64,000 nt of DNA, taken from contig JACYMD010000048.1 of NCBI GenBank assembly GCA_015272215.1, positions 103,940 to 167,939 on the forward strand. The letters run 5' to 3'. The stretch's first letter is position 1; each line of letters opens with the position of its first letter. This stretch comes from Rivularia sp. T60_A2020_040 (GTDB lineage Bacteria; Cyanobacteriota; Cyanobacteriia; Cyanobacteriales; Nostocaceae). The translations under genes and the position numbers were made by a program. Below are positions 1 to 64,000 of the stretch, piece after piece. The notes below the pieces were generated by a model. That model was not told the origin of the DNA. It saw only the letters and a program-made list of their open reading frames with translations, and searched no databases.

Positions 1-2
1 CT

Positions 3-143
3 CTAGCGACGATTATAGGGGCAGCAGTTGCCACTTTTGCAGTATGGTTTGGAGGAAATAATAATTCCCAAGTTAAGCAATTAGAAGAGAGAATCGCTTT
101 TTTAGAAACAATCTTGACTACAGAGGATGCCGAGAAAAGCTAG
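3..143 (+). CDS. C-terminal fragment of a truncated CDS (membrane segment plus short coiled coil), hypothetical protein
   Basis: Open frame from the window edge: LATIIGAAVATFAVWFGGNNNSQVKQLEERIAFLETILTTEDAEKS*; 5' end outside window. Confidence 0.45.
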   Translation, partial: LATIIGAAVATFAVWFGGNNNSQVKQLEERIAFLETILTTEDAEKS

Positions 144-562
144 AAATCTACTAAAAACTACACAACCTCGATAATTTCGCTATAATTTACTTCCACTACA
201 AACAAGTAATATTGATCAAATTGATTCAAAATTTATTTTTAGTAGCTGTCTCTAGCAATCGGCTCCGCTTACTACAACTTTTAAATTTTGCTAAAAGTTA
301 GATAGGAAGATTCCTCCTAGCCCCGCAAACTTTTCAAAATCGATTTTGGATTAACCCCACAAATCAATCTTGGGGCTTGTACCATTAAGGAATTATTGAT
401 AACATTTAAAATACTGATTTAACCAGATTCTGTGTATTAAAAAAAAGAAAATTATCTTGATTTATGGTTTTTTTAATGGATATTAATCGACTTTACTTGA
501 TCAACGATAAACAATTGTTAATATTTAAATTAAGTTAATTATTCAAGGTTGTGCATTAAAGT

Positions 563-2326
563 ATGGATGAAAACTCTATTAACTTACTAAAAGCTCAACA
601 AGCCGACTTTATTGAGCGAATCAAAAAAACAAAAACTTATGAAATTAGTTTGCTCGAAACTAGTTTTAAAGGTTGTCATAGAGAATATATGACATTTTGG
701 GGTGAAAGATTGACTTTACTCATGGAAAATGCTCGTCAACAAGCAGAAATTCTGGCTCGAAATCCGCCACCAATTCCATTAGAATATCCCGAAGATCCTG
801 ATTGGACAATACCTTTTGCCACTTTTTTTCAACACCAATCCGAAACTTATTTGTTGCGAGAATTGATTGTTGAAGAGGTGATGAAAGCTTGTTATGGTAA
901 GCTGGTGAAAAAGATGCCTCTAGATGTTTTAACAAATATTCCTTTGGATGATGAAGGAAATCTTCGAGGTGAAAGTAAATATTCTTTTTTAGTTACAAAT
1001 AACCCCGAAATAAAAATTAGAGCTTGTGTTTCTGATTCCGAAAGCTTTAATAGTCTCAAAAAAGATAAAGTACGTTGGACAATCACTCAAGAAGATTTAA
1101 ATAATTACCAAATTTTATTTTTTGTCTGTTTATTTTTCCCTGGTTGCGGACAAAGAGGATATGAAAAAGAAGTTCTAATTGCTGGATTTTTACCAACTAA
1201 TCAAATTGAATTTAACGGTTTGCAAACTCATGTTAGCCCAAGCAAATTACTGTACACAGGAGGATTATCTTGGTACTTAAATTTACTTAAAAACCAGAAA
1301 AATCTGCCGAAAAAAGTTGATGATATTCAAGAAGCCAAAACAATTGCTAGTCTCTCATCAAATCATCCTCTACAAACTATTATAGGTAAATGGCAATGTT
1401 CCCAGACCTTAACCGGACATATTAAAGGAATTAATTGTATTGCTTTAACACCGAAAAATCAACATTATTCCCAATCATTAATAGCTAGTGGAAGTCGAGG
1501 AGAAATAAAAATTTGGGATTTAAAAAAGGGTGATTTAATTGCGACTTTATCGGAATATCCTTGGGTTCGTACCGGGATTGCAGATGAAATCAATTATTTA
1601 GCCTTTAGTCCTCATGAACAAATTTTAGCAAGTGGTGGGGCTGATTGTACTATCAAAATCTGGCATTTAGGTGCTAAAGACTTGATTGATATCATGGATA
1701 AACATAATGGCATGGTGCGCTGTGTTGCTTTTAGTGCTGATGGTAGAATATTAGCTACTGGTGGTGACGATCGCAAAATTCAGTTTTGGGATATGAGCGA
1801 TCGTCAAGTTGGGATGACGCTTTCTTTAGATGATACTGCGGCTCATTCTTTAATTTTCAGTCAAGATGGCAAGACTTTAGTTACAGGTAGCTATCGGAAA
1901 ATAAAAGTTTGGCAAATATCTCCTAATCAACAAATATCTGACGTAAAAGTGAAATTAGAGCATTCTCTTACAGCTCATTCTCACATAGTTCGTTCTTTAG
2001 CGGTGAATAAAGATGGAACAATTATGGTGAGTGCGAGTACAGATAAAACAATTAAAGTTTGGGATTTGAAAACAGGACAATTACTTCGTATTCTTGAAGG
2101 ACATGAAGATGGAGTATATACAGTTACAATCAGTCAAGATGAGCAAATTATTGCTAGTGGAAGTGCTGATAATACGATTAAATTATGGCATTTAGAAACG
2201 GGAGAGTTACTAAACACTTTTGCAGGACATAATAACACCGTAACTGCGGTAGCTTTTGCCGAAAAAGGCAATATTTTAGTCAGTGGTAGTTTAGATAAAA
2301 CTATTAAAATTTGGCAGAGAAGTTAG
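563..2326 (+). CDS. WD40 repeat protein with N-terminal non-WD region
   Basis: Multiple WD repeats (SGSRGEIKIWDL, SGGADCTIKIWHL, SASTDKTIKVWDL, SGSADNTIKLWHL, SGSLDKTIKIWQ). Confidence 0.92.
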   Translation: MDENSINLLKAQQADFIERIKKTKTYEISLLETSFKGCHREYMTFWGERLTLLMENARQQAEILARNPPPIPLEYPEDPDWTIPFATFFQHQSETYLLRELIVEEVMKACYGKLVKKMPLDVLTNIPLDDEGNLRGESKYSFLVTNNPEIKIRACVSDSESFNSLKKDKVRWTITQEDLNNYQILFFVCLFFPGCGQRGYEKEVLIAGFLPTNQIEFNGLQTHVSPSKLLYTGGLSWYLNLLKNQKNLPKKVDDIQEAKTIASLSSNHPLQTIIGKWQCSQTLTGHIKGINCIALTPKNQHYSQSLIASGSRGEIKIWDLKKGDLIATLSEYPWVRTGIADEINYLAFSPHEQILASGGADCTIKIWHLGAKDLIDIMDKHNGMVRCVAFSADGRILATGGDDRKIQFWDMSDRQVGMTLSLDDTAAHSLIFSQDGKTLVTGSYRKIKVWQISPNQQISDVKVKLEHSLTAHSHIVRSLAVNKDGTIMVSASTDKTIKVWDLKTGQLLRILEGHEDGVYTVTISQDEQIIASGSADNTIKLWHLETGELLNTFAGHNNTVTAVAFAEKGNILVSGSLDKTIKIWQRS

Positions 2327-2479
2327 CGATAAAATTTACTGGATTGGAGTGCAATATTCTCAATATCTGCTGGGTAAGAAGTCGGGTTTCTACAACAATT
2401 TTGGGTTGTTACGGATATCTAGGAGAAACCCGACGAATAGGATAGTACAATTACTATATTTATCAATCCAAAATCCAAA

Positions 2480-2977
2480 ATGTTCCATCCCCAACCCATA
2501 GAACCCGAAGCTGGGCAAGAATCAGTATGGGATTATCCCCGCCCCCCTCGTTTAGAAGATACTGATAAACATATTCAAATCATCTTTAACGGTGAGACTA
2601 TTGCCGATACCAAACGAGCAAAGCGTGTTTTAGAAACCAGCCATCCTCCCAATTACTATATTCCACCAGAAGATATCAAAATGGAATATTTAATCCAAAC
2701 ACCGCAATCAAGTTTTTGTGAATGGAAAGGACGTGCTAGTTATTACACTCTTAAAGTTGGTGAAAAAGAAGCTCAAAATGTCTGCTGGTATTACACTGAA
2801 CCTACAGAAGTATTTGTACCACTCAAAGATTACGTAGCTTTTTATGCTCACGTCATGGATGCTTGCTATGTAGATGGCGAAAAAGTTGAACCACAACCAG
2901 GAAATTTTTATGGTGGTTGGGTAACAAAAGATATAGTTGGACCATTTAAAGGAAGTCCCGGTAGTTGGGGATGGTGA
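2480..2977 (+). CDS. DUF427 family protein
   Basis: ESVWDYPRPPRLE...FNGETIADTKRAKRVLETSHPPNYYIPPEDI...WKGRASYYTL pattern typical of DUF427. Confidence 0.85.
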   Translation: MFHPQPIEPEAGQESVWDYPRPPRLEDTDKHIQIIFNGETIADTKRAKRVLETSHPPNYYIPPEDIKMEYLIQTPQSSFCEWKGRASYYTLKVGEKEAQNVCWYYTEPTEVFVPLKDYVAFYAHVMDACYVDGEKVEPQPGNFYGGWVTKDIVGPFKGSPGSWGW

Positions 2978-3103
2978 AATCAGTTATCAGTTATCAGTGA
3001 ACAGTTATCAACCAACAACCAACAACCAACAACTAACAACTAACCACCAACAACTATCCACCATCAACTAACAACTATCAACCAACAACCATCAACTAAC
3101 TCT

Positions 3104-4135
3104 TTATTTTTCAAATATCAAATAAGTTCCTTCTAAACCTTCTAAAATAGTGCGAGTATTGGCTCTCATCATTTTTTGATAGGTGTCTGCTTCGCTTCCT
3201 GGTAAACCTAAATTCTCGGCAAAAAGCTGTCTTTGTGATATATTTACTTTTGCTTGTTCAGCAACGGATTTTATTAATTGAGGACTAACTGTCGGTTGCA
3301 CAAAAATTGTTGGTACATTGGTTTTTTGCAGTGTTTTAGCTAGTAAGTTAACTTTCACATCTGATGTTTGTTCTGTAGGACTAATAAACCTTAAGGTTCC
3401 CGCTAATTTCAAACCATAAGCACGAACATAATAAGCCATTGCATTATTAGTTGTTACCAAAGTCCGTTTATTCGCCGGAATCGTTGCAATTCTGGCTTTT
3501 ATCCAACTATCTAATTGTAAAAGTTGATTCTTGATTTTTTGAGTATTACTTTGATAAAGTTCGGCATTTTCGGGTATTGATTTAGCTAAATTAATCCCAA
3601 TTACTTCTACCATTTTTGCCGCATTTTTTGCATTGTGCCATACATAAGGGTCGGCTACTTTTTGTCCATTTATGGTTATCATTAATGGTATGGGTACGGC
3701 AATTTTTGCTACTGGAAGTTTTGTTGCGGGATTTTTACTGGCTAGGATAAATTTCTCTAATCCTGGTTCTAAATTGTAACCATTAAAAATAATTAATTTC
3801 GCTTGATTTATTGCTTGTTGATCTGCTGGAGTTGGTTGATAAATTTTGGGATTAATTGATGGTGAAGTTAAACAGGTAAGATTAATTGTTTTTGCGGCAA
3901 TTTGTTTTGTTAAGTCGCATAAAACACTGGTAGTTGCCACAACTTGCGGTAAATTTTTCTCAACTGTAGTTTTAGTTACAGTTGTTGTGTAAGATGAACT
4001 ATTTGTTGAATTATCCGAATTATTACAACCATAAAATGATACGCTAAAAATAATCAAGATAATACGCAAAGCTTTGTTGAAAAGTAGTTTTTCTAACATA
4101 AAGTTATAATTAGCACTTGTTTTATATTGCCTCAT
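3104..4135 (-). CDS. Metal-binding-type ABC transporter substrate-binding lipoprotein (TroA/ZnuA/MntC superfamily), ligand residues diverged
   Basis: VVATTSVLCDLTKQIA, YQPTPADQQAINQAKLIIFNGYNLE, GSEADTYQKMMRANTRTILEGL; lipobox SVSFYGC. The ORF track opens at a TTG (4153); ATG at 4135 or 4099 is more likely. Confidence 0.8.
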   Translation of the reverse strand: MRQYKTSANYNFMLEKLLFNKALRIILIIFSVSFYGCNNSDNSTNSSSYTTTVTKTTVEKNLPQVVATTSVLCDLTKQIAAKTINLTCLTSPSINPKIYQPTPADQQAINQAKLIIFNGYNLEPGLEKFILASKNPATKLPVAKIAVPIPLMITINGQKVADPYVWHNAKNAAKMVEVIGINLAKSIPENAELYQSNTQKIKNQLLQLDSWIKARIATIPANKRTLVTTNNAMAYYVRAYGLKLAGTLRFISPTEQTSDVKVNLLAKTLQKTNVPTIFVQPTVSPQLIKSVAEQAKVNISQRQLFAENLGLPGSEADTYQKMMRANTRTILEGLEGTYLIFEK

Positions 4136-4157
4136 ACTACTTGTTTCTCTCAACGCG

Positions 4158-4176
4158 AATGATTATTATTGTCATT
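4158..4176. promoter_or_regulatory. Zur/Fur-family box-like palindrome in a divergent intergenic region
   Basis: aatgattattattgtcatt matches AATGATAATNATTATCATT at 16 of 18 defined positions; arms self-complementary at 7 of 9. Confidence 0.6.
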
Positions 4177-4210
4177 GAAACAAATATTTTGTCAGCCTTA
4201 AGATATCGCA

Positions 4211-5161
4211 ATGACTATGAATACAGTTAATGCATCTTTTGATAAGGAACTTGTCATAGCTTTGATGGGTAAAGGTGGAACGGGTAAGACTTTCACTTCA
4301 CTGGGTTTAATCCAAGGTTTGAGAAAGTTGGATCGAAAAATGATTGTAGCGGATGCAGACACGAATAGATCACTTTCGCGCTATCTTACTGCTCATTATT
4401 TGGGATATGGGGAAGAGGAATTAAAACAACTTCCACTGATAACTCAAGCTGAGCAAGATTTTTACGATTATCACCAACTAGATTCGGAACAAACCTACCG
4501 CGAATTTTACGGTACTCCATTCGAGCAAGTCAAAAAATTTTCAGTTGAACCACCGGACTATTTTACCCAAAAGTATACAAAATCCCTTGATGATAAACTC
4601 GCTTTGATGTCGGTAGGAACCAGTGCAATGCGGATGGAAGAACTTTACTCTACTCGTTGTTCTCACGCAACGTTAAACCCTTTAAAAGCGTGGTTAGCGC
4701 TGTCTACAAACGGTATTGTGGTTCTTGATTGTGGTGGTGGTGAGGATTCCGGTAGATTTGGTTTACCTATTGGTGCCAATGTGGTAGTTGTAGTAGTAGA
4801 AGCAACTCCCGACGCGATCGCAATTTCCGAGGATATCCGCGCTATTGATGAAGAATTGGGAATTCCGGTAGTTTACGTTTTAAATAAATGTCTCAATCAG
4901 TTTCCCCAAGTTGAAGCTTTTGAAGCGGAACACCAAGATACTATTATCGGTAAAATTCCTTTTATACCTAGTATTTATGGTAAAAATCCCTTAGAAGTAT
5001 TTGACGAAATTGAACCTATATTTACACCAATGGTTGAGAAAATTCTCGCTCAGAAATTAAGTTCTTCTCAACAAAGATGGGAAAGAGTATTAAGATGGCA
5101 AGAACGTTTACAGCAACAACGAGAAACGAGTAAAAGTCAACCTTTTAGTTTTATTTCTTAA
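4211..5161 (+). CDS. P-loop ATPase of the MinD/ParA/CooC-like class
   Basis: Deviant Walker A MGKGGTGKTFTSLGLIQGL, VADADTNRSL, IVVLDCGGGEDS. Confidence 0.8.
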   Translation: MTMNTVNASFDKELVIALMGKGGTGKTFTSLGLIQGLRKLDRKMIVADADTNRSLSRYLTAHYLGYGEEELKQLPLITQAEQDFYDYHQLDSEQTYREFYGTPFEQVKKFSVEPPDYFTQKYTKSLDDKLALMSVGTSAMRMEELYSTRCSHATLNPLKAWLALSTNGIVVLDCGGGEDSGRFGLPIGANVVVVVVEATPDAIAISEDIRAIDEELGIPVVYVLNKCLNQFPQVEAFEAEHQDTIIGKIPFIPSIYGKNPLEVFDEIEPIFTPMVEKILAQKLSSSQQRWERVLRWQERLQQQRETSKSQPFSFIS

Positions 5162-5196
5162 CTTAAAAAACTCTGCGCTCCTCTGCGTTAAAAAAC

Positions 5197-7356
5197 CTAT
5201 AAATTGCCAAACTTCGGACTCCACCATCCTTTAGCTGTGTTAAAGTAAACGGCTTCTTTGTGCTTGCTATCTTGTCTTGCTTTGGAATCGGAACACCGTA
5301 ACATAGTTTTCTTTTGTCCATCTTTTGTGTAACTATATTCTTCCAAAGGTTTCTTACATACTGGACAAGGATACTTAGTAAATTTTACCGGAGATTTTTG
5401 ATCATCTGTAGTTTTTTCTGTTTTAGAACCTGGTACTTGCCATGTTTTGTTATAGTCGTTCCAGAATAAAACCACATTTTCACAACCGCTGACACATTTA
5501 AGAAAGTATTTCTTTTTAACTTTACTACTCTTAATTTTTGCTAGATAATTATTACACTCAGGACAACGAGTTCTAGATTTTTCATATTCACGCTCAGTTG
5601 CTGTTGTTTTCTTTCCATTTAACGCAGCGACGGGTATAGTTTTGGCTTTTACTAAAGCTGGTGCAAAGTAATCTTGATTCCAACTTGTAAGATATTTTTG
5701 CCAAGGTTCTTTTCCCGAAGCAATACTATCAAGAGCATCTTCCATTTTGGCAGTAAATTCAGTTTTTAATAAATCTGGTAAAGCTTTTTCTAAAAATTCA
5801 TCTACCTCAAGACCTAAAGTTGTCGGTTGTAAAATTGCTTTTGTTAACTCCACATAACCACGTTTTTTCAAAGTTGCAATTGTGGGAGAATAAGTACTCG
5901 GACGACCAATTCCTTTGCGTTCCATTAATTGAACTAACTTGGGTTCGCTGTATCGTGGTGGTGGTTGAGTCTGTTTCTTCTCATGACCAGCATTTTCTAA
6001 AGTTAATATTTGTCCTTGTTGTAAATTGGGTAAAAGTGTATCTTTACTCAAATTTGACCAATATTTAGCATAACCGAGAAACTCCACTACCTGTCCTCTA
6101 GCTTGCCAAAGTATTTCACCCGATTGAATAATCACCAAAGTTTTACGTAACTGCGCTGCACGACATTGAGAAGCAACGGCTCTTTTCCAAATCATTACAT
6201 ACAAATCAAACTCATCCGGGGAAAGTTCAACCCGCAACTCAACCGAAGGACGAAATATATTAGTAGGACGAATTGCTTCATGAGCTTCCTGAGCAGTTTT
6301 ATTACTCCGATGTCTGGCTGTGGATTGCGGTACATTTTGCGGGTCATTTTGCTCCAACCACTTACGGACGCTAGCACAGAACTCTGGACTCAACATGACC
6401 GAATCCGTCCGCATATAAGTAATTAAACCAGCCTCATACAGCTTTTGTGCTACCTGCATAGTTTTTTCCGGAGCAAACTTCAACCGTGAACCGGCAGCTT
6501 GTTGCAGAGTAGAAGTAATAAAAGGTGGAGGTGGTTGACGGCTGGCGATTTTCCCTTCGTATTGGACAATTTGATGGGGATGATTTCGCGCTTGAGTCAC
6601 CAACCGTTCGGCTTCAGCTTCGGAAAGTACACGAGTCGATTCTGCGGTTTCTGATTTCTTAACCACCGTGTCATCATTCTCTTGATTATCTTGCTGTGCT
6701 GTCTCCGGTGGAGAATTATTTACCATTGCTTTATAAAAAGCGCGGAATCCTTCAGCATAGTCTACCCAAACACTCCAATAATCTTGGGGTACAAAAACCA
6801 GAATTTCTCTTTCACGCTGACAAATTAAATGTAGAGTAGCACTCTGAACTCTTCCGACACTTTTTGCACCATTATTCAAAGCCCAAACCAAAGGACTTCC
6901 CTTGTAACCAACTAACTTATCTAAGCAATCTCTGCATAATCCGGCACCAACCAAATTAGTATCAAGCTTGCGGGGTTTAGCCACAGCAGCCCGCACCGCA
7001 GCTTCTGTAATCTCCGTATAGACTACCCTTTTCGGCTCCTTTAACCCCAAAGCTTCCTTGAGGTGCCACGCGATCGTTTCCCCTTCCCTATCGGGGTCTG
7101 TAGCCAAAATCACTTCCTGAACCTGATTAACCGCAGCTTTTAACTTAGTAATAGTTTCCTTCGCTTGCTGACTGCGGGGAATGTAGCGACACCGCACATT
7201 GTGACCATCCATAATAAAGCCCAAAGAATCCTCACCTTCATTACTGAGTTCTCGAATGTGACCGCAACTAGCACGAACAATCCAATCACTTCCCAGAATT
7301 TTACTCAGTTTTTTAACTTTACCAGGAGATTCTACTATCAGCAGACGTTTAGGCAT
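5197..7356 (-). CDS. topA: Type IA DNA topoisomerase I
   Basis: MPKRLLIVESPGKVKKLSKIL (TOPRIM), ILATDPDREGETIAWHL, active-site LITYMRTDSV, MERKGIGRPSTYSPTI, C-terminal Cys motifs. The ORF track begins at 7404; the internal ATG at 7356 matches the family start. Confidence 0.93.
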   Translation of the reverse strand: MPKRLLIVESPGKVKKLSKILGSDWIVRASCGHIRELSNEGEDSLGFIMDGHNVRCRYIPRSQQAKETITKLKAAVNQVQEVILATDPDREGETIAWHLKEALGLKEPKRVVYTEITEAAVRAAVAKPRKLDTNLVGAGLCRDCLDKLVGYKGSPLVWALNNGAKSVGRVQSATLHLICQREREILVFVPQDYWSVWVDYAEGFRAFYKAMVNNSPPETAQQDNQENDDTVVKKSETAESTRVLSEAEAERLVTQARNHPHQIVQYEGKIASRQPPPPFITSTLQQAAGSRLKFAPEKTMQVAQKLYEAGLITYMRTDSVMLSPEFCASVRKWLEQNDPQNVPQSTARHRSNKTAQEAHEAIRPTNIFRPSVELRVELSPDEFDLYVMIWKRAVASQCRAAQLRKTLVIIQSGEILWQARGQVVEFLGYAKYWSNLSKDTLLPNLQQGQILTLENAGHEKKQTQPPPRYSEPKLVQLMERKGIGRPSTYSPTIATLKKRGYVELTKAILQPTTLGLEVDEFLEKALPDLLKTEFTAKMEDALDSIASGKEPWQKYLTSWNQDYFAPALVKAKTIPVAALNGKKTTATEREYEKSRTRCPECNNYLAKIKSSKVKKKYFLKCVSGCENVVLFWNDYNKTWQVPGSKTEKTTDDQKSPVKFTKYPCPVCKKPLEEYSYTKDGQKKTMLRCSDSKARQDSKHKEAVYFNTAKGWWSPKFGNL

Positions 7357-7929
7357 GACATCAAGGTTTAGGTAGAGATGCAATCCCGAAAAAGGCTTCG
7401 ACATTTTATATTACTATCGTACACCGAAAGCTTACCCCGTCCCAATTTGCGGAAGAAAAAAAACAGTATTTTTTTCCACTCTTAACCGAATTTTAACTAA
7501 TCATTAAATAACCCATTTTTTGAAAAAACCGAGTTTCTCAACACCATAAGTTTTAACAACTCATCAGTCATTAGCATATCTCTGATTTCTGAAATTAAAA
7601 GAAAAACTATCAGAATCAACGGGTATTTTAATAAGAAATATTAAGCAAACAAAGTTAAAGTCTGATGTTTCAAGTGGAAATTATTTTCCTTGGATTGGCG
7701 TGTATGTCTTCAGATAGATGATAAAAACAAATTAAAGCCCAAAGAAATCCCAATACATAATTACGAAATATTAACTGTAAAGTTTATTAAATAAATGCTC
7801 ATCTTCCGAGGCAATTTATATATACTTGATTTTCATATACGTTGAACAATTGAATATCTTGATCCCGACGGGAATTAATTAAACTATTGCTCGATTTCAA
7901 TCTATATATTGTACTTTGGAGGAAAAATA

Positions 7930-8316
7930 ATGTCTTTGTCACAAACTACTGATATGGGAAAAACCTACTCATTATTAATGATAAAAAGCTTTTTAATCTG
8001 GACGTTTACACTGGCAGTATGTTTGCTGGTTGTCGGTTTTCCTTTGGTTGTTTTGATGGCTACGATTGGATGTTTGCTGTCGATTGTTCTGCAATCTGTA
8101 ATGCCTGCTAGCGCGGTTTTGGTTGTAGCCGGTAGCTTAGTAATGTTTAATGTGATGGCAGTAATAGTAGCTGCTGGTGTACTAACACTGCGAGGTGTTC
8201 ATCCCAATCAAATTAAATGGTTGAGCTGGCTGCATGGAGAAGAAGAAGAGTTAAACACAAGTGTTTATGCAGCTTGTCCTTTAACTTGCGAAGTTGAATC
8301 CCTCAGCTTGCAATAA
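7930..8316 (+). CDS. Hypothetical small membrane protein
   Basis: Start chosen at ATG 7930 behind GGAGG-type RBS; two to three hydrophobic segments. Confidence 0.65.
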   Translation: MSLSQTTDMGKTYSLLMIKSFLIWTFTLAVCLLVVGFPLVVLMATIGCLLSIVLQSVMPASAVLVVAGSLVMFNVMAVIVAAGVLTLRGVHPNQIKWLSWLHGEEEELNTSVYAACPLTCEVESLSLQ

Positions 8317-8551
8317 ATTCAATAAATTATAACCATCACAACTAATTCGACAAACAGTGCATTTCTGCCCGGTTCATCCGGGTTTTTTCATGGTTGACAG
8401 TGGACAGTTGACAGTTGACTTCTAACCTTTGACCTTTGACCTTTAATCTTTGACCTTGTTATAAAATATATACTTTTGTGACAATCGACTATTGACGAAT
8501 CACCCCTATGGTAATGACTATTGACTATTAACTAGTGATTTATGACTAATT

Positions 8552-9658
8552 ATGAAGCGAGTTTGTATTATCTTAGGTACTCGTCCGGAAGCGATTAAAC
8601 TGGCTCCGGTGATTCAAACTTTCCAAGGCTATCAAGGCTTGGAAACTCAGGTGATTTTAACCGGACAACATCGGGAGATGGTGGAACAGGTGATGGGATT
8701 GTTCAATTTAAAAGCCGATCGCGATTTAGAGATTATGCAGCCAAAACAATCTCTGAGCGATATTACCTGTCGTAGTTTGCGTGGTTTGCAAGAGTTATTC
8801 GAGGAAAACCAACCAAATTTAGTTTTGGTGCAAGGAGATACAACTACAGCTTTTGCAGCAGCTTTAGCAGCTTTTTATCAAAAAATTCCGATCGCTCATG
8901 TGGAAGCTGGTTTAAGAACCGATGACTTATTTAATCCTTACCCAGAAGAAGCTAACCGACGTTTAATTTCCCAAATTGCTCAACTGCATTTTGCGCCGAC
9001 ACCTCTGGCTACAGAAAATTTACAACGTTCTGGGGTGTTAGGGGAAGTTCACATGACGGGTAACACCGTAATTGATGCGCTGTTGAATGTGGCTAAAAGC
9101 GAACCTCCTTGTAATGTACCGGGTTTGGAATGGAATGATTATCGAGTAATTTTAGCTACAGTTCACCGCCGAGAGAATTGGGGAGAACCGCTGCAAAGTA
9201 TTGCCAAATCATTTTTACAAATATTAGATAAATTTCCTGATACAGCATTATTGTTACCTTTACATCGTAATCCTACGGTTAGAGAACCCTTACAGGCAAT
9301 GTTGGGGAATCATCCCCGAATCTTCTTAACAGAACCTCTAGACTACGCTCAACTCGTGGGTGCGGTAATGCGATCGCACTTATTACTTACTGACTCAGGT
9401 GGGTTACAAGAAGAAGCACCTAGTTTAGGCAAACCAGTATTAGTACTGAGAGAAACAACCGAAAGACCCGAAGCAGTAAGCGCAGGTACAGCCAAACTTG
9501 TAGGAACCGATACCCAGACAATTGTCGCTAGTGCAGCACAACTATTGAGCAATCCCACAGCTTATGAAACAATGGCAAGTGCAATAAATCCCTTCGGAGA
9601 TGGTTACGCTTCGCAGCGGATTTTAGAAATTGTACGGGGGTTTTTAGGAGTTAATTAG
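8552..9658 (+). CDS. wecB: UDP-N-acetylglucosamine 2-epimerase (non-hydrolysing)
   Basis: ILGTRPEAIKLAPVI, TGQHREMV, VQGDTTTAFAAALAAF, HVEAGLRT, TVHRRENWG, LTDSGGLQEEAPSLGKPVLVLRETTERPE. Confidence 0.95.
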   Translation: MKRVCIILGTRPEAIKLAPVIQTFQGYQGLETQVILTGQHREMVEQVMGLFNLKADRDLEIMQPKQSLSDITCRSLRGLQELFEENQPNLVLVQGDTTTAFAAALAAFYQKIPIAHVEAGLRTDDLFNPYPEEANRRLISQIAQLHFAPTPLATENLQRSGVLGEVHMTGNTVIDALLNVAKSEPPCNVPGLEWNDYRVILATVHRRENWGEPLQSIAKSFLQILDKFPDTALLLPLHRNPTVREPLQAMLGNHPRIFLTEPLDYAQLVGAVMRSHLLLTDSGGLQEEAPSLGKPVLVLRETTERPEAVSAGTAKLVGTDTQTIVASAAQLLSNPTAYETMASAINPFGDGYASQRILEIVRGFLGVN

Positions 9659-9681
9659 GAGTTAGGAATTAGGCAATCCCC

Positions 9682-9714
9682 AGAAGTCGGGTTTATCATA
9701 GAAACCCGACTTCT
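9682..9714. terminator. Perfect 13-bp hairpin between convergent genes (bidirectional terminator candidate; repeat family member)
   Basis: agaagtcgggttt - 7 nt - aaacccgacttct. Confidence 0.6.
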
Positions 9715-9776
9715 CACCCAATCGTCAACATAACTCCTCACTCCATGTCCTTACCGACACGCTGCGCTAACACTCC

Positions 9777-12700
9777 TCACTCTTCATCATCTGTTACTTC
9801 CAACGGTAGCTCGATGACAAATTCCGCACCATTTCCAGGAGAGGAAATGCAGTATAGTTTACCATTATGTTTTTCGGTAACTATTTGATGGCTAATTGAT
9901 AATCCTAAACCAGTTCCTTTTCCTTCCGGTTTAGTGGTGAAAAATGCGTTAAATAGTTGACCTCTGACTTCTTCTACCATACCGGGACCATTATCTGCAA
10001 TGCGGATGGTAACTTTTTCTTCGTCTGCTGAAGTACGAATAGTAATAACATTGGGATTTTTTTCAATTTCTGCGTAACTTTTACCTTCATTGGATTCGTC
10101 TAAAGCATCAATTGCGTTTGCTAACAAGTTCATGAAGGCTTGATTTAGTTGTCCGGGATAACACTTAACACAAGGTAATTTTTCGTACTTTCTAACAATT
10201 TGAATTGTGGGACGCTCAGCTTTCGCTTTCAAGCGATGTTGCAAAATCATCAAAGTTGTTTCAATACCTTCGTGAACGTTAACCGGCTTTTTGTCAGCAG
10301 TATCAGTGCGGGAGAAATTCCGCAAAGACTGCATGATATCGCGAATTCTGTCGGTTCCCAATTCCATGGAAGTTATCATCTTGGGTAAATCTTCTAGGAG
10401 ATAATCTAAATCGATTTCTTCTTGGAAAGTTTCAATTTCTTCCGGTGGCGAAGGTAGATTAACTTGGTAAAGATTTAACAATTGCAGCAAATCTTCGATA
10501 TATTGATTGGCAATGGATAAATTACCCGCAATAAAACCAACCGGATTATTGACTTCGTGAGCAACACCTGCTACCAATTGTCCTAAAGAAGAAATTTTTT
10601 CGGTTTGTACTAATTGTGCTTGAGTTTGTTGAAGTGTTTCCAGAGATTGCTGTAACTGCTGTGACTTTTCTTGTTCACGAGCGTAAAGACGAGCATTTTC
10701 GATTGCGATCGCGGCTTGTGAGGTAAGTAATTTAAGAATTTCCAAACGGGAGTTTGTAAACGCACCATTAACTTGGTTGTTTTCCAGGTAAATAATTCCG
10801 GTAAACTTACCTTGGTAGAAGATAGGAGCGCATAGAACCGATTTAGGTTTTTCTCGCAGAATATAAGAATCATCTTTAGAAATCGCTTCTTGAGTTGCGT
10901 TGTTAAGTACCAAAGGTTGCTGAGTTCTAGAGACATAGTGAATAACACTCAAGGGGATATCTTGACTTTCTTCTACCGGGGTTGATTGTAATACAACAAA
11001 ATCGCTATCTTGATCATTATCAATGGCTTCAATAAACAATTGATTGTCCTTGAGTAAAATAAGACAACCCTTTTGAGCAGCAGCATTTTCAAGAATAATA
11101 GATAATAGCTTGTCGAGGAGATTATCTAAAACAATTTCGCTGGTAATAGCTTCGGAAGCCTTCATTACCGTAGTTAAATCGAGAATATTATTGGTATTGC
11201 TTGATGATTCCAACATTCTCGCAGAATTACTCACAATAGTTCTGCTGATATCTTGTTGTGGTACAATGGCTTCGCTGCGAATAATTAAATGAGGATAACG
11301 TTCTTCTAAATCCTTAACTTTAGCTAAAGCACCCCAACGAATATAACCATAATAAGCATCAGTCATGTAGGTTTTAGCAATTTTATCCTTACCTAAATTA
11401 AGATAAAACTGTGCTGCAAGTTCATTACCGAGTGCTTCTTCTTGGGTGTATTCATTTTCCTTAGCACCAGCAATCGCACGGTCATACAATTGCATTGCTT
11501 TGATATTTTTGCCAAAAATTCGCGCTTTTTCAGCTTCGACTAAATCGTATTTATGTTGGAAATTACAGGCTGCATGATGCGCCCATTTTTTCATTTTATT
11601 TTGATTTGCGGCGATTTTTTTTAAATATTGCTTTTGTTCAGTTGATGTGACATTTTTGTACTTAGCCAGGAGTGCAAGGGAGTAGTAATAATTGTTGACA
11701 CAGTATAGATAAAAGCCTGGATTACTTTCTTGGTATTGTTCAGTTAGGCGAGCGTTTTCAATTGCTTGTGTATAGTTGTAAAAATAATAATTTAGAATTG
11801 TTTTAGTAAAGTAAAAAGTACTTAACCAAGAAGAATTATTGCCTAACCCAGCTATCAGTTCGGCTTCATCTAAAGCCTCGGTTTTGAAAATATCTTTTGT
11901 AAATAAGCCTCCTTGAAAATTTAAAATTGCTTGTCTGATAGCGCTTATAGATAAAGCTACCGCTGTCATATTTAAATTTTGAGTTAGTAAAACATAATTA
12001 ACAATCTTAGGATTAACAACTTCTAAACTATTCCCGCTTAAAAATAAGTTAATACTTACAGTCCAATTACAATAACTAGCAAATTCTATATCCCCTGTTT
12101 GTAGACCACTTTGCATTCCATGTTGCAAAGAAGTTATAGTTTCTTTGTCATGCTTATTAAAGTGCTGAATCATCGCATTGAAGACATAGAAGACTTTACA
12201 TCTGTATGAGTTAGCATTCATACGGTCTAGAAGCGACAAACCTAACAGTCCAAATCGATAACCAGCTTCAATATCCCCAAACTTATCGCATAACATTGCG
12301 CCATAAATACTATATCCGTAAGAACTAGGTGCTGAGTTACCATATTTAACAGATAATCTGACCATTCCTAATATAGTTAATGGAAAGATTAAAGACCCTG
12401 CTTGACTAGCTGCTGGATTAACTAACATTAAAATTTGCATAGCTGCTAGTTTATAAGGGTCAGTCATTCTCGGCAAATAAACTAAATCTTCTATTTGTTG
12501 TCTTGCTAAAATTATTCGTGTGCGAACTACTGCTTCTAAAAAATGCCAAATTTTAGGTTTTTTAGGTAATCTGACACCAAGAATATTTAGAACTTCTATT
12601 CCTTCTTTTAATGCTTCTGATATTCTATTTTGTAAAATATAAGACTGGATTTTTATTTCATAAATTTTAGTTTTTTCCAAAATAGTCTTAGCTTGTTTTA

Positions 12701-15260
12701 AAGAAAGATTACAAAGAATTTCTGAATCTTGAAAATCACCTTTTAAATATTGTGCTTCGGCAGCTTCAACATATAAGTCAAACGTAAGTTGATAGATACT
12801 TTGCCAGCTATCTGGTTTCAAAAGTTCCAATCCTAAATTCAAGTACTTAACAGCAGCTTCATACGCTGTGGCTGTCTTAGCTTTTTTCCCAGCTATCAAA
12901 TTGAGTTTTGCTAGCTCATTTTTTTCTGCTTGTTCTGTTATTAAATCAACCCCAAAATTTAACTGATTTACAATATCTAAGATATTTTCTGAAAGTAATT
13001 CTGGTGGCGTTTGTTTGAATAGTAGTTGACCTATTTTAAGGTGAGTTGCTTGTTTTTCTGATTCAGGAATAAACGCATATGCGGCTTGCTGCACTCTATC
13101 ATGTAAAAATCTATAACCAACTTCAGTAATATTTGATTTTAAGTTTTTTGGATAAAATTTTTGATTATTTATATCTATATCTTGCTCATAGTGTTCTATA
13201 TCTTCGTCAAATACTAAAGGAATCTTATAAGCTTCGCTCAAAGGTAAAATTAATCCAGCTTGTAATGCTGCATCTAATTGCTTAGCAGTACTCACTAGAG
13301 ATTTTTGATTTACAATTGACAGCACATTAAGTGTAAATTTATCACCGATACAAGCAGCTAGTTGCAGTACTTGCTGTGTAGATTCTGGCAACTTTTTAAT
13401 TCTATTGGCAACCAAATCTACTACGCTTTTATCAGTGATGCCTATAGCTTGAATTTGTTCAATATCCCAATTCCACATTCCTTGATTTTTCTGTTTATTA
13501 GTTAGAGAAGAAAAGGGAGTAAACTCGAATTTTAACAGATTATCTTGATAAAGTGCTTGCAGTAATTGAGTGATAAAAAAGGGATTTCTGCCAGTTTTAT
13601 TACAAATTAAATCTGCTAAAGTGTTGACTCGTTCTGTATTATCGTTTAAAGTTTCTGCAACCAACAGAGTTACATCTGTACTCTCCAGTGGTTGTAAAAC
13701 AATGTTATTAACAATTGCATGATTCTTCTCTATTTCTTCTAAAGTTTGAATTAAAGGATGAGCAGGGTTAACTTCATTATCACGATAAGCCCCAATTAAT
13801 AGTAAATATTTGCTTTCGGGGTCAGCAGTCAATATTTGGATTAACTTTAATGTTGCAAAATCTGCCCATTGCAAATCATCGAGAAAGATAACTAAGGCAT
13901 GTTCTTTTTTAGCAAAAAGGTGAATAAATTCGCTAAAAACCCGATTAAAACGGTTCTGCGCTTCTGTTCCACCAAGTTGAGGTACTTCTGCTTGTTTACC
14001 GATGATCAATTCTACTTCTGGAATTACATCAATAATTACTTGTCCATTTGCACCAACAGCAGTTAATATTTTGTTGCGCCATTGTTCGAGTTGAATTGCA
14101 CTTTCTGTAAGTAATTGTTGCATCAAGCTGCTAAAAGCTTGAATTAATGAAGCGTAAGGAATATTCCGCTTGAATTGGTCAAATTTACCACTGATAAAGT
14201 AACCGCGTTTTTGAGTGATTGGTTTATTAACTTCATAAACGATAGATGATTTACCAATTCCTGAATAGCCAGAAACGAGCATCACTTCGCAACTTCCTTT
14301 ACTGACTCTTTCAAAAGCATCCAGAAGTTTAGTAACTTGAGTCTCTCTACCGTAAAGTTTTTGAGGAATCAGTAATTGACTCAATACATCCAATCTTCCG
14401 GGTTGAAATTCAAGAATTTTTCCGGTTATTTCCAATTGTTCCCGACATAGTTCTAAATCGGCTAAAAGTCCTTTTGCTGTTTGATAACGATCTTCGGCAT
14501 TTTTTGCCATTAACTTTTCTACAATATTTGCGATCGCGTTAGGAACTTCTGGATTTAATTGTTGAATTGCAACGGGTTGTTTGGCAATATGGAAGTGAAC
14601 TAATTCTAAAGGGTCGTTACTTTGAAAAGGTAATCTTCCCGTAAGCATTTCATAGAAAGTTATACCCAGAGAATAAAAATCAGTGCGATAATCAAGGACG
14701 CGATTCATTCTTCCAGTTTGTTCTGGGGACATATATGTTAATGTGCCTTCGAGTTGATTAGGGTTAGTTAATTGTAGTTTTTCTGTACCGAGTCTTGAAG
14801 CGATACTAAAGTCGGTCAGCTTAACTTTTGCTGTTTTAAGATTAATAATAATATTATCAGCTTTGACATCTTTATGAATAATATTATGGGAATGCAGTGA
14901 TATCAAAGCTTTTGCTAATTGCACCGCAATATTTAAAAATTCCAATAATTCTAATTTGCGATGAGAAAGTACTTGTTTAAGAGACTGTCCCCCGAAATCT
15001 TCCAACACAAGCAGTAAACGATTTTGCTCAGTCTCAAGCCTTAATATCTTAACGATACCTTCTAAATTAAGATTTTCAGTAATTTTGTATTCATGCTTAA
15101 GCCGAGTAATCGCATCTAAAGTAGGATAATCTTCCTTAAGGATTTTAAGAATGACTTTTTCCTGGTTTAGATGCGATTTACCCCGATAAATAATAGTGTT
15201 GATTCCCTCATAGATGACTTCCGTAACCTCATAACGGGGAACCAAGGTAGATGTGAGCAT
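9777..15260 (-). CDS. Giant Ser/Thr kinase - AAA ATPase - GAF - histidine kinase signalling protein (HstK-type architecture)
   Basis: N-terminal kinase (HKDVKADNIIINLKTAKVKLTDFS, GTLTYMSPEQTGRMNR), AAA (SGYSGIGKSSIVYEVNKPI), GAF region, HisKA (GVAHEVNNPVGFI), HATPase (NGPGMVEEV, GTGLGLSISHQIV). Confidence 0.93.
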   Translation of the reverse strand: MLTSTLVPRYEVTEVIYEGINTIIYRGKSHLNQEKVILKILKEDYPTLDAITRLKHEYKITENLNLEGIVKILRLETEQNRLLLVLEDFGGQSLKQVLSHRKLELLEFLNIAVQLAKALISLHSHNIIHKDVKADNIIINLKTAKVKLTDFSIASRLGTEKLQLTNPNQLEGTLTYMSPEQTGRMNRVLDYRTDFYSLGITFYEMLTGRLPFQSNDPLELVHFHIAKQPVAIQQLNPEVPNAIANIVEKLMAKNAEDRYQTAKGLLADLELCREQLEITGKILEFQPGRLDVLSQLLIPQKLYGRETQVTKLLDAFERVSKGSCEVMLVSGYSGIGKSSIVYEVNKPITQKRGYFISGKFDQFKRNIPYASLIQAFSSLMQQLLTESAIQLEQWRNKILTAVGANGQVIIDVIPEVELIIGKQAEVPQLGGTEAQNRFNRVFSEFIHLFAKKEHALVIFLDDLQWADFATLKLIQILTADPESKYLLLIGAYRDNEVNPAHPLIQTLEEIEKNHAIVNNIVLQPLESTDVTLLVAETLNDNTERVNTLADLICNKTGRNPFFITQLLQALYQDNLLKFEFTPFSSLTNKQKNQGMWNWDIEQIQAIGITDKSVVDLVANRIKKLPESTQQVLQLAACIGDKFTLNVLSIVNQKSLVSTAKQLDAALQAGLILPLSEAYKIPLVFDEDIEHYEQDIDINNQKFYPKNLKSNITEVGYRFLHDRVQQAAYAFIPESEKQATHLKIGQLLFKQTPPELLSENILDIVNQLNFGVDLITEQAEKNELAKLNLIAGKKAKTATAYEAAVKYLNLGLELLKPDSWQSIYQLTFDLYVEAAEAQYLKGDFQDSEILCNLSLKQAKTILEKTKIYEIKIQSYILQNRISEALKEGIEVLNILGVRLPKKPKIWHFLEAVVRTRIILARQQIEDLVYLPRMTDPYKLAAMQILMLVNPAASQAGSLIFPLTILGMVRLSVKYGNSAPSSYGYSIYGAMLCDKFGDIEAGYRFGLLGLSLLDRMNANSYRCKVFYVFNAMIQHFNKHDKETITSLQHGMQSGLQTGDIEFASYCNWTVSINLFLSGNSLEVVNPKIVNYVLLTQNLNMTAVALSISAIRQAILNFQGGLFTKDIFKTEALDEAELIAGLGNNSSWLSTFYFTKTILNYYFYNYTQAIENARLTEQYQESNPGFYLYCVNNYYYSLALLAKYKNVTSTEQKQYLKKIAANQNKMKKWAHHAACNFQHKYDLVEAEKARIFGKNIKAMQLYDRAIAGAKENEYTQEEALGNELAAQFYLNLGKDKIAKTYMTDAYYGYIRWGALAKVKDLEERYPHLIIRSEAIVPQQDISRTIVSNSARMLESSSNTNNILDLTTVMKASEAITSEIVLDNLLDKLLSIILENAAAQKGCLILLKDNQLFIEAIDNDQDSDFVVLQSTPVEESQDIPLSVIHYVSRTQQPLVLNNATQEAISKDDSYILREKPKSVLCAPIFYQGKFTGIIYLENNQVNGAFTNSRLEILKLLTSQAAIAIENARLYAREQEKSQQLQQSLETLQQTQAQLVQTEKISSLGQLVAGVAHEVNNPVGFIAGNLSIANQYIEDLLQLLNLYQVNLPSPPEEIETFQEEIDLDYLLEDLPKMITSMELGTDRIRDIMQSLRNFSRTDTADKKPVNVHEGIETTLMILQHRLKAKAERPTIQIVRKYEKLPCVKCYPGQLNQAFMNLLANAIDALDESNEGKSYAEIEKNPNVITIRTSADEEKVTIRIADNGPGMVEEVRGQLFNAFFTTKPEGKGTGLGLSISHQIVTEKHNGKLYCISSPGNGAEFVIELPLEVTDDEE

Positions 15261-15759
15261 TACACAATCCTTTGTAGATGACTATAAATATATACTGTAT
15301 ATCTAGGGTTCCCCAATATTCAGTTTTTTAAACATTTATGGTAGGATTTGGTTAAAATTTTAAATATTATATATTAGTATTTACGCAAAAATAAGGCAAT
15401 TACGTCATTATTACAAGCGATGAACCGTATTCTTAGGGTTATAGCGACGTAATCTAACAAAACACGCTTGTTTGCTTGTCTAATCTCCGTTGCGTTCGTA
15501 ATGACAATTTTGGTTTGTGTAAGTCTTTTTTAGATTAGCTTTAAATCCAAATTCCCCATCCTTAACCCTCTAAAATTTGTAGTCTGATACTTCAGGGTGC
15601 CGAATATGGTCTTTAAATAGACGTACATATTTAAACGTAAGATATCATTATAAATAAGGCGAAGTTAAAGAAGCAATCCTAAAACTATTTAATTCCTTCA
15701 TTAAATTCGCTGTCAATGAGGATTAATGTTAATATCCTGCTAACTTCAAGTTAAGCATT

Positions 15760-16524
15760 TTATACAGACACTAATGAACGTTGATTAGAACTAGTATATA
15801 TAAATGATTTATCACAAGCTTCTTTGCTTGCTATTAACATCATTTGATTCATCAACTTTATAAAACCATCAAAAACGTTCTCAACTAATTTATAAGCTTG
15901 TTCTTTTTGATTGGGTGTAAGATAAATTGTTTCTAATAACTCATCTAAATTACTAACTTCTGCGATCAGGTGACCTGTTTCCACTTTCAAATGGCTGTAA
16001 CTGAAATAACGATAGCTTTGTTGAGTTATTTCTTCGAGCTCCTTACCTAATTTTCCAAATACTGAAAACGCTACATTTCCTGTAGCTTCTACTGACTCTA
16101 AAACAATTGCTTTAAGTATAGGGTCTTCATTAAAAGCAGATACTATTAATTCATAAGCTATACTACGTGCTGCTTGGGTTTCCTTACTCCAGATAAATCT
16201 TAAGACATCTGTGAAATTTACTAAAGGATTTAATTCCATTTTCTCTAAGTCTTCTAGAAACCATATCCAATGATACTGATCTTCATAAGTATGCTGATTA
16301 ATTAATTCCTGAAGTTGGTTATCCGCTACTTTTTCAGAAACAAATGTCTCATTACGTAAAAAATATTGGTTTAACTCTCCAAAAGTCATCACAAATGGAG
16401 CGATATATGGAACCCAAACTAATCTTTGCCTAGGATCTATACTTTCATCTCCTAAAAACTCAAAAAATGGCAACTTCGCAAATTCTTGCTTTTTCTGTTC
16501 AATCAATTCTAAAACTTCTTTCAT
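15760..16524 (-). CDS. Heme-oxygenase-like (CADD/DUF3865-like) putative di-iron protein
   Basis: All-helical; HTYEDQYHWIWFLED, LESVEATGNVAFSVF, YSHLKVETGH spacing resembles heme-oxygenase-like di-iron enzymes. Confidence 0.6.
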   Translation of the reverse strand: MKEVLELIEQKKQEFAKLPFFEFLGDESIDPRQRLVWVPYIAPFVMTFGELNQYFLRNETFVSEKVADNQLQELINQHTYEDQYHWIWFLEDLEKMELNPLVNFTDVLRFIWSKETQAARSIAYELIVSAFNEDPILKAIVLESVEATGNVAFSVFGKLGKELEEITQQSYRYFSYSHLKVETGHLIAEVSNLDELLETIYLTPNQKEQAYKLVENVFDGFIKLMNQMMLIASKEACDKSFIYTSSNQRSLVSV

Positions 16525-17060
16525 TTTAATTCTCTAAGGTCAAGGTACAATCTTGTTTAATTAACAGATGGTATTTGCACTAATCCCTGACACTATCTTT
16601 CAACAACTGCAATATTCACTGAATAAAAAATGTGGATATCACATCACTAAAAGGCTGCACCCTGAGAACTTTAATTCAAATCATTGAGCTAAACATCAAC
16701 TAAGTTTTTTTGAACTACTGTATGAAACAATCTTCAGTTTTATTAGTGTTGCTTTCGCTCTGTAACTTATTTTTAAGTTTGCCAAAATAAATTTGAAATG
16801 GCTAGGGGTTTCGAGTAATCTTTATCGGAAGAAAAATAATTAGCATAAATACGGATAACTTAATCGGCTATGAATTGCCATAGAATGCTTTTTTATTCAT
16901 CTCAATTTGAGAGAATATACTGAATTTTAATGATTATTATTCTAAAAAAATTATTTTTTTAATTAATATTTAAATAAATCCCACATAGGTAAGAAGTCGG
17001 GTTTTTGTGAGATTTGTTGTAGGTGATGGATATTTTCCCTAAAAACCCGACTTCTATCGG

Positions 17061-18482
17061 TTATGAAGACTTAACCGCTACCGATTTCTCCAGTTTCTCT
17101 TCCTCTTCGGGTAAACCTAAAATCGAATTATACAGAGTCACGTACTTTTTAGCCGAAAGATTCCAACTAAAGTTCTGACTCATACCGCGTTGCTGCAATT
17201 CTTGCCATTGTGGTTTGAAACGGAAGCCTTCCCAAGCCCGTACCATACAAGTATACAAATCTAAAGCTTCATAACGATCAAAACAATAACCCGTACCTGC
17301 TTGATTCATCGGGTCGTGATGAGATACCGTATCTACTAATCCCCCTGTACGACGCACAATTGGTACGCAACCGTAGCGCATCGCTAGCATTTGACTGATA
17401 CCGCAGGGTTCAAAACGACTCGGCATTAAGAATGCATCACTACCAGCGTAAATACGACGAGCTAAAGCATCGTTATATAATATATAGCTTGCCATTCTTC
17501 CAGGAAAACGAGATGCCATTTGCCACAGTTGGGTTTCGTAATTTCGATCTCCCGTCCCCAAAACCACAAACTGAGCATCTGTATAAGATAAAAATCGATC
17601 AAGAACTTGCATCATTAAATCGATGCCTTTTTGTTCTACTAAACGGGATACCATCCCAACTAAAAAGGCATTTTTGTTGACTTCTAATCCCAACTCTTCT
17701 TGCAAACCAATTTTATCAGCTTTGCGTTTCTCTAAACTATCACTAGTGAACTTTTCAGCAATATATTTATCGCTTGCAGGGTCGTAAACTTCAGTATCTA
17801 TACCGTTGACAATACCCGATAATTTACCACTAATAAATGACAGCAACCCTTCTAATGTTTCACCATAATCAGCTGTCTTAATTTGCTCGGCATAAGTTGG
17901 AGAAACTGTAGTTACCCTATCAGCAAACTGTACCGCAGCCGCCATGGTATTGTGTCCTTGCATATACCACGGACACCAAGTAATTTTCTCTAAATACCAG
18001 CGCCAAGGACCTTGATAAGCTAAATTATGAATCGTAAATATTGTGCTGATATCAGGAGATTGATGTAGCCACACCGGCAACATCCCCGTGTGCCAATCGT
18101 GACAGTGAACTAACTCTGGCTTCCAGTAATTCCAGCAAAACTCAGCAGCACCATTAGAAAAGAAAGTAAAGCGCCAATGTTCATCATCACCGCCATAAAC
18201 TTTGCGTGGATCAAAAGCCGGGTGTCCAAATAAATACAAAGGAACATCAGTACCGGGAAGCACTGATTCGTAAACCGCAAAATCATTGAACATGGCAGAT
18301 CCCTTCCAAACTGGTTCGGAAGGAATTTCCATCTTGTCCGGTAGAAAACCGTAATAAGGCATGAAAATCCGCACATCATGCCCCATTTGTCGTAAAATTT
18401 TCGGCAATGCACCCACAACATCACCCATTCCGCCAACTTTCGCCACCGGAGCCGCTTCCGCTGCCACAAATAGAATCCGCAT
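17061..18482 (-). CDS. glgA: Glycogen synthase
   Basis: [79 protein letters not shown]. Confidence 0.96.
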
Positions 18483-18484
18483 TT

Positions 18485-18648
18485 GAATTATCAGTTATCA
18501 GTTGTCAGTTATAAGTTATCAGTTGTTGGTTACTAGTGGTTAGTTGTTGGTGGTTAGTTGTTAGTGGTTGGTGGTTGGTTGCTAGTGGTCAGCTGTCCAC
18601 TGTCCACTGTCAACTGTCCACTGTCAACTGTCAACTGTCAACTGAAAT
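18485..18648. repeat. Degenerate heptamer repeat array (STRR type), CAACTGTCCACTGT / TTAGTTGTTGGTGG variants
   Basis: tatcagttatcagttgtcagtt...gtccactgtccactgtcaactgtccactgtcaactgtcaactgtcaactg. Confidence 0.85.
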
Positions 18649-19617
18649 TTACCCTCGCTGAATGGTTGCAAAAATCTCATCTAAGATGTCCTGCGCTCCT
18701 TGTTGACGCAAACGGTGCGCTAGTTCGCTTCCAATCTGCTCAGGCTCGTAAATGGAACCGAAAACGGTATCTTGGACGCGCTTTGTACCGTCAATACTCG
18801 CGACTATTCCCCTCAAGGTTAATTCGTCACCATTAATTTCCGTATTTACCCCTATGGGTACTTGACAACCACCTTCTAAGTCGCGCAAGAAAGCTCTCTC
18901 TGCAAGACAGCGATCGCGAGTTTGGGGATGTTCGAGTTCTTTGAGCAAGGATATCAGTTGCTTGTTGTCGGCAAGGCATTCAATACCTAATGCACCTTGT
19001 CCGACGGCGTGAAGGGAAATATCTGAGGGAATAACTTGATGAATGCGTTCTGACATTCCTAAGCGCCCTAATCCTGCTGCTGCCAAAATTAAAGCGTCAT
19101 ATTCTCCCGCGTCCAATTTAGCAAGGCGGGTATTCAAGTTACCACGTACATCTTTAAACTCGAAGTGGGGAAAATGATGCCGCAATTGCGCTAAGCGTCG
19201 TAGAGAAGATGTACCAATAACGGCACCTTCGGGTAAGGTATCAAGTTGTTTATCTTTGTGCTTTTCATGCACGACTAAAGCATCAGCTGGGTTTTCTCTT
19301 TCGGTGATTGCTGCCAAACCCAACCCGGATGGTAAACGAGTCGGTAAATCCTTGAGAGAATGAACTGCAAAGTCAATCTCCCGATTGATCATTCCCGTTT
19401 CTAATTCTTTGGTGAAAAGTGCTTTGTCACCAATTTTTGCTAAAGCCACATCCAAGATTTTGTCACCCTTGGTAGACATGGTGTGAACTTCAAACTTAAT
19501 ATGAGGAAACCTTTGAGAAAGTTGTTCCTGTACCCAGTGCGTCTGAATGAGAGCGAGCTGGCTTTTACGAGAACCAATGCGAATAGTAGTGATAGAACTC
19601 GAAACAACTGATGTCAT
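18649..19617 (-). CDS. hemC: Porphobilinogen deaminase (hydroxymethylbilane synthase)
   Basis: [68 protein letters not shown]. Confidence 0.97.
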
Positions 19618-19955
19618 AAACCAATGTGTCGTTCTTGTGGGGATATTCTATATAGAGTACCGCACTCAGACACTCAAAAACTTATTTATTACTTTTAAGG
19701 TCAAGTAAATTTAGGCATTTTTTTACATTACTTAACAAACTTTTGTTACAAATTTCGCAGCAAAATGTGGAAGCGCTAAAAATTGCATGAAATTGCATCT
19801 TAAAAGTAAATATTTGTCTTAATTGCTGGTAAAATGATGGGAAAAAGAAATTATGAATTATTGTGAATTATTGGAAATTATAAAGAATAATTAATTTTTC
19901 ACTGCTGATATTTTACTCCCGATATTCCTCGGTGAAAGCAATCTGTATCATCTAA

Positions 19956-19988
19956 ATTCAACAAAGCCCTAAATTTTCATCTAAACCC
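19956..19988 (-). pseudogene. Displaced argC 3'-end remnant / direct repeat copy 1
   Basis: attcaacaaagccctaaattttcatctaaaccc, 30/33 identical to 27865..27897; minus-strand codons GLDENLGLC* versus the argC end GLDEDLGLR*. Confidence 0.75.
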
Positions 19989-20153
19989 GTTCAAGCTATG
20001 AATCACTCTTTGATCTTGATTAGCCGAGATGTCAAATTTGATGCTTATTCTATTCAAAGGTTATGGGATTCAGATTAATTATAGATAATCTTGGGTTTCC
20101 TTGCGTCAACCCAATCTTGTATTGCGATACCTACGGTAAGCTACGCTAACGCA

Positions 20154-20564
20154 CTAACCTTCAACACTCAATAGAATAAGAGGAATGTGTGCTTGGAAAC
20201 TCTGAAAATCGTTATCGGTTGTGAGGATGCTGTAGCTTCGATGATGGGCAACTGCACAAATCAGAAAATCAGTATTTGAACCTTGGATACCATTGCTACG
20301 GCAGGTATTAAAAAACTCTGCGGCGAGTTCGTAGTCTTCAGGTAAGAGTTCCATATCTGGAAATATCCGCAGGTAATCTCGTAGACGGGTAAACTGTTCC
20401 GAACTGCGAATGCCAGAAAGGATTTTTTGTCTAATCGCACCCAGCAAAGCAACTTGGTCATTGGTAATTAAATCCCGTAATCGGGTGACTACAGGGGAAG
20501 AATCGGGTGGGGTTCTCCGACGCAAAGCCAGTGACCAAACAGAAGTATCAACTATGACCCTCAT
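20154..20564 (-). CDS. vapC: PIN-domain toxin (VapC family)
   Basis: MRVIVDTSVWSLALRR, LPEDYELAAEFFNTCRSNGIQGSNTDFLICAVAHHRSYSILTTDNDFQ. Confidence 0.92.
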   Translation of the reverse strand: MRVIVDTSVWSLALRRRTPPDSSPVVTRLRDLITNDQVALLGAIRQKILSGIRSSEQFTRLRDYLRIFPDMELLPEDYELAAEFFNTCRSNGIQGSNTDFLICAVAHHRSYSILTTDNDFQSFQAHIPLILLSVEG

Positions 20565-20761
20565 ACCTGCTGACGTTGCTGTTTGTAGTCGTAGTCTGGG
20601 TCATAATCAATGGAGCCAAAGAGGTCTAACACTTTGAGTCGCTTGCGACGTTGGATATATTCCCGCAGCGCGGTTTCGACCAGAGCATCAACGGTTATCT
20701 GGTCATCCAGGGAAAGTGCCTCTTGCAGCAATGTATCGTTGATGTTCAACTGTGTAATCAC
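20561..20761 (-). CDS. vapB: VapB-type antitoxin
   Basis: 4-nt overlap with vapC; MITQLNINDTLLQEALSLDDQITVDALVETALREYIQRRKR. Confidence 0.88.
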   Translation of the reverse strand: MITQLNINDTLLQEALSLDDQITVDALVETALREYIQRRKRLKVLDLFGSIDYDPDYDYKQQRQQV

Positions 20762-20961
20762 GATTGCTCCCGATCCAGCAACTGACTAAATCAATATTAT
20801 CGCACTTGTACGAAAAAAATAGTCCGCTCATTAACCATCAGGAGCGATGTTTACGACGGGCTACGCCTACGCATTCCTCTTAAGACAGTCCACAGCCTAC
20901 TTTATTTCCTTAACCGACCAGTATTGTATATCAACCGACCAGATTAAAAGCGAAGCGTGTT

Positions 20962-21801
20962 CTAGCACGAAAGATTTTCGCCTGGGGTTACACCCAACCT
21001 CTGGGCAAACTGCTCGTAGAGTTGTATTCTACTCTGAGCCTGTGGAGTCACCTGCCCCTTACCACATTCGATGCCTCCATTGATGATGTTAATGGTCATA
21101 CCGAAGCCAGACATACTTATGGCATTGTGGCACGACGGCTTGGGTGATTGGGGAGTCATCCAAAACCAGAGGGCGGTCATGAAGGAAATGGAGCTATCCG
21201 TTGCAACCAGATCGGGGTTGTTGAGCAGATCAATGCCGAGGGCTGTCCCGCACGCACCATAGTTGTAGTTCCACGACAACTGGATCGGTCCGCGACCGTG
21301 ATATGTTTTACCCTGAACACACGGATAGGTATTATTGGCTGGATCGCAGTAATGAGGCCAATTTGCTGTGTTCAGTTCTTCGATGTATTTTAGATCCCCA
21401 GTCTCATGGGCAATATTTGCCATAAACGCAGCAGCCTCACGTTTATGTTGTTCGTCCGATCCTTCATTGCAGAAGCTTGGGTATTTCTGCGTTGCTGACA
21501 CTAGACCGTCGTAGGAGTAAAAACTGTTACGGTTTGGGAACATAGCTTCAAAGATTTGGCGCGATACAATACCCGCAAACCCATCGCCAGGATGAGAAGG
21601 GGGATTTGAGGGAGGAGTACCAACTGCTAGAATTTGAAGTTGTTGACCAATTTGTAAACTTTGAGGCTGAATATTACCATTAGCAGCAGAGATTTTTTGC
21701 CACTGATTGCCATCACCATAGTATGCTTGAGCTATATCAAATAATGTGTCTCCGGCTTCTACGGTATGGGTTGTTGGAGGATTTCCCTGAATTCTCGCCA
21801 T
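20962..21801 (-). CDS. LysM domain - glycoside hydrolase family 19 (chitinase/endolysin-like) protein
   Basis: LysM THTVEAGDTLFDIAQAYYGDGNQWQKISAANG; GH19 AAFMANIAHETGDLKYIEE and YHGRGPIQLSWNYNYG; start chosen at MARIQGN. Confidence 0.93.
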   Translation of the reverse strand: MARIQGNPPTTHTVEAGDTLFDIAQAYYGDGNQWQKISAANGNIQPQSLQIGQQLQILAVGTPPSNPPSHPGDGFAGIVSRQIFEAMFPNRNSFYSYDGLVSATQKYPSFCNEGSDEQHKREAAAFMANIAHETGDLKYIEELNTANWPHYCDPANNTYPCVQGKTYHGRGPIQLSWNYNYGACGTALGIDLLNNPDLVATDSSISFMTALWFWMTPQSPKPSCHNAISMSGFGMTINIINGGIECGKGQVTPQAQSRIQLYEQFAQRLGVTPGENLSC

Positions 21802-22009
21802 AATTTTTTCTTTCAAGAACTTGAGTTAATCAATTAAGTTGTTGTCAAACTACTTATGTTGGGTTACGCAAAACCTCACCCAACCTACAGGAGATTGCGA
21901 TAAGCGGAGCTTAATGCCAAAGGTATATCGCACTTTATGATCGAGAGTAAAACCTAAGCACGTTCTATTCTCGATCATAAAGTTTTTAAGGATGGCTCAT
22001 TAGTTTGGG

Positions 22010-22396
22010 TTAGCGTTTTCCAAAGACTTGCGTCCAATAATGTTTGTATTGCAATCGACCTGGGTCGTTCTCTAGATAGCAATGACCGACACCAATTTCT
22101 GTATAATCTGGACTAAGAATATTGTTGCGGTGTCCTGGGCTATTCAGCCACTGTTGCATTACAGCTTCTGGTGTAGGTCTGCCTGCCGCAATATTCTCTC
22201 CAACAAAGGAAGATGGATATCCTTCCTCTCTGGCACGTTTAACGGGATCGCCATGCTCAAAGAAATCGCCGTGTGCCATGTTTTGAGAATGTCCTTGTGC
22301 CGCTTTGAACAGTTGCTCATTCCATTGCAACGCTCCTAAACCATGTTTAGCACGTTCAGTGTTTGTCAATGCAATAACTTGTTGTACAAGATCCAT
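22010..22396 (-). CDS. CAP/SCP (PR-1-like) domain protein
   Basis: LTNTERAKHGLGALQWNEQLFKAAQGHSQNMA, VGENIAAGRPTPEAVMQQWLNSPGHRNNILSPDYTEIGVGH. Confidence 0.93.
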   Translation of the reverse strand: MDLVQQVIALTNTERAKHGLGALQWNEQLFKAAQGHSQNMAHGDFFEHGDPVKRAREEGYPSSFVGENIAAGRPTPEAVMQQWLNSPGHRNNILSPDYTEIGVGHCYLENDPGRLQYKHYWTQVFGKR

Positions 22397-22606
22397 ATCA
22401 AATTTTCTCCTTAATTTTCAATGATTTACTGAATGGAAACGTAGGAATTATATGGTGCGTTACTTAGTTAACGCACCCTAAGAAAGCTTAGCGATCGCAC
22501 TCATTTACAAATCTTTGAATCCAAAAGCGCTACACAGATTGGAAGCATTGAATTCAAGACCTGCCAGATGATTCTTTAGGATTTTATGCTCCTAAATTAG
22601 TGACAG

Positions 22607-22759
22607 TTATGCCTGCCAAGCAGTGCATTGTGAGCCGTTGCAGCAACGACAGAAATAATTGAAACGATTCCCACTGCATTCTGCTACCCAACCAGGGTCA
22701 CATTGATTCCAATTTTGAACCCAAATGAACCATTCTCCACGATAGATTGGGTAATTTCT
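22607..22759 (-). pseudogene. Start-less Cys-rich open frame (candidate decayed peptide gene)
   Basis: RNYPIYRGEWFIWVQNWNQCDPGWVAECSGNRFNYFCRCCNGSQCTAWQA*, preceded by an in-frame TAA with no ATG/GTG/TTG. Confidence 0.3.
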
Positions 22760-22787
22760 TTAGGCAATTAGTTTCAATAGTTAGAAA

Positions 22788-22828
22788 TATAGTTGAGGAT
22801 GTCAATTTTTCGCACATCCTCAACTATA
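22788..22828. terminator. 15-bp perfect hairpin downstream of the Cys-rich peptide gene
   Basis: tatagttgaggatgt - caatttttcgc - acatcctcaactata. Confidence 0.6.
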
Positions 22829-22896
22829 ATTTTCGGGGTTCGCTTTAACTGTGCCTAGCTAGATTGCACAAACAATTCGTAGAGCCGTTGGATTTC

Positions 22897-23085
22897 TTAT
22901 CTGGGTACGCACTCACAGTTCATGAAGCCGTCTTGGACACAAATGCGACCATCATGCGAACACCACGACTGGTTACACCCCCCCGGACAGAAGAATTGGG
23001 GCTTCACGCCGTTAGAACTATTCAGCAGATTGTGAGTAGAACTCACTTTTCTGTTAATCGGTTGAGCTTGAATTGGAAGTTTCAT
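22897..23085 (-). CDS. Candidate ribosomally synthesised, Cys-rich precursor peptide (62 aa)
   Basis: MKLPIQAQPINRKVSSTHNLLNSSNGVKPQFFCPGGCNQSWCSHDGRICVQDGFMNCECVPR; Cys-free N-terminus then six Cys; same strand, 130 nt downstream of the PatA/PatG-type protease. Confidence 0.55.
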   Translation of the reverse strand: MKLPIQAQPINRKVSSTHNLLNSSNGVKPQFFCPGGCNQSWCSHDGRICVQDGFMNCECVPR

Positions 23086-23215
23086 GTTGTTTCTGTGTTT
23101 TAGTATTAAGTGTTCGTTCTATGAGGTGCAACCGAGAAAATCTCTCCCTCACAGGTCAAGTCGTGTCTGATAACGGGCAGACACAGCCCGAAAGAATGCT
23201 TTATCCTCGTGCCAG

Positions 23216-25237
23216 TTAGCTGGCGACAGACCAAGAGCGGACTCTACCGATAGAGACAGGAATAGCATCGCTGACATCCACTGTGAACCGATAGACTTTT
23301 CCGGCTCTACGACTATCTTGTAGGTTAAAAAACTGTAATTTCACATCGTAGCAATCGGAATCGGGGCGACAGATAGGACTTTTCTCCACCGTAATAGTGT
23401 CCAGTCCAACATCAGCAGCCGTGCCAGTAGACATGACATCGGCAATCTGGAAAGCATTGGTCGCGGAAAAGTTGAGCGCCCGTTCCTGGGGTGTGACACC
23501 TAGATTACGGAATTCATAATAAATCCGCTCCAGATATTCTCGAATCTTATTGCTATAGTCTTCTTCTGAGGGACCTGCTGGATAAGCTTGTGTTAAATTT
23601 TCAATTAATGCGGCAACCGACCATCCGTACATCCCTCGCACTTCTGGGATGATGGCAGGAACGGTTTGACCTGAAAGCAGCTTTATATTGCCTGCGACGT
23701 ACCCTGGAATCGAAACCCGCTCGATGTTCTCGTCGCGCAGGAAGGAGCGCAGTCGCTCATAAGTAACGCTAGCATAAGGACCATTGGGCACGATCGCATA
23801 AATGGGTGTAGCATCGAGATTAAGAGTCCAAATAATTGATTGAGCTTCCCAAGGATGAGGATCGCGTCTAAAGGGATTACCTTCTACATCTTCACCAGAA
23901 AAATAGTAGAGCAGTTCTTGCGTAAGAGGTGGTCTATTCAAATTCATAGACTGCTGAATAGAGTCTCGACGAGCTTGAGTACCGAAATCGTAGCCCAACT
24001 CTCCTAAAGCATAAACTAGCTGAATTTGACCACCTCCACCACAAGAAGCACACTCAGACGGAGTGACAGAAGTATTTGTTTGCTTGCTAGAAGTAATCAT
24101 CATTGGGTTTTCCTGGATTGACATAGTTGTTGGCATAAGTGTTGATGTTTTAGCCCCCGCAGCCTGCACACCGATCGCTGGAGACTGGATAATAGGTTGT
24201 TTCAAATCGAATTCAATCACCTCATTCGGTGGGAGTTCTGCGATAGCGAAGCTGACCTCCGGTATCGCATTGCCAGATTCACTTGGTTGCATTGTGACTT
24301 CTTCTAGTGTGTGGTTTGTCATTGGTTTAATTCCTCCTTTGGTAATTAGGGCATATGCCCCAGAAATATTCAGTGTTCCCACTAGACAGCGACGGCTATC
24401 TAGACCCTTTGATTGATTGCAAGGCAGGGCACTTTGGAGGATGACATCACGAATCCCATGGGGGTCAGGCTTTTCCCCTCGTTGTAGCTGAATACTGAGC
24501 AACAGCGCCACAATGCTTGATACGATGGGAGTAGCAAAGCTAGTACCCGTTTTAACCGCAGTCCCACCCCCAGGGACAGCACCCCAGATATTTTCCCCAA
24601 GAGCGAGAATGCCTTGGGATTGGTAAGCCTCACCCCAATTACTAAACCCAATCGGATTGCCTTGGGCATCCATTGCCCCCACTGCCAGTACCGACTCAAG
24701 GGCAGCCGGAACATGGAGACAATTACAACCATCATTACCTACTGCTGCTACTATCAGAACGTTGTTTTCTTGGCACAATCGAACCGCATTCGCCAGTAAT
24801 CGGTCAGATTCAGCCGATGCAGCCAACTGACCGCCACTAATGTTGATGACATTGGCTCCCTGCTCAACTGCTTGTGTAATCGCTCGTGCAAGGTCTATTT
24901 GGGAACAAGGAGCAAGCCCTTCCCTGCCATCAGAAAACATGGGTATAATTAAGCCTCGACAATTGGGTGCAATACCAGGAACAGGGCTAATGTGTTGACC
25001 AAAGATGATGCTGGCAACATGAGTTCCATGCTGGGATGCAGAACCGCGATCGGCGACACCAGAAACCAAGGTTTGAAGCCGAGTAAGATTAGCTCCTTCA
25101 AAGCAGCTATGAGACTGGTCAACTGGTCCGTCAAGTATGGCAATGCATATGCCAGGAGTACCCAGAGATTCATTCCAAAGTGATTTAAGTCCAGGCAATA
25201 CTGAAATGTCGGCAAAGTCAGTCGTTATAGTTGCCAT
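23216..25237 (-). CDS. Subtilisin-like protease of the PatA/PatG cyanobactin-maturation family
   Basis: S8 triad CIAILDGPVD / SQHGTHVASI / KTGTSFATPIVSS; C-terminal QLVYALGELGYDFGTQARRDSIQQSM characteristic of the PatA/PatG family. Confidence 0.88.
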   Translation of the reverse strand: MATITTDFADISVLPGLKSLWNESLGTPGICIAILDGPVDQSHSCFEGANLTRLQTLVSGVADRGSASQHGTHVASIIFGQHISPVPGIAPNCRGLIIPMFSDGREGLAPCSQIDLARAITQAVEQGANVINISGGQLAASAESDRLLANAVRLCQENNVLIVAAVGNDGCNCLHVPAALESVLAVGAMDAQGNPIGFSNWGEAYQSQGILALGENIWGAVPGGGTAVKTGTSFATPIVSSIVALLLSIQLQRGEKPDPHGIRDVILQSALPCNQSKGLDSRRCLVGTLNISGAYALITKGGIKPMTNHTLEEVTMQPSESGNAIPEVSFAIAELPPNEVIEFDLKQPIIQSPAIGVQAAGAKTSTLMPTTMSIQENPMMITSSKQTNTSVTPSECASCGGGGQIQLVYALGELGYDFGTQARRDSIQQSMNLNRPPLTQELLYYFSGEDVEGNPFRRDPHPWEAQSIIWTLNLDATPIYAIVPNGPYASVTYERLRSFLRDENIERVSIPGYVAGNIKLLSGQTVPAIIPEVRGMYGWSVAALIENLTQAYPAGPSEEDYSNKIREYLERIYYEFRNLGVTPQERALNFSATNAFQIADVMSTGTAADVGLDTITVEKSPICRPDSDCYDVKLQFFNLQDSRRAGKVYRFTVDVSDAIPVSIGRVRSWSVAS

Positions 25238-25763
25238 GTATTAACTAATTACACCCACCTTTAACTAATTTGATAACTATTTCTTTCGCTCTTTGTAACT
25301 ATTTAACTATTGCTCTTAGTTTGCACCTTCAACTAAAACCAAACCACCAAAGTTTACAACTTTAAGAAAAAAGTTAAGGATTTAGCACTAGCAATTTCCT
25401 AAAGTCATTCCTCATATTGGTTTCAGTCACCGAAAATTTAAGAACCTTGTAATCATTATTTAACGCCGTTCTTAACTTTGGAAAAAACCCTAAGTTAATA
25501 AATATAATTCTGTTTACCTTTCCCATAGAAAACTTCAATTCAAAACTTATATATTTATATATTTAGAAGTATTGACAATATAGACTTTTGTTGGATTCGT
25601 AGATAATAAGCTTGTTGAAAATAAACTTTTTAGAATTGTATTCGTAAGATTTATAACTATACTGCGTAAATTTGCAAAGTGCATAAGTCATAACAGTATT
25701 CATCTATATATATTAGTCGGTGGATTACTAAACACATTTTGATACTTGGATTTACAGTTAAAA

Positions 25764-27242
25764 ATGCGATTACAATCAAAAAATCAGCTACGACGGCGGG
25801 GTGCGACTTTGACGGCTCAAGGCTCAAGCAAACTCAACCACGCAAAAGCTGAAGTAGAAATTGAACGAAATTTTAAGCGATACACTCTTGAAGACCTCAG
25901 TGAGAAATGCGGGTTAACCCCTAATACCCTCAGCAAGGTATTTACTTGCTCAGTAGGAGTCGATAAGCGAACCCTAGAATGTTGTTTCAATGCCTTTAAT
26001 CTAACCTTATTAAAAGACGATTATCACTATCTTGATCTGGAGACTCACCAGGACAATTTTGCCGACATTGGCTCAATGTTCACGAATGAAAACATCTGTG
26101 CCATCGCATCAGTTTACAATCCTCGCACCAATTCCCCTCAAACCCACAGAATGGAACAAGCGCAAGACGATCGGCAATTTCGTGCCTCAACCATACCAGG
26201 AGGACAGATGCCCCTGGATTCAACCTTTTACGTTGACCGTCCCATGCTTGAATCCCTTTGTTACGAAGCCATCCAGCAACCCGGTGCGCTGCTCAATATC
26301 CGCGCTCCCAAGCAAATGGGCAAAACTTCGTTAATGACCCGCATTCTAGCTTCCGCTAGCCTCATGGGACACAACACAGTTTCGATAAACTTGCAACTTG
26401 CCGAGGACGATATTTTACAGAACCTAGAACGCTTTTTACAATGGTTCTGTGCCAGAGTCAGCAAGCAGCTAGACTTACCAGATGCGATTGCATCTTTTTA
26501 TAACAACAATTTTGGTAGCAAATCGAACACCACTGACTACTTCGAGGATGTTATCTTAGCTAACCTCGATCGCGCAGCGTCTCCAAGGGAAAATCGCCCC
26601 TTAGTCATTGCTATCGATGAAATTAACCAGCTTTTCGCCTACCCAGACGTTGCTCGTGAATTTCTCCTACTTTTGCGAATCTGGTCTGAGCGAGCTAAAG
26701 CAAGGGTAGGAGAGAGCAATCCTTGGCACAACCTCCGACTGGTGACGGTTCATTCCACCGAAATCCAGATACCAGTTTCGATCAATAAATCCCTCTTGAA
26801 TACAGGGCTAGTGTTGAATTTACCTGAGTTTACCCATGCTCAGGTGCAGGAATTGGCAAATCGATGGGGAGAAGAAATAACGGCGGAACAAATCGAGCAA
26901 TTGATTACCCTTCTGGGAGGACATCCCTATCGGTTGCAGTCGGCATTTTATCATCTACATCAGCAGACAATAACCCTTGAACAACTCTTAGAAAATTCTT
27001 CAATTGCTGCTGCCATTTATGCAGATCATCTAGAATCACAATGGTGGAACCTGCTACGATATCCCGATTTATTGCCATTATTTACAGAAATTGTTAACCA
27101 ATCAAGTCCTGTAGATTGCGAGGCTGTGCAAGCCGGACAGTTGTGCAATATGGGGTTGGTGCGTCTGTATGGTAGAATGGCAAATTTGAGATGCGAGTTA
27201 TTTCGTCCTTTTTTCTGCGATCGCTTGGCGCATAACTCTTAG
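25764..27242 (+). CDS. HTH (vMAP-like N-terminal) - AAA-like ATPase domain protein
   Basis: RYTLEDLSEKCGLTPNTLSKVF...GVDKRTLECCFNAFNL; PGGQMPLDSTFYVDRP, RAPKQMGKTSLMTRIL, LVIAIDEINQLF. The ORF track starts at TTG 25746; ATG 25764 is more likely. Confidence 0.85.
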   Translation: MRLQSKNQLRRRGATLTAQGSSKLNHAKAEVEIERNFKRYTLEDLSEKCGLTPNTLSKVFTCSVGVDKRTLECCFNAFNLTLLKDDYHYLDLETHQDNFADIGSMFTNENICAIASVYNPRTNSPQTHRMEQAQDDRQFRASTIPGGQMPLDSTFYVDRPMLESLCYEAIQQPGALLNIRAPKQMGKTSLMTRILASASLMGHNTVSINLQLAEDDILQNLERFLQWFCARVSKQLDLPDAIASFYNNNFGSKSNTTDYFEDVILANLDRAASPRENRPLVIAIDEINQLFAYPDVAREFLLLLRIWSERAKARVGESNPWHNLRLVTVHSTEIQIPVSINKSLLNTGLVLNLPEFTHAQVQELANRWGEEITAEQIEQLITLLGGHPYRLQSAFYHLHQQTITLEQLLENSSIAAAIYADHLESQWWNLLRYPDLLPLFTEIVNQSSPVDCEAVQAGQLCNMGLVRLYGRMANLRCELFRPFFCDRLAHNS

Positions 27243-27378
27243 CAAAAAGTGTCCGTGACACATAAGGCTTATTGCCTGTTCGATTATTTTAAATCTGGAA
27301 GCTGAATAAATAATATTTAATACAGATAAAAAAAGTATTTTTATTTAGAATATAAAAAGTAAGTTATCTGGAATTTCT

Positions 27379-27567
27379 ATGGAAAAGCTCAATATAAAAG
27401 AAGAAGCTCGAAAGCTGATCGATAAATTGCCCGATGACTCTACGTGGGATGACTTGATGTACGAGATTTATGTTCGACAAGTAGTTGAAGCTGGACTTGC
27501 CGATAGTAACGCTGGTAAAGTAATTTCGGTACAAGATGTTAGGGCAAAATTTGGATTACCAGAGTGA
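27379..27567 (+). CDS. Type II antitoxin (RelB/ParD-like)
   Basis: 62-aa ORF overlapping the downstream RelE/ParE-like toxin by 4 nt. Confidence 0.8.
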   Translation: MEKLNIKEEARKLIDKLPDDSTWDDLMYEIYVRQVVEAGLADSNAGKVISVQDVRAKFGLPE

Positions 27568-27860
27568 AAGTTTTCTGGACAGAAACAGCAGTAGAGAATC
27601 TATCAGCAATTTATACCTATATTGCTCAAAACTCACCTCAGTATGCAGACAGGATTATTGATCGCATAACCAAACGTTCCCAACAGATTGCGAATTTTCC
27701 TCTATCTGGTCGAATTGTAATTGAGTTTGAAACCGAGCAAATTCGAGAGGTTATCGAAGGTTCATACCGAATTATTTATTACATCAAACCCGAACAAATA
27801 GACGTACTTGCTGTGATACATGGCGCACAGGAAATTATACCAAACACAGAAGAATCGTAA
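27564..27860 (+). CDS. RelE/ParE family toxin
   Basis: MKVFWTETAVENLSAIYTYIAQNSPQYADRIIDRI...FPLSGRIV...REVIEGSYRIIYYIKPEQIDVLAVIHGAQEI; GTG start. Confidence 0.92.
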   Translation: MKVFWTETAVENLSAIYTYIAQNSPQYADRIIDRITKRSQQIANFPLSGRIVIEFETEQIREVIEGSYRIIYYIKPEQIDVLAVIHGAQEIIPNTEES

Positions 27861-27866
27861 AAATAT

Positions 27867-28826
27867 TCAACGAAGCCCTAAATCTTCATCCAAACCCAGC
27901 ATAATATTTAAATTCTGTACCGCTGCACCAGAAGCACCTTTTCCTAAGTTATCCAATCTTGCTACTAACAAAGCTTCTTTTGTTTCGTCATTCGCAAACA
28001 CAAATACTTGCACTAAGTTAGTATCATTTGCTGCTTGAGCATCAAAAAATTTAGCTTTACGCAATGAATCATCATTCAAAGCAGCAACATAAACGTATTT
28101 TTCGTTTTGATAATATTCTTTAAGCGTATTGTGAATCAATTCACCACTGGGTTGATTTTGCAGTGCGTGTAGAGGTAGAGGAATTTGTACCAACATTCCT
28201 TTTTCAAAGTTTCCCACAGCAGGAACAAACAAAGGTGGAAATTGCAATCCCGAATGGTTGTGCATTTCTTTGACGTGTTTGTGTCCGAAACTTAAACCAT
28301 AGATACCATAAGCATAACTATCTGCTTGCTGTTGAGAAATGCTTTGATATTCTTCAATTAGTTTTTTTCCTCCTCCTGAATACCCGGAAATAGCGTTAAT
28401 AGTGACGGGGAAATCTTTGGGGATAATACCAGATACAATTAAAGGACGTACACAGGCTAAAAATCCCGTGGGATAACATCCCGGATTACTGACTCTTTTT
28501 GCGTGTTTAATTTCTTCTCTGCGGTTCTGTTCTAATTCGGGAAAACCGTATACCCAGCCATCTGCAACGCGATGGGCAGAACTTGCATCGAGTATTTTTA
28601 CGTTGGAATTGGTGACAAAACTTACAGCTTCGCGAGCTGCGTCGTCGGGTAAACAGAGAATTGTCACATCTGCTGAGTTAATTAATTGCGATCGCGCTTC
28701 GGCATCTTTACGTTTTTCTGGAGGTATGCTGACAATTTCGATGTCATGGCGATCGTTTAAACGCGAGTGAATTTGCAAGCCTGTAGTACCTTCTGCACCA
28801 TCGATAAAAACAGTTGGTTTACCCAT
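27867..28826 (-). CDS. argC: N-acetyl-gamma-glutamyl-phosphate reductase (type 2)
   Basis: KPTVFIDGAEGTTGLQIHSRL, SNPGCYPTGFLA, GYSGGGKKLIEEYQ, GKGASGAAVQNLNIMLGLDEDLGLR. Confidence 0.95.
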   Translation of the reverse strand: MGKPTVFIDGAEGTTGLQIHSRLNDRHDIEIVSIPPEKRKDAEARSQLINSADVTILCLPDDAAREAVSFVTNSNVKILDASSAHRVADGWVYGFPELEQNRREEIKHAKRVSNPGCYPTGFLACVRPLIVSGIIPKDFPVTINAISGYSGGGKKLIEEYQSISQQQADSYAYGIYGLSFGHKHVKEMHNHSGLQFPPLFVPAVGNFEKGMLVQIPLPLHALQNQPSGELIHNTLKEYYQNEKYVYVAALNDDSLRKAKFFDAQAANDTNLVQVFVFANDETKEALLVARLDNLGKGASGAAVQNLNIMLGLDEDLGLR

Positions 28827-28936
28827 AATTCTATACCTCCAGTCAAAATTCCGAGATGCTTTTATATTTTCTCATTAAATGTTGCTTAAATGAATAGCAC
28901 TTAATATAGCAATCCTAAATCATATATGAGAATTTA

Positions 28937-28967
28937 GATCCCCGAATTCTTCAACAAGTCGGGGATC
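28937..28967. repeat. Short inverted repeat (hairpin) upstream of argC
   Basis: gatccccga - attcttcaacaag - tcggggatc. Confidence 0.5.
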
Positions 28968-29164
28968 TGAACAGTTGTGTTGTGTGACAAATATTTGGGG
29001 AAAAACCCGACTTTTTTATAGTTTGTCGTCGTGTTGCCCAGTTATTTTACTTAACATATTTGTGTAATAATTAATGGAATAATATATTTATTTGTCAAAT
29101 CGATTTAATTTCATATTGATTGAACAATTATTGTTTATTTTCCATTAAAATTGTCAAATTAAAG

Positions 29165-29821
29165 ATGAAATCCGCGAATCGCTGGCTATTTTTGGGTGTT
29201 GGTTTAATTGTACTTGTAGTCTTCGGCTACGGAGGCTATCAAATGGGACGCTATTTTTTAAGCGGAGGTACAACAAGTAATTTGGTAAGTAAGGAAACCG
29301 AAAAGGATAATAATATAAAAATGACATTGGGTAGTTTTCGAGAACTTGAAGGTACACCTTATTTAATGGCACCTGTAAATTCTCAAGATAATTCTCGTCA
29401 AAGCTATTACGATAAAAATGCTTTACGAGCCTATAATTATTTATTTTTCAATACTAATGATAAATCAGCACAGCGATTAGTTGTTGGAAATAAGTTTTTG
29501 TTTTTAAATGCTCAAGAAGTCGTATTGCAAAGACGTGAAGATAAAATTGTCACGGGGATGTGGTATGAAGTAGTTAAAGCTGATAGCAATAATGATGGAC
29601 GTTTAGATGAACAAGATCAGAAAACTATCGCCATTTCTGATGTTTCAGGAAGCGATTATACAGAAGTAATTGATCAAATTGATCGGCTTTTAGGTTCGCA
29701 TCAAAAAAATTCCAGAACTTTGTTAGTTTTTTATGAATTTGATAATAGGGAATATGTTGCTGAAATTAGTATGGACAGACGTGTATTAGTTGAAAAACAA
29801 GTATTACCTTCAATAAAATAA
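29165..29821 (+). CDS. Hypothetical membrane-anchored protein with EF-hand-like loop
   Basis: N-terminal TM segment; DSNNDGRLDEQDQ calcium-loop-like motif. Start chosen at MKSANRW. Confidence 0.65.
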   Translation: MKSANRWLFLGVGLIVLVVFGYGGYQMGRYFLSGGTTSNLVSKETEKDNNIKMTLGSFRELEGTPYLMAPVNSQDNSRQSYYDKNALRAYNYLFFNTNDKSAQRLVVGNKFLFLNAQEVVLQRREDKIVTGMWYEVVKADSNNDGRLDEQDQKTIAISDVSGSDYTEVIDQIDRLLGSHQKNSRTLLVFYEFDNREYVAEISMDRRVLVEKQVLPSIK

Positions 29822-29901
29822 AATTGGTAATTGGTGATGGGTAATTGGTAATTGGTAATTAAAATCTGTGTAATCCGTGCAATCCTTTTGAATCCGTGGT
29901 A

Positions 29902-31785
29902 TTAACCTTTACTGGGATGAAAGTAATCATAAATTTCCTGTGCTAAACGCGAACCAATTCCGGAAACTTCGGCGATTTGATCGGGTGTAGCTAACCTGAT
30001 ATAATCTATGGAACGAAAATGGGCTAACAGTTGCTGCTGACGATTGTGTCCCAAACCAGGAATTTCATCCAAGCGCGATCGCCTTAATTTTGCGGTACGC
30101 TGTTGACGATGGAAACTCACAGCAAAACGGTGTGCTTCATCGCGTAAACGTCGCAATAACTGGACTCCCGGCTGTTCGGCTTCTGTTTCTAAGGGTAGGG
30201 ATTCTCCGGGTAAAAATATTTCTTCTTGTCGTTTTGCCAGACTGACAACTCGCACATCTTCTAATAAGTTCATTTCTTGTAAAACTGTTACCACAGAAGA
30301 TAGTTGTCCTTTTCCACCGTCTATCATCACTAAATCGGGGAAATCAGGATTACCCACTCGCTGCAATTGTGGCTCTTCTACATATTTACGAAAGCGTCTT
30401 CCGATAACTTCAGCTAAGGAAGCAAAGTCATCCGAATGACCGATTGTAACCTTGGGATTTCTAATTTTATAACGACGATAGTGCTGATTTGCGGGTAAAC
30501 CATCAATAAATACTACTTGGGAAGCTACGGCATTAGAACCTTGAATGTGGGAAATATCGTAACCTTCGATGCGGTGCGGTAAATCCGGTAAATCCAGGAT
30601 ACCAGCTAAATCTTGTAGTGCTAATTGATCGCGAGAGCCAAGTTTTTGCACTCTTTGCAATTCATAACTAGCGTTTCGCTCTACCATTTCAATTAATTCT
30701 GCTTTAAGTTGACGTTGGGGGGTTATGATAGAGACTTTTTTCCCTTTGCGCTGAGTCAACACATCCGCTAAAATTTCCGCATCTGCTAAATCGTGCTGAA
30801 CTAAAATTTCTGTAGGGATTTCTACTGAGTCAGCAGTTTGATAATGTTCTTCTAATACTCGTTGTAAGATAGCTCCAACTTCGGCTTGAGCGTCGGCTAT
30901 AAATGCTAATCTCCCTACTAATTGTCCGGCACGAATCTGAAATAATTGGATGCAAGCGTGTTTTTCGTCTGCGGCTAAAGCTATGGCATCGCGAGAAATA
31001 GTATCATCAGGTAAAGATACTTTTTGGTCGGCATTTAACGATTTTAAACCGGCAATTTGGTCACGCATCCGAGCCGCAGTTTCAAAGTTGAGTTCTTCAG
31101 CAGCTTGATGCATCTGCTGTGTCAGTGTATCAATTAATTCAGAAGTCCGACCTTGAAAAACCATTGCTACTTTTTGCACGATTTTGCGATATTCCTCTGG
31201 TGTAACCAATTGCTGACACACACCAGGACACCTTCCCAAATCATAGTTTAAACAAGGTCTGTCTTTAAAAAGCGGTTGCGGGCGCTGTCGTAAAGGAAAT
31301 ATCCGCTTACACAAATGCAATATGGATCGCAACAAGCGAGAATCGGTATAGGGACCATAATACTTGTCCTTTTCTTTACCAAGTTTGCGTTTGCGGGTCA
31401 TGTAAATTCTCGGATATTCTTCCGACCAAGTTATACAAACATAAGGATACTTTTTATCATCCTTGAGCAGCACGTTAAAATATGGCTGATGCTGCTTAAT
31501 CAAGTTTGCTTCTAAGGCTAACGCTTCCGTCTCAGTATCAGTGACAATAAACTCAATATCTGTCACCTGTCTTACCATGGTAGCGATACGTTCGGTTAAT
31601 TTTTGCGATTCCCGGAAATAAGAACGAACTCGCGATCGCAATTTTCGCGATTTACCTATATATACGATACGCTCAGTTGCATCCCGCATCAAATAAACTC
31701 CCGCTTCTGGAGGAATTTCTTTAAGACGATTTTCCAGACGTTCGGGATTTTTAAGCAGTGGTAAAGTTTCAGCAGTTTTTATCAC
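29902..31785 (-). CDS. uvrC: Excinuclease ABC subunit C
   Basis: [69 protein letters not shown], HhH C-terminus. Confidence 0.97.
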
Positions 31786-32347
31786 AAATCAACAAAGGAA
31801 AATTTTACTAATCGACCATATTTACTATTTTAGGTAAAATCCCTAGTTGTTTGGCACAGATTTGATTTTTTTTCAGTTGCCAATCTTTCGGCTGCGTTAG
31901 AGGTTGTTTGAAAAGTCTAATTTCATACTTTATCGGGCGCTTTCGCCAGATTATATCCAAATTTCTTACAAATCCGACACGGATTGCTATACACATAGAT
32001 ATAAATTTTATTTCAAGTTATTTCAAATAAGAATACATCTATTTTGACCCTTTTCTTGGTCAAATCTGAATACTTCAGCGGCTGTTGATAATCAATTCGT
32101 TATATTTGCCCAAATTCGAGCAGCAAAATTTCTGATTTTCTCAAAACCTTTAATAATTAAGAAAATCAACGGATTCATAGACTGCTGTCGAATGACTATG
32201 ATTGGTATAAATATAACTACACACTAATCACAAACTCATGTATCCTTTGAGATTAATTAGTTTAGGTATAGAAAGGAAATTATTTATTTACCTTTTAGTT
32301 GAGACTGTTTGAGAGAAATATAATAAGAGAAAAGTAGGAGAAAAAAC

Positions 32348-32527
32348 ATGAATTCCCAAGACTTTGAATCTCAGTATCGTGAAGCTATGAATCAAACACT
32401 CAACGAACTGCAATCAGCAATTTTACTGTTAGCACAAGCTCAACGTAAAATTTCGATCATTGGCTCTTCGGTCAAAAATTTGAGTGAAAGCGTAGAAGAA
32501 TATCTAATTAAGGAAAAGTCCGAATAA
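32348..32527 (+). CDS. Small hypothetical protein, 59 aa (below ORF-track cutoff)
   Basis: ATG behind taggag RBS: MNSQDFESQYREAMNQTLNELQSAILLLAQAQRKISIIGSSVKNLSESVEEYLIKEKSE*. Confidence 0.6.
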   Translation: MNSQDFESQYREAMNQTLNELQSAILLLAQAQRKISIIGSSVKNLSESVEEYLIKEKSE

Positions 32528-32572
32528 AGATGATTTTTTATGCATTTTCAAGTCCAATTTGTCAAGCAAATA

Positions 32573-33001
32573 CTATATCTGGTGATAGGATAATTCTTTT
32601 TCAATCGCTTGAGTAAGTTCGTTGAGAATTATAGGTTTAATGAAATAGCGACGAGCGCCTAAATTTATCGCTTTTTTGCAATCTGATTTAAAAGCTAACC
32701 CTGAAACTATAATTACAGGAATTTTAGCAGTTTGTGAGTTTTGCTGCATTTTTTCTAGCAGCAAGTAACCATCAATATCAGGTAACTTTAAGTCCAATAC
32801 AATTAAATCTGGCTGAAAAGTCTCCACTGTAGAGAAAAACCTAGAACCATTAGATAAGGTTTTGACTTCGTATCCACAAAAATTTAGACAATCACCCAAC
32901 AGCATCCGATTAGCATGATTATCTTCAACTAATAAAATTTTTTTGATTTGATGTAACTTTAATTGCTGCTTTGCACTTATTAGCTGCACTGTCATTTTCA
33001 C
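32573..33001 (-). CDS. Stand-alone response regulator receiver protein
   Basis: KKILLVEDNHANRMLLGDCL, LIVLDLKLPDIDGYLLLEKM, PVIIVSGLAFKSDCKKAINLGARRYFIKPI. Confidence 0.93.
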   Translation of the reverse strand: MKMTVQLISAKQQLKLHQIKKILLVEDNHANRMLLGDCLNFCGYEVKTLSNGSRFFSTVETFQPDLIVLDLKLPDIDGYLLLEKMQQNSQTAKIPVIIVSGLAFKSDCKKAINLGARRYFIKPIILNELTQAIEKELSYHQI

Positions 33002-33337
33002 CTATCATAATTAGGTTACAAGTGAATTATTCGTCAAACAATGAAATATATCATTTTCAATCGGACTGATTTAAAAATATATGTCCAAAAAAAAAGCTAA
33101 TTAGTCAATGGTTATCTATCAATAAAATTTAGCTTCATGATTATTTCTGCTTATTCATCCTAGCTTAAAATAAAAACTTAAGGTAAAGTTAAACTAATTT
33201 TTAACCATACCTTAAGTTTTGATGATAATTTTTACGTTTTTTAAAGGATAAAATAAATAAGTTGACATCGATAAATATTACTTGTGGTTTTATTTAACAC
33301 AATACGGTTAATTTATATTCCCAAAAGGTAAAATTTC

Positions 33338-33391
33338 AACTAAGTAAAGCGTTCAACTGACTATGAGAAAAGTTGAACGCTTTACTTAGTT
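33338..33391. terminator. 21-bp perfect hairpin, terminator candidate for the PEP-CTERM gene
   Basis: aactaagtaaagcgttcaact - 12 nt - agttgaacgctttacttagtt; T-run follows on the minus strand. Confidence 0.65.
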
Positions 33392-33477
33392 TAAGAGTAA
33401 ACTCTGTGTAATGTTCGCAGTTTTTGCGAGAGGATACAAGTAATAATATTAACTTCGATTACAAATTAATTAACTTA

Positions 33478-34041
33478 TTAATCTGAGCTATTTTTTGCCA
33501 ATTTATACTTTGCAGCGAATAAATAGAATGCAATAAATCCTAGTAGTGCCGAAGGTTCCGGAACTTTCTTTCTCTGATCAACTTTAGACTGCCAAACAGT
33601 AGTATAACTAGTAGTATAAGTATCTAAATTTGATTGCTGTTGTTTTTGCGATGGAGTAAATTCAGTATTATATATGATGTATTGAATTCCTTCTCCCGAA
33701 GTTTTGACTTCAATTCTTTCAGCATCCTGAATTGATTGTATGCTGATTTGAGCTTTTTGAAACAATGAAATATTTAATGAATTTTTATGCTCATCCTTGG
33801 TGAATTGATTACACAAATCCAATTCGGGGAAAGATATACAATAATCTGGTTGATTAGATATACTTCTATTTAACAAGGTGTCTTTACTATCAAATGACGC
33901 TGGATTTTGTGGAATTTTTGTTAAAGCATCATCAGGGACAACATTTTGAAATGAACTTGCTTGTGCTGGGGCTGTAGAACTGACGCTAATTATCGTACCA
34001 AGTAATGCGTAATTACGAATTTTTTTGATAGTTATTGTCAT
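33478..34041 (-). CDS. PEP-CTERM sorting domain-containing protein
   Basis: Signal-like N-terminus; C-terminal VPEPSALLGFIAFYLFAAKYKLAKNSSD. Confidence 0.75.
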   Translation of the reverse strand: MTITIKKIRNYALLGTIISVSSTAPAQASSFQNVVPDDALTKIPQNPASFDSKDTLLNRSISNQPDYCISFPELDLCNQFTKDEHKNSLNISLFQKAQISIQSIQDAERIEVKTSGEGIQYIIYNTEFTPSQKQQQSNLDTYTTSYTTVWQSKVDQRKKVPEPSALLGFIAFYLFAAKYKLAKNSSD

Positions 34042-34150
34042 AAAAGATTGGTAATGGGTAATGGTTAATTGGTAATGGCTAATAAAAAATTAGAATATTT
34101 TAAAACTTATATAGGAGTCATAATTAATTCAAAAAAATACCCCCTCTATC

Positions 34151-34327
34151 CCAATACGGTTCAGTTAAGGTTGTCCGTCAATCAATCAATTTATTGAGAA
34201 CCAAGACTTGGGGGATTCTCCCCCAAACCCCCGATTGGGGGACGGTTGCGTCCCCCAAACCCCCTCCAAAAAAGTCGATCTGTTTTGTTTGCGGTAATTA
34301 ATTTATATCCTTAACTGAACTGTATTG
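34151..34327. mobile_element. MITE-like non-autonomous element
   Basis: TIRs caatacggttcagttaagg (34152..34170) and ccttaactgaactgtattg (34309..34327), 18/19 complementary; flanking direct repeat ccctctatc at 34142..34150 and 34328..34336. Confidence 0.7.
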
Positions 34328-34486
34328 CCCTCTATCTCCTCCGCAAACTCATTAGGGACTACCTTTACGATTAAAAGATTAAAAAAATATCATGGATAAA
34401 TCAGTAATACCACGCTCAGTTTAACGTGGTATTACTATAACTATTGATACAAATGAGTTAAGTTTGGATCAATTTTAAATGAAGAT

Positions 34487-35692
34487 TTAATGAACTAACT
34501 GTAAAAATTGAGAAATTTTTTCTACAGCCACTTCTAATACAGGTGGTTCATGTACCAATGCAAAGCGGACATAACCTTCTCCCGATTTGCCAAAACCGAC
34601 ACCAGGAGAAACTGCAACACCCGTATTTTCAACTAAGGAGCGGCAAAACTGCATCGAATCTTGACTCCAAGGTTCCGGTAACTTTGCCCAAACATACATT
34701 GTTGCTTTTGGTGTGGGTACCTCCCAGCCGATGCGGTGCAAACCGTTAACAAAAACATCGCGACGTTTTTGGAAACTGTCTACAGCCGCTTGAACCCCTG
34801 ATTGTGGACCGTTTAAAGCGGCGATCGCACCATTCAAAATTCCCCGATATTGGTTAAAATCAACTACTGCTTTGACTCGACGTAAAGCCCCAATCAACTC
34901 GCGGTTGCCAATCGCAAAGCCGATACGAAAACCGCCCATATTATAGGATTTGGACAAAGTAAAAAACTCAATTGATACGCTTTTTTCTAAATCCGCTTGC
35001 AAAATTGAAGGAACAAGAGACTTGAGATTGTTGCTGGCTTGAGCTTTGTTTTCTGCAAAAACCAAATCTACATAAGGGAAATCGTGAACCAAAACAATAT
35101 TATGCTGCTGACAAAAAGATACAGCTTGTTCAAAAAAAGATAGAGTTGCGATCGCAGCAGTAGGATTATGAGGATAACTTAATACCATCATCCGCGACTG
35201 TGCCAATACCGGCGCGGGGATTTCCTCAAATACGGGTAAAAAATCGTTTTCTTCCCGTAGAGTCATCGGATAAATTTGACCTGAAGCTAAGTAAACTCCC
35301 CCAGCGTGAGAAGGATAGCCAGGGTCAAGTAATAAAGCAAAATCTCCCGGATTTAACACAGCTAAAGGTAAATGTGCCGTCCCTTCTTGGGAACCAATTA
35401 GGGGTAGCACTTCAGTTTCCGAGTCTACCGAGATACCGAATCGCGCCGAATACCACTCGGCTGCGGCTCTCCTAAAGTCTTGGGTTCCATGAAACAACAA
35501 GTAACCATGAGTACTTTTGTCATCCAAAGACTTGGCGATCGCTTCGATGACATGACTTTCTGCTGGTAAATCGGAAGATCCTAAAGACAAATCAATTAAC
35601 TGACGATTATTAGCCAAAGCTTTAGCCTTGGCAATGTCCATAACTGCAAATACATTCGATTGCAGGGGTTCTAAACGCTTCGCAAATTGCAT
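34487..35692 (-). CDS. Class I/II PLP aminotransferase (LL-diaminopimelate/aspartate aminotransferase-like)
   Basis: IDLSLGSSDLPAESHVIEAIAKSL, LPLIGSQEGTAHLPLAVLNPGD, SYPHNPTAAIA, TLSKSYNMGGFRIGFAIGN. Confidence 0.9.
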   Translation of the reverse strand: MQFAKRLEPLQSNVFAVMDIAKAKALANNRQLIDLSLGSSDLPAESHVIEAIAKSLDDKSTHGYLLFHGTQDFRRAAAEWYSARFGISVDSETEVLPLIGSQEGTAHLPLAVLNPGDFALLLDPGYPSHAGGVYLASGQIYPMTLREENDFLPVFEEIPAPVLAQSRMMVLSYPHNPTAAIATLSFFEQAVSFCQQHNIVLVHDFPYVDLVFAENKAQASNNLKSLVPSILQADLEKSVSIEFFTLSKSYNMGGFRIGFAIGNRELIGALRRVKAVVDFNQYRGILNGAIAALNGPQSGVQAAVDSFQKRRDVFVNGLHRIGWEVPTPKATMYVWAKLPEPWSQDSMQFCRSLVENTGVAVSPGVGFGKSGEGYVRFALVHEPPVLEVAVEKISQFLQLVH

Positions 35693-35703
35693 TTTTAATG
35701 TTG

Positions 35704-35823
35704 TTTGTTGATTATTAGTTGTTAGTTATTAGTTGTTGATTGTTGGTTGTTGGTTTTTCTAATAACCACTGTCAACTGTCAACTGTCCACTATCCACTAT
35801 CCACTATCAACTATCAACTATCC
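35704..35823. repeat. Heptamer repeat array upstream of the aminotransferase gene
   Basis: ttagttgttagttattagttgttgattgttggttgttgg ... caactgtcaactgtccactatccactatccactatcaactatcaactatcc. Confidence 0.8.
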
Positions 35824-36150
35824 ACTTAAATGATTATCTAATAAGCTCATCAATTTTTCTTTATTAACAACTCCCTCGCTAGAGGCTAATATCTGATCTC
35901 CTTGAATTAATCGCAAAGCAGGTACACCTTCGACTTGATATTGTTTAACCGAAACTGGATTGGGATCAACTTCCATTTTCACAACCTTGAGCTTGTCGCT
36001 ATATTTTGCAGCAGCAGCAGCAACCGCTGGGGACATCAACTGACAAGGGCCACACCACGAAGCCCAAAAGTATACTAATACTGGTTGTTCGGCTTGCAGT
36101 ACTTCTCGTTCAAAATCTGCATCATTAATGTTGATTACACCTTGACTCAT
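35818..36150 (-). CDS. Thioredoxin-family protein
   Basis: VLVYFWASWCGPCQLMSPAVAAAA, VEGVPALRLIQGDQ; start chosen at MSQGVIN. Confidence 0.93.
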   Translation of the reverse strand: MSQGVININDADFEREVLQAEQPVLVYFWASWCGPCQLMSPAVAAAAAKYSDKLKVVKMEVDPNPVSVKQYQVEGVPALRLIQGDQILASSEGVVNKEKLMSLLDNHLSG

Positions 36151-36315
36151 TTTGGTCTCCATTTAATAGCATCCTTAACGATCGCACAAATTAAATGTAT
36201 CCCAATATGCGCTCAAGGGGGAAATGGCAAGAAAGTTGACAGTGGACAGTTGACAGTTGACAGTTGTTTATTCCCAATCTCTAACCTTTAACCTTTGACC
36301 TTTAATTGCAAAAAT

Positions 36316-36338
36316 CCCACAGCCGTATTGGTTGTGGG
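36316..36338 (-). terminator. Rho-independent terminator candidate for vipp1
   Basis: cccacagcc - gtatt - ggttgtggg; on the minus strand followed by atttttgc. Confidence 0.7.
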
Positions 36339-36373
36339 ACTATTGTGAACAATTAACGATAAACTATAAACAA

Positions 36374-37159
36374 TTACATTTGGTCTAACTCTTTGCGTAG
36401 TGAATCCAATTCTGCATCCACGGGTTCGCTCTTAATCTGGTTTGATTGTTTGCTGTCAGTTTGTTCTGGTAGTTGGGGTTGGCTTGCTGTTCCGCTTCCG
36501 GGTAGAGTCATTTGTGCTTTTAAAGCAGCTAATTCATCATCTACACCGCTACCTGCTTCTAACTGTGCAAACTGACTTTCTAAGTCGGCTCCAGCTAATT
36601 CTTGTGCCGATTGAGCGCGGGCTTCTTGAATCATGACTTTTTCTTCCATGCGCTCGAATGCAGCCATTGCACCGCTGCTATTCATGCCGCTAACCATTCC
36701 TTCGAGTTGCTCTTGGGCTTTGGCTGCGGTAATCCGAGCTTTGAGCATTTCTTTCTTGGTTTTAGCTTCAGAAATTTTGCTCTCTAACTGGATTAAGCTA
36801 CGCTTAAGATTGTCAACTTGAACGGTTTGCTGGTCTAAACTTACTTTAAGAGTGGTTGCAGACTCAGTAAAAGATTTTTTACGTTCTAAGGCTTGACGAG
36901 CTAGGTTCTCATCGCCTTTTTGCAACGCTAGCATTGCATTACGCTGCCACTTATTAAGTTCGTTATTAGCATCGTTATATTGCTTCTCAGTACGTTTTTG
37001 AGCAGCAATCGCTTGAGCAACCCCTTGACGCAAGCGAACTAAGTCCTCTTGCATCTCAATGATGGCTTGTTCGAGTATTTTTTCTGGATCTTCGGCTTTG
37101 CTCACCAAGTCGTTGAGGTTAGCGCTGACTACTCGTTTTACACGATCAAATAATCCCAT
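36374..37159 (-). CDS. vipp1: PspA/IM30 family protein (Vipp1-like, with C-terminal extension)
   Basis: MGLFDRVKRVVSANLNDLVSKAEDPEKILEQAIIEMQEDLVRLRQGVAQAIA; C-terminal VDAELDSLRKELDQM. Confidence 0.9.
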   Translation of the reverse strand: MGLFDRVKRVVSANLNDLVSKAEDPEKILEQAIIEMQEDLVRLRQGVAQAIAAQKRTEKQYNDANNELNKWQRNAMLALQKGDENLARQALERKKSFTESATTLKVSLDQQTVQVDNLKRSLIQLESKISEAKTKKEMLKARITAAKAQEQLEGMVSGMNSSGAMAAFERMEEKVMIQEARAQSAQELAGADLESQFAQLEAGSGVDDELAALKAQMTLPGSGTASQPQLPEQTDSKQSNQIKSEPVDAELDSLRKELDQM

Positions 37160-37325
37160 AATTTTTTTTCCTCTTGAGATTTACGCTCTGGCAATAAAAA
37201 GTTAGGTTTTTTACTACTTATATATTTACCTATTTCAATGTAATCTTACTTTTCTGTGTTAGTCCCCTTTGTAAACCTCAAATATCAAAAGAAATATTAC
37301 AGGCTTTGCTGTCAAATTTCATTCA

Positions 37326-38015
37326 TTACTGGGGAGGTTGTTGATTTTCTTTGGTACTACTTGGTAGTTGTGCTTTCATTGCCGAAAGTTCGGTATCCAC
37401 ATCATCACTGTCTGCCAAGCTTGCAAATTGATTTTCTAATTCGTCTGTACCAGATATGGCGATCGCTTGTTGTTTTGCTTCTAGTTCTAAAAGCTTGTTT
37501 TCCATGTTCTCAAAAGCTTTAAGGGAGCTGGTATTCCCAACGTCACCGAGCATTTCTTGAAGTCGCAAAGAAGCTTCAGCAGAACGAGCGCGAGCAATAT
37601 ACATATCTTTTTTAGTTTTAGCTTCAGAGATTTTTAACTCTAAAGACTGCATATCCTTTTTCAGTTTAGCTACTAAAGTTTTTTGTTGCCCAACTTGTTC
37701 TCTAAGAGCGGCTGCATTTTGTTGGTAGGCTTTACGTTTGGTAAGGGCTTCTCGCGCTAAAGTCTCATTCTCTTGTTGCAAAGCTATTTGAGCGCGACGA
37801 TACCATTCGGATGCGATTGACTCAACCTGAAGTGCTTGTCGTTCGGTGCGTTTTTGCGTGGCGATGGCTTGCGCTACTCCTTGTCGCATCTGCACCAAAT
37901 TTTCCTGCATCTCATAAACGGTTTGTTCGAGAATTTTTTCTGGTTCTTCCCGTGCAGCAGTCCAACTATTCACATTTGAACGAAATAAGCGCAGAATACG
38001 CTCGATAAGCCCCAT
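37326..38015 (-). CDS. pspA: PspA/IM30 family protein, second paralogue
   Basis: MGLIERILRLFRSNVNSWTAAREEPEKILEQTVYEMQENLVQMRQGVAQAIATQKRTE; lacks the Vipp1-type extension. Confidence 0.88.
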   Translation of the reverse strand: MGLIERILRLFRSNVNSWTAAREEPEKILEQTVYEMQENLVQMRQGVAQAIATQKRTERQALQVESIASEWYRRAQIALQQENETLAREALTKRKAYQQNAAALREQVGQQKTLVAKLKKDMQSLELKISEAKTKKDMYIARARSAEASLRLQEMLGDVGNTSSLKAFENMENKLLELEAKQQAIAISGTDELENQFASLADSDDVDTELSAMKAQLPSSTKENQQPPQ

Positions 38016-38042
38016 AAGTTAAGCCTCCATTTTTTCTCGGTT

Positions 38043-39290
38043 CTAATTTGGTTCTTCTACCCTCGCCGTAATTCCATTTTCTTTGAGAAGTTCTAAATGT
38101 TGTTTGACTCTTTCTTTGGATTTGAAGGCACCCAAATAAACATATTTACCTTCTGGAGACACATAGGCATCTGGAATTACTTTTCTAACTTGAGCCAAAG
38201 TATCATCTGTATTATCTACGATGACATTATAAAATCCACCATTCGATGGTTTGATTTCATCCAGGTTTTGGGGTGTTGCTGTTGCTCTCTGTTGCTCAAC
38301 AGGTTCGCTTGGAGTATTTTCTGTAACTGTTGGTGCTACCGGCTCGACTGTGGTTGCAGGCACTGCTGGAACTGGACTTGCGGCTTGGGTGGGTTGAGCT
38401 TTGGGTGTTGCTCCTGCGACATCATCAATACTATTGATATCTGGAAGTGCATCGGCTGCTAGATTGGGATTTTTCGGTATGGGGGTTAATTCTATTTCAT
38501 CTGGTTCTACGCTACTAACATTATCCGTATTATTACTTGAATTATTTTCGGAATTGCGTTTAAATAAGCTTCCTATAGTCAGAGGAGGAAGGTTATCAAA
38601 GTTAAATATTATATAGCCAAAGGTAATACTTGACACCAAAAGCAACAGCATTGAGCCAATACTCAAAGGCGACAGCAGACTATCATTACGAGTTTTCGGC
38701 TTTTGAGGTTGGGGTGGTTCTTCTGCTAAGCTTCGCAACAAAGCTTCAGATGATTCTAAATAGTCGTCTGGCTGCTTAGTAGTCGTATCGTTAGATGGGG
38801 ATAAATTTTCGTTTTGTGTATTTGGATTAATATCGGCTTTAACAATGCTGCTTTGATTTAAGGATGATGATATTGTTTGCTGGTCACCAGAAATCTGCTG
38901 AGTTTGAGAATTGCTCTCTTTTTTAGTACCCACTCGTGGAAAAGTTTCTGGTATAGGAGGGGGAGGAGGAGTTTGGGTTTTAGCTTGGGAGTTACTTGCT
39001 TGCTGTTGTCTGATATAAGCGGCAGCTTGTTCACCAGTGAGCTTTTGCTGCTGTAATTGAGTATTTGCCAGAGTTATGGCACTTTGAGGTTGCGGTTTCC
39101 CAGCTATCAAGCTATCAAGACCTTTTTGAATTGGTGTTCTATGGGAAATTCGGGTTCGACGATATCGCGCCAATTCTTGATCAAGTTGGACTTCTAAACT
39201 TGCTAGTGCCGCGCTGATTCCGGGTTTTAAGTTGGATGGTTTTGATGTTTGATTACCAGAAGAATAAGATAGTGGGTTTTCACTCATTGC
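38043..39290 (-). CDS. Membrane protein with C-terminal SPOR-like domain
   Basis: Central TM LLLLVSSITFGYIIF; C-terminal GGFYNVIVDNTDD...YVYLGAFKSKERVKQHLELLKENGITARVEE; start near MSENPLS. Confidence 0.7.
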   Translation of the reverse strand, partial: AMSENPLSYSSGNQTSKPSNLKPGISAALASLEVQLDQELARYRRTRISHRTPIQKGLDSLIAGKPQPQSAITLANTQLQQQKLTGEQAAAYIRQQQASNSQAKTQTPPPPPIPETFPRVGTKKESNSQTQQISGDQQTISSSLNQSSIVKADINPNTQNENLSPSNDTTTKQPDDYLESSEALLRSLAEEPPQPQKPKTRNDSLLSPLSIGSMLLLLVSSITFGYIIFNFDNLPPLTIGSLFKRNSENNSSNNTDNVSSVEPDEIELTPIPKNPNLAADALPDINSIDDVAGATPKAQPTQAASPVPAVPATTVEPVAPTVTENTPSEPVEQQRATATPQNLDEIKPSNGGFYNVIVDNTDDTLAQVRKVIPDAYVSPEGKYVYLGAFKSKERVKQHLELLKENGITARVEEPN

Positions 39291-39426
39291 CCGTGTGCCT
39301 CCGTGCCGACTGCCTGCTGCGATTATCAAACTTGTGAAACAAATACCCTTATGTTAATCCTAGCGAAAATTATCATAGATATATGATTTCACCAAGGTGT
39401 AATTCTTTGACCCACCTTGATTAAAA

Positions 39427-39972
39427 ATGTCCTTTGAATCAATTCCAGAGATTTTAGAAATTCTCCAAATTGAAACTTTATACCAACAACAGCCCTTACA
39501 ACGCTTACTAAATTGTTGGGAAGAAGTTGTGGGAAAAGTCATTGCCACTCATACCCAGCCAATCTCAATTGAACGGGAAGTTTTGTGGGTAGCAACTTCT
39601 AGCGCTGCTTGGGCGCAAAATTTGACTTTTGAACGCCAAAGACTGCTGAAAAAGTTAAATAAAATATTACCAACTCCTTTAGTAGATATACGCTTTTCTA
39701 CTGCTCGTTGGCAGCGTACCAAAAAAAAATCATTCCCGCAACAAAATATTTCACCGGAGTCGCATCCCAGTTACTTAGGAAATATCCTTGACTCAAACCA
39801 GAATATTCACTCCTTACCAAAAAATGCTCATACTGCTTTTGCTAATTGGGCTCAAACCATCAAAACGCGATCGCAATTTTTACCTCTTTGCCCTAAATGT
39901 AAATCTCCGACTCCCAAGGGAGAATTAGAACGTTGGGGCGTTTGTTCGATTTGTGCCGCTAAGTCTTTTTGA
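39427..39972 (+). CDS. DUF721 (DciA-like) protein
   Basis: LLNCWEEVVGKVIATHTQPISIEREVLWVATSSAAWAQNLTFERQRLLKKLN; C-terminal CPKCKSPTPKGELERWGVCSIC. Confidence 0.82.
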   Translation: MSFESIPEILEILQIETLYQQQPLQRLLNCWEEVVGKVIATHTQPISIEREVLWVATSSAAWAQNLTFERQRLLKKLNKILPTPLVDIRFSTARWQRTKKKSFPQQNISPESHPSYLGNILDSNQNIHSLPKNAHTAFANWAQTIKTRSQFLPLCPKCKSPTPKGELERWGVCSICAAKSF

Positions 39973-40314
39973 ATCGGGAATTGGGCATAGGAAATTGTTG
40001 TTAAAGAGTCAATTAATTGGTCTAAAGGAGTATTCCTTGAAGCGGGATATATCTATGCTCCTATATCTAAAGTAGGATAATTAATCGCGATCCCTAATTG
40101 GTTTAAGTGTAAAGTCTAGAATGGATTTCAAGATTTTGTTTTTTTTCGTTACATAAGAATTTAAAAATATGACACAAACATAAAGAGATTATAAAGTTAT
40201 TTTGGGGCTGGGATCGTTAAAAGCTATGCACAATAATGGGTTGCTGATTTAATCAGTATTTATATCTAGAAGCACAATAGAAGATGTAAATCAGCCAGCT
40301 GGCGGCATAAAAAA

Positions 40315-40611
40315 ATGAAAAGTACTCAAATCTCCACTTCAGCTTGCCGAAATTGTCGTTACTTCACCCCAGAAGGTAGACGTGGAGGGGTTTGTCAGCA
40401 ACTGGCAGCGCCGGTACGTGGAAGTTGGAAAGCTTGTTCTTTAGCAGCCTCTCCCTTTGCTCCCTCATGGGAAAGCTTGGAAGATGCTTTGAGTTTGCCA
40501 GATGCAACTCCAGTATTAGCCAAAAGTTCTGATAATTTCGCAGTCAAGAACATAGAAACTCCTGTTGAGCGGATATCTAGTCCAGTCAAAGTAGAAGCTT
40601 TGTTAAGCTAA
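40315..40611 (+). CDS. Conserved cyanobacterial Cys-containing hypothetical protein
   Basis: CRNCRYFTPEGRRGGVCQQLAAPVRGSWKACSLA. Confidence 0.75.
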   Translation: MKSTQISTSACRNCRYFTPEGRRGGVCQQLAAPVRGSWKACSLAASPFAPSWESLEDALSLPDATPVLAKSSDNFAVKNIETPVERISSPVKVEALLS

Positions 40612-40780
40612 CTTTTGATATGAAAAGCATTTTTCCAGTTTTTCCCTAATCGCTGAAAAATTTTGAACAGTTCAGTTTCAAGACAAAAAATACGCGGTAG
40701 TTTTAATCTAGAGAAAATTTAACCGTTGATAAAATCTATTTTTTAAAATTTGCTTTGTGAGTGTTTTAATCGCTCTTGCA

Positions 40781-40825
40781 CCCATAAAAATTGCACTTTG
40801 TTTCTCAGAGTGCAATTTTTATGGG
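40781..40825. terminator. 17-bp perfect hairpin
   Basis: cccataaaaattgcact - 11 nt - agtgcaatttttatggg. Confidence 0.6.
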
Positions 40826-41005
40826 AATTGGGAATGGGTAATGGGGAAGAGGGAAGAGGGAATTGGGAAAAGAAGTCGGTTTTTTATGATGATTGTGTTT
40901 TCTCACAGATATTTAACCTAAAAACCCGACTTCTGATTCTGGTTATGATTGTGAGATTATATTTATATTTAAATCTAAAATTCAAAATCTAAAATCCAAA
41001 ATATT

Positions 41006-41839
41006 CTAAGGCAGCCAAGGATATTGACGAAAATCTGGTTTGCGCTTTTCTAAAAATGCCTGTTTCCCTTCTGCACCTTCTTCTGTCATGTAGTAAAGTA
41101 ATGTGGCATTTCCGGCAAGTTCTTGTAAACCAGCTTGTCCATCACAATCAGCGTTGAAAGCTGCTTTTAAACAACGAATTGCCAAAGGGCTTTTTTCTAA
41201 AATTTCTTGCGCCCATTCAATACCTTCAATTTCCAATTGTTCTACTGGTACTACTGTATTTACTAACCCCATATCCAAAGCTTGTTGGGCGCTGTATTGA
41301 CGACACAAAAACCAAATTTCGCGGGCTTTTTTTTGTCCGACGATGCGTGCTAAATAACTAGCACCAAATCCACCGTCGAAACTACCTACTTTTGGTCCGG
41401 TTTGTCCGAATACAGCATTATCTGCGGCAATTGTCAAGTCACAAATTAAATGTAAAACGTGTCCGCCACCGATTGCGTAACCTGCAACCAAGGCAATTAC
41501 CACCTTGGGCATGGAACGAATTAAACGCTGTAAATCTAATACATTTAAACGGGGAGTGCCATCATCATCGATATAACCTGCTTTCCCCCGCACGCTCTGG
41601 TCTCCGCCGGAACAGAAAGCATATTTACCATCAGTATGGGGACCAGCACCAGTAAATAAAACTACGCCAATACTAGAATCTTCGCGGGCATCGCAAAAAG
41701 CTTGATAAAGTTCAAAAACAGTTTTAGGGCGGAAAGCATTGCGTTTGTGGGGACGGTTAATAGTGATTTTCGCAATGCCATCGGCTTTCTGGTACAGAAT
41801 ATCTTCGTAAGTTTTGACGGTTTGCCAGTTGATTTGCAT
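41006..41839 (-). CDS. menB: 1,4-dihydroxy-2-naphthoyl-CoA synthase
   Basis: [72 protein letters not shown]. Confidence 0.97.
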
Positions 41840-41841
41840 TA

Positions 41842-41905
41842 TCAGTTATCAGTTATCAGTTATCAGTTACCCATTACCCATTATCCATTACCAATTACCC
41901 ATTAT
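41842..41905. repeat. Heptamer repeats between menD and menB
   Basis: tatcagttatcagttatcagttatcagttacccattacccattatccattaccaattaccc. Confidence 0.8.
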
Positions 41906-43642
41906 CAAATTCTCTTTACGCCATTTCGCTGACTGTTTGCGGGAGGTTTTTATTTCTAAAACCCGAATTCCTGTATTTGGTAATGGATTCAATTTACTAC
42001 GCAATTCTTCCCAAGAAGTAATTAATTGGTGTTTGACTCCGTAGGTTTGACAAAGCAAAGCAAAATCAATATTTTGTGGGGTTGCAAATAACTCTTCAAA
42101 AGGTGGTTCAAATTTGGATATCGGCAGCATTTCAAAAATTCCACCGCCGTTATTGTTAATTAATACTATTGTTAAATGTCCAATAAATTTATTTCTAATT
42201 AAAAAGCCGTTGGTATCATGAAGTAGTGCCAAATCACCCGTTAACATGACGCTACTTTGTTGATTATGAGCGATTCCTAAAGCTGTTGATAAGGTTCCAT
42301 CAATACCATTTGCACCCCGATTAAAAAATGGTTGAATACCTAAATTATTCGGTTTCCAGAAAAATTCTACATCCCGTATTGGCATACTATTAGCTATAAA
42401 CAAAGGCGTTTGCGGTGGTAAAACTTGAGAAAGCAACCAAGCAGCTTTACCTTCAAATAATTCGGTTTTTTCCGCCAAAATTGTATCAATATTCTTTCTC
42501 ACATCAACTTCCGCACCTAACCACATATCAAGATAAGTATCCCCTTGTTTTCGCATCCCCTGATTTTCCCATCCCTCTATCTCCTCAATATTCATCCGTA
42601 AATGAACTACTCTTCCATGTAAAGCATCAAGATTGTGGTTAGAAGGTTCAATTATCCAGCGTAGAGAATTATTATCACTCAACCATTGACGCAATATTTT
42701 GCTAGTAGGCATTTCGCCGACTTGAATCACTACTTCTGGGGTTAACTCGGTTGCTAAATTTCTATTTCTTAAAATTGAATCGTAGGTAGAAATAATGTAG
42801 GGATTGAGTGAAGTATAATTTCTCACTGGTGATAATCCCTCTGCTAAAACTGGAAATTTCAAATTTTGAGCGAGTTGCGCGATCGCAGTACAATATTTTT
42901 GCGGTTGTTGCGATCGATCTACTCCAGCAATGATAATTCCTCGTTTGGTTTCCAGCCATTTTTGGGGAATAGGTATTTGAGAATGAGTTATGGTTGCTTT
43001 AAATTTATCTATTAATGCTGCAAAAAATTCTTCTGAGTTAAAGTCTGATTGTAATGATTGTAAAGACGTTGTATTTAGATGATTATCCTCGCTAATTGGT
43101 GCTAAAGGGTCACGAAACGGTATATTTAAATGTACTACTCCAGAAACGGGGTAAAGTGTTTGTTCATATGCGTATATCGTCGTTTGGCGCAAATAAGCTA
43201 ACATTTCCATGTTTGTGGAAGGTATTGCTAATTCGGCTTGCCAGTTAGGATAATTGCCAAAAAGTTTTAATTGGTCTATAGTTTGTCCGGAATGACAGTT
43301 ACGCAATTCCTGCGGTCTATCGGCAGTTAATATTAATAAAGGTACGCGACTAAGATTTGCTTCCACAACTGCGGAATAAAAATTAGCTCCTGCGGTTCCC
43401 GAAGTGCAGACTATAGCAACAGGTAATCCGCTAGCTTTCGCTCTACCTAAAGCGAAGAAAGCCGCAGAACGTTCATCAAGAATCGGAATTACTTCTATAC
43501 CCTCCGCTACCGCAAAAGCAACTGTCAGAGGAGTCGAACGAGAACCCGGACAAATTACCGCACAATTTAAACCCATTTGTTTAAGAGTTTCGGTAAATAT
43601 AGAAGCCCAAAGTTCGTTAATATTTCTAAATCCAATCGGCAT
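41888..43642 (-). CDS. menD: SEPHCHC synthase (menaquinone/phylloquinone biosynthesis)
   Basis: NINELWASIFTETLKQMGLNCAVICPGSRSTPLT, LTADRPQELRNCHSGQTIDQ, FNRGANGIDGTLSTALG, LTGDLALLHDTNGF. Confidence 0.97.
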   Translation of the reverse strand: MPIGFRNINELWASIFTETLKQMGLNCAVICPGSRSTPLTVAFAVAEGIEVIPILDERSAAFFALGRAKASGLPVAIVCTSGTAGANFYSAVVEANLSRVPLLILTADRPQELRNCHSGQTIDQLKLFGNYPNWQAELAIPSTNMEMLAYLRQTTIYAYEQTLYPVSGVVHLNIPFRDPLAPISEDNHLNTTSLQSLQSDFNSEEFFAALIDKFKATITHSQIPIPQKWLETKRGIIIAGVDRSQQPQKYCTAIAQLAQNLKFPVLAEGLSPVRNYTSLNPYIISTYDSILRNRNLATELTPEVVIQVGEMPTSKILRQWLSDNNSLRWIIEPSNHNLDALHGRVVHLRMNIEEIEGWENQGMRKQGDTYLDMWLGAEVDVRKNIDTILAEKTELFEGKAAWLLSQVLPPQTPLFIANSMPIRDVEFFWKPNNLGIQPFFNRGANGIDGTLSTALGIAHNQQSSVMLTGDLALLHDTNGFLIRNKFIGHLTIVLINNNGGGIFEMLPISKFEPPFEELFATPQNIDFALLCQTYGVKHQLITSWEELRSKLNPLPNTGIRVLEIKTSRKQSAKWRKENLIMGNW

Positions 43643-43671
43643 GGAATAATTAGGTCAAAGGTCAAAAACAA

Positions 43672-43752
43672 CTGTCCACTGTCAACTGTCAACTGTCAAC
43701 TGTCCACTGTCAACTATCCACCATCCACCATCAACTATCCACTATCAACTAT
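43672..43752. repeat. Heptamer repeat array immediately upstream of folB
   Basis: actgtccactgtcaactgtcaactgtcaactgtccactgtcaactatccaccatccaccatcaactatcc. Confidence 0.85.
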
Positions 43753-43760
43753 CTCATTTT

Positions 43761-44120
43761 ATGGACTGCATTTACTTAACGGGAATTCGCGCTTACGGTT
43801 ACACCGGCTATCTACCAGAAGAACAGGTGTTAGGACAATGGTTTGAAGTGGATGTGAAGTTATGGTTAGATTTAAGTATATCTGCTCAAAGTGATGCGAT
43901 TGAAGATACTATCGATTACCGCAGCGTTATTAGTTTAGTAAAAGATTTGGTCAAAACGTCAAAATTTGCTTTAGTCGAGCGTCTTGCTGGTAGTATTGCA
44001 GATGCTATTTTGCATTCTGAGGATTTAGTAAAGCAAGTCCAAGTAATTTTGAGTAAACCTGCTGCACCAATTCCAGATTTTGGTGGCAAAATTACGATTG
44101 AATTAATTAGAAGTAAATAG
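43761..44120 (+). CDS. folB: Dihydroneopterin aldolase
   Basis: MDCIYLTGIRAYGYTGYLPEEQVLGQWFEVDVKLWLDL, DTIDYRSVISLVKDLV, LVERLAGSIADAIL. Confidence 0.93.
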   Translation: MDCIYLTGIRAYGYTGYLPEEQVLGQWFEVDVKLWLDLSISAQSDAIEDTIDYRSVISLVKDLVKTSKFALVERLAGSIADAILHSEDLVKQVQVILSKPAAPIPDFGGKITIELIRSK

Positions 44121-45236
44121 GTACGTACAGTGATTATCAATGCATTAAATACTTTATCCTTGAATTTATGTTACTTAAGCTTTAACTTCCCTACCTAAAC
44201 TACACAAAAAAGTCCAGTACTTTAAGATATATTTTTGAATTTATGTCTAATAGCATATTTTCAAATCACCCTTATCTTGTTTATTCTGAGAAAAGGGGGA
44301 ATTTTTCTTTCCTGTAAGTTAACAATATTTAAAACTCTTTTTATTTGGAGTTTGAATATTTATATGGGCTTAATTTTTAGACGTAAACGAAAAATAATTT
44401 ACTTAAACAAATGCTTGAGTATATCTAATTTTTGGGGTGTTTGTCGGTATTTGCAAGACCAATATCCAGGTTTTTATTTCTCAGTAATCAGTATTATGAA
44501 GGTCGTATCTGATGAATAAAATACATAATGCAGTTGTATTTAATATCAGTAGTTTGGGGGATTATTTGATAAATGATTCGACGATAAACTTCGGCTGTGG
44601 TTAAGGCTGATCAAAACTTTTGCGGCTAGTTATATGATGTATGACTATTTTGAGAGTAATATTTTTGGCTTTTGTTAAGTAATAACCGTAATGAAAGGAA
44701 TTTTTGCTCAAAAGAATCACAGCATTTGCTTTTAAGATATCTTTTATACCGAACATTTTCATATCCATTAATGTTTAGTTATAATGACTTGATATTAAAT
44801 CTGTTAAATAATTAAGTTAAGCAATTAAATAGATGTGAAACATAGTAATAACGGCATTAACCTGTGATTTAAGATAATTTTGATCAATATAATTGTAAAG
44901 CAGGAACAATGTAACTTTAGATATTTATTATCATAGAGCTATGGATATTTAAATTTGGCTAAAAAAATAAATGGGCAATAAGCCTTGTTTTCTGCTATCG
45001 GAGACGCTGAACCGCACCTTCGGTGAACGCGAAGGGCGTAGCTCCGCTAACGTAATTGAATATAAAATTGTTTGGTGAAGGGATATAATGAACATCTCAA
45101 AAATTTTAGTTAACGAGAATGAAGAAAACTAAACCTTTGATGTTAAAAAGAGTTTACCTTCATGGCTGGTATATCGTTCCAGGAATTGCTAATTCAGGAA
45201 ATCGCAACAATTGTAGAAATGATTCCAGGTTTATGA

Positions 45237-45406
45237 CTGATTAGTATCTGCCTGATAGTAAAAACAGATAGTAAGCAAATCGCAGAAAATATTCAAAATT
45301 ATTATTCAGTTTTCGTATTCAATTTTACAGAAAATTCGGAAGGTATAAAAACAGTATCTCCGACCTTTAATTCCCTATTCAAACAGTTTATTAAAAGAGA
45401 CTTACT
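45237..45406 (+). pseudogene. Remnant of response-regulator receiver domain, frameshifted relative to the downstream PAS-GGDEF ORF
   Basis: Open frame ...YYSVFVFNFTENSEGIKTVSPTFNSLFKQFIKRDLL resembles the receiver C-terminus (PVVYLTA..D..TL..AK...PFGYLLKPF..REL) and abuts MAIEMAIYKH, a usual REC-PAS linker. Confidence 0.45.
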
Positions 45407-46360
45407 ATGGCTATAGAAATGGCTATCTACAAACACCAAATACGTGAAGGATTGCAACAAGAAAAGCAAGATTTAAGTATAATCATTGACAGTATGGGAT
45501 GTGGAGTAATTGTCACTGATATCAATTCTTGTATTGAAATTATTAATCCGGTTGCAGAAGCGTTAACTGGATGGCAAAAAAAAGAAGCTATTGGTAAAAA
45601 CTTATTAGAAGTTTTCCAATTAAAAGATACAGATACAGAGGAAGAAATTGATAATTTAGCTGCAAGAGCAATAAAAACAGGTGAAGTTTTGAATTTACCA
45701 GAAAACTGTAAACTAATTGCAAAAGACGGAAGCGAAACATCGATTGGAGATACTGTAGCACCCTTGCGCGATCAAGATGGAAAAATATTAGGTGCGGTAT
45801 TGGTATTTCAAGATATTAGTCAACGCAAAAAAACTGAAGCGGAATTGATACGGAATGCTTTTTATGATTCGATAACAGGTTTACCGAATCGAATTTTGTT
45901 TAGGGATAGATTAGCACAGGCTTTTGAACATAGTAAGCGAAGAAAAAATTATCGATTTAGCGTTTTGTTCCTAGATTTAGATGGTTTCAAGGGAATCAAC
46001 GATAAATTTGGACATGGGATGGGTGATAAATTGTTGGTAGATATAAGTCAATTATTGAAGTCTAGCTTGCGGGGTGGTGATACTGTAGCTAGATTTGGAG
46101 GTGATGAATTTGCGATTCTTTTGGAAGATATCAAAGATGTAACAGATGCGACTAATGTTGCTCTACGGATTCAAAAAAATCTAGAAACGCCATTTGATAT
46201 TAACAAGCATAAGATATTAGTCACGGCTAGTATTGGCATTGCTTTGAGTAGGGTTAGTCATGAACAACCAGCAGATTTACTAGATGATGCAGATAGTGCC
46301 ATGTATCAAGCTAAAGAGCAAGGAAAGGCTCGGTATGTGGTGTTTGAGCGAAAAGGTTAG
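45407..46360 (+). CDS. PAS domain diguanylate cyclase (GGDEF)
   Basis: IIDSMGCGVIVTDINSCIEIINPVAEALTGW; DSITGLPNRILFRDRL; ARFGGDEFAILLED. Confidence 0.93.
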   Translation: MAIEMAIYKHQIREGLQQEKQDLSIIIDSMGCGVIVTDINSCIEIINPVAEALTGWQKKEAIGKNLLEVFQLKDTDTEEEIDNLAARAIKTGEVLNLPENCKLIAKDGSETSIGDTVAPLRDQDGKILGAVLVFQDISQRKKTEAELIRNAFYDSITGLPNRILFRDRLAQAFEHSKRRKNYRFSVLFLDLDGFKGINDKFGHGMGDKLLVDISQLLKSSLRGGDTVARFGGDEFAILLEDIKDVTDATNVALRIQKNLETPFDINKHKILVTASIGIALSRVSHEQPADLLDDADSAMYQAKEQGKARYVVFERKG

Positions 46361-46406
46361 AGGTTTGAGGTTTGAGGTAGTGCGTTAACCTCACCCTCCG
46401 GGTGAA

Positions 46407-46487
46407 GGCGTAGCCTGCCCCGGAGGGCATACGTCTCGCTCGCTAGTTGAGGTAGTGCGTTGGCGTAGCCTGCCCCGGAGGGCATAC
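46407..46487. repeat. 26-bp direct repeat pair (GC-rich dispersed-type repeat)
   Basis: ggcgtagcctgccccggagggcatac at 46407..46432 and 46462..46487. Confidence 0.8.
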
Positions 46488-46781
46488 CGGAAAGCTCGCT
46501 CGCTACTACCAGGGAGCGAGACGCTCCCACTACGAACCCTATTCCCCCCAACCCACCCAACAATATGTTTAATTAGTTTCGCACAGGTACTTATTTGTTT
46601 GCGATATCGCGCTTTAGAGATTTTGCTCAAAAAAGCTATAATGTCCGTACTTAAAATTGCAAATAAGGTTTAAATAACTTAATAAATACAAAGAAAGAAA
46701 TATTAAGCCTATAAGGCATCACAAAAATTATTGCTCGGATGAAATGTGGTGTCGTTACGAGTGTTATTTGACTAACAATTA

Positions 46782-48092
46782 ATGTTGAATTTACAAGTGG
46801 TAAACAAATTCAGAAAAATATTCCAGAAACTTAAATTTCGAGTTGCAGCGATATTTATTACTGTTGTTTTTGGGATTGCAATATTGTCAATACAGCCAGC
46901 CCAAACACAGCAGCCGGTAACGTTAAATTTGCTGATGACAGCCCCTGATGCTCAGCCTTGGAGACAGGGGATAATTAAAGATTTTGAAGCGAAAAATCCC
47001 GGTATTCGGATTAATATTGTTGAAGGTCCTAACGCCACAAATTTACTAGAAGATTTGTATACTTCTGCCTTTATTTTGGGTGATTCTCCTTATGACTTAG
47101 TAAATATGGATGTTATTTGGACACCAAAATTTGCTGCTGCTGGTTGGTTGTTGGATTTGACAGATAAAATTACTCAACAGGAATTAGCAGCATTTTCACG
47201 CCCTGATGTAGAAGGGCGACGTTACAAAGGTAAACTATATGCAATTCCCATGCGGAGTGATGTGGGAATGCTTTATTACCGAGAAGATTTACTCAAAGAA
47301 GCGGGATTTAATCCTCCAGAAAGCTTTGATGATTTAGTCAAAATATCCCAATCTTTACAAGAAAAAAGTAAAGTTGATTGGGGTTATGTTTGGCAAGGAA
47401 AGCAATACGAAGGATTGGCTGCGATGTTTGTGGAAATCCTCGAAGGTTTTGGCGGTTATTGGGTAAATCCTGAAACTTTAGAAGTAGGATTAGATCAATC
47501 AGAAACATTAGCAGCAATTGAATTTTTAAAAAATACGATTCAAATTGGAATTTCTCCTCCTGGAGTAACGACATATCAAGAAGAAGAAACTAGACGAATT
47601 TTTCAAAATGGAAATTCAGCTTTTTTAAGAAATTGGCCCTACGTTTGGCCCTTAGCAAATACAGAATCTTCGGCTGTTGACGGTAAAATTGCGATCAAAC
47701 CAATGGTACATACCAAAAATGGAAATAGTGGTGCTTGTTTGGGAGGTTGGGCTTTAGGAATATCTAAATCTACCAAACATCCCGAAGCAGCTTGGAAAGC
47801 AATTAGTTATTTTACTTCTGAGGAAGCACAGCGAAAATTTGTTTTAGAAGCCGGTTTTGTACCAAGTCGTCGTTCGTTATTTATTGATCCACAAATTGTT
47901 GCTAAATATCCCCATTATCCCGAATTATTAAAAGTTGTAGATCAAGCAGTATTACGTCCACCTATTGCTCAATATGCTCAAACTTCCGATATTTTGCAAC
48001 GCTATCTTTCTGCTGCATTAACTTCAAGAATGACTCCCGAAGCAGCAATGAAAAATGCAGCCTCGGAGACTCGTCAGTTATTAGGGAGGTAG
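46782..48092 (+). CDS. ABC transporter sugar-binding protein (family 1 extracellular solute-binding)
   Basis: VTLNLLMTAPDAQPWRQGIIKDFEAKNPGIRINIVEGP, YDLVNMDVIWTPKFAAAGWLLDLT, AAWKAISYFTSEEAQRKFVLEAGFVPSRRSLF. Confidence 0.93.
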   Translation: MLNLQVVNKFRKIFQKLKFRVAAIFITVVFGIAILSIQPAQTQQPVTLNLLMTAPDAQPWRQGIIKDFEAKNPGIRINIVEGPNATNLLEDLYTSAFILGDSPYDLVNMDVIWTPKFAAAGWLLDLTDKITQQELAAFSRPDVEGRRYKGKLYAIPMRSDVGMLYYREDLLKEAGFNPPESFDDLVKISQSLQEKSKVDWGYVWQGKQYEGLAAMFVEILEGFGGYWVNPETLEVGLDQSETLAAIEFLKNTIQIGISPPGVTTYQEEETRRIFQNGNSAFLRNWPYVWPLANTESSAVDGKIAIKPMVHTKNGNSGACLGGWALGISKSTKHPEAAWKAISYFTSEEAQRKFVLEAGFVPSRRSLFIDPQIVAKYPHYPELLKVVDQAVLRPPIAQYAQTSDILQRYLSAALTSRMTPEAAMKNAASETRQLLGR

Positions 48093-48146
48093 GGTTCAGG
48101 GGAGATGGGGGGAAAGAATTCGGGTTGTATTCCGGTGTCCCTAATC

Positions 48147-48190
48147 TAAAATTTAAAATCTAAAATCTAAAATCTAAAATCTAAAATTCT
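48147..48190. repeat. AAAATCT heptamer array upstream of an ABC permease start codon
   Basis: taaaatttaaaatctaaaatctaaaatctaaaatctaaaatt. Confidence 0.85.
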
Positions 48191-48194
48191 TCAG

Positions 48195-49082
48195 ATGGAA
48201 ACAATTCGGAGTAGAGAACAAAAAACAGCGTGGATTTTGTTAATACCAGCCATACTATTACTATTGTTGGTTTTTGGCTATCCGATTGCTCGTGCTTTTT
48301 GGTTAAGTTTATTTACAGAAAATTTAGGAACACAATTACAGCCTGTTTTTTCGGGTTTAAATAATTACGGAAGAATGATGGGAGATGGACGTTTTTGGCA
48401 AAGTTTTTTGGTAACAATTATATTTACTAGCGCTTCAGTAACTTTGGAATTGTTGTTTGGATTGATCATAGCTTTGGTTTTAAATCAGCAATTTTTCGGT
48501 CGTGGTGTGGTAAGAACTACTGCAATTTTACCTTGGGCTTTACCTACTGCTTTAATTGGTTTAGCTTGGGCTTGGATTTTCAACGATCAATATGGGGTAG
48601 CCAACGATATTTTACTGCGGTTGGGTTTTATTGAAACTGGGATTAATTGGTTAGGAGAACCGACTTTAGCAATGATTGCTGTTATCGTTGCTGATGTGTG
48701 GAAAACAACGCCATTTATCAGTATTTTGCTATTAGCTGGTTTGCAATCAATATCCGCCGATTTGTATGAAGCACATTCTATTGATGGAGCAACAGCTTGG
48801 CAGAGTTTCCGGCAAATAACCTTACCACTTTTGATACCACAAATTCTAATAGCCGTTTTATTTCGGTTTGCTCAAGCATTCGGAATCTTCGATTTAATTG
48901 CGGTAATGACTGGTGGTGGACCTGGAGGAGCAACGGAAGTTGTATCATTGTACATCTACTCTACCATCATGCGCTATTTAGATTTTGGTTACGGTGCAGC
49001 GTTGGTTGTAGTAACTTTTATGTTGCTAGTTTTCGCGGTTTTAATTGCTAATTTACTACTTCGTATATCTCGTGTTAATTAG
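48195..49082 (+). CDS. Sugar ABC transporter permease (MalF-type)
   Basis: Multiple TM; EAHSIDGATAWQSFRQITLPLLIPQI (EAA loop). Confidence 0.94.
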   Translation: METIRSREQKTAWILLIPAILLLLLVFGYPIARAFWLSLFTENLGTQLQPVFSGLNNYGRMMGDGRFWQSFLVTIIFTSASVTLELLFGLIIALVLNQQFFGRGVVRTTAILPWALPTALIGLAWAWIFNDQYGVANDILLRLGFIETGINWLGEPTLAMIAVIVADVWKTTPFISILLLAGLQSISADLYEAHSIDGATAWQSFRQITLPLLIPQILIAVLFRFAQAFGIFDLIAVMTGGGPGGATEVVSLYIYSTIMRYLDFGYGAALVVVTFMLLVFAVLIANLLLRISRVN

Positions 49083-49124
49083 TTGACAGTGGACAGTGGA
49101 CAGTGGACAGTTGACAGTTGACCT

Positions 49125-49979
49125 TTGACCTTTACCTTTAATATGAAAAAAAAATCTTTAAAAAAAATATTATTATGGATAGCAATTATTTTTGTAGTTG
49201 TCTTTAGTTTGGCACCAGCTTTATGGCAACTATTAACCTCATTTAAGATTAACGAAGATATTTCCAAGCTACCCACAATTTATTTTCCGACTCGCATTAC
49301 TTTGAGTCATTATACTGAATTATTTACTCGTCGTCCCTTTTGGCGTTATATATTAAATAGTGCTTTTGTTTCCATTGTTTCTACAGCTTTTTCTTTGGGT
49401 ATAGGTGCGCCTGCTGCTTATGCTTTAGCGCGGTTGCGTCCAAAGGGTCAAAATATTATTCTTGCGGGTATTTTAATTGTAACTTTATTCCCAGGGATTT
49501 TATTATTCTTAGGATTACTAGAAATTGTCCAAGTGCTGCGTTTGGGTAATAATTATTTAGCGTTGATAATTCCTTATACTGCAATAAATTTACCACTGAC
49601 TATTTTAGTATTACGGAGCTTTTTTGAGCAATTACCTAAAGATTTAGAAGATTCTGCTAGAGTTGACGGTTACAATACTTGGCAAATGCTAACTCAAATT
49701 ATCTTACCGATGACTCTCCCGGCTTTGGTAACAACAGGAATTCTTACTTTTATTTTTGCTTGGAATGAATTTATTTTTGCCTTAACATTTATTACTCGCG
49801 AAGATATGAAAACAATTCCCGTTGCAGCAGCCCAATTAAGCGGTGCATCAACTTTTGAAATTCCCTATGGTCCTATCGCTGCGGCTACAGTTTTAGGAAC
49901 ACTACCTTTAGTTTTATTAGTATTGTTCTTCCAACGGAAAATTGTTCAAGGACTTACCGCAGGAGCAGTCAAGGGATGA
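49125..49979 (+). CDS. Sugar ABC transporter permease (MalG-type)
   Basis: EDSARVDGYNTWQMLTQIILPMTLPALVTTGILTFIFAWNEFIFALTFI; start at MKKKSL (about 49143) also possible. Confidence 0.94.
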   Translation: MTFTFNMKKKSLKKILLWIAIIFVVVFSLAPALWQLLTSFKINEDISKLPTIYFPTRITLSHYTELFTRRPFWRYILNSAFVSIVSTAFSLGIGAPAAYALARLRPKGQNIILAGILIVTLFPGILLFLGLLEIVQVLRLGNNYLALIIPYTAINLPLTILVLRSFFEQLPKDLEDSARVDGYNTWQMLTQIILPMTLPALVTTGILTFIFAWNEFIFALTFITREDMKTIPVAAAQLSGASTFEIPYGPIAAATVLGTLPLVLLVLFFQRKIVQGLTAGAVKG

Positions 49980-50275
49980 ATCAATTTTAGATTTTAGATT
50001 ATGTCCTTACGGACACGCTGCGCTAATGAATTTTGGATTAAATAAGTAGTAAAGTAAAAATATTTATATAATTACTAATCAGTTATATAGCCGTTACCAT
50101 TCTTTTGATAAAAAACCGACTTCTTACCCCACGAAAGATTAAGGTTTTACAATTTTTTTTGATCTCTGATTCAATAATTAACCGCAAATCGAATTCATGT
50201 TAATCTCAAAGGTAAAAAAATAGTAATCCTAAATTCACAATCCAAAATCTCAAATCTAAAATCCAAAATTGAAAA

Positions 50276-51361
50276 ATGTCTAAACTTGAACTAAAAAACT
50301 TAAATAAAACCTTTTCTCCCAAAGTTGTTCCGGTAAAGGATATTAGTTTATCTGTGGAGGATAGCGAGTTTCTCACTTTACTTGGCCCTAGCGGTTGTGG
50401 TAAGTCTACAACTTTACGAATGATTGCGGGTTTGGAAGAAGTGACGCGAGGAAAAGTATTCTTAGGAAATGAGGATATTACCTACAAACGTGCTGGCGAT
50501 CGCAATATGGCTATGGTATTCCAAAGCTATGCGCTATACCCCCACATGACGGTAGAGGAAAATCTCGCTTCTGGATTAAAGTTAAAAAAAGTACCCCGTG
50601 CAGAAATTCAAGCCCGAATTACGGAAGTAGCGGGACTTTTGGGTTTAGAAGAACTATTTCAACGCAAACCCGGACAACTTTCTGGGGGGCAAAGACAACG
50701 TGTTGCTGTGGGTAGAGCTTTGGTACGGAAAGCTCAAGCCTATTTACTAGACGAACCTTTAAGCAATCTTGATGCTTTGTTACGGGAAAGAGTCCGAGCC
50801 GATATTAAGCAGATATTTGCAGCCCAACAAGCGCCGGTAGTTTATGTTACTCACGATCAAACGGAAGCGATGACGCTTTCTTCTCAAGTCGCGGTGCTAA
50901 ATAACGGCTATATACAGCAATTTGCACCACCAGCAGACATTTACAACCGTCCAGCTAATTTATTTGTCGCTGGTTTTGTAGGTAGTCCACAAATGAATTT
51001 ACTTACTTTACCTTGTCAAGGAAATAATGCCATACTTGGTGATTATTCAGTAAATTTACCGCAGCTACCGACTTTACCACCGCAAATTGTTATGGGTATT
51101 CGTCCGGAACACGTTCGTGTTGCATTACCGGAAGATACGCAAACTGTTAAAGGGCGGGTATATTTAGTCGAAAATTTAGGGATGTACAAATTGGTTAGTG
51201 TGCGTATTGCTAGCTCCCTAACAGAATCGCCGATTATACGGGCTTTACTACCTCCCGACCAAAGTTGGCACAATGAAGAAATTACCCTCGCTCTACCCTC
51301 TAAGAACATCCACTGGTTCGATGTTGAGTCAGGTGATGTGTTGTATCAGGTTAAAGGTTAA
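50276..51361 (+). CDS. Sugar ABC transporter ATP-binding protein (MalK/UgpC-type)
   Basis: LLGPSGCGKSTTLRMIAGLE, LSGGQRQRVAVGRALVRKAQAYLLDEPLSNLD, C-terminal TOBE-like region. Confidence 0.96.
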   Translation: MSKLELKNLNKTFSPKVVPVKDISLSVEDSEFLTLLGPSGCGKSTTLRMIAGLEEVTRGKVFLGNEDITYKRAGDRNMAMVFQSYALYPHMTVEENLASGLKLKKVPRAEIQARITEVAGLLGLEELFQRKPGQLSGGQRQRVAVGRALVRKAQAYLLDEPLSNLDALLRERVRADIKQIFAAQQAPVVYVTHDQTEAMTLSSQVAVLNNGYIQQFAPPADIYNRPANLFVAGFVGSPQMNLLTLPCQGNNAILGDYSVNLPQLPTLPPQIVMGIRPEHVRVALPEDTQTVKGRVYLVENLGMYKLVSVRIASSLTESPIIRALLPPDQSWHNEEITLALPSKNIHWFDVESGDVLYQVKG

Positions 51362-51419
51362 AGGTTAGAGGTTAAAGGTTAATAAACTCTGATGATTAGA
51401 GAATATTTTAAAAGTACTC

Positions 51420-51531
51420 GGCGCTTTATTACCGCTACTATAGAGGCTGGAGTACACCGTAAGATGTACTTAACGTATTTGAAACCCGTGCAGACGGGTG
51501 CCGGTTTGTGTAGCTGCGGTAATAAAGCGCC
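51420..51531 (+). ncRNA. Candidate structured RNA or elaborate terminator: long closing stem with internal hairpins and terminal T-tract
   Basis: ggcgctttattaccgc (51420..51435) pairs perfectly with gcggtaataaagcgcc (51516..51531), followed by tttttac; internal agtaca/tgtact and acccgt/acgggt hairpins. Confidence 0.45.
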
Positions 51532-51562
51532 TTTTTACAATCCATAATCCAAAATCTAAAAT

Positions 51563-52741
51563 CTAAAATTGCAAAAACTTTTCTACCCCGGCTTTTACTT
51601 GTGGTAAATTCATGTAAGCGTCTGCCGCTTCGAGTAAATTATTAATATTTTCTTCGCTAGCATCATCTAAATCGTCGCTTAAACGTTTACCAGTTAAAGA
51701 CTTATCAAGGTTAAATTGCAAGCGTAAAAGCCGCTCATGAAGTATTTGCTTGCTAATATACTCGTAAATATCAGAAGAAGCATCAAACAATACACCAACA
51801 ATTGGTTGAGCCCATTGTAATAAACCCCAACGTTGTGCTTGTTCAAAAGGAATAATTCGGGTTCTATCTCCAGTGCCGATGGAAAGTACGGAAATTTCTT
51901 CATTTGAATAGCCGCATCGTAATGCTTCAGCTATACCACAACTAGAAGGGTTATTTGCAGCAACTCCACCATCAATTGCGGAATATATTGTTTTAATTGA
52001 ATAAGCAGATGTTTTATCAGGAATTCTATCCCAAGCAGGATTGACTATTGCTTGTCTAATGGCACCAATATAACTTTTAATAATCCGAGTTTGTCCGCTA
52101 CCTTTACCGTCAGTAATTCTAATTTCGGCGTTTTGATATACATCATCAACCGTAGATTCATTATCGCTTAAAATAATACTATTTATACTTGCATCCTTAA
52201 CATTCCCGTTAACTCTTTTCTCTAATTTATATGCTGGGAAATAAGTAGGAGCCGATGCAGAAGAAACACATACTTCCCACAATGGAACGTTACCATAGGC
52301 TTTATCTGGTCGCCAACTTTTAAAAATAATTGGATCGCGTTCAATCGTGTCATAAGATACAACTAATAGTCTTGGTGAACTAGCAAGATCAAACAATCTT
52401 GTTTCTCCGAAAACACCTTGTAAAACTTGAATCAAACCTTTATTAGAATACTTAGGAGCAGATATACCGTACCTTAATATTAAAGGTATTCGTTTTAAAG
52501 AAAAAAGACTTTGATAAGGAAAGATAATTGAGCTTTTATTTTGGAAAAAATCGACAATTTCTTGACTACTGCGTCCTGTTGCGATCGCTGCTGCTAAAAT
52601 GGAACCTGTAGAAGTGCCGACGATTAAGTCAAAGTACTCATTTAACGGTTGATTAATCAGATTTTCAATATCAACTAAAATTTTTGCTGCAACAATTCCC
52701 CTAACCCCTCCACCATCTAAACTTAATATCCTAAAAGGCAT
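51563..52741 (-). CDS. Patatin-like phospholipase
   Basis: ILSLDGGGVRGIVAAKIL, GTSTGSILAAAIA, DGGVAANNPSSCGIAEA. Confidence 0.94.
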   Translation of the reverse strand: MPFRILSLDGGGVRGIVAAKILVDIENLINQPLNEYFDLIVGTSTGSILAAAIATGRSSQEIVDFFQNKSSIIFPYQSLFSLKRIPLILRYGISAPKYSNKGLIQVLQGVFGETRLFDLASSPRLLVVSYDTIERDPIIFKSWRPDKAYGNVPLWEVCVSSASAPTYFPAYKLEKRVNGNVKDASINSIILSDNESTVDDVYQNAEIRITDGKGSGQTRIIKSYIGAIRQAIVNPAWDRIPDKTSAYSIKTIYSAIDGGVAANNPSSCGIAEALRCGYSNEEISVLSIGTGDRTRIIPFEQAQRWGLLQWAQPIVGVLFDASSDIYEYISKQILHERLLRLQFNLDKSLTGKRLSDDLDDASEENINNLLEAADAYMNLPQVKAGVEKFLQF

Positions 52742-52804
52742 TTTGATGATTCTCCCTGTATGATGATTTGTATTTATTCAGCAACTGATATGATATATAA
52801 ATCT

Positions 52805-52831
52805 TTGCCTAAATTGCCTAAATTGCCTAAA
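52805..52831. repeat. Three perfect tandem copies of TTGCCTAAA
   Basis: ttgcctaaattgcctaaattgcctaaa. Confidence 0.85.
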
Positions 52832-53191
52832 TTATTATCAATAATCTTGTGATTTGCTGCAATTATATAATATACAAACAGACACAAATCATAATTATAA
52901 ATACCCTGTGAAATCTCAAAATGTTAATAATTTGCTTTGGTTCAATATTAAACATTTCATGTTATTAAAATTGCAGTACAGTTATCTCAACTGCACAAAA
53001 GCTCTGATAGTGAAGATATATTCTCATTAAACAGATACTCTTTTAAATAATCTGCGAATAATACTTCGTTGTTTAGAGCTAAATTTTTGTAATATAAAAG
53101 ACACAGTGAAATCACTTGCTGAGCAACAAAATATTAGGTAATCTAACAGTAAGTTTATATAAAAATACTTACAAAAGGAGTGATTGGTGTA

Positions 53192-54277
53192 GTGAAGCTC
53201 AAAGCATTATCAATAACATCTGCTAGTACAGCATTGATTTTTTGGAGTACAGCACAAACAGTTAAAGCCGCAAACTTCAACCCCGCACCGATTTATCAAG
53301 ATGTCGGAACGTACAGTACAACTATCTCTGGAAATAATAATAAGACAGATATTTACTTTCCCAAGCCCAGAGATTTAAACAGTGGTAACTATTCCTTTCC
53401 CGTTGCTTTATTGTTGCAAGGTGCCAATGTAGATAAATCAAGTTATTCTGAATATGCCAGTATTGTCGCTCGCTATGGTTTTGTAGTAGTCGTACCCAAT
53501 CATCCGAGGTCTTTACCGCAATTCGGATTTAATGGACTTTTACCGGAAACTTCGCAAATCAATGATGTTCTCGCACAGGTAAAGATCGAAAATGCTAATT
53601 CTACTTCACCTATAAATGGCATTGTTAATACAGACAAACTAGCTTTATTAGGTCATTCCGCAGGGAGTGCTGTAGGATTAAGCGCGATCGCAAACATTTG
53701 TATTCAACCAGTTTTATGTGAAGGTTCTTTTAACCAACCCGAAGAATTAGTTGCAGGGATATTTTTTGGTGGAAACCTCCGAGATCAAACTACAGACGAA
53801 TTTATCCCCATCAATAATTCTGGAATTCCTACCGCATTAATACAGGGAAACCGTGATAGTATAGCACTTCCTTTCCGAGCCGAGGCGGCTTACGATAATA
53901 TTCAAAATCCTCCCAAAGCCTTAATTAGTATTTTAGGTGCAAATCACTACGGTATTACTAATACTAATAATCCTGATGGTCCAATACCAGACCCCAATAT
54001 TCCAACAATACCTCAAGATGTAGCGGTAGAAACTGTTGCACGTTGGAGTGGGTTATTTTTACGTGCTAGCGTGCTTGAGGAAAAAGAAGCTTTTGATTAT
54101 GTATATTCGACTGGTGATTTATTAGATAAGAATGTAACGGTTATCAGCCAAGTCAAACCGATTCCCGAAACAACTTCTATATGGAGTTTAGCAGCATTGA
54201 GCTTTGCTTTTGTTGGGTGGAAAGGAAAGAATAAAATTAAAAATTTAAATTTTGATAATTTGAACAGTAGAAAATAG
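53192..54277 (+). CDS. Secreted alpha/beta hydrolase with PEP-CTERM-like C-terminus
   Basis: LALLGHSAGSAVGLSAIA nucleophile elbow; C-terminal PIPETTSIWSLAALSFAFVGWKGKNK; aaggag RBS supports GTG 53192 rather than 53180. Confidence 0.75.
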   Translation: MKLKALSITSASTALIFWSTAQTVKAANFNPAPIYQDVGTYSTTISGNNNKTDIYFPKPRDLNSGNYSFPVALLLQGANVDKSSYSEYASIVARYGFVVVVPNHPRSLPQFGFNGLLPETSQINDVLAQVKIENANSTSPINGIVNTDKLALLGHSAGSAVGLSAIANICIQPVLCEGSFNQPEELVAGIFFGGNLRDQTTDEFIPINNSGIPTALIQGNRDSIALPFRAEAAYDNIQNPPKALISILGANHYGITNTNNPDGPIPDPNIPTIPQDVAVETVARWSGLFLRASVLEEKEAFDYVYSTGDLLDKNVTVISQVKPIPETTSIWSLAALSFAFVGWKGKNKIKNLNFDNLNSRK

Positions 54278-54295
54278 ATATATTGGAAAAAAATT

Positions 54296-54321
54296 TAGAG
54301 ACACGATATATCGCGTCTCTA
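54296..54321. terminator. Hairpin between convergent genes
   Basis: tagagacacgata / tatcgcgtctcta, 12 of 13 pairs. Confidence 0.6.
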
Positions 54322-54329
54322 AGTTATTA

Positions 54330-55310
54330 CTATTTACCTTGAATACTCATATCCATTGTTAACTGAGAAGTCATGGGAGTTTCTTCTAAAGTATTCACAT
54401 TTTTGCCAATATATTGACTATCAGCAACTAAACCAAGTTGAGAACTTATCGGCATAACTTTATCAAGTTGGATTGTAGCTTTTCCTTTTGCACTACCTTT
54501 AAATGATTGTAGAGTTAAAATACCATCTAAAGGCAATCCGGGATAGTCAATTACTTGAGATGATTTTTCTTGTTGCTGTAAATCAACATTTAAAGTAGCA
54601 ACATTATCTTTGATATTTACTAATTCATAAGTAGTCGTTTGTTTGAGATTAATTCCGTTAATATCTGTTTCAGAATTAATCTGCCATTTTGCACCGATTC
54701 CCACAGCCTCTTGTGGAACTGGTGAAGATAATTGTTGTAATGAATTAGATAATTGTTCAACAAGAAACTTGATATTTACATCTACTTTTGCTGGAATTGC
54801 GTAATTAATTTGTTTAGTTATACCTTGGTTATCAATCACAGCAGAACCTGTGAAATTTTCCAATTGTTCTATTTGCTTGCTAATAACTTTAATTAATTCT
54901 GGTTTAGTTTGAGCGTCACCTTGAATATCTACATTACTATAAGCAATATCATAATAAATATCTCCATTGGGTTCTACTTTAGTAACTGTTGAATCTAAAG
55001 TAATAATATAAGCTGGTAACTTTGCCCTAGGCATTTTAAAATCACCAATAGACATCAAAGTGTCTTTACTCAAGGTAATATTTATAGTTTGCTTAGTTCC
55101 GACTTTTGGGGTAAAACGTAATTTTTCTTTTTTACCAGTTCCCGTATTAATAACTTTTAATTGTGGTAATTTTACACTAGTAGGTTTAGTAGATTGCTTT
55201 TGAGTTTGAATCACTACAGAAGCAGGTTGAGCATTCACACTTGTTAAATTTTGCTCTAATCCCCATCCCGCAATTACAAAAAAAATCGAACTAGCTAAAA
55301 ATAATTTTTT
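54330..55310 (-). CDS. Hypothetical secreted protein (DUF6263-like)
   Basis: Signal-like MKKLFLASSIFFVIAGWGLEQ; KLRFTPKVGTKQTINITLSKDT; start at second Met. Confidence 0.6.
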   Translation of the reverse strand, partial: KKLFLASSIFFVIAGWGLEQNLTSVNAQPASVVIQTQKQSTKPTSVKLPQLKVINTGTGKKEKLRFTPKVGTKQTINITLSKDTLMSIGDFKMPRAKLPAYIITLDSTVTKVEPNGDIYYDIAYSNVDIQGDAQTKPELIKVISKQIEQLENFTGSAVIDNQGITKQINYAIPAKVDVNIKFLVEQLSNSLQQLSSPVPQEAVGIGAKWQINSETDINGINLKQTTTYELVNIKDNVATLNVDLQQQEKSSQVIDYPGLPLDGILTLQSFKGSAKGKATIQLDKVMPISSQLGLVADSQYIGKNVNTLEETPMTSQLTMDMSIQGK

Positions 55311-55680
55311 CATCAGGTTAATAGATAATGACAACTCAAAATATTAAGTATACAGGCTGAAATTGGATTGCTCGCGATTAACTATTTTAGTTTTGTTTGC
55401 TTTGAACAATCCATGATAAACTGAAAATTTGTCAACAGTAAAATCTCATTTAATTGACAATACATTATATTTGAAAGTTCCCAATCATCATCGAAATCGA
55501 ACCGGATTCCTATAACTATTAGTAAGCCAAGGGAATAGGGAACAGGAAATAGGAAAAGCATTGAACAGTATATTAATCTAAAATCCGTCTTGGAAAATTT
55601 TGGGGTTCGAGAATCTACACCCCAACGCCACTTGCTACAAGTCGGGAAACCATAGCCGAGCAGTGGCTCAACTTTCCGCA

Positions 55681-55715
55681 AAATCTAAAATCTAAAATCT
55701 AAAATCCAAAATTCA
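55681..55715. repeat. AAAATCT heptamer array abutting the rbsK start codon
   Basis: aaatctaaaatctaaaatctaaaatccaaaattca. Confidence 0.85.
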
Positions 55716-55716
55716 A

Positions 55717-56643
55717 ATGAGTATTATCGTTTTCGGTAGCATCAATATAGATTTAGTAGCAACAGCACCTCATTTACCGATGGCAGGTGAAACATTATTA
55801 GGACACGATTTTTTTAAAGTACCCGGTGGTAAAGGTGCTAATCAAGCAGTCGCACTGACAAAGTTAGGCATTTCTACGGAACTTGTCGGACGTGTCGGAA
55901 AACAAGGTTTTAGTGAAGAACTTCTCAACTACTTACAAAAATCTGGTGTCAAAACAGATAACGTATTTATTGATGAAGCAGTAAGTTCCGGTGTGGCAAT
56001 TATTACCGTAGATGATTTGGGAGAAAATCAAATTGTCGTGATTCCCGGTGCAAACGGGTGTGTCGGTGAACAAGATGTAGAAAGACTCTCACGATTATTA
56101 CCCGGAAAACAAGCGCTGTTATTGCAATTAGAAATCCCGATATCTGCCGTAATTGCAGCTGCAAAAGAGGCACAAAAAGCCGGAGTCAAAGTAATTCTCG
56201 ACCCCGCACCCGCACAATCCGAGTTACCAGAATCACTTTATCCATTAGTAGATATTCTGACACCGAATGAAGTTGAAGCAGCACAATTAGTAGGTTTTAC
56301 AGTTAATGGAGAAGATTCAGCAAAGAAAGCAGCCGAAGTTTTATTACAAAAAGGTGTAAAGTGTGCAATCGTTAAACTTGGTGCAAAAGGTGTTTATTGT
56401 GGTACCGCAACAGAAAGTTTTTTTACACCAGCATTTTCAGTACAAACAGTAGACACCACAGCCGCAGGAGACGCTTTTAATGGAGGTTTAGCGGCAGCGC
56501 TTTCCGAGGGACTTTCCTTACGTCAAGCCGTGACATGGGGTGCAGCAGCAGGGGCATTAGCAGCAACCAAATCCGGCGCACAACCTTCGTTACCTGATAG
56601 AGTTGTATTTGATAAGTTTTTGGTAATAGGGAATAGGGAATAG
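55717..56643 (+). CDS. rbsK: Ribokinase / PfkB-family carbohydrate kinase
   Basis: VFGSINIDLVATAPHLPMAGETLLGHDFFKVPGGKGANQAVALTKLG, DTTAAGDAFNGGLAAAL. Confidence 0.94.
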   Translation: MSIIVFGSINIDLVATAPHLPMAGETLLGHDFFKVPGGKGANQAVALTKLGISTELVGRVGKQGFSEELLNYLQKSGVKTDNVFIDEAVSSGVAIITVDDLGENQIVVIPGANGCVGEQDVERLSRLLPGKQALLLQLEIPISAVIAAAKEAQKAGVKVILDPAPAQSELPESLYPLVDILTPNEVEAAQLVGFTVNGEDSAKKAAEVLLQKGVKCAIVKLGAKGVYCGTATESFFTPAFSVQTVDTTAAGDAFNGGLAAALSEGLSLRQAVTWGAAAGALAATKSGAQPSLPDRVVFDKFLVIGNRE

Positions 56644-56769
56644 GGAGTGCGAGCAAGATGCTCGCTGCTGACAATTAGCGAGCAAGATGTATGTCCTTAC
56701 GGACACGCTTCGCTAACGCACTACTAAGAGAAAACAATCCAAAATCTAAAATCTAAAATCCAAAATCGA

Positions 56770-58041
56770 ATGACTTACGATTTAATTTTACGCCGGGGTA
56801 GATTAATTACATTTGATACTGAAGATAGTCAACTTGTGGATATTGGGATTAAAGATGGTTTAATTACGGCTATCTCTCCCAATTTACGCGAATCTACGCA
56901 TCAAGAAATCGATTTAGCATCAAAGTTAGTTTCACCGCCTTTTGTTGAGTCACACATTCATTTAGATTCAGTTTTGACAGCAGGAGAACCCCGTTGGAAT
57001 CAAAGTGGGACACTGTTTGAAGGAATTCAAATTTGGAGCGATCGCAAACGTGAAATTACTATCGAAGATGTAAAAAAACGCGCTCTCACTATGTTGAAAG
57101 AGCAAGCAGCACAGGGTATATTATTTGTCAGAACCCATGCAGATGTCAGTGAACCGCAGTTAATTGCACTCCAAGCATTATTAGAATTGCGCGATGAAGT
57201 TAAAGATTGGATAACCTTACAAGTAGTTGCATTTCCTCAAGATGGGATTTACTCAAATTCCCAAAACGAAATGTTGCTGGAAAAAGCTTTAGAAATGGGA
57301 GCGGATGCGGTGGGAGGAATTCCCCATTATGAATTGACACGAGATTTGGGAGTGCTGTCAGTAAAACGAGTATTTGAATTAGCAGCAAAATATAATCGTC
57401 TAATTGATATCCATTGTGACGAAATTGATGATGAACAATCGCGGTTTTTAGAAGTTGTCGCAGCCGAAGCTATTCGGACAAAAATCGGTAATCGAGTTAC
57501 AGCCAGTCATACTACCGCTTTCGGTTCCTATAATAATGCTTATGCTTATAAATTAATGGGTTTCCTACAACGCGCTCAAATTAATTTTATTGCCAATCCA
57601 CTGATTAATATTACCTTACAAGGACGTACAGATAGTTATCCCAAACGTCGAGGAGTCACTCGTGTTAAAGAACTATGGCAAAATGGTTTGAACGTCAGTT
57701 TCGGTCACGATTGCGTCCAAGATCCGTGGTATAGTTTAGGCACAGGAAGTATGTTAGATGTTGCTCATATGGGAGTACATATTTGTCATATGACTGGAAG
57801 ACAAGAAGTCAACGCTTGTTATCAAATGGTTACAAATAATGGAGCTAAAACATTACATATAGAAGATAAATATGGAGTCGAAATCGGCAAATCTGCATCT
57901 TTGATTGTGTTAGATGAACGGGATTACTACGACGCTATTCGTATTCGCAATCAACCCCGCTACGTGATTTCTCAAGGGAAAATTATTGCTTCTACAATAC
58001 CAGCAACGACCAATTTTTCATTAACAGGGAATTGGATTTAA
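56770..58041 (+). CDS. codA: Cytosine deaminase-like amidohydrolase
   Basis: PPFVESHIHLDSVLTAGEPRWNQSGTLFEGI, IDIHCDEIDDEQSRF, ASHTTAFGSY, SFGHDCVQDPWYSLGTGSMLDVAHMG. Confidence 0.9.
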   Translation: MTYDLILRRGRLITFDTEDSQLVDIGIKDGLITAISPNLRESTHQEIDLASKLVSPPFVESHIHLDSVLTAGEPRWNQSGTLFEGIQIWSDRKREITIEDVKKRALTMLKEQAAQGILFVRTHADVSEPQLIALQALLELRDEVKDWITLQVVAFPQDGIYSNSQNEMLLEKALEMGADAVGGIPHYELTRDLGVLSVKRVFELAAKYNRLIDIHCDEIDDEQSRFLEVVAAEAIRTKIGNRVTASHTTAFGSYNNAYAYKLMGFLQRAQINFIANPLINITLQGRTDSYPKRRGVTRVKELWQNGLNVSFGHDCVQDPWYSLGTGSMLDVAHMGVHICHMTGRQEVNACYQMVTNNGAKTLHIEDKYGVEIGKSASLIVLDERDYYDAIRIRNQPRYVISQGKIIASTIPATTNFSLTGNWI

Positions 58042-58079
58042 TTTTTGATTGTTAATTTTTAATTTTTGATTTTATTTTT

Positions 58080-59003
58080 ATGTCAAAACAACTCGTATTA
58101 ATGGATCATGATGGTGGTGTGGACGATTATTTGGCAACTATGTTGTTAATGACTATGGATAATGTCCAACCGCTTGGTGTTGTGGTGACAGCGGCTGATT
58201 GTTATGCACAACCTGCGGTTAATGCTACTCGGAAAATTCTCGATTTAATGGGATTTTCTAATATTCCAGTCGCAGAAAGTAAAGTGCGGGGAATTAATTC
58301 ATTTCCCAATCTTTACCGTCGTGATTCCTTTGTCGTTGACCATTTTCCTATACTTAATCAACAGGAAATTATCAGCACACCTTTAATTACAGAACCCGGT
58401 GAAGATTTTACCGTTAAAGTACTGCAACAAGCACCCAAACCAGTTACAATCATGGCAACTGGACCATTAACAAATATTGCAACAGCCTTACAAAAAGCAC
58501 CAGAAATCGAAACAAAAATTCAACGAATTGTGTGGATGGGAGGTGCATTAAATGTACCCGGTAACGTTGAAAAAAATTGGGAACCGGGACAAGATGGAAC
58601 TGCCGAATGGAATGCTTATTGGGACGCAATTTCGGTAGCACAAATATGGGATACTCAAATTGAAATCATTATGTGTCCTTTAGATATTACTAATAATGTC
58701 CCAGTGACATCAGAAATTGTCCAACAAATGGGTAAACAAAGAAATTATCCCATATCAGATTTAGCAGGACAATGTTATGCCTTAGTAATTCCCCAAGATT
58801 ATTATTTTTGGGATGTATTAGCAACAGCTTATTTAGCACGTCCAGAATTATTTGAATTAAAAGAAATCGAAACAGAAATTATTACCAATGGCAAAAGTCA
58901 AGGAAGAACAAAAATTGCATCACCAGGAAGAAAAGTTTCAGTAATGGACAAAGTAGATCAACAAGCTTTTTATAATTATATTTTGCAACAGTGGAAGAGG
59001 TAA
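58080..59003 (+). CDS. Nucleoside hydrolase (IU-NH family)
   Basis: LMDHDGGVDDYLATMLLM, IMATGPLTNIATAL, WMGGALNVPGNV, EWNAYWDAISVAQIW. Confidence 0.92.
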   Translation: MSKQLVLMDHDGGVDDYLATMLLMTMDNVQPLGVVVTAADCYAQPAVNATRKILDLMGFSNIPVAESKVRGINSFPNLYRRDSFVVDHFPILNQQEIISTPLITEPGEDFTVKVLQQAPKPVTIMATGPLTNIATALQKAPEIETKIQRIVWMGGALNVPGNVEKNWEPGQDGTAEWNAYWDAISVAQIWDTQIEIIMCPLDITNNVPVTSEIVQQMGKQRNYPISDLAGQCYALVIPQDYYFWDVLATAYLARPELFELKEIETEIITNGKSQGRTKIASPGRKVSVMDKVDQQAFYNYILQQWKR

Positions 59004-59045
59004 AGGAGTTAGGAGTTATGAGTTAGGAGTTAGGAGTGAAAAATG

Positions 59046-59594
59046 TTATTTAACCAAATCCAAACCCAAAAACAAAGCTGCAACAGTTCCAGCAACAGAA
59101 ATTTCACCTTTAATTATTTTCGATAAAACTGCATCTATAGGAATTAAAATAACTTCAATTTCTTCAGTAATATCAAACTTAATTTTCCCCGTTTTAACAA
59201 CATTTTCAGCAACATATAAATGTAATTGATTAGTATCCTTACTCGGCTTATCGTAAAAAGTCGCTATCTTCTTAATTTGTGACGCAACATAACCAGTTTC
59301 TTCTTCAAGCTCCCTGACTGCTGCAACCTCACCACTTTCCGTTTCTGGATTAAAACCACCAGCAGGAAGTTCAATAAAAAAATCACCGATTGCGTGCCTA
59401 TACTGCTTAACAAAAACAACTTCTTGATTGCTAGTAATTGGTAAAATTATTGCGACATCCGGTTTAAGATAAACAAAATAATCATCAATTACTTGTCCAT
59501 TCGGTAACTCAACTTCATCCCGTCTTACCTTACACCAAGGATGATTTAAAGCCATCTTTGATTGTAAAATCTTCCATTTATTTAAATTAGCCAT
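59046..59594 (-). CDS. NUDIX hydrolase (ADP-ribose pyrophosphatase-like)
   Basis: ELPAGGFNPETESGEVAAVRELEEETGYVA NUDIX box. Confidence 0.93.
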   Translation of the reverse strand: MANLNKWKILQSKMALNHPWCKVRRDEVELPNGQVIDDYFVYLKPDVAIILPITSNQEVVFVKQYRHAIGDFFIELPAGGFNPETESGEVAAVRELEEETGYVASQIKKIATFYDKPSKDTNQLHLYVAENVVKTGKIKFDITEEIEVILIPIDAVLSKIIKGEISVAGTVAALFLGLDLVK

Positions 59595-59768
59595 TTTTAG
59601 GTTAAATGTGAATAAAATTAAATATAAATTTCAAAAAAAATCATTCTTCCCTCAGCGAAACTTTGCGCTTAACCTCCGCGTACCTTTGCGTTTCAAAAAA
59701 TCTTATTTACTACACAAAACTGACTCATAATAAACTAAATCACCAAGTATTTTATCCAATCCCCAATC

Positions 59769-60821
59769 ATGCAAATCGACATAGAACTATTCACCGTCAA
59801 TAAACGCTTTCCCTTAACAATTAGTCGCGGTACCACAGCCAAAACAACAAATGTATGGGTAAAAATATCCGAAGATGGTATCGAAGGTTGGGGAGAAGCA
59901 TCACCTTTTAACGTTGGTAATTATCCGCAATCTACTGACATTATTCAACAATCCATATTACAAATTGCCCCCAGTTTACTAGAATTACATCCATCCCAAC
60001 GTCAGCAAATTGAACTCATGTTAAATAAAGCACAAATTCCCTCCGCTGCCAAGGCGGCTCTTGACACCGCTCTACACGATTGGATGGGAAAACGTGCCAA
60101 ATTACCTTTGTGGCAAATCTGGGGACTTGATAGAAGTAATATTAAGCCGGTTTCGGTAACTATCGGGATTAATTCTCCTCAAGGTGCAAAAGCTAGAGTC
60201 AGGGATTGGCTGCAATTTATGGATGTCAAAATGCTCAAAGTCAAATTAGGAAACCCTGACGGTATTGACGCAGATAGAAAAATGCTTGATGCTGTAAGAG
60301 AAGAAGCACCAACACCCGACTTATACGTAGATGCAAATGGTGGTTGGAGTTTGGAAGATGCAAAAAAGATGTGTTTTATACTTGCTGATATCGGTGTAAA
60401 GTATGTAGAGCAGCCTTTACCACGAGGACAAGAACAAAGTTTGATTGAATTAAAAAAGTCGTCTCCCTTACCCATTTTTGTTGATGAAAGCTGCTTTACT
60501 AGTACCGATATTCCTTATTTATCAGAATGCGCTGATGGTGTTAATATCAAGTTGATGAAATCCGGGGGGTTAACCGAAGCAATGCGGATGATACATACAG
60601 CCCGTGCTTGCGGCTTACAGGTAATGTTTGGTTGCTATTCCGATAGCGCCATCGCAAATACCGCCCTTGCACAACTTGCACCATTAGCGGATTATTTAGA
60701 CTTGGATAGTCACCTAAATTTAATTGATGATCCTTTTACAGGTGCATTAATTGAAGAGGGTAAAATTTTACCAAATAACTTACCAGGGTTGGGAGTACAA
60801 CTGAGTGCGTTTACCGCTTAA
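59769..60821 (+). CDS. Enolase-superfamily dipeptide epimerase / N-acetyl-D-Glu racemase (DgcA)-like
   Basis: VSVTIGINSPQGAKARVRDW, MLKVKLGN, DLYVDANGGWS, VEQPLPRGQE, PIFVDESCFTSTDI, NIKLMKSGGLTEAMRM. Confidence 0.88.
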   Translation: MQIDIELFTVNKRFPLTISRGTTAKTTNVWVKISEDGIEGWGEASPFNVGNYPQSTDIIQQSILQIAPSLLELHPSQRQQIELMLNKAQIPSAAKAALDTALHDWMGKRAKLPLWQIWGLDRSNIKPVSVTIGINSPQGAKARVRDWLQFMDVKMLKVKLGNPDGIDADRKMLDAVREEAPTPDLYVDANGGWSLEDAKKMCFILADIGVKYVEQPLPRGQEQSLIELKKSSPLPIFVDESCFTSTDIPYLSECADGVNIKLMKSGGLTEAMRMIHTARACGLQVMFGCYSDSAIANTALAQLAPLADYLDLDSHLNLIDDPFTGALIEEGKILPNNLPGLGVQLSAFTA

Positions 60822-61845
60822 TCAAAAAATTGCCGTTCTGCTACATGAGGGAATTCGCGGAACTCATGGAAAAACCGGGTTATCTTTATTACGCTACAGC
60901 GATGCGCCGATAGTTGTTGCCGTTGACCGCGATTGTCCTGGACAGTCTTTACCAGAGTTAACGGGGATTCAGCGCGATGTGCCAATTGTTGCCTCCGTTA
61001 AAGATGCCATAGCCTTTAATCCCCAAGTCTTGGTAATCGGTATTGCTCCTAAAGGTGGTAGTTTACCGGATGATTATTGGCATGAGATTAAAGATGCTTT
61101 GGTAGGAGGAATGTCAATCGTCAACGGTTTACATACTCCCTTGGCTACTAGTCCAGAATTAAGAACTTTGCTCAAACCCGGTCAATCAATTTGGGATGTT
61201 CGTAAAGAGCCATCTAATATCAGTGTTTGTACTCTTGCGGCAAAAAATCTTCCCTGTAGACGGGTATTGACAGTAGGTACCGATATGGCAGTTGGGAAAA
61301 TGTCTACAAGTTTAGAGTTACATCGTGCATCGCGGTTACGGGGTATAAGTACCAAGTTTATCGCCACAGGACAAACAGGTTTAATGTTGGAAGGAGATGG
61401 TGTCCCTTTAGATGCCGTGCGCGTTGATTTTGCTGCGGGTGCAGTGGAACAAGTGGTAGTACGTTACGGTAAAAACTATGATATTTTACACATTGAAGGA
61501 CAAGGTTCCTTATTGCATCCGGGTTCTACAGCAACATTACCTTTAATACGCGGTTCCCAACCAACTCAGATGATTTTAGTCCATCGTCTCGGACAAAATG
61601 AAGTGGTAGAAGGAGTCAAAATTCCCCCTTTATCTGATGTAGTTAAATTATATGAAATCGTTGCCAGTGGTGCAGGTGCTTTTGCAACAGTACCTGTAGT
61701 TGGGATTGCTTTGAACACCAAGAATTTTGATGAATCAATGGCAAAAACTGCGATGGCGCAAGTAGAAGCCGAAACCGGATTACCCTGTACCGACGTAATT
61801 AGGTTTGGTGGAGATAAGTTATTGAATGCGGTGATGAAAAGTTAA
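60805..61845 (+). CDS. DUF1611 protein (DgcN-like)
   Basis: IRGTHGKTGLSLLRYSDAPIVVAVDRDCPGQ, VLTVGTDMAVGKMSTSLELHRASRLRGI, EGQGSLLHPGSTATLPLIRGSQPTQMILVHR; 17-nt overlap with the upstream gene. Confidence 0.85.
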   Translation: MRLPLNQKIAVLLHEGIRGTHGKTGLSLLRYSDAPIVVAVDRDCPGQSLPELTGIQRDVPIVASVKDAIAFNPQVLVIGIAPKGGSLPDDYWHEIKDALVGGMSIVNGLHTPLATSPELRTLLKPGQSIWDVRKEPSNISVCTLAAKNLPCRRVLTVGTDMAVGKMSTSLELHRASRLRGISTKFIATGQTGLMLEGDGVPLDAVRVDFAAGAVEQVVVRYGKNYDILHIEGQGSLLHPGSTATLPLIRGSQPTQMILVHRLGQNEVVEGVKIPPLSDVVKLYEIVASGAGAFATVPVVGIALNTKNFDESMAKTAMAQVEAETGLPCTDVIRFGGDKLLNAVMKS

Positions 61846-62395
61846 CTGTCAACTGTCCACTGTCAACTGTCCACTGTAATTAAGGCAATTAAGTTATATC
61901 AAAATATAGATGATTATTCTGGTATTTTTACATCAATTATTGTAGTTACTATTGCTTTGAATATCAGTAAAATAGACGATAAAAATGCGATTCCTTGAGT
62001 TGAATAAATCTGATGGACAAACTTTTATACATATTGTATACATAATTTATTCATAGTAATTGTTTGGTAATATCTAATCAAAAAAAACTAAAAATGTATT
62101 AAGATGCAAGTGACAGCTTATAGGATTGATATTTGGGGGTTATTATCCAGTGTAGGGACAAGCCCTTCTCCCTTCTGAGATAAAACACGATAGAATAAAT
62201 TCAAAAATTCAATATAGTAGGATTAATTGTTATAAATTTAATGATTCTTAATGGTTCCTTAATCACAATCTCCTCTTACGGGTAAGTTTATAATTACTCG
62301 GCAAGGTAAAGACAGATTAGTCATGATTGGAACTGAAATTAAAAATGTCTTTTGTCAACATTAAGGGCATTCTCTATTGATGATAGGATAAGCTA

Positions 62396-63970
62396 ATGCT
62401 CACAGACACGATTCTCCGTAATCGCTACAAAATTCTTAAAGAACTGGGACGCGGTGGATTTAGTGTCACCTATCTTGCGGTAGATATGGATTTACCAGGA
62501 AATCCTCGATGCGTAGTCAAACAACTCAAAACTCGTAATTCCGATAACACAATTTTGCAGATTGCGAAAAAATTGTTTGAACGAGAAGCACAGGTACTCT
62601 ACCGTTTAGGTAAGGGACACAAACAAATTCCCGAAATGTTCGCGCATTTTGAAGAAAATGACGAATTTTATCTGGTTCAAGAATTCGTAGATGGACACGA
62701 TTTAACCAAGGAAGTTAAACCACGTCATCGATTGAGTGAAGAAAAGGTTGTTCAGCTTTTAGAAGAAATCCTGGAAGTTTTAGCTTTTGTTCACGAAAAT
62801 AATGTAATTCATCGCGATATTAAATTGCGAAATATTATGCGTCGTCATGAAGACGATAAAATCGTACTCATTGATTTTGGTGCAGTCAAAGAAATCAAAG
62901 GTTTGAGCAAAAACGAACAAGGGGATGTCAATTCGACTTTGATTATCGGTACCCCCGGTTATATGCCAGATGAACAAGCAAATGGTAAACCTAGATTGTG
63001 TAGCGATGTTTATGCCGTGGGAATGCTGGGTATTCAAGCTTTAACTGGAATGTCTCCTCGTGAATTACCATTTAACCCTGATAACGGTGAATTGATTTGG
63101 CTCGATTCGGCAAAAATCAGTGACAGATTAGCTGAAATTTTAACGGGAATGGTACGTCATCACTTTAGTCAGCGTTATCAAACCGCAGCAGAAGCGTTAA
63201 TTGCACTCAAATCGCCGATACTAATATCACCATTAACTTCCTCGGCTTACAAAGCGCCACCTGTGACTTTACCATCAACTATTCGCAAGTCTCATCCTCC
63301 GATTTTGCAAAGTTTGGGATTGCTTAGTTTAATGGGAGTTGGATTTGGTTTAGGAGTTTTTGGATGGAACTTTTTTCAACCGAATTCTGATGGCAATCAA
63401 CCCGCTTTCAGTGAGGTTCAAGATACTATTATTAAAAAAATAAATCCTTCTGTTACTACACCTCAGACTACCAATAATCAAAATAACAATCAAAATAACA
63501 ATCAAAATCCACCGATAATATATTTACCTGCTAATACACCTAAAACAGACAGTAATAGAACTTTTTTACCTTTTATACCGTTTTTTAAAGATAGTAAAAA
63601 TCAAATTGCTCCTGAACCTTCTCAATCAAAACAGAGGGATAATCAAGTTCAACCCAGATTAGAATCTCTACCCCAACCTGTTGAACCCAGAATTTCCGCT
63701 CCCAAAAATTCGACATTTGAAAAAGACGAAAAAGACAATACAAATTTTAGTCCTGAGTTACTAACTCCTAAACCTCAAAATACTCCAGATTCCCTACCAA
63801 CTAATTCTATAACTCCTTCTCCAAACCCAAAAATAGAAGATTCTTCCACATCTTTACCTTCTACACCCCAAACAGAAAAAAAACCAGACCAAAATCAAAA
63901 TCAAAATCGTTCCACAAATTCACCTAACAAAACAGAATTAGAAGATATACTTTGCACGGTCATAGACTGA
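62396..63970 (+). CDS. Ser/Thr protein kinase with TM segment and low-complexity extracellular tail
   Basis: LGRGGFSVTYLAVD, HENNVIHRDIKLRNIMRR, IVLIDFGAVKEI, GTPGYMPDEQA; TM LLSLMGVGFGLGVFGWNFF; Asn/Gln/Pro-rich tail. Confidence 0.95.
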   Translation: MLTDTILRNRYKILKELGRGGFSVTYLAVDMDLPGNPRCVVKQLKTRNSDNTILQIAKKLFEREAQVLYRLGKGHKQIPEMFAHFEENDEFYLVQEFVDGHDLTKEVKPRHRLSEEKVVQLLEEILEVLAFVHENNVIHRDIKLRNIMRRHEDDKIVLIDFGAVKEIKGLSKNEQGDVNSTLIIGTPGYMPDEQANGKPRLCSDVYAVGMLGIQALTGMSPRELPFNPDNGELIWLDSAKISDRLAEILTGMVRHHFSQRYQTAAEALIALKSPILISPLTSSAYKAPPVTLPSTIRKSHPPILQSLGLLSLMGVGFGLGVFGWNFFQPNSDGNQPAFSEVQDTIIKKINPSVTTPQTTNNQNNNQNNNQNPPIIYLPANTPKTDSNRTFLPFIPFFKDSKNQIAPEPSQSKQRDNQVQPRLESLPQPVEPRISAPKNSTFEKDEKDNTNFSPELLTPKPQNTPDSLPTNSITPSPNPKIEDSSTSLPSTPQTEKKPDQNQNQNRSTNSPNKTELEDILCTVID

Positions 63971-64000
63971 GTTTTGTTCTAGGAAAAGTAAGCCTGATAA

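Follow-up and report, generated by a model that had tools for sequence, protein, structure and literature searches.

A PatA-type protease encoded beside a six-cysteine peptide with a cyanobactin-type leader in Rivularia sp. T60_A2020_040

The protease, the precursor peptide and their neighborhood

The window (the whole 64,000-nucleotide stretch of DNA analyzed here) encodes a 673-residue subtilisin protease at 23,216-25,237 on the minus strand, which was classified as PatA-type from TIGR03895, Pfam and phylogeny. It scored 712.7 bits against TIGR03895 (PatA/PatG family; cut-off 421), and Pfam matched Peptidase_S8 together with PatG_D and PatG_C, the latter two in the C-terminal region. The complete subtilisin triad described in an earlier note on this DNA was found as D36/H73/S233 within intact LDG, GTHVAS and GTSFATP motifs. 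The PatA/PatG-family C-terminal region described there was also found, and the assignment was refined to PatA-like, not PatG-like. The nearest solved structures were PatA-like N-terminal proteases (4h6w, 388 bits), with the PatG protease domain at 199 bits. A PatG-type identity was ruled out by these relative scores, by the protease tree and by the active-site motifs. The protein was also considered as an anti-phage subtilase, for which PADLOC gave general subtilase matches only.

Protein searches of 386 genomes of the phylum and of GTDB contigs returned homologues. A tree of 103 protease sequences, built with a quick method, contained three groups: PatG-type (32 rows, support 100), canonical PatA (36 rows, support 99) and stand-alone proteases (35 rows, support 100). 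The window protease belongs to the stand-alone clade (SH-aLRT 100), which is sister to canonical PatA. Its own subgroup, subgroup A, was sampled at 19 loci, with proteases ∼57-85% identical to that of the window.

Separated from the protease gene by ∼130 bp, and on the same strand, lies a 62-residue ORF at 22,897-23,085 with six Cys, as previously described. Residues 3-12 carry the leader motif LPIQAQPINR (23,050-23,079, minus strand), conserved in the alignment of relatives. Residues 26-30, GVKPQ (22,996-23,010, minus strand), correspond in the alignment to G[VI]x[PA]S of relatives and form the proposed cut site. Residues 31-62 form the six-Cys core FFCPGGCNQSWCSHDGRICVQDGFMNCECVPR (22,900-22,995, minus strand), as delimited from the ORF and the alignment of orthologues. 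No Pfam or NCBIfam model matched the ORF, even at E 1. The earlier note had looked to homologues, and to conservation of the frame, as evidence of a genuine precursor; orthologues were found in four other loci with 64-71% identity, and the frame is kept in them. The ribosome-binding site of the window peptide is weak, compared with GGAG in most relatives. The possibility of a chance ORF was ruled out by the orthologues, by the placement of the motif and by matches to a leader profile.

The core was modelled poorly (pLDDT 58) and gave no significant structural match, the best being follistatin (E 2.0). Without a Pfam match or a significant structural match, assignment of the core to a known Cys-rich domain was rejected.

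The strong hairpin reported after the peptide gene is present at 22,785-22,831 (no strand assigned), with arms at 22,785-22,802 and 22,814-22,831 and a fold energy of −34.6 kcal/mol (z −5.1). It is a possible terminator; a terminator scan did not class it as one.

Two neighboring genes may be associated with the system, as judged from domain matches and comparison of loci. A CAP-domain (YkwD-like) protein, matched by Pfam/NCBIfam, is encoded at 22,010-22,396 on the minus strand and is a possible accessory gene. An AAA_35 protein (Pfam) with a weak HTH match is encoded at 25,746-27,242 on the plus strand, divergently from the protease. CAP-domain genes lay no more than 5 kb from the protease in 7/19 subgroup-A loci, at two different positions, and in 0/42 canonical loci (p 1e-4). 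AAA_35 genes were nearby in 7/19 and 1/42 (p 7e-4), respectively; both p-values are optimistic because the loci are related.

The window island runs, between two toxin-antitoxin pairs, in the order GH19 chitinase with LysM, CAP, precursor, protease and AAA_35. The flanking pairs are of VapBC type (20,154-20,761) and ParE/RelE type (27,379-27,860), with hemC and argC, named by eye from the sequence, directly outside them. The chitinase-type enzyme (20,962-21,816) has an N-terminal LysM domain, and no signal peptide was seen in it by eye. A few other stand-alone loci, and none of the canonical ones, have C39_2/GH19-type genes nearby. Genes for patatin-like phospholipases lie near the protease in 10 stand-alone loci (L054, L059, L060, L061, L128, L131, L132, L137, L138 and L139); the L061 copy matches PADLOC phospholipase effectors.

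Leaders, proposed cut sites and cores of the related precursors

One to five leader ORFs were found in all 19 subgroup-A loci, 22-2051 bp downstream of the protease and on the same strand. Homologues of the window peptide therefore co-occur with PatA-type proteases, and the xLPIQAQPxxR region singled out in the earlier note proved to be conserved across relatives. The consensus is M[KN]LPIQ[AS]QP[VI]xR, with near-invariant L, P, Q, P and R, and V-S-T often follows. The motif was matched 42 times downstream on the protease strand and once elsewhere (351 kb, both strands). A profile built from 21 leaders was searched against the 386 genomes of the phylum and matched 24 places in 10 of them, each with a PatA/PatG-family gene no more than a few kb away; genomes without a PatA/PatG-family protease gave zero matches (Fisher 7e-12). 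The weakest match, in genome G255, is a canonical precursor. Loci L055, L054 and L128 encode four or five precursors each. At L163 (Gloeocapsa sp. PCC 7428 plasmid), where the gene table is incomplete, the annotation names the protease and has no gene over the precursor at 5969-6214. Arrays at L123 and L021 are headed by ORFs of 32-33 residues (8864-8965 and 5305-5406, respectively) that have the leader start, lack a Cys core and end in RP.

PatA-like enzymes cleave after G(L/V)E(A/P)S, termed RSII (PMC10885120). In most subgroup-A peptides the leader is followed by a site resembling G[VI]x[PA]S and then by a hypervariable Cys-rich core; both the position and the pattern of this site are those of RSII. 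The Ser is conserved in >90% of aligned leaders; the aligned window GVKPQ ends in Gln instead. A strict RSII pattern caught only 16/41 subgroup-A precursors and a loose form was therefore adopted, which was present in 27/41, against a mean of 3.0 and a maximum of 9 in 1000 composition-preserving shuffles (the shuffle control was run for both forms). The window peptide appears to carry a recognisable PatA cut site, at which cleavage is predicted from the alignment. By inspection, RSIII (AYDG, FAGDDAE) is absent from the C-termini of all 41 precursors; it is present in canonical precursors.

Cys statistics were calculated for the same 41 precursors, taking the first 22 residues as the leader part. 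The leaders contain one Cys in 902 positions, and the remainder of the precursors is 14.8% Cys. Two of the 41 are the 32-33 residue leaders without a core. In all 39 Cys-cored peptides the number of Cys is even: 2 (one peptide), 4 (three), 6 (26), 8 (seven) or 10 (two). The cores cluster into 16 families at 45% identity and show thirty different Cys spacings, so the parity holds across unrelated cores. Since members of a family are related, the count does not amount to 39 independent tests, and an even Cys number is alone no proof of disulfides.

Further indications came from individual cores. Cys2 and Cys4 are both missing from the window-peptide orthologues at L018 and L124, which suggests that these two residues form a pair. 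Since L018 and L124 lie fairly near each other in the tree, the double loss may be one single event. The L019 core, CSKKGKICGGFAGAKCCSGAKCRFLPGADYGYC, has knottin Cys spacing and was modelled with a pLDDT of 73-85, with tachystatin B and other cystine-knot peptides as best matches at non-significant E-values. The window core has the spacing C3C4C6C7C1C, which departs from the knottin pattern, and had no significant fold match.

Metal binding is frequent among small Cys-rich proteins. The cores might accordingly bind zinc or copper, or act as intracellular regulators, with the protease controlling their release. The reducing cytoplasm would favor such a role, as would the fact that no signal peptide or transporter for the peptide was identified. 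Thirty Cys spacings in 16 core families argue against a shared metal site, and the knottin-spaced L019 core and the joint loss of Cys2 and Cys4 fit disulfides better. A metal-binding or regulatory role was considered unlikely on this basis, and disulfide folding was preferred.

When related precursors were compared pairwise, divergence was faster in the core than in the leader for most pairs, as in the tandem copies of L054 (leader dN 0.017, core dN 0.485). The exceptions are L022/L125 and the first L123/L021 pair, with leader and core about equal, and the copies of L128, which are near-identical. Positive selection on the cores was not supported; dN/dS was mostly below or near 1, and the claim is therefore limited to a core that evolves faster than the leader in most pairs.

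Cyanobactin genes and the other stand-alone loci

Active cyanobactin clusters are described as invariably encoding B, C and E together with the A and G proteases (PMC4663559). No YcaO gene was found in the window genome, and no TIGR04445 (LynF/TruF-type) prenyltransferase in any of 27 stand-alone genomes, including that of the window; the lack of a cyclodehydratase and a prenyltransferase, noted earlier for the island, thus extends genome-wide for YcaO and TIGR04445. The window genome has a single TIGR03895 gene that scores above cut-off; it is PatA-type, and PatG is therefore absent. The curated PatE models TIGR03678, TIGR04446, PF19155 and PF19158 did not match the window peptide at E 1, and gave only weak matches, below cut-off, for relatives. 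The view that the core is unlike a canonical azoline cyanobactin core was upheld. With neither PatG nor RSIII, the locus is not a cyanobactin locus by definition, yet it would work like the first proteolytic step of such a pathway.

YcaO is also absent from genomes G005 and G441 (subgroup A) and G157, G213, G426, G472 and G571 (group B, another stand-alone subgroup). Many other stand-alone genomes, several of them in subgroup A, do encode YcaO. At L054 (genome G310) it lies ∼7 kb from the protease on the opposite strand, with unrelated genes in between. Locus L016 has a PatG-type gene ∼4 kb downstream with an apparent YcaO fragment, judged by eye, between the two, and is a reminder that mixed loci exist.

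The PatG-type gene close by at L016, and the absence of PatG-type and PatD genes from the window locus, would fit a decayed cyanobactin cluster in which PatA and a mutated precursor remain after loss of PatG, PatD and PatF. Such decay is very improbable given that the stand-alone proteases all fall in a single, well-supported clade and have kept their active sites intact, that conservation extends to the leaders, the cut site and the even Cys counts, that up to five intact precursors occur per locus, and that leaders are better conserved than cores in most pairs.

The earlier note had left two routes of maturation, by disulfides plus proteolysis or by missing enzymes encoded elsewhere. The first is much better supported, because the genome lacks both YcaO and PatG and the Cys number is even throughout the family. 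For the second, a YcaO elsewhere in the window genome was ruled out by the genome search. A wider form of it would have the peptide as a PatA substrate with Cys residues that a different RiPP enzyme, encoded elsewhere, converts into thioether rings instead of disulfides. Lanthipeptide synthetases and radical-SAM enzymes are encoded by many cyanobacteria, and RiPP enzymes can work apart from their precursors. No such enzyme gene is conserved beside the subgroup-A proteases, however, and even Cys numbers over 16 core families are expected of Cys-Cys linkages rather than Cys-Ser/Thr or Cys-to-carbon linkages; with YcaO also missing from the window genome, modification by a distant enzyme is improbable.

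A PatB-like leader ORF follows most canonical PatA genes and occurs in group-B loci; it was found in no subgroup-A locus. At L075 (4955-5164), L083 (4591-4797) and other canonical loci PatB/AcyB (TIGR04220) directly follows PatA and begins with LPxxxxPVxR, the leader motif of the precursors. The group-B relatives match TIGR04220 (E 1e-13 to 5e-4) and have a Cys-rich tail.

The leader peptides of group-B stand-alone PatA loci L061, L130, L131, L132, L133 and L142 carry GVEAS ahead of cores that lack Cys and look amphipathic, for example AWYDTLLDIAKKAVPIVSNVLGSL. A gene of the leucine-carboxyl-methyltransferase family (PF04072) is present in 9/12 group-B loci, for example at L061 11,596-12,546, and its product might methylate the peptide C-terminus. 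A sigma-70-type factor gene lies upstream of the protease at L138 (13,260-14,255), and related genes lie near several other group-B loci. In a further protease subgroup (L134, L136, L140 and L165) the leaders are altered, for example MRIPNQSIGQIR, and GGVQPS precedes a four-Cys core in the peptide of L165 (7002-7190).

Proposed route and relation to known peptide systems

Removal of the leader by the PatA-like protease, followed by disulfide folding, is the best explanation for the locus, with a probability of roughly three in four. In this proposal, drawn from comparative sequence analysis, the ribosomally made 62-residue precursor would be recognized through its cyanobactin-type leader LPIQAQPINR and cut by the co-encoded protease after the RSII-equivalent site (...SNGVKPQ|FFC...), releasing a linear peptide of ∼32 residues. 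Pairing of its six Cys into three disulfides would follow, probably outside the cytoplasm. Heterocyclization, prenylation and macrocyclization would play no part. Leader and protease would form a fixed cassette, leaving the core free to diversify or be swapped. The gene setting and the hypervariable cores point to antagonism or defense against other organisms as the most likely function.

The system shares with the cyanobactin pathways (patellamide pat, anacyclamide acy) a PatA-type protease of the same domain layout. Subgroup-A precursors further share with PatE the LPxxxxPVxR leader start and, in most of them, a site resembling Gly-hydrophobic-x-[P/A]-Ser, and the pathways are also alike in the hypervariable core and in having several precursors per locus. 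Unlike pat and acy, subgroup A has no PatG macrocyclase, RSIII or PatB and would need no heterocyclase or prenyltransferase; its cores are longer and Cys-rich, with even Cys counts. PatB/AcyB/McaB (TIGR04220) resembles the subgroup-A precursors in its LPxxxxPVxRP start and its place just after PatA, but has one conserved sequence per cluster and no hypervariable Cys-rich core.

Likeness to knottins, or inhibitor-cystine-knot peptides such as tachystatin B, is confined to the Cys spacing of L019 and its low-confidence model. The window core lacks the CC of the knottin pattern, and secretion of eukaryotic knottins depends on signal peptides rather than on a cyanobactin leader; the resemblance of L019 may be convergence. 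The lanthipeptide leader peptidases NisP and ElxP are likewise S8 proteases that remove a leader at a short motif (PMC10885120). The window protease differs from them in belonging to another S8 family (PatA, with a C-terminal domain), and no thioether chemistry was seen here.

The shared C-terminal domain of the proteases is a candidate reader of the leader, a role to be set beside the finding that PatG-DUF showed no binding to PatE' by NMR (PMC4259220). No binding test of PatA-DUF with a leader was found in the literature searched. The leader strings LPIQAQP and LPIQSQP and a stand-alone PatA system were likewise undescribed in the open-access literature searched, which leaves out most subscription journals.

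A broader reading, less likely than not, is that stand-alone PatA and its leader peptides form a general release platform separate from cyanobactins, with the PatB of canonical clusters as a leader-bearing relic of it and the PatA C-terminal domain reading the shared LPxxxxPVxR. Its possible cargoes would include disulfide-rich peptides, knottin-like peptides and the amphipathic Cys-free peptides encoded beside a carboxyl methyltransferase gene in group B.

What these loci were seen to have in common with cyanobactins is limited to the leader motif, the proposed cut site and the protease with its C-terminal domain. Neither Pfam nor NCBIfam has a model that matched the new precursors above cut-off, and genome mining keyed to YcaO would miss them. 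The findings sharpen two questions, the role of the PatA/PatG domain of unknown function and the nature of PatB. One cutting enzyme and its leader appear to serve very different peptide cargoes. If the proposed route is true, the cyanobactin leader and N-terminal protease would be separable from cyanobactin chemistry and would constitute a general release module for disulfide-rich peptides.
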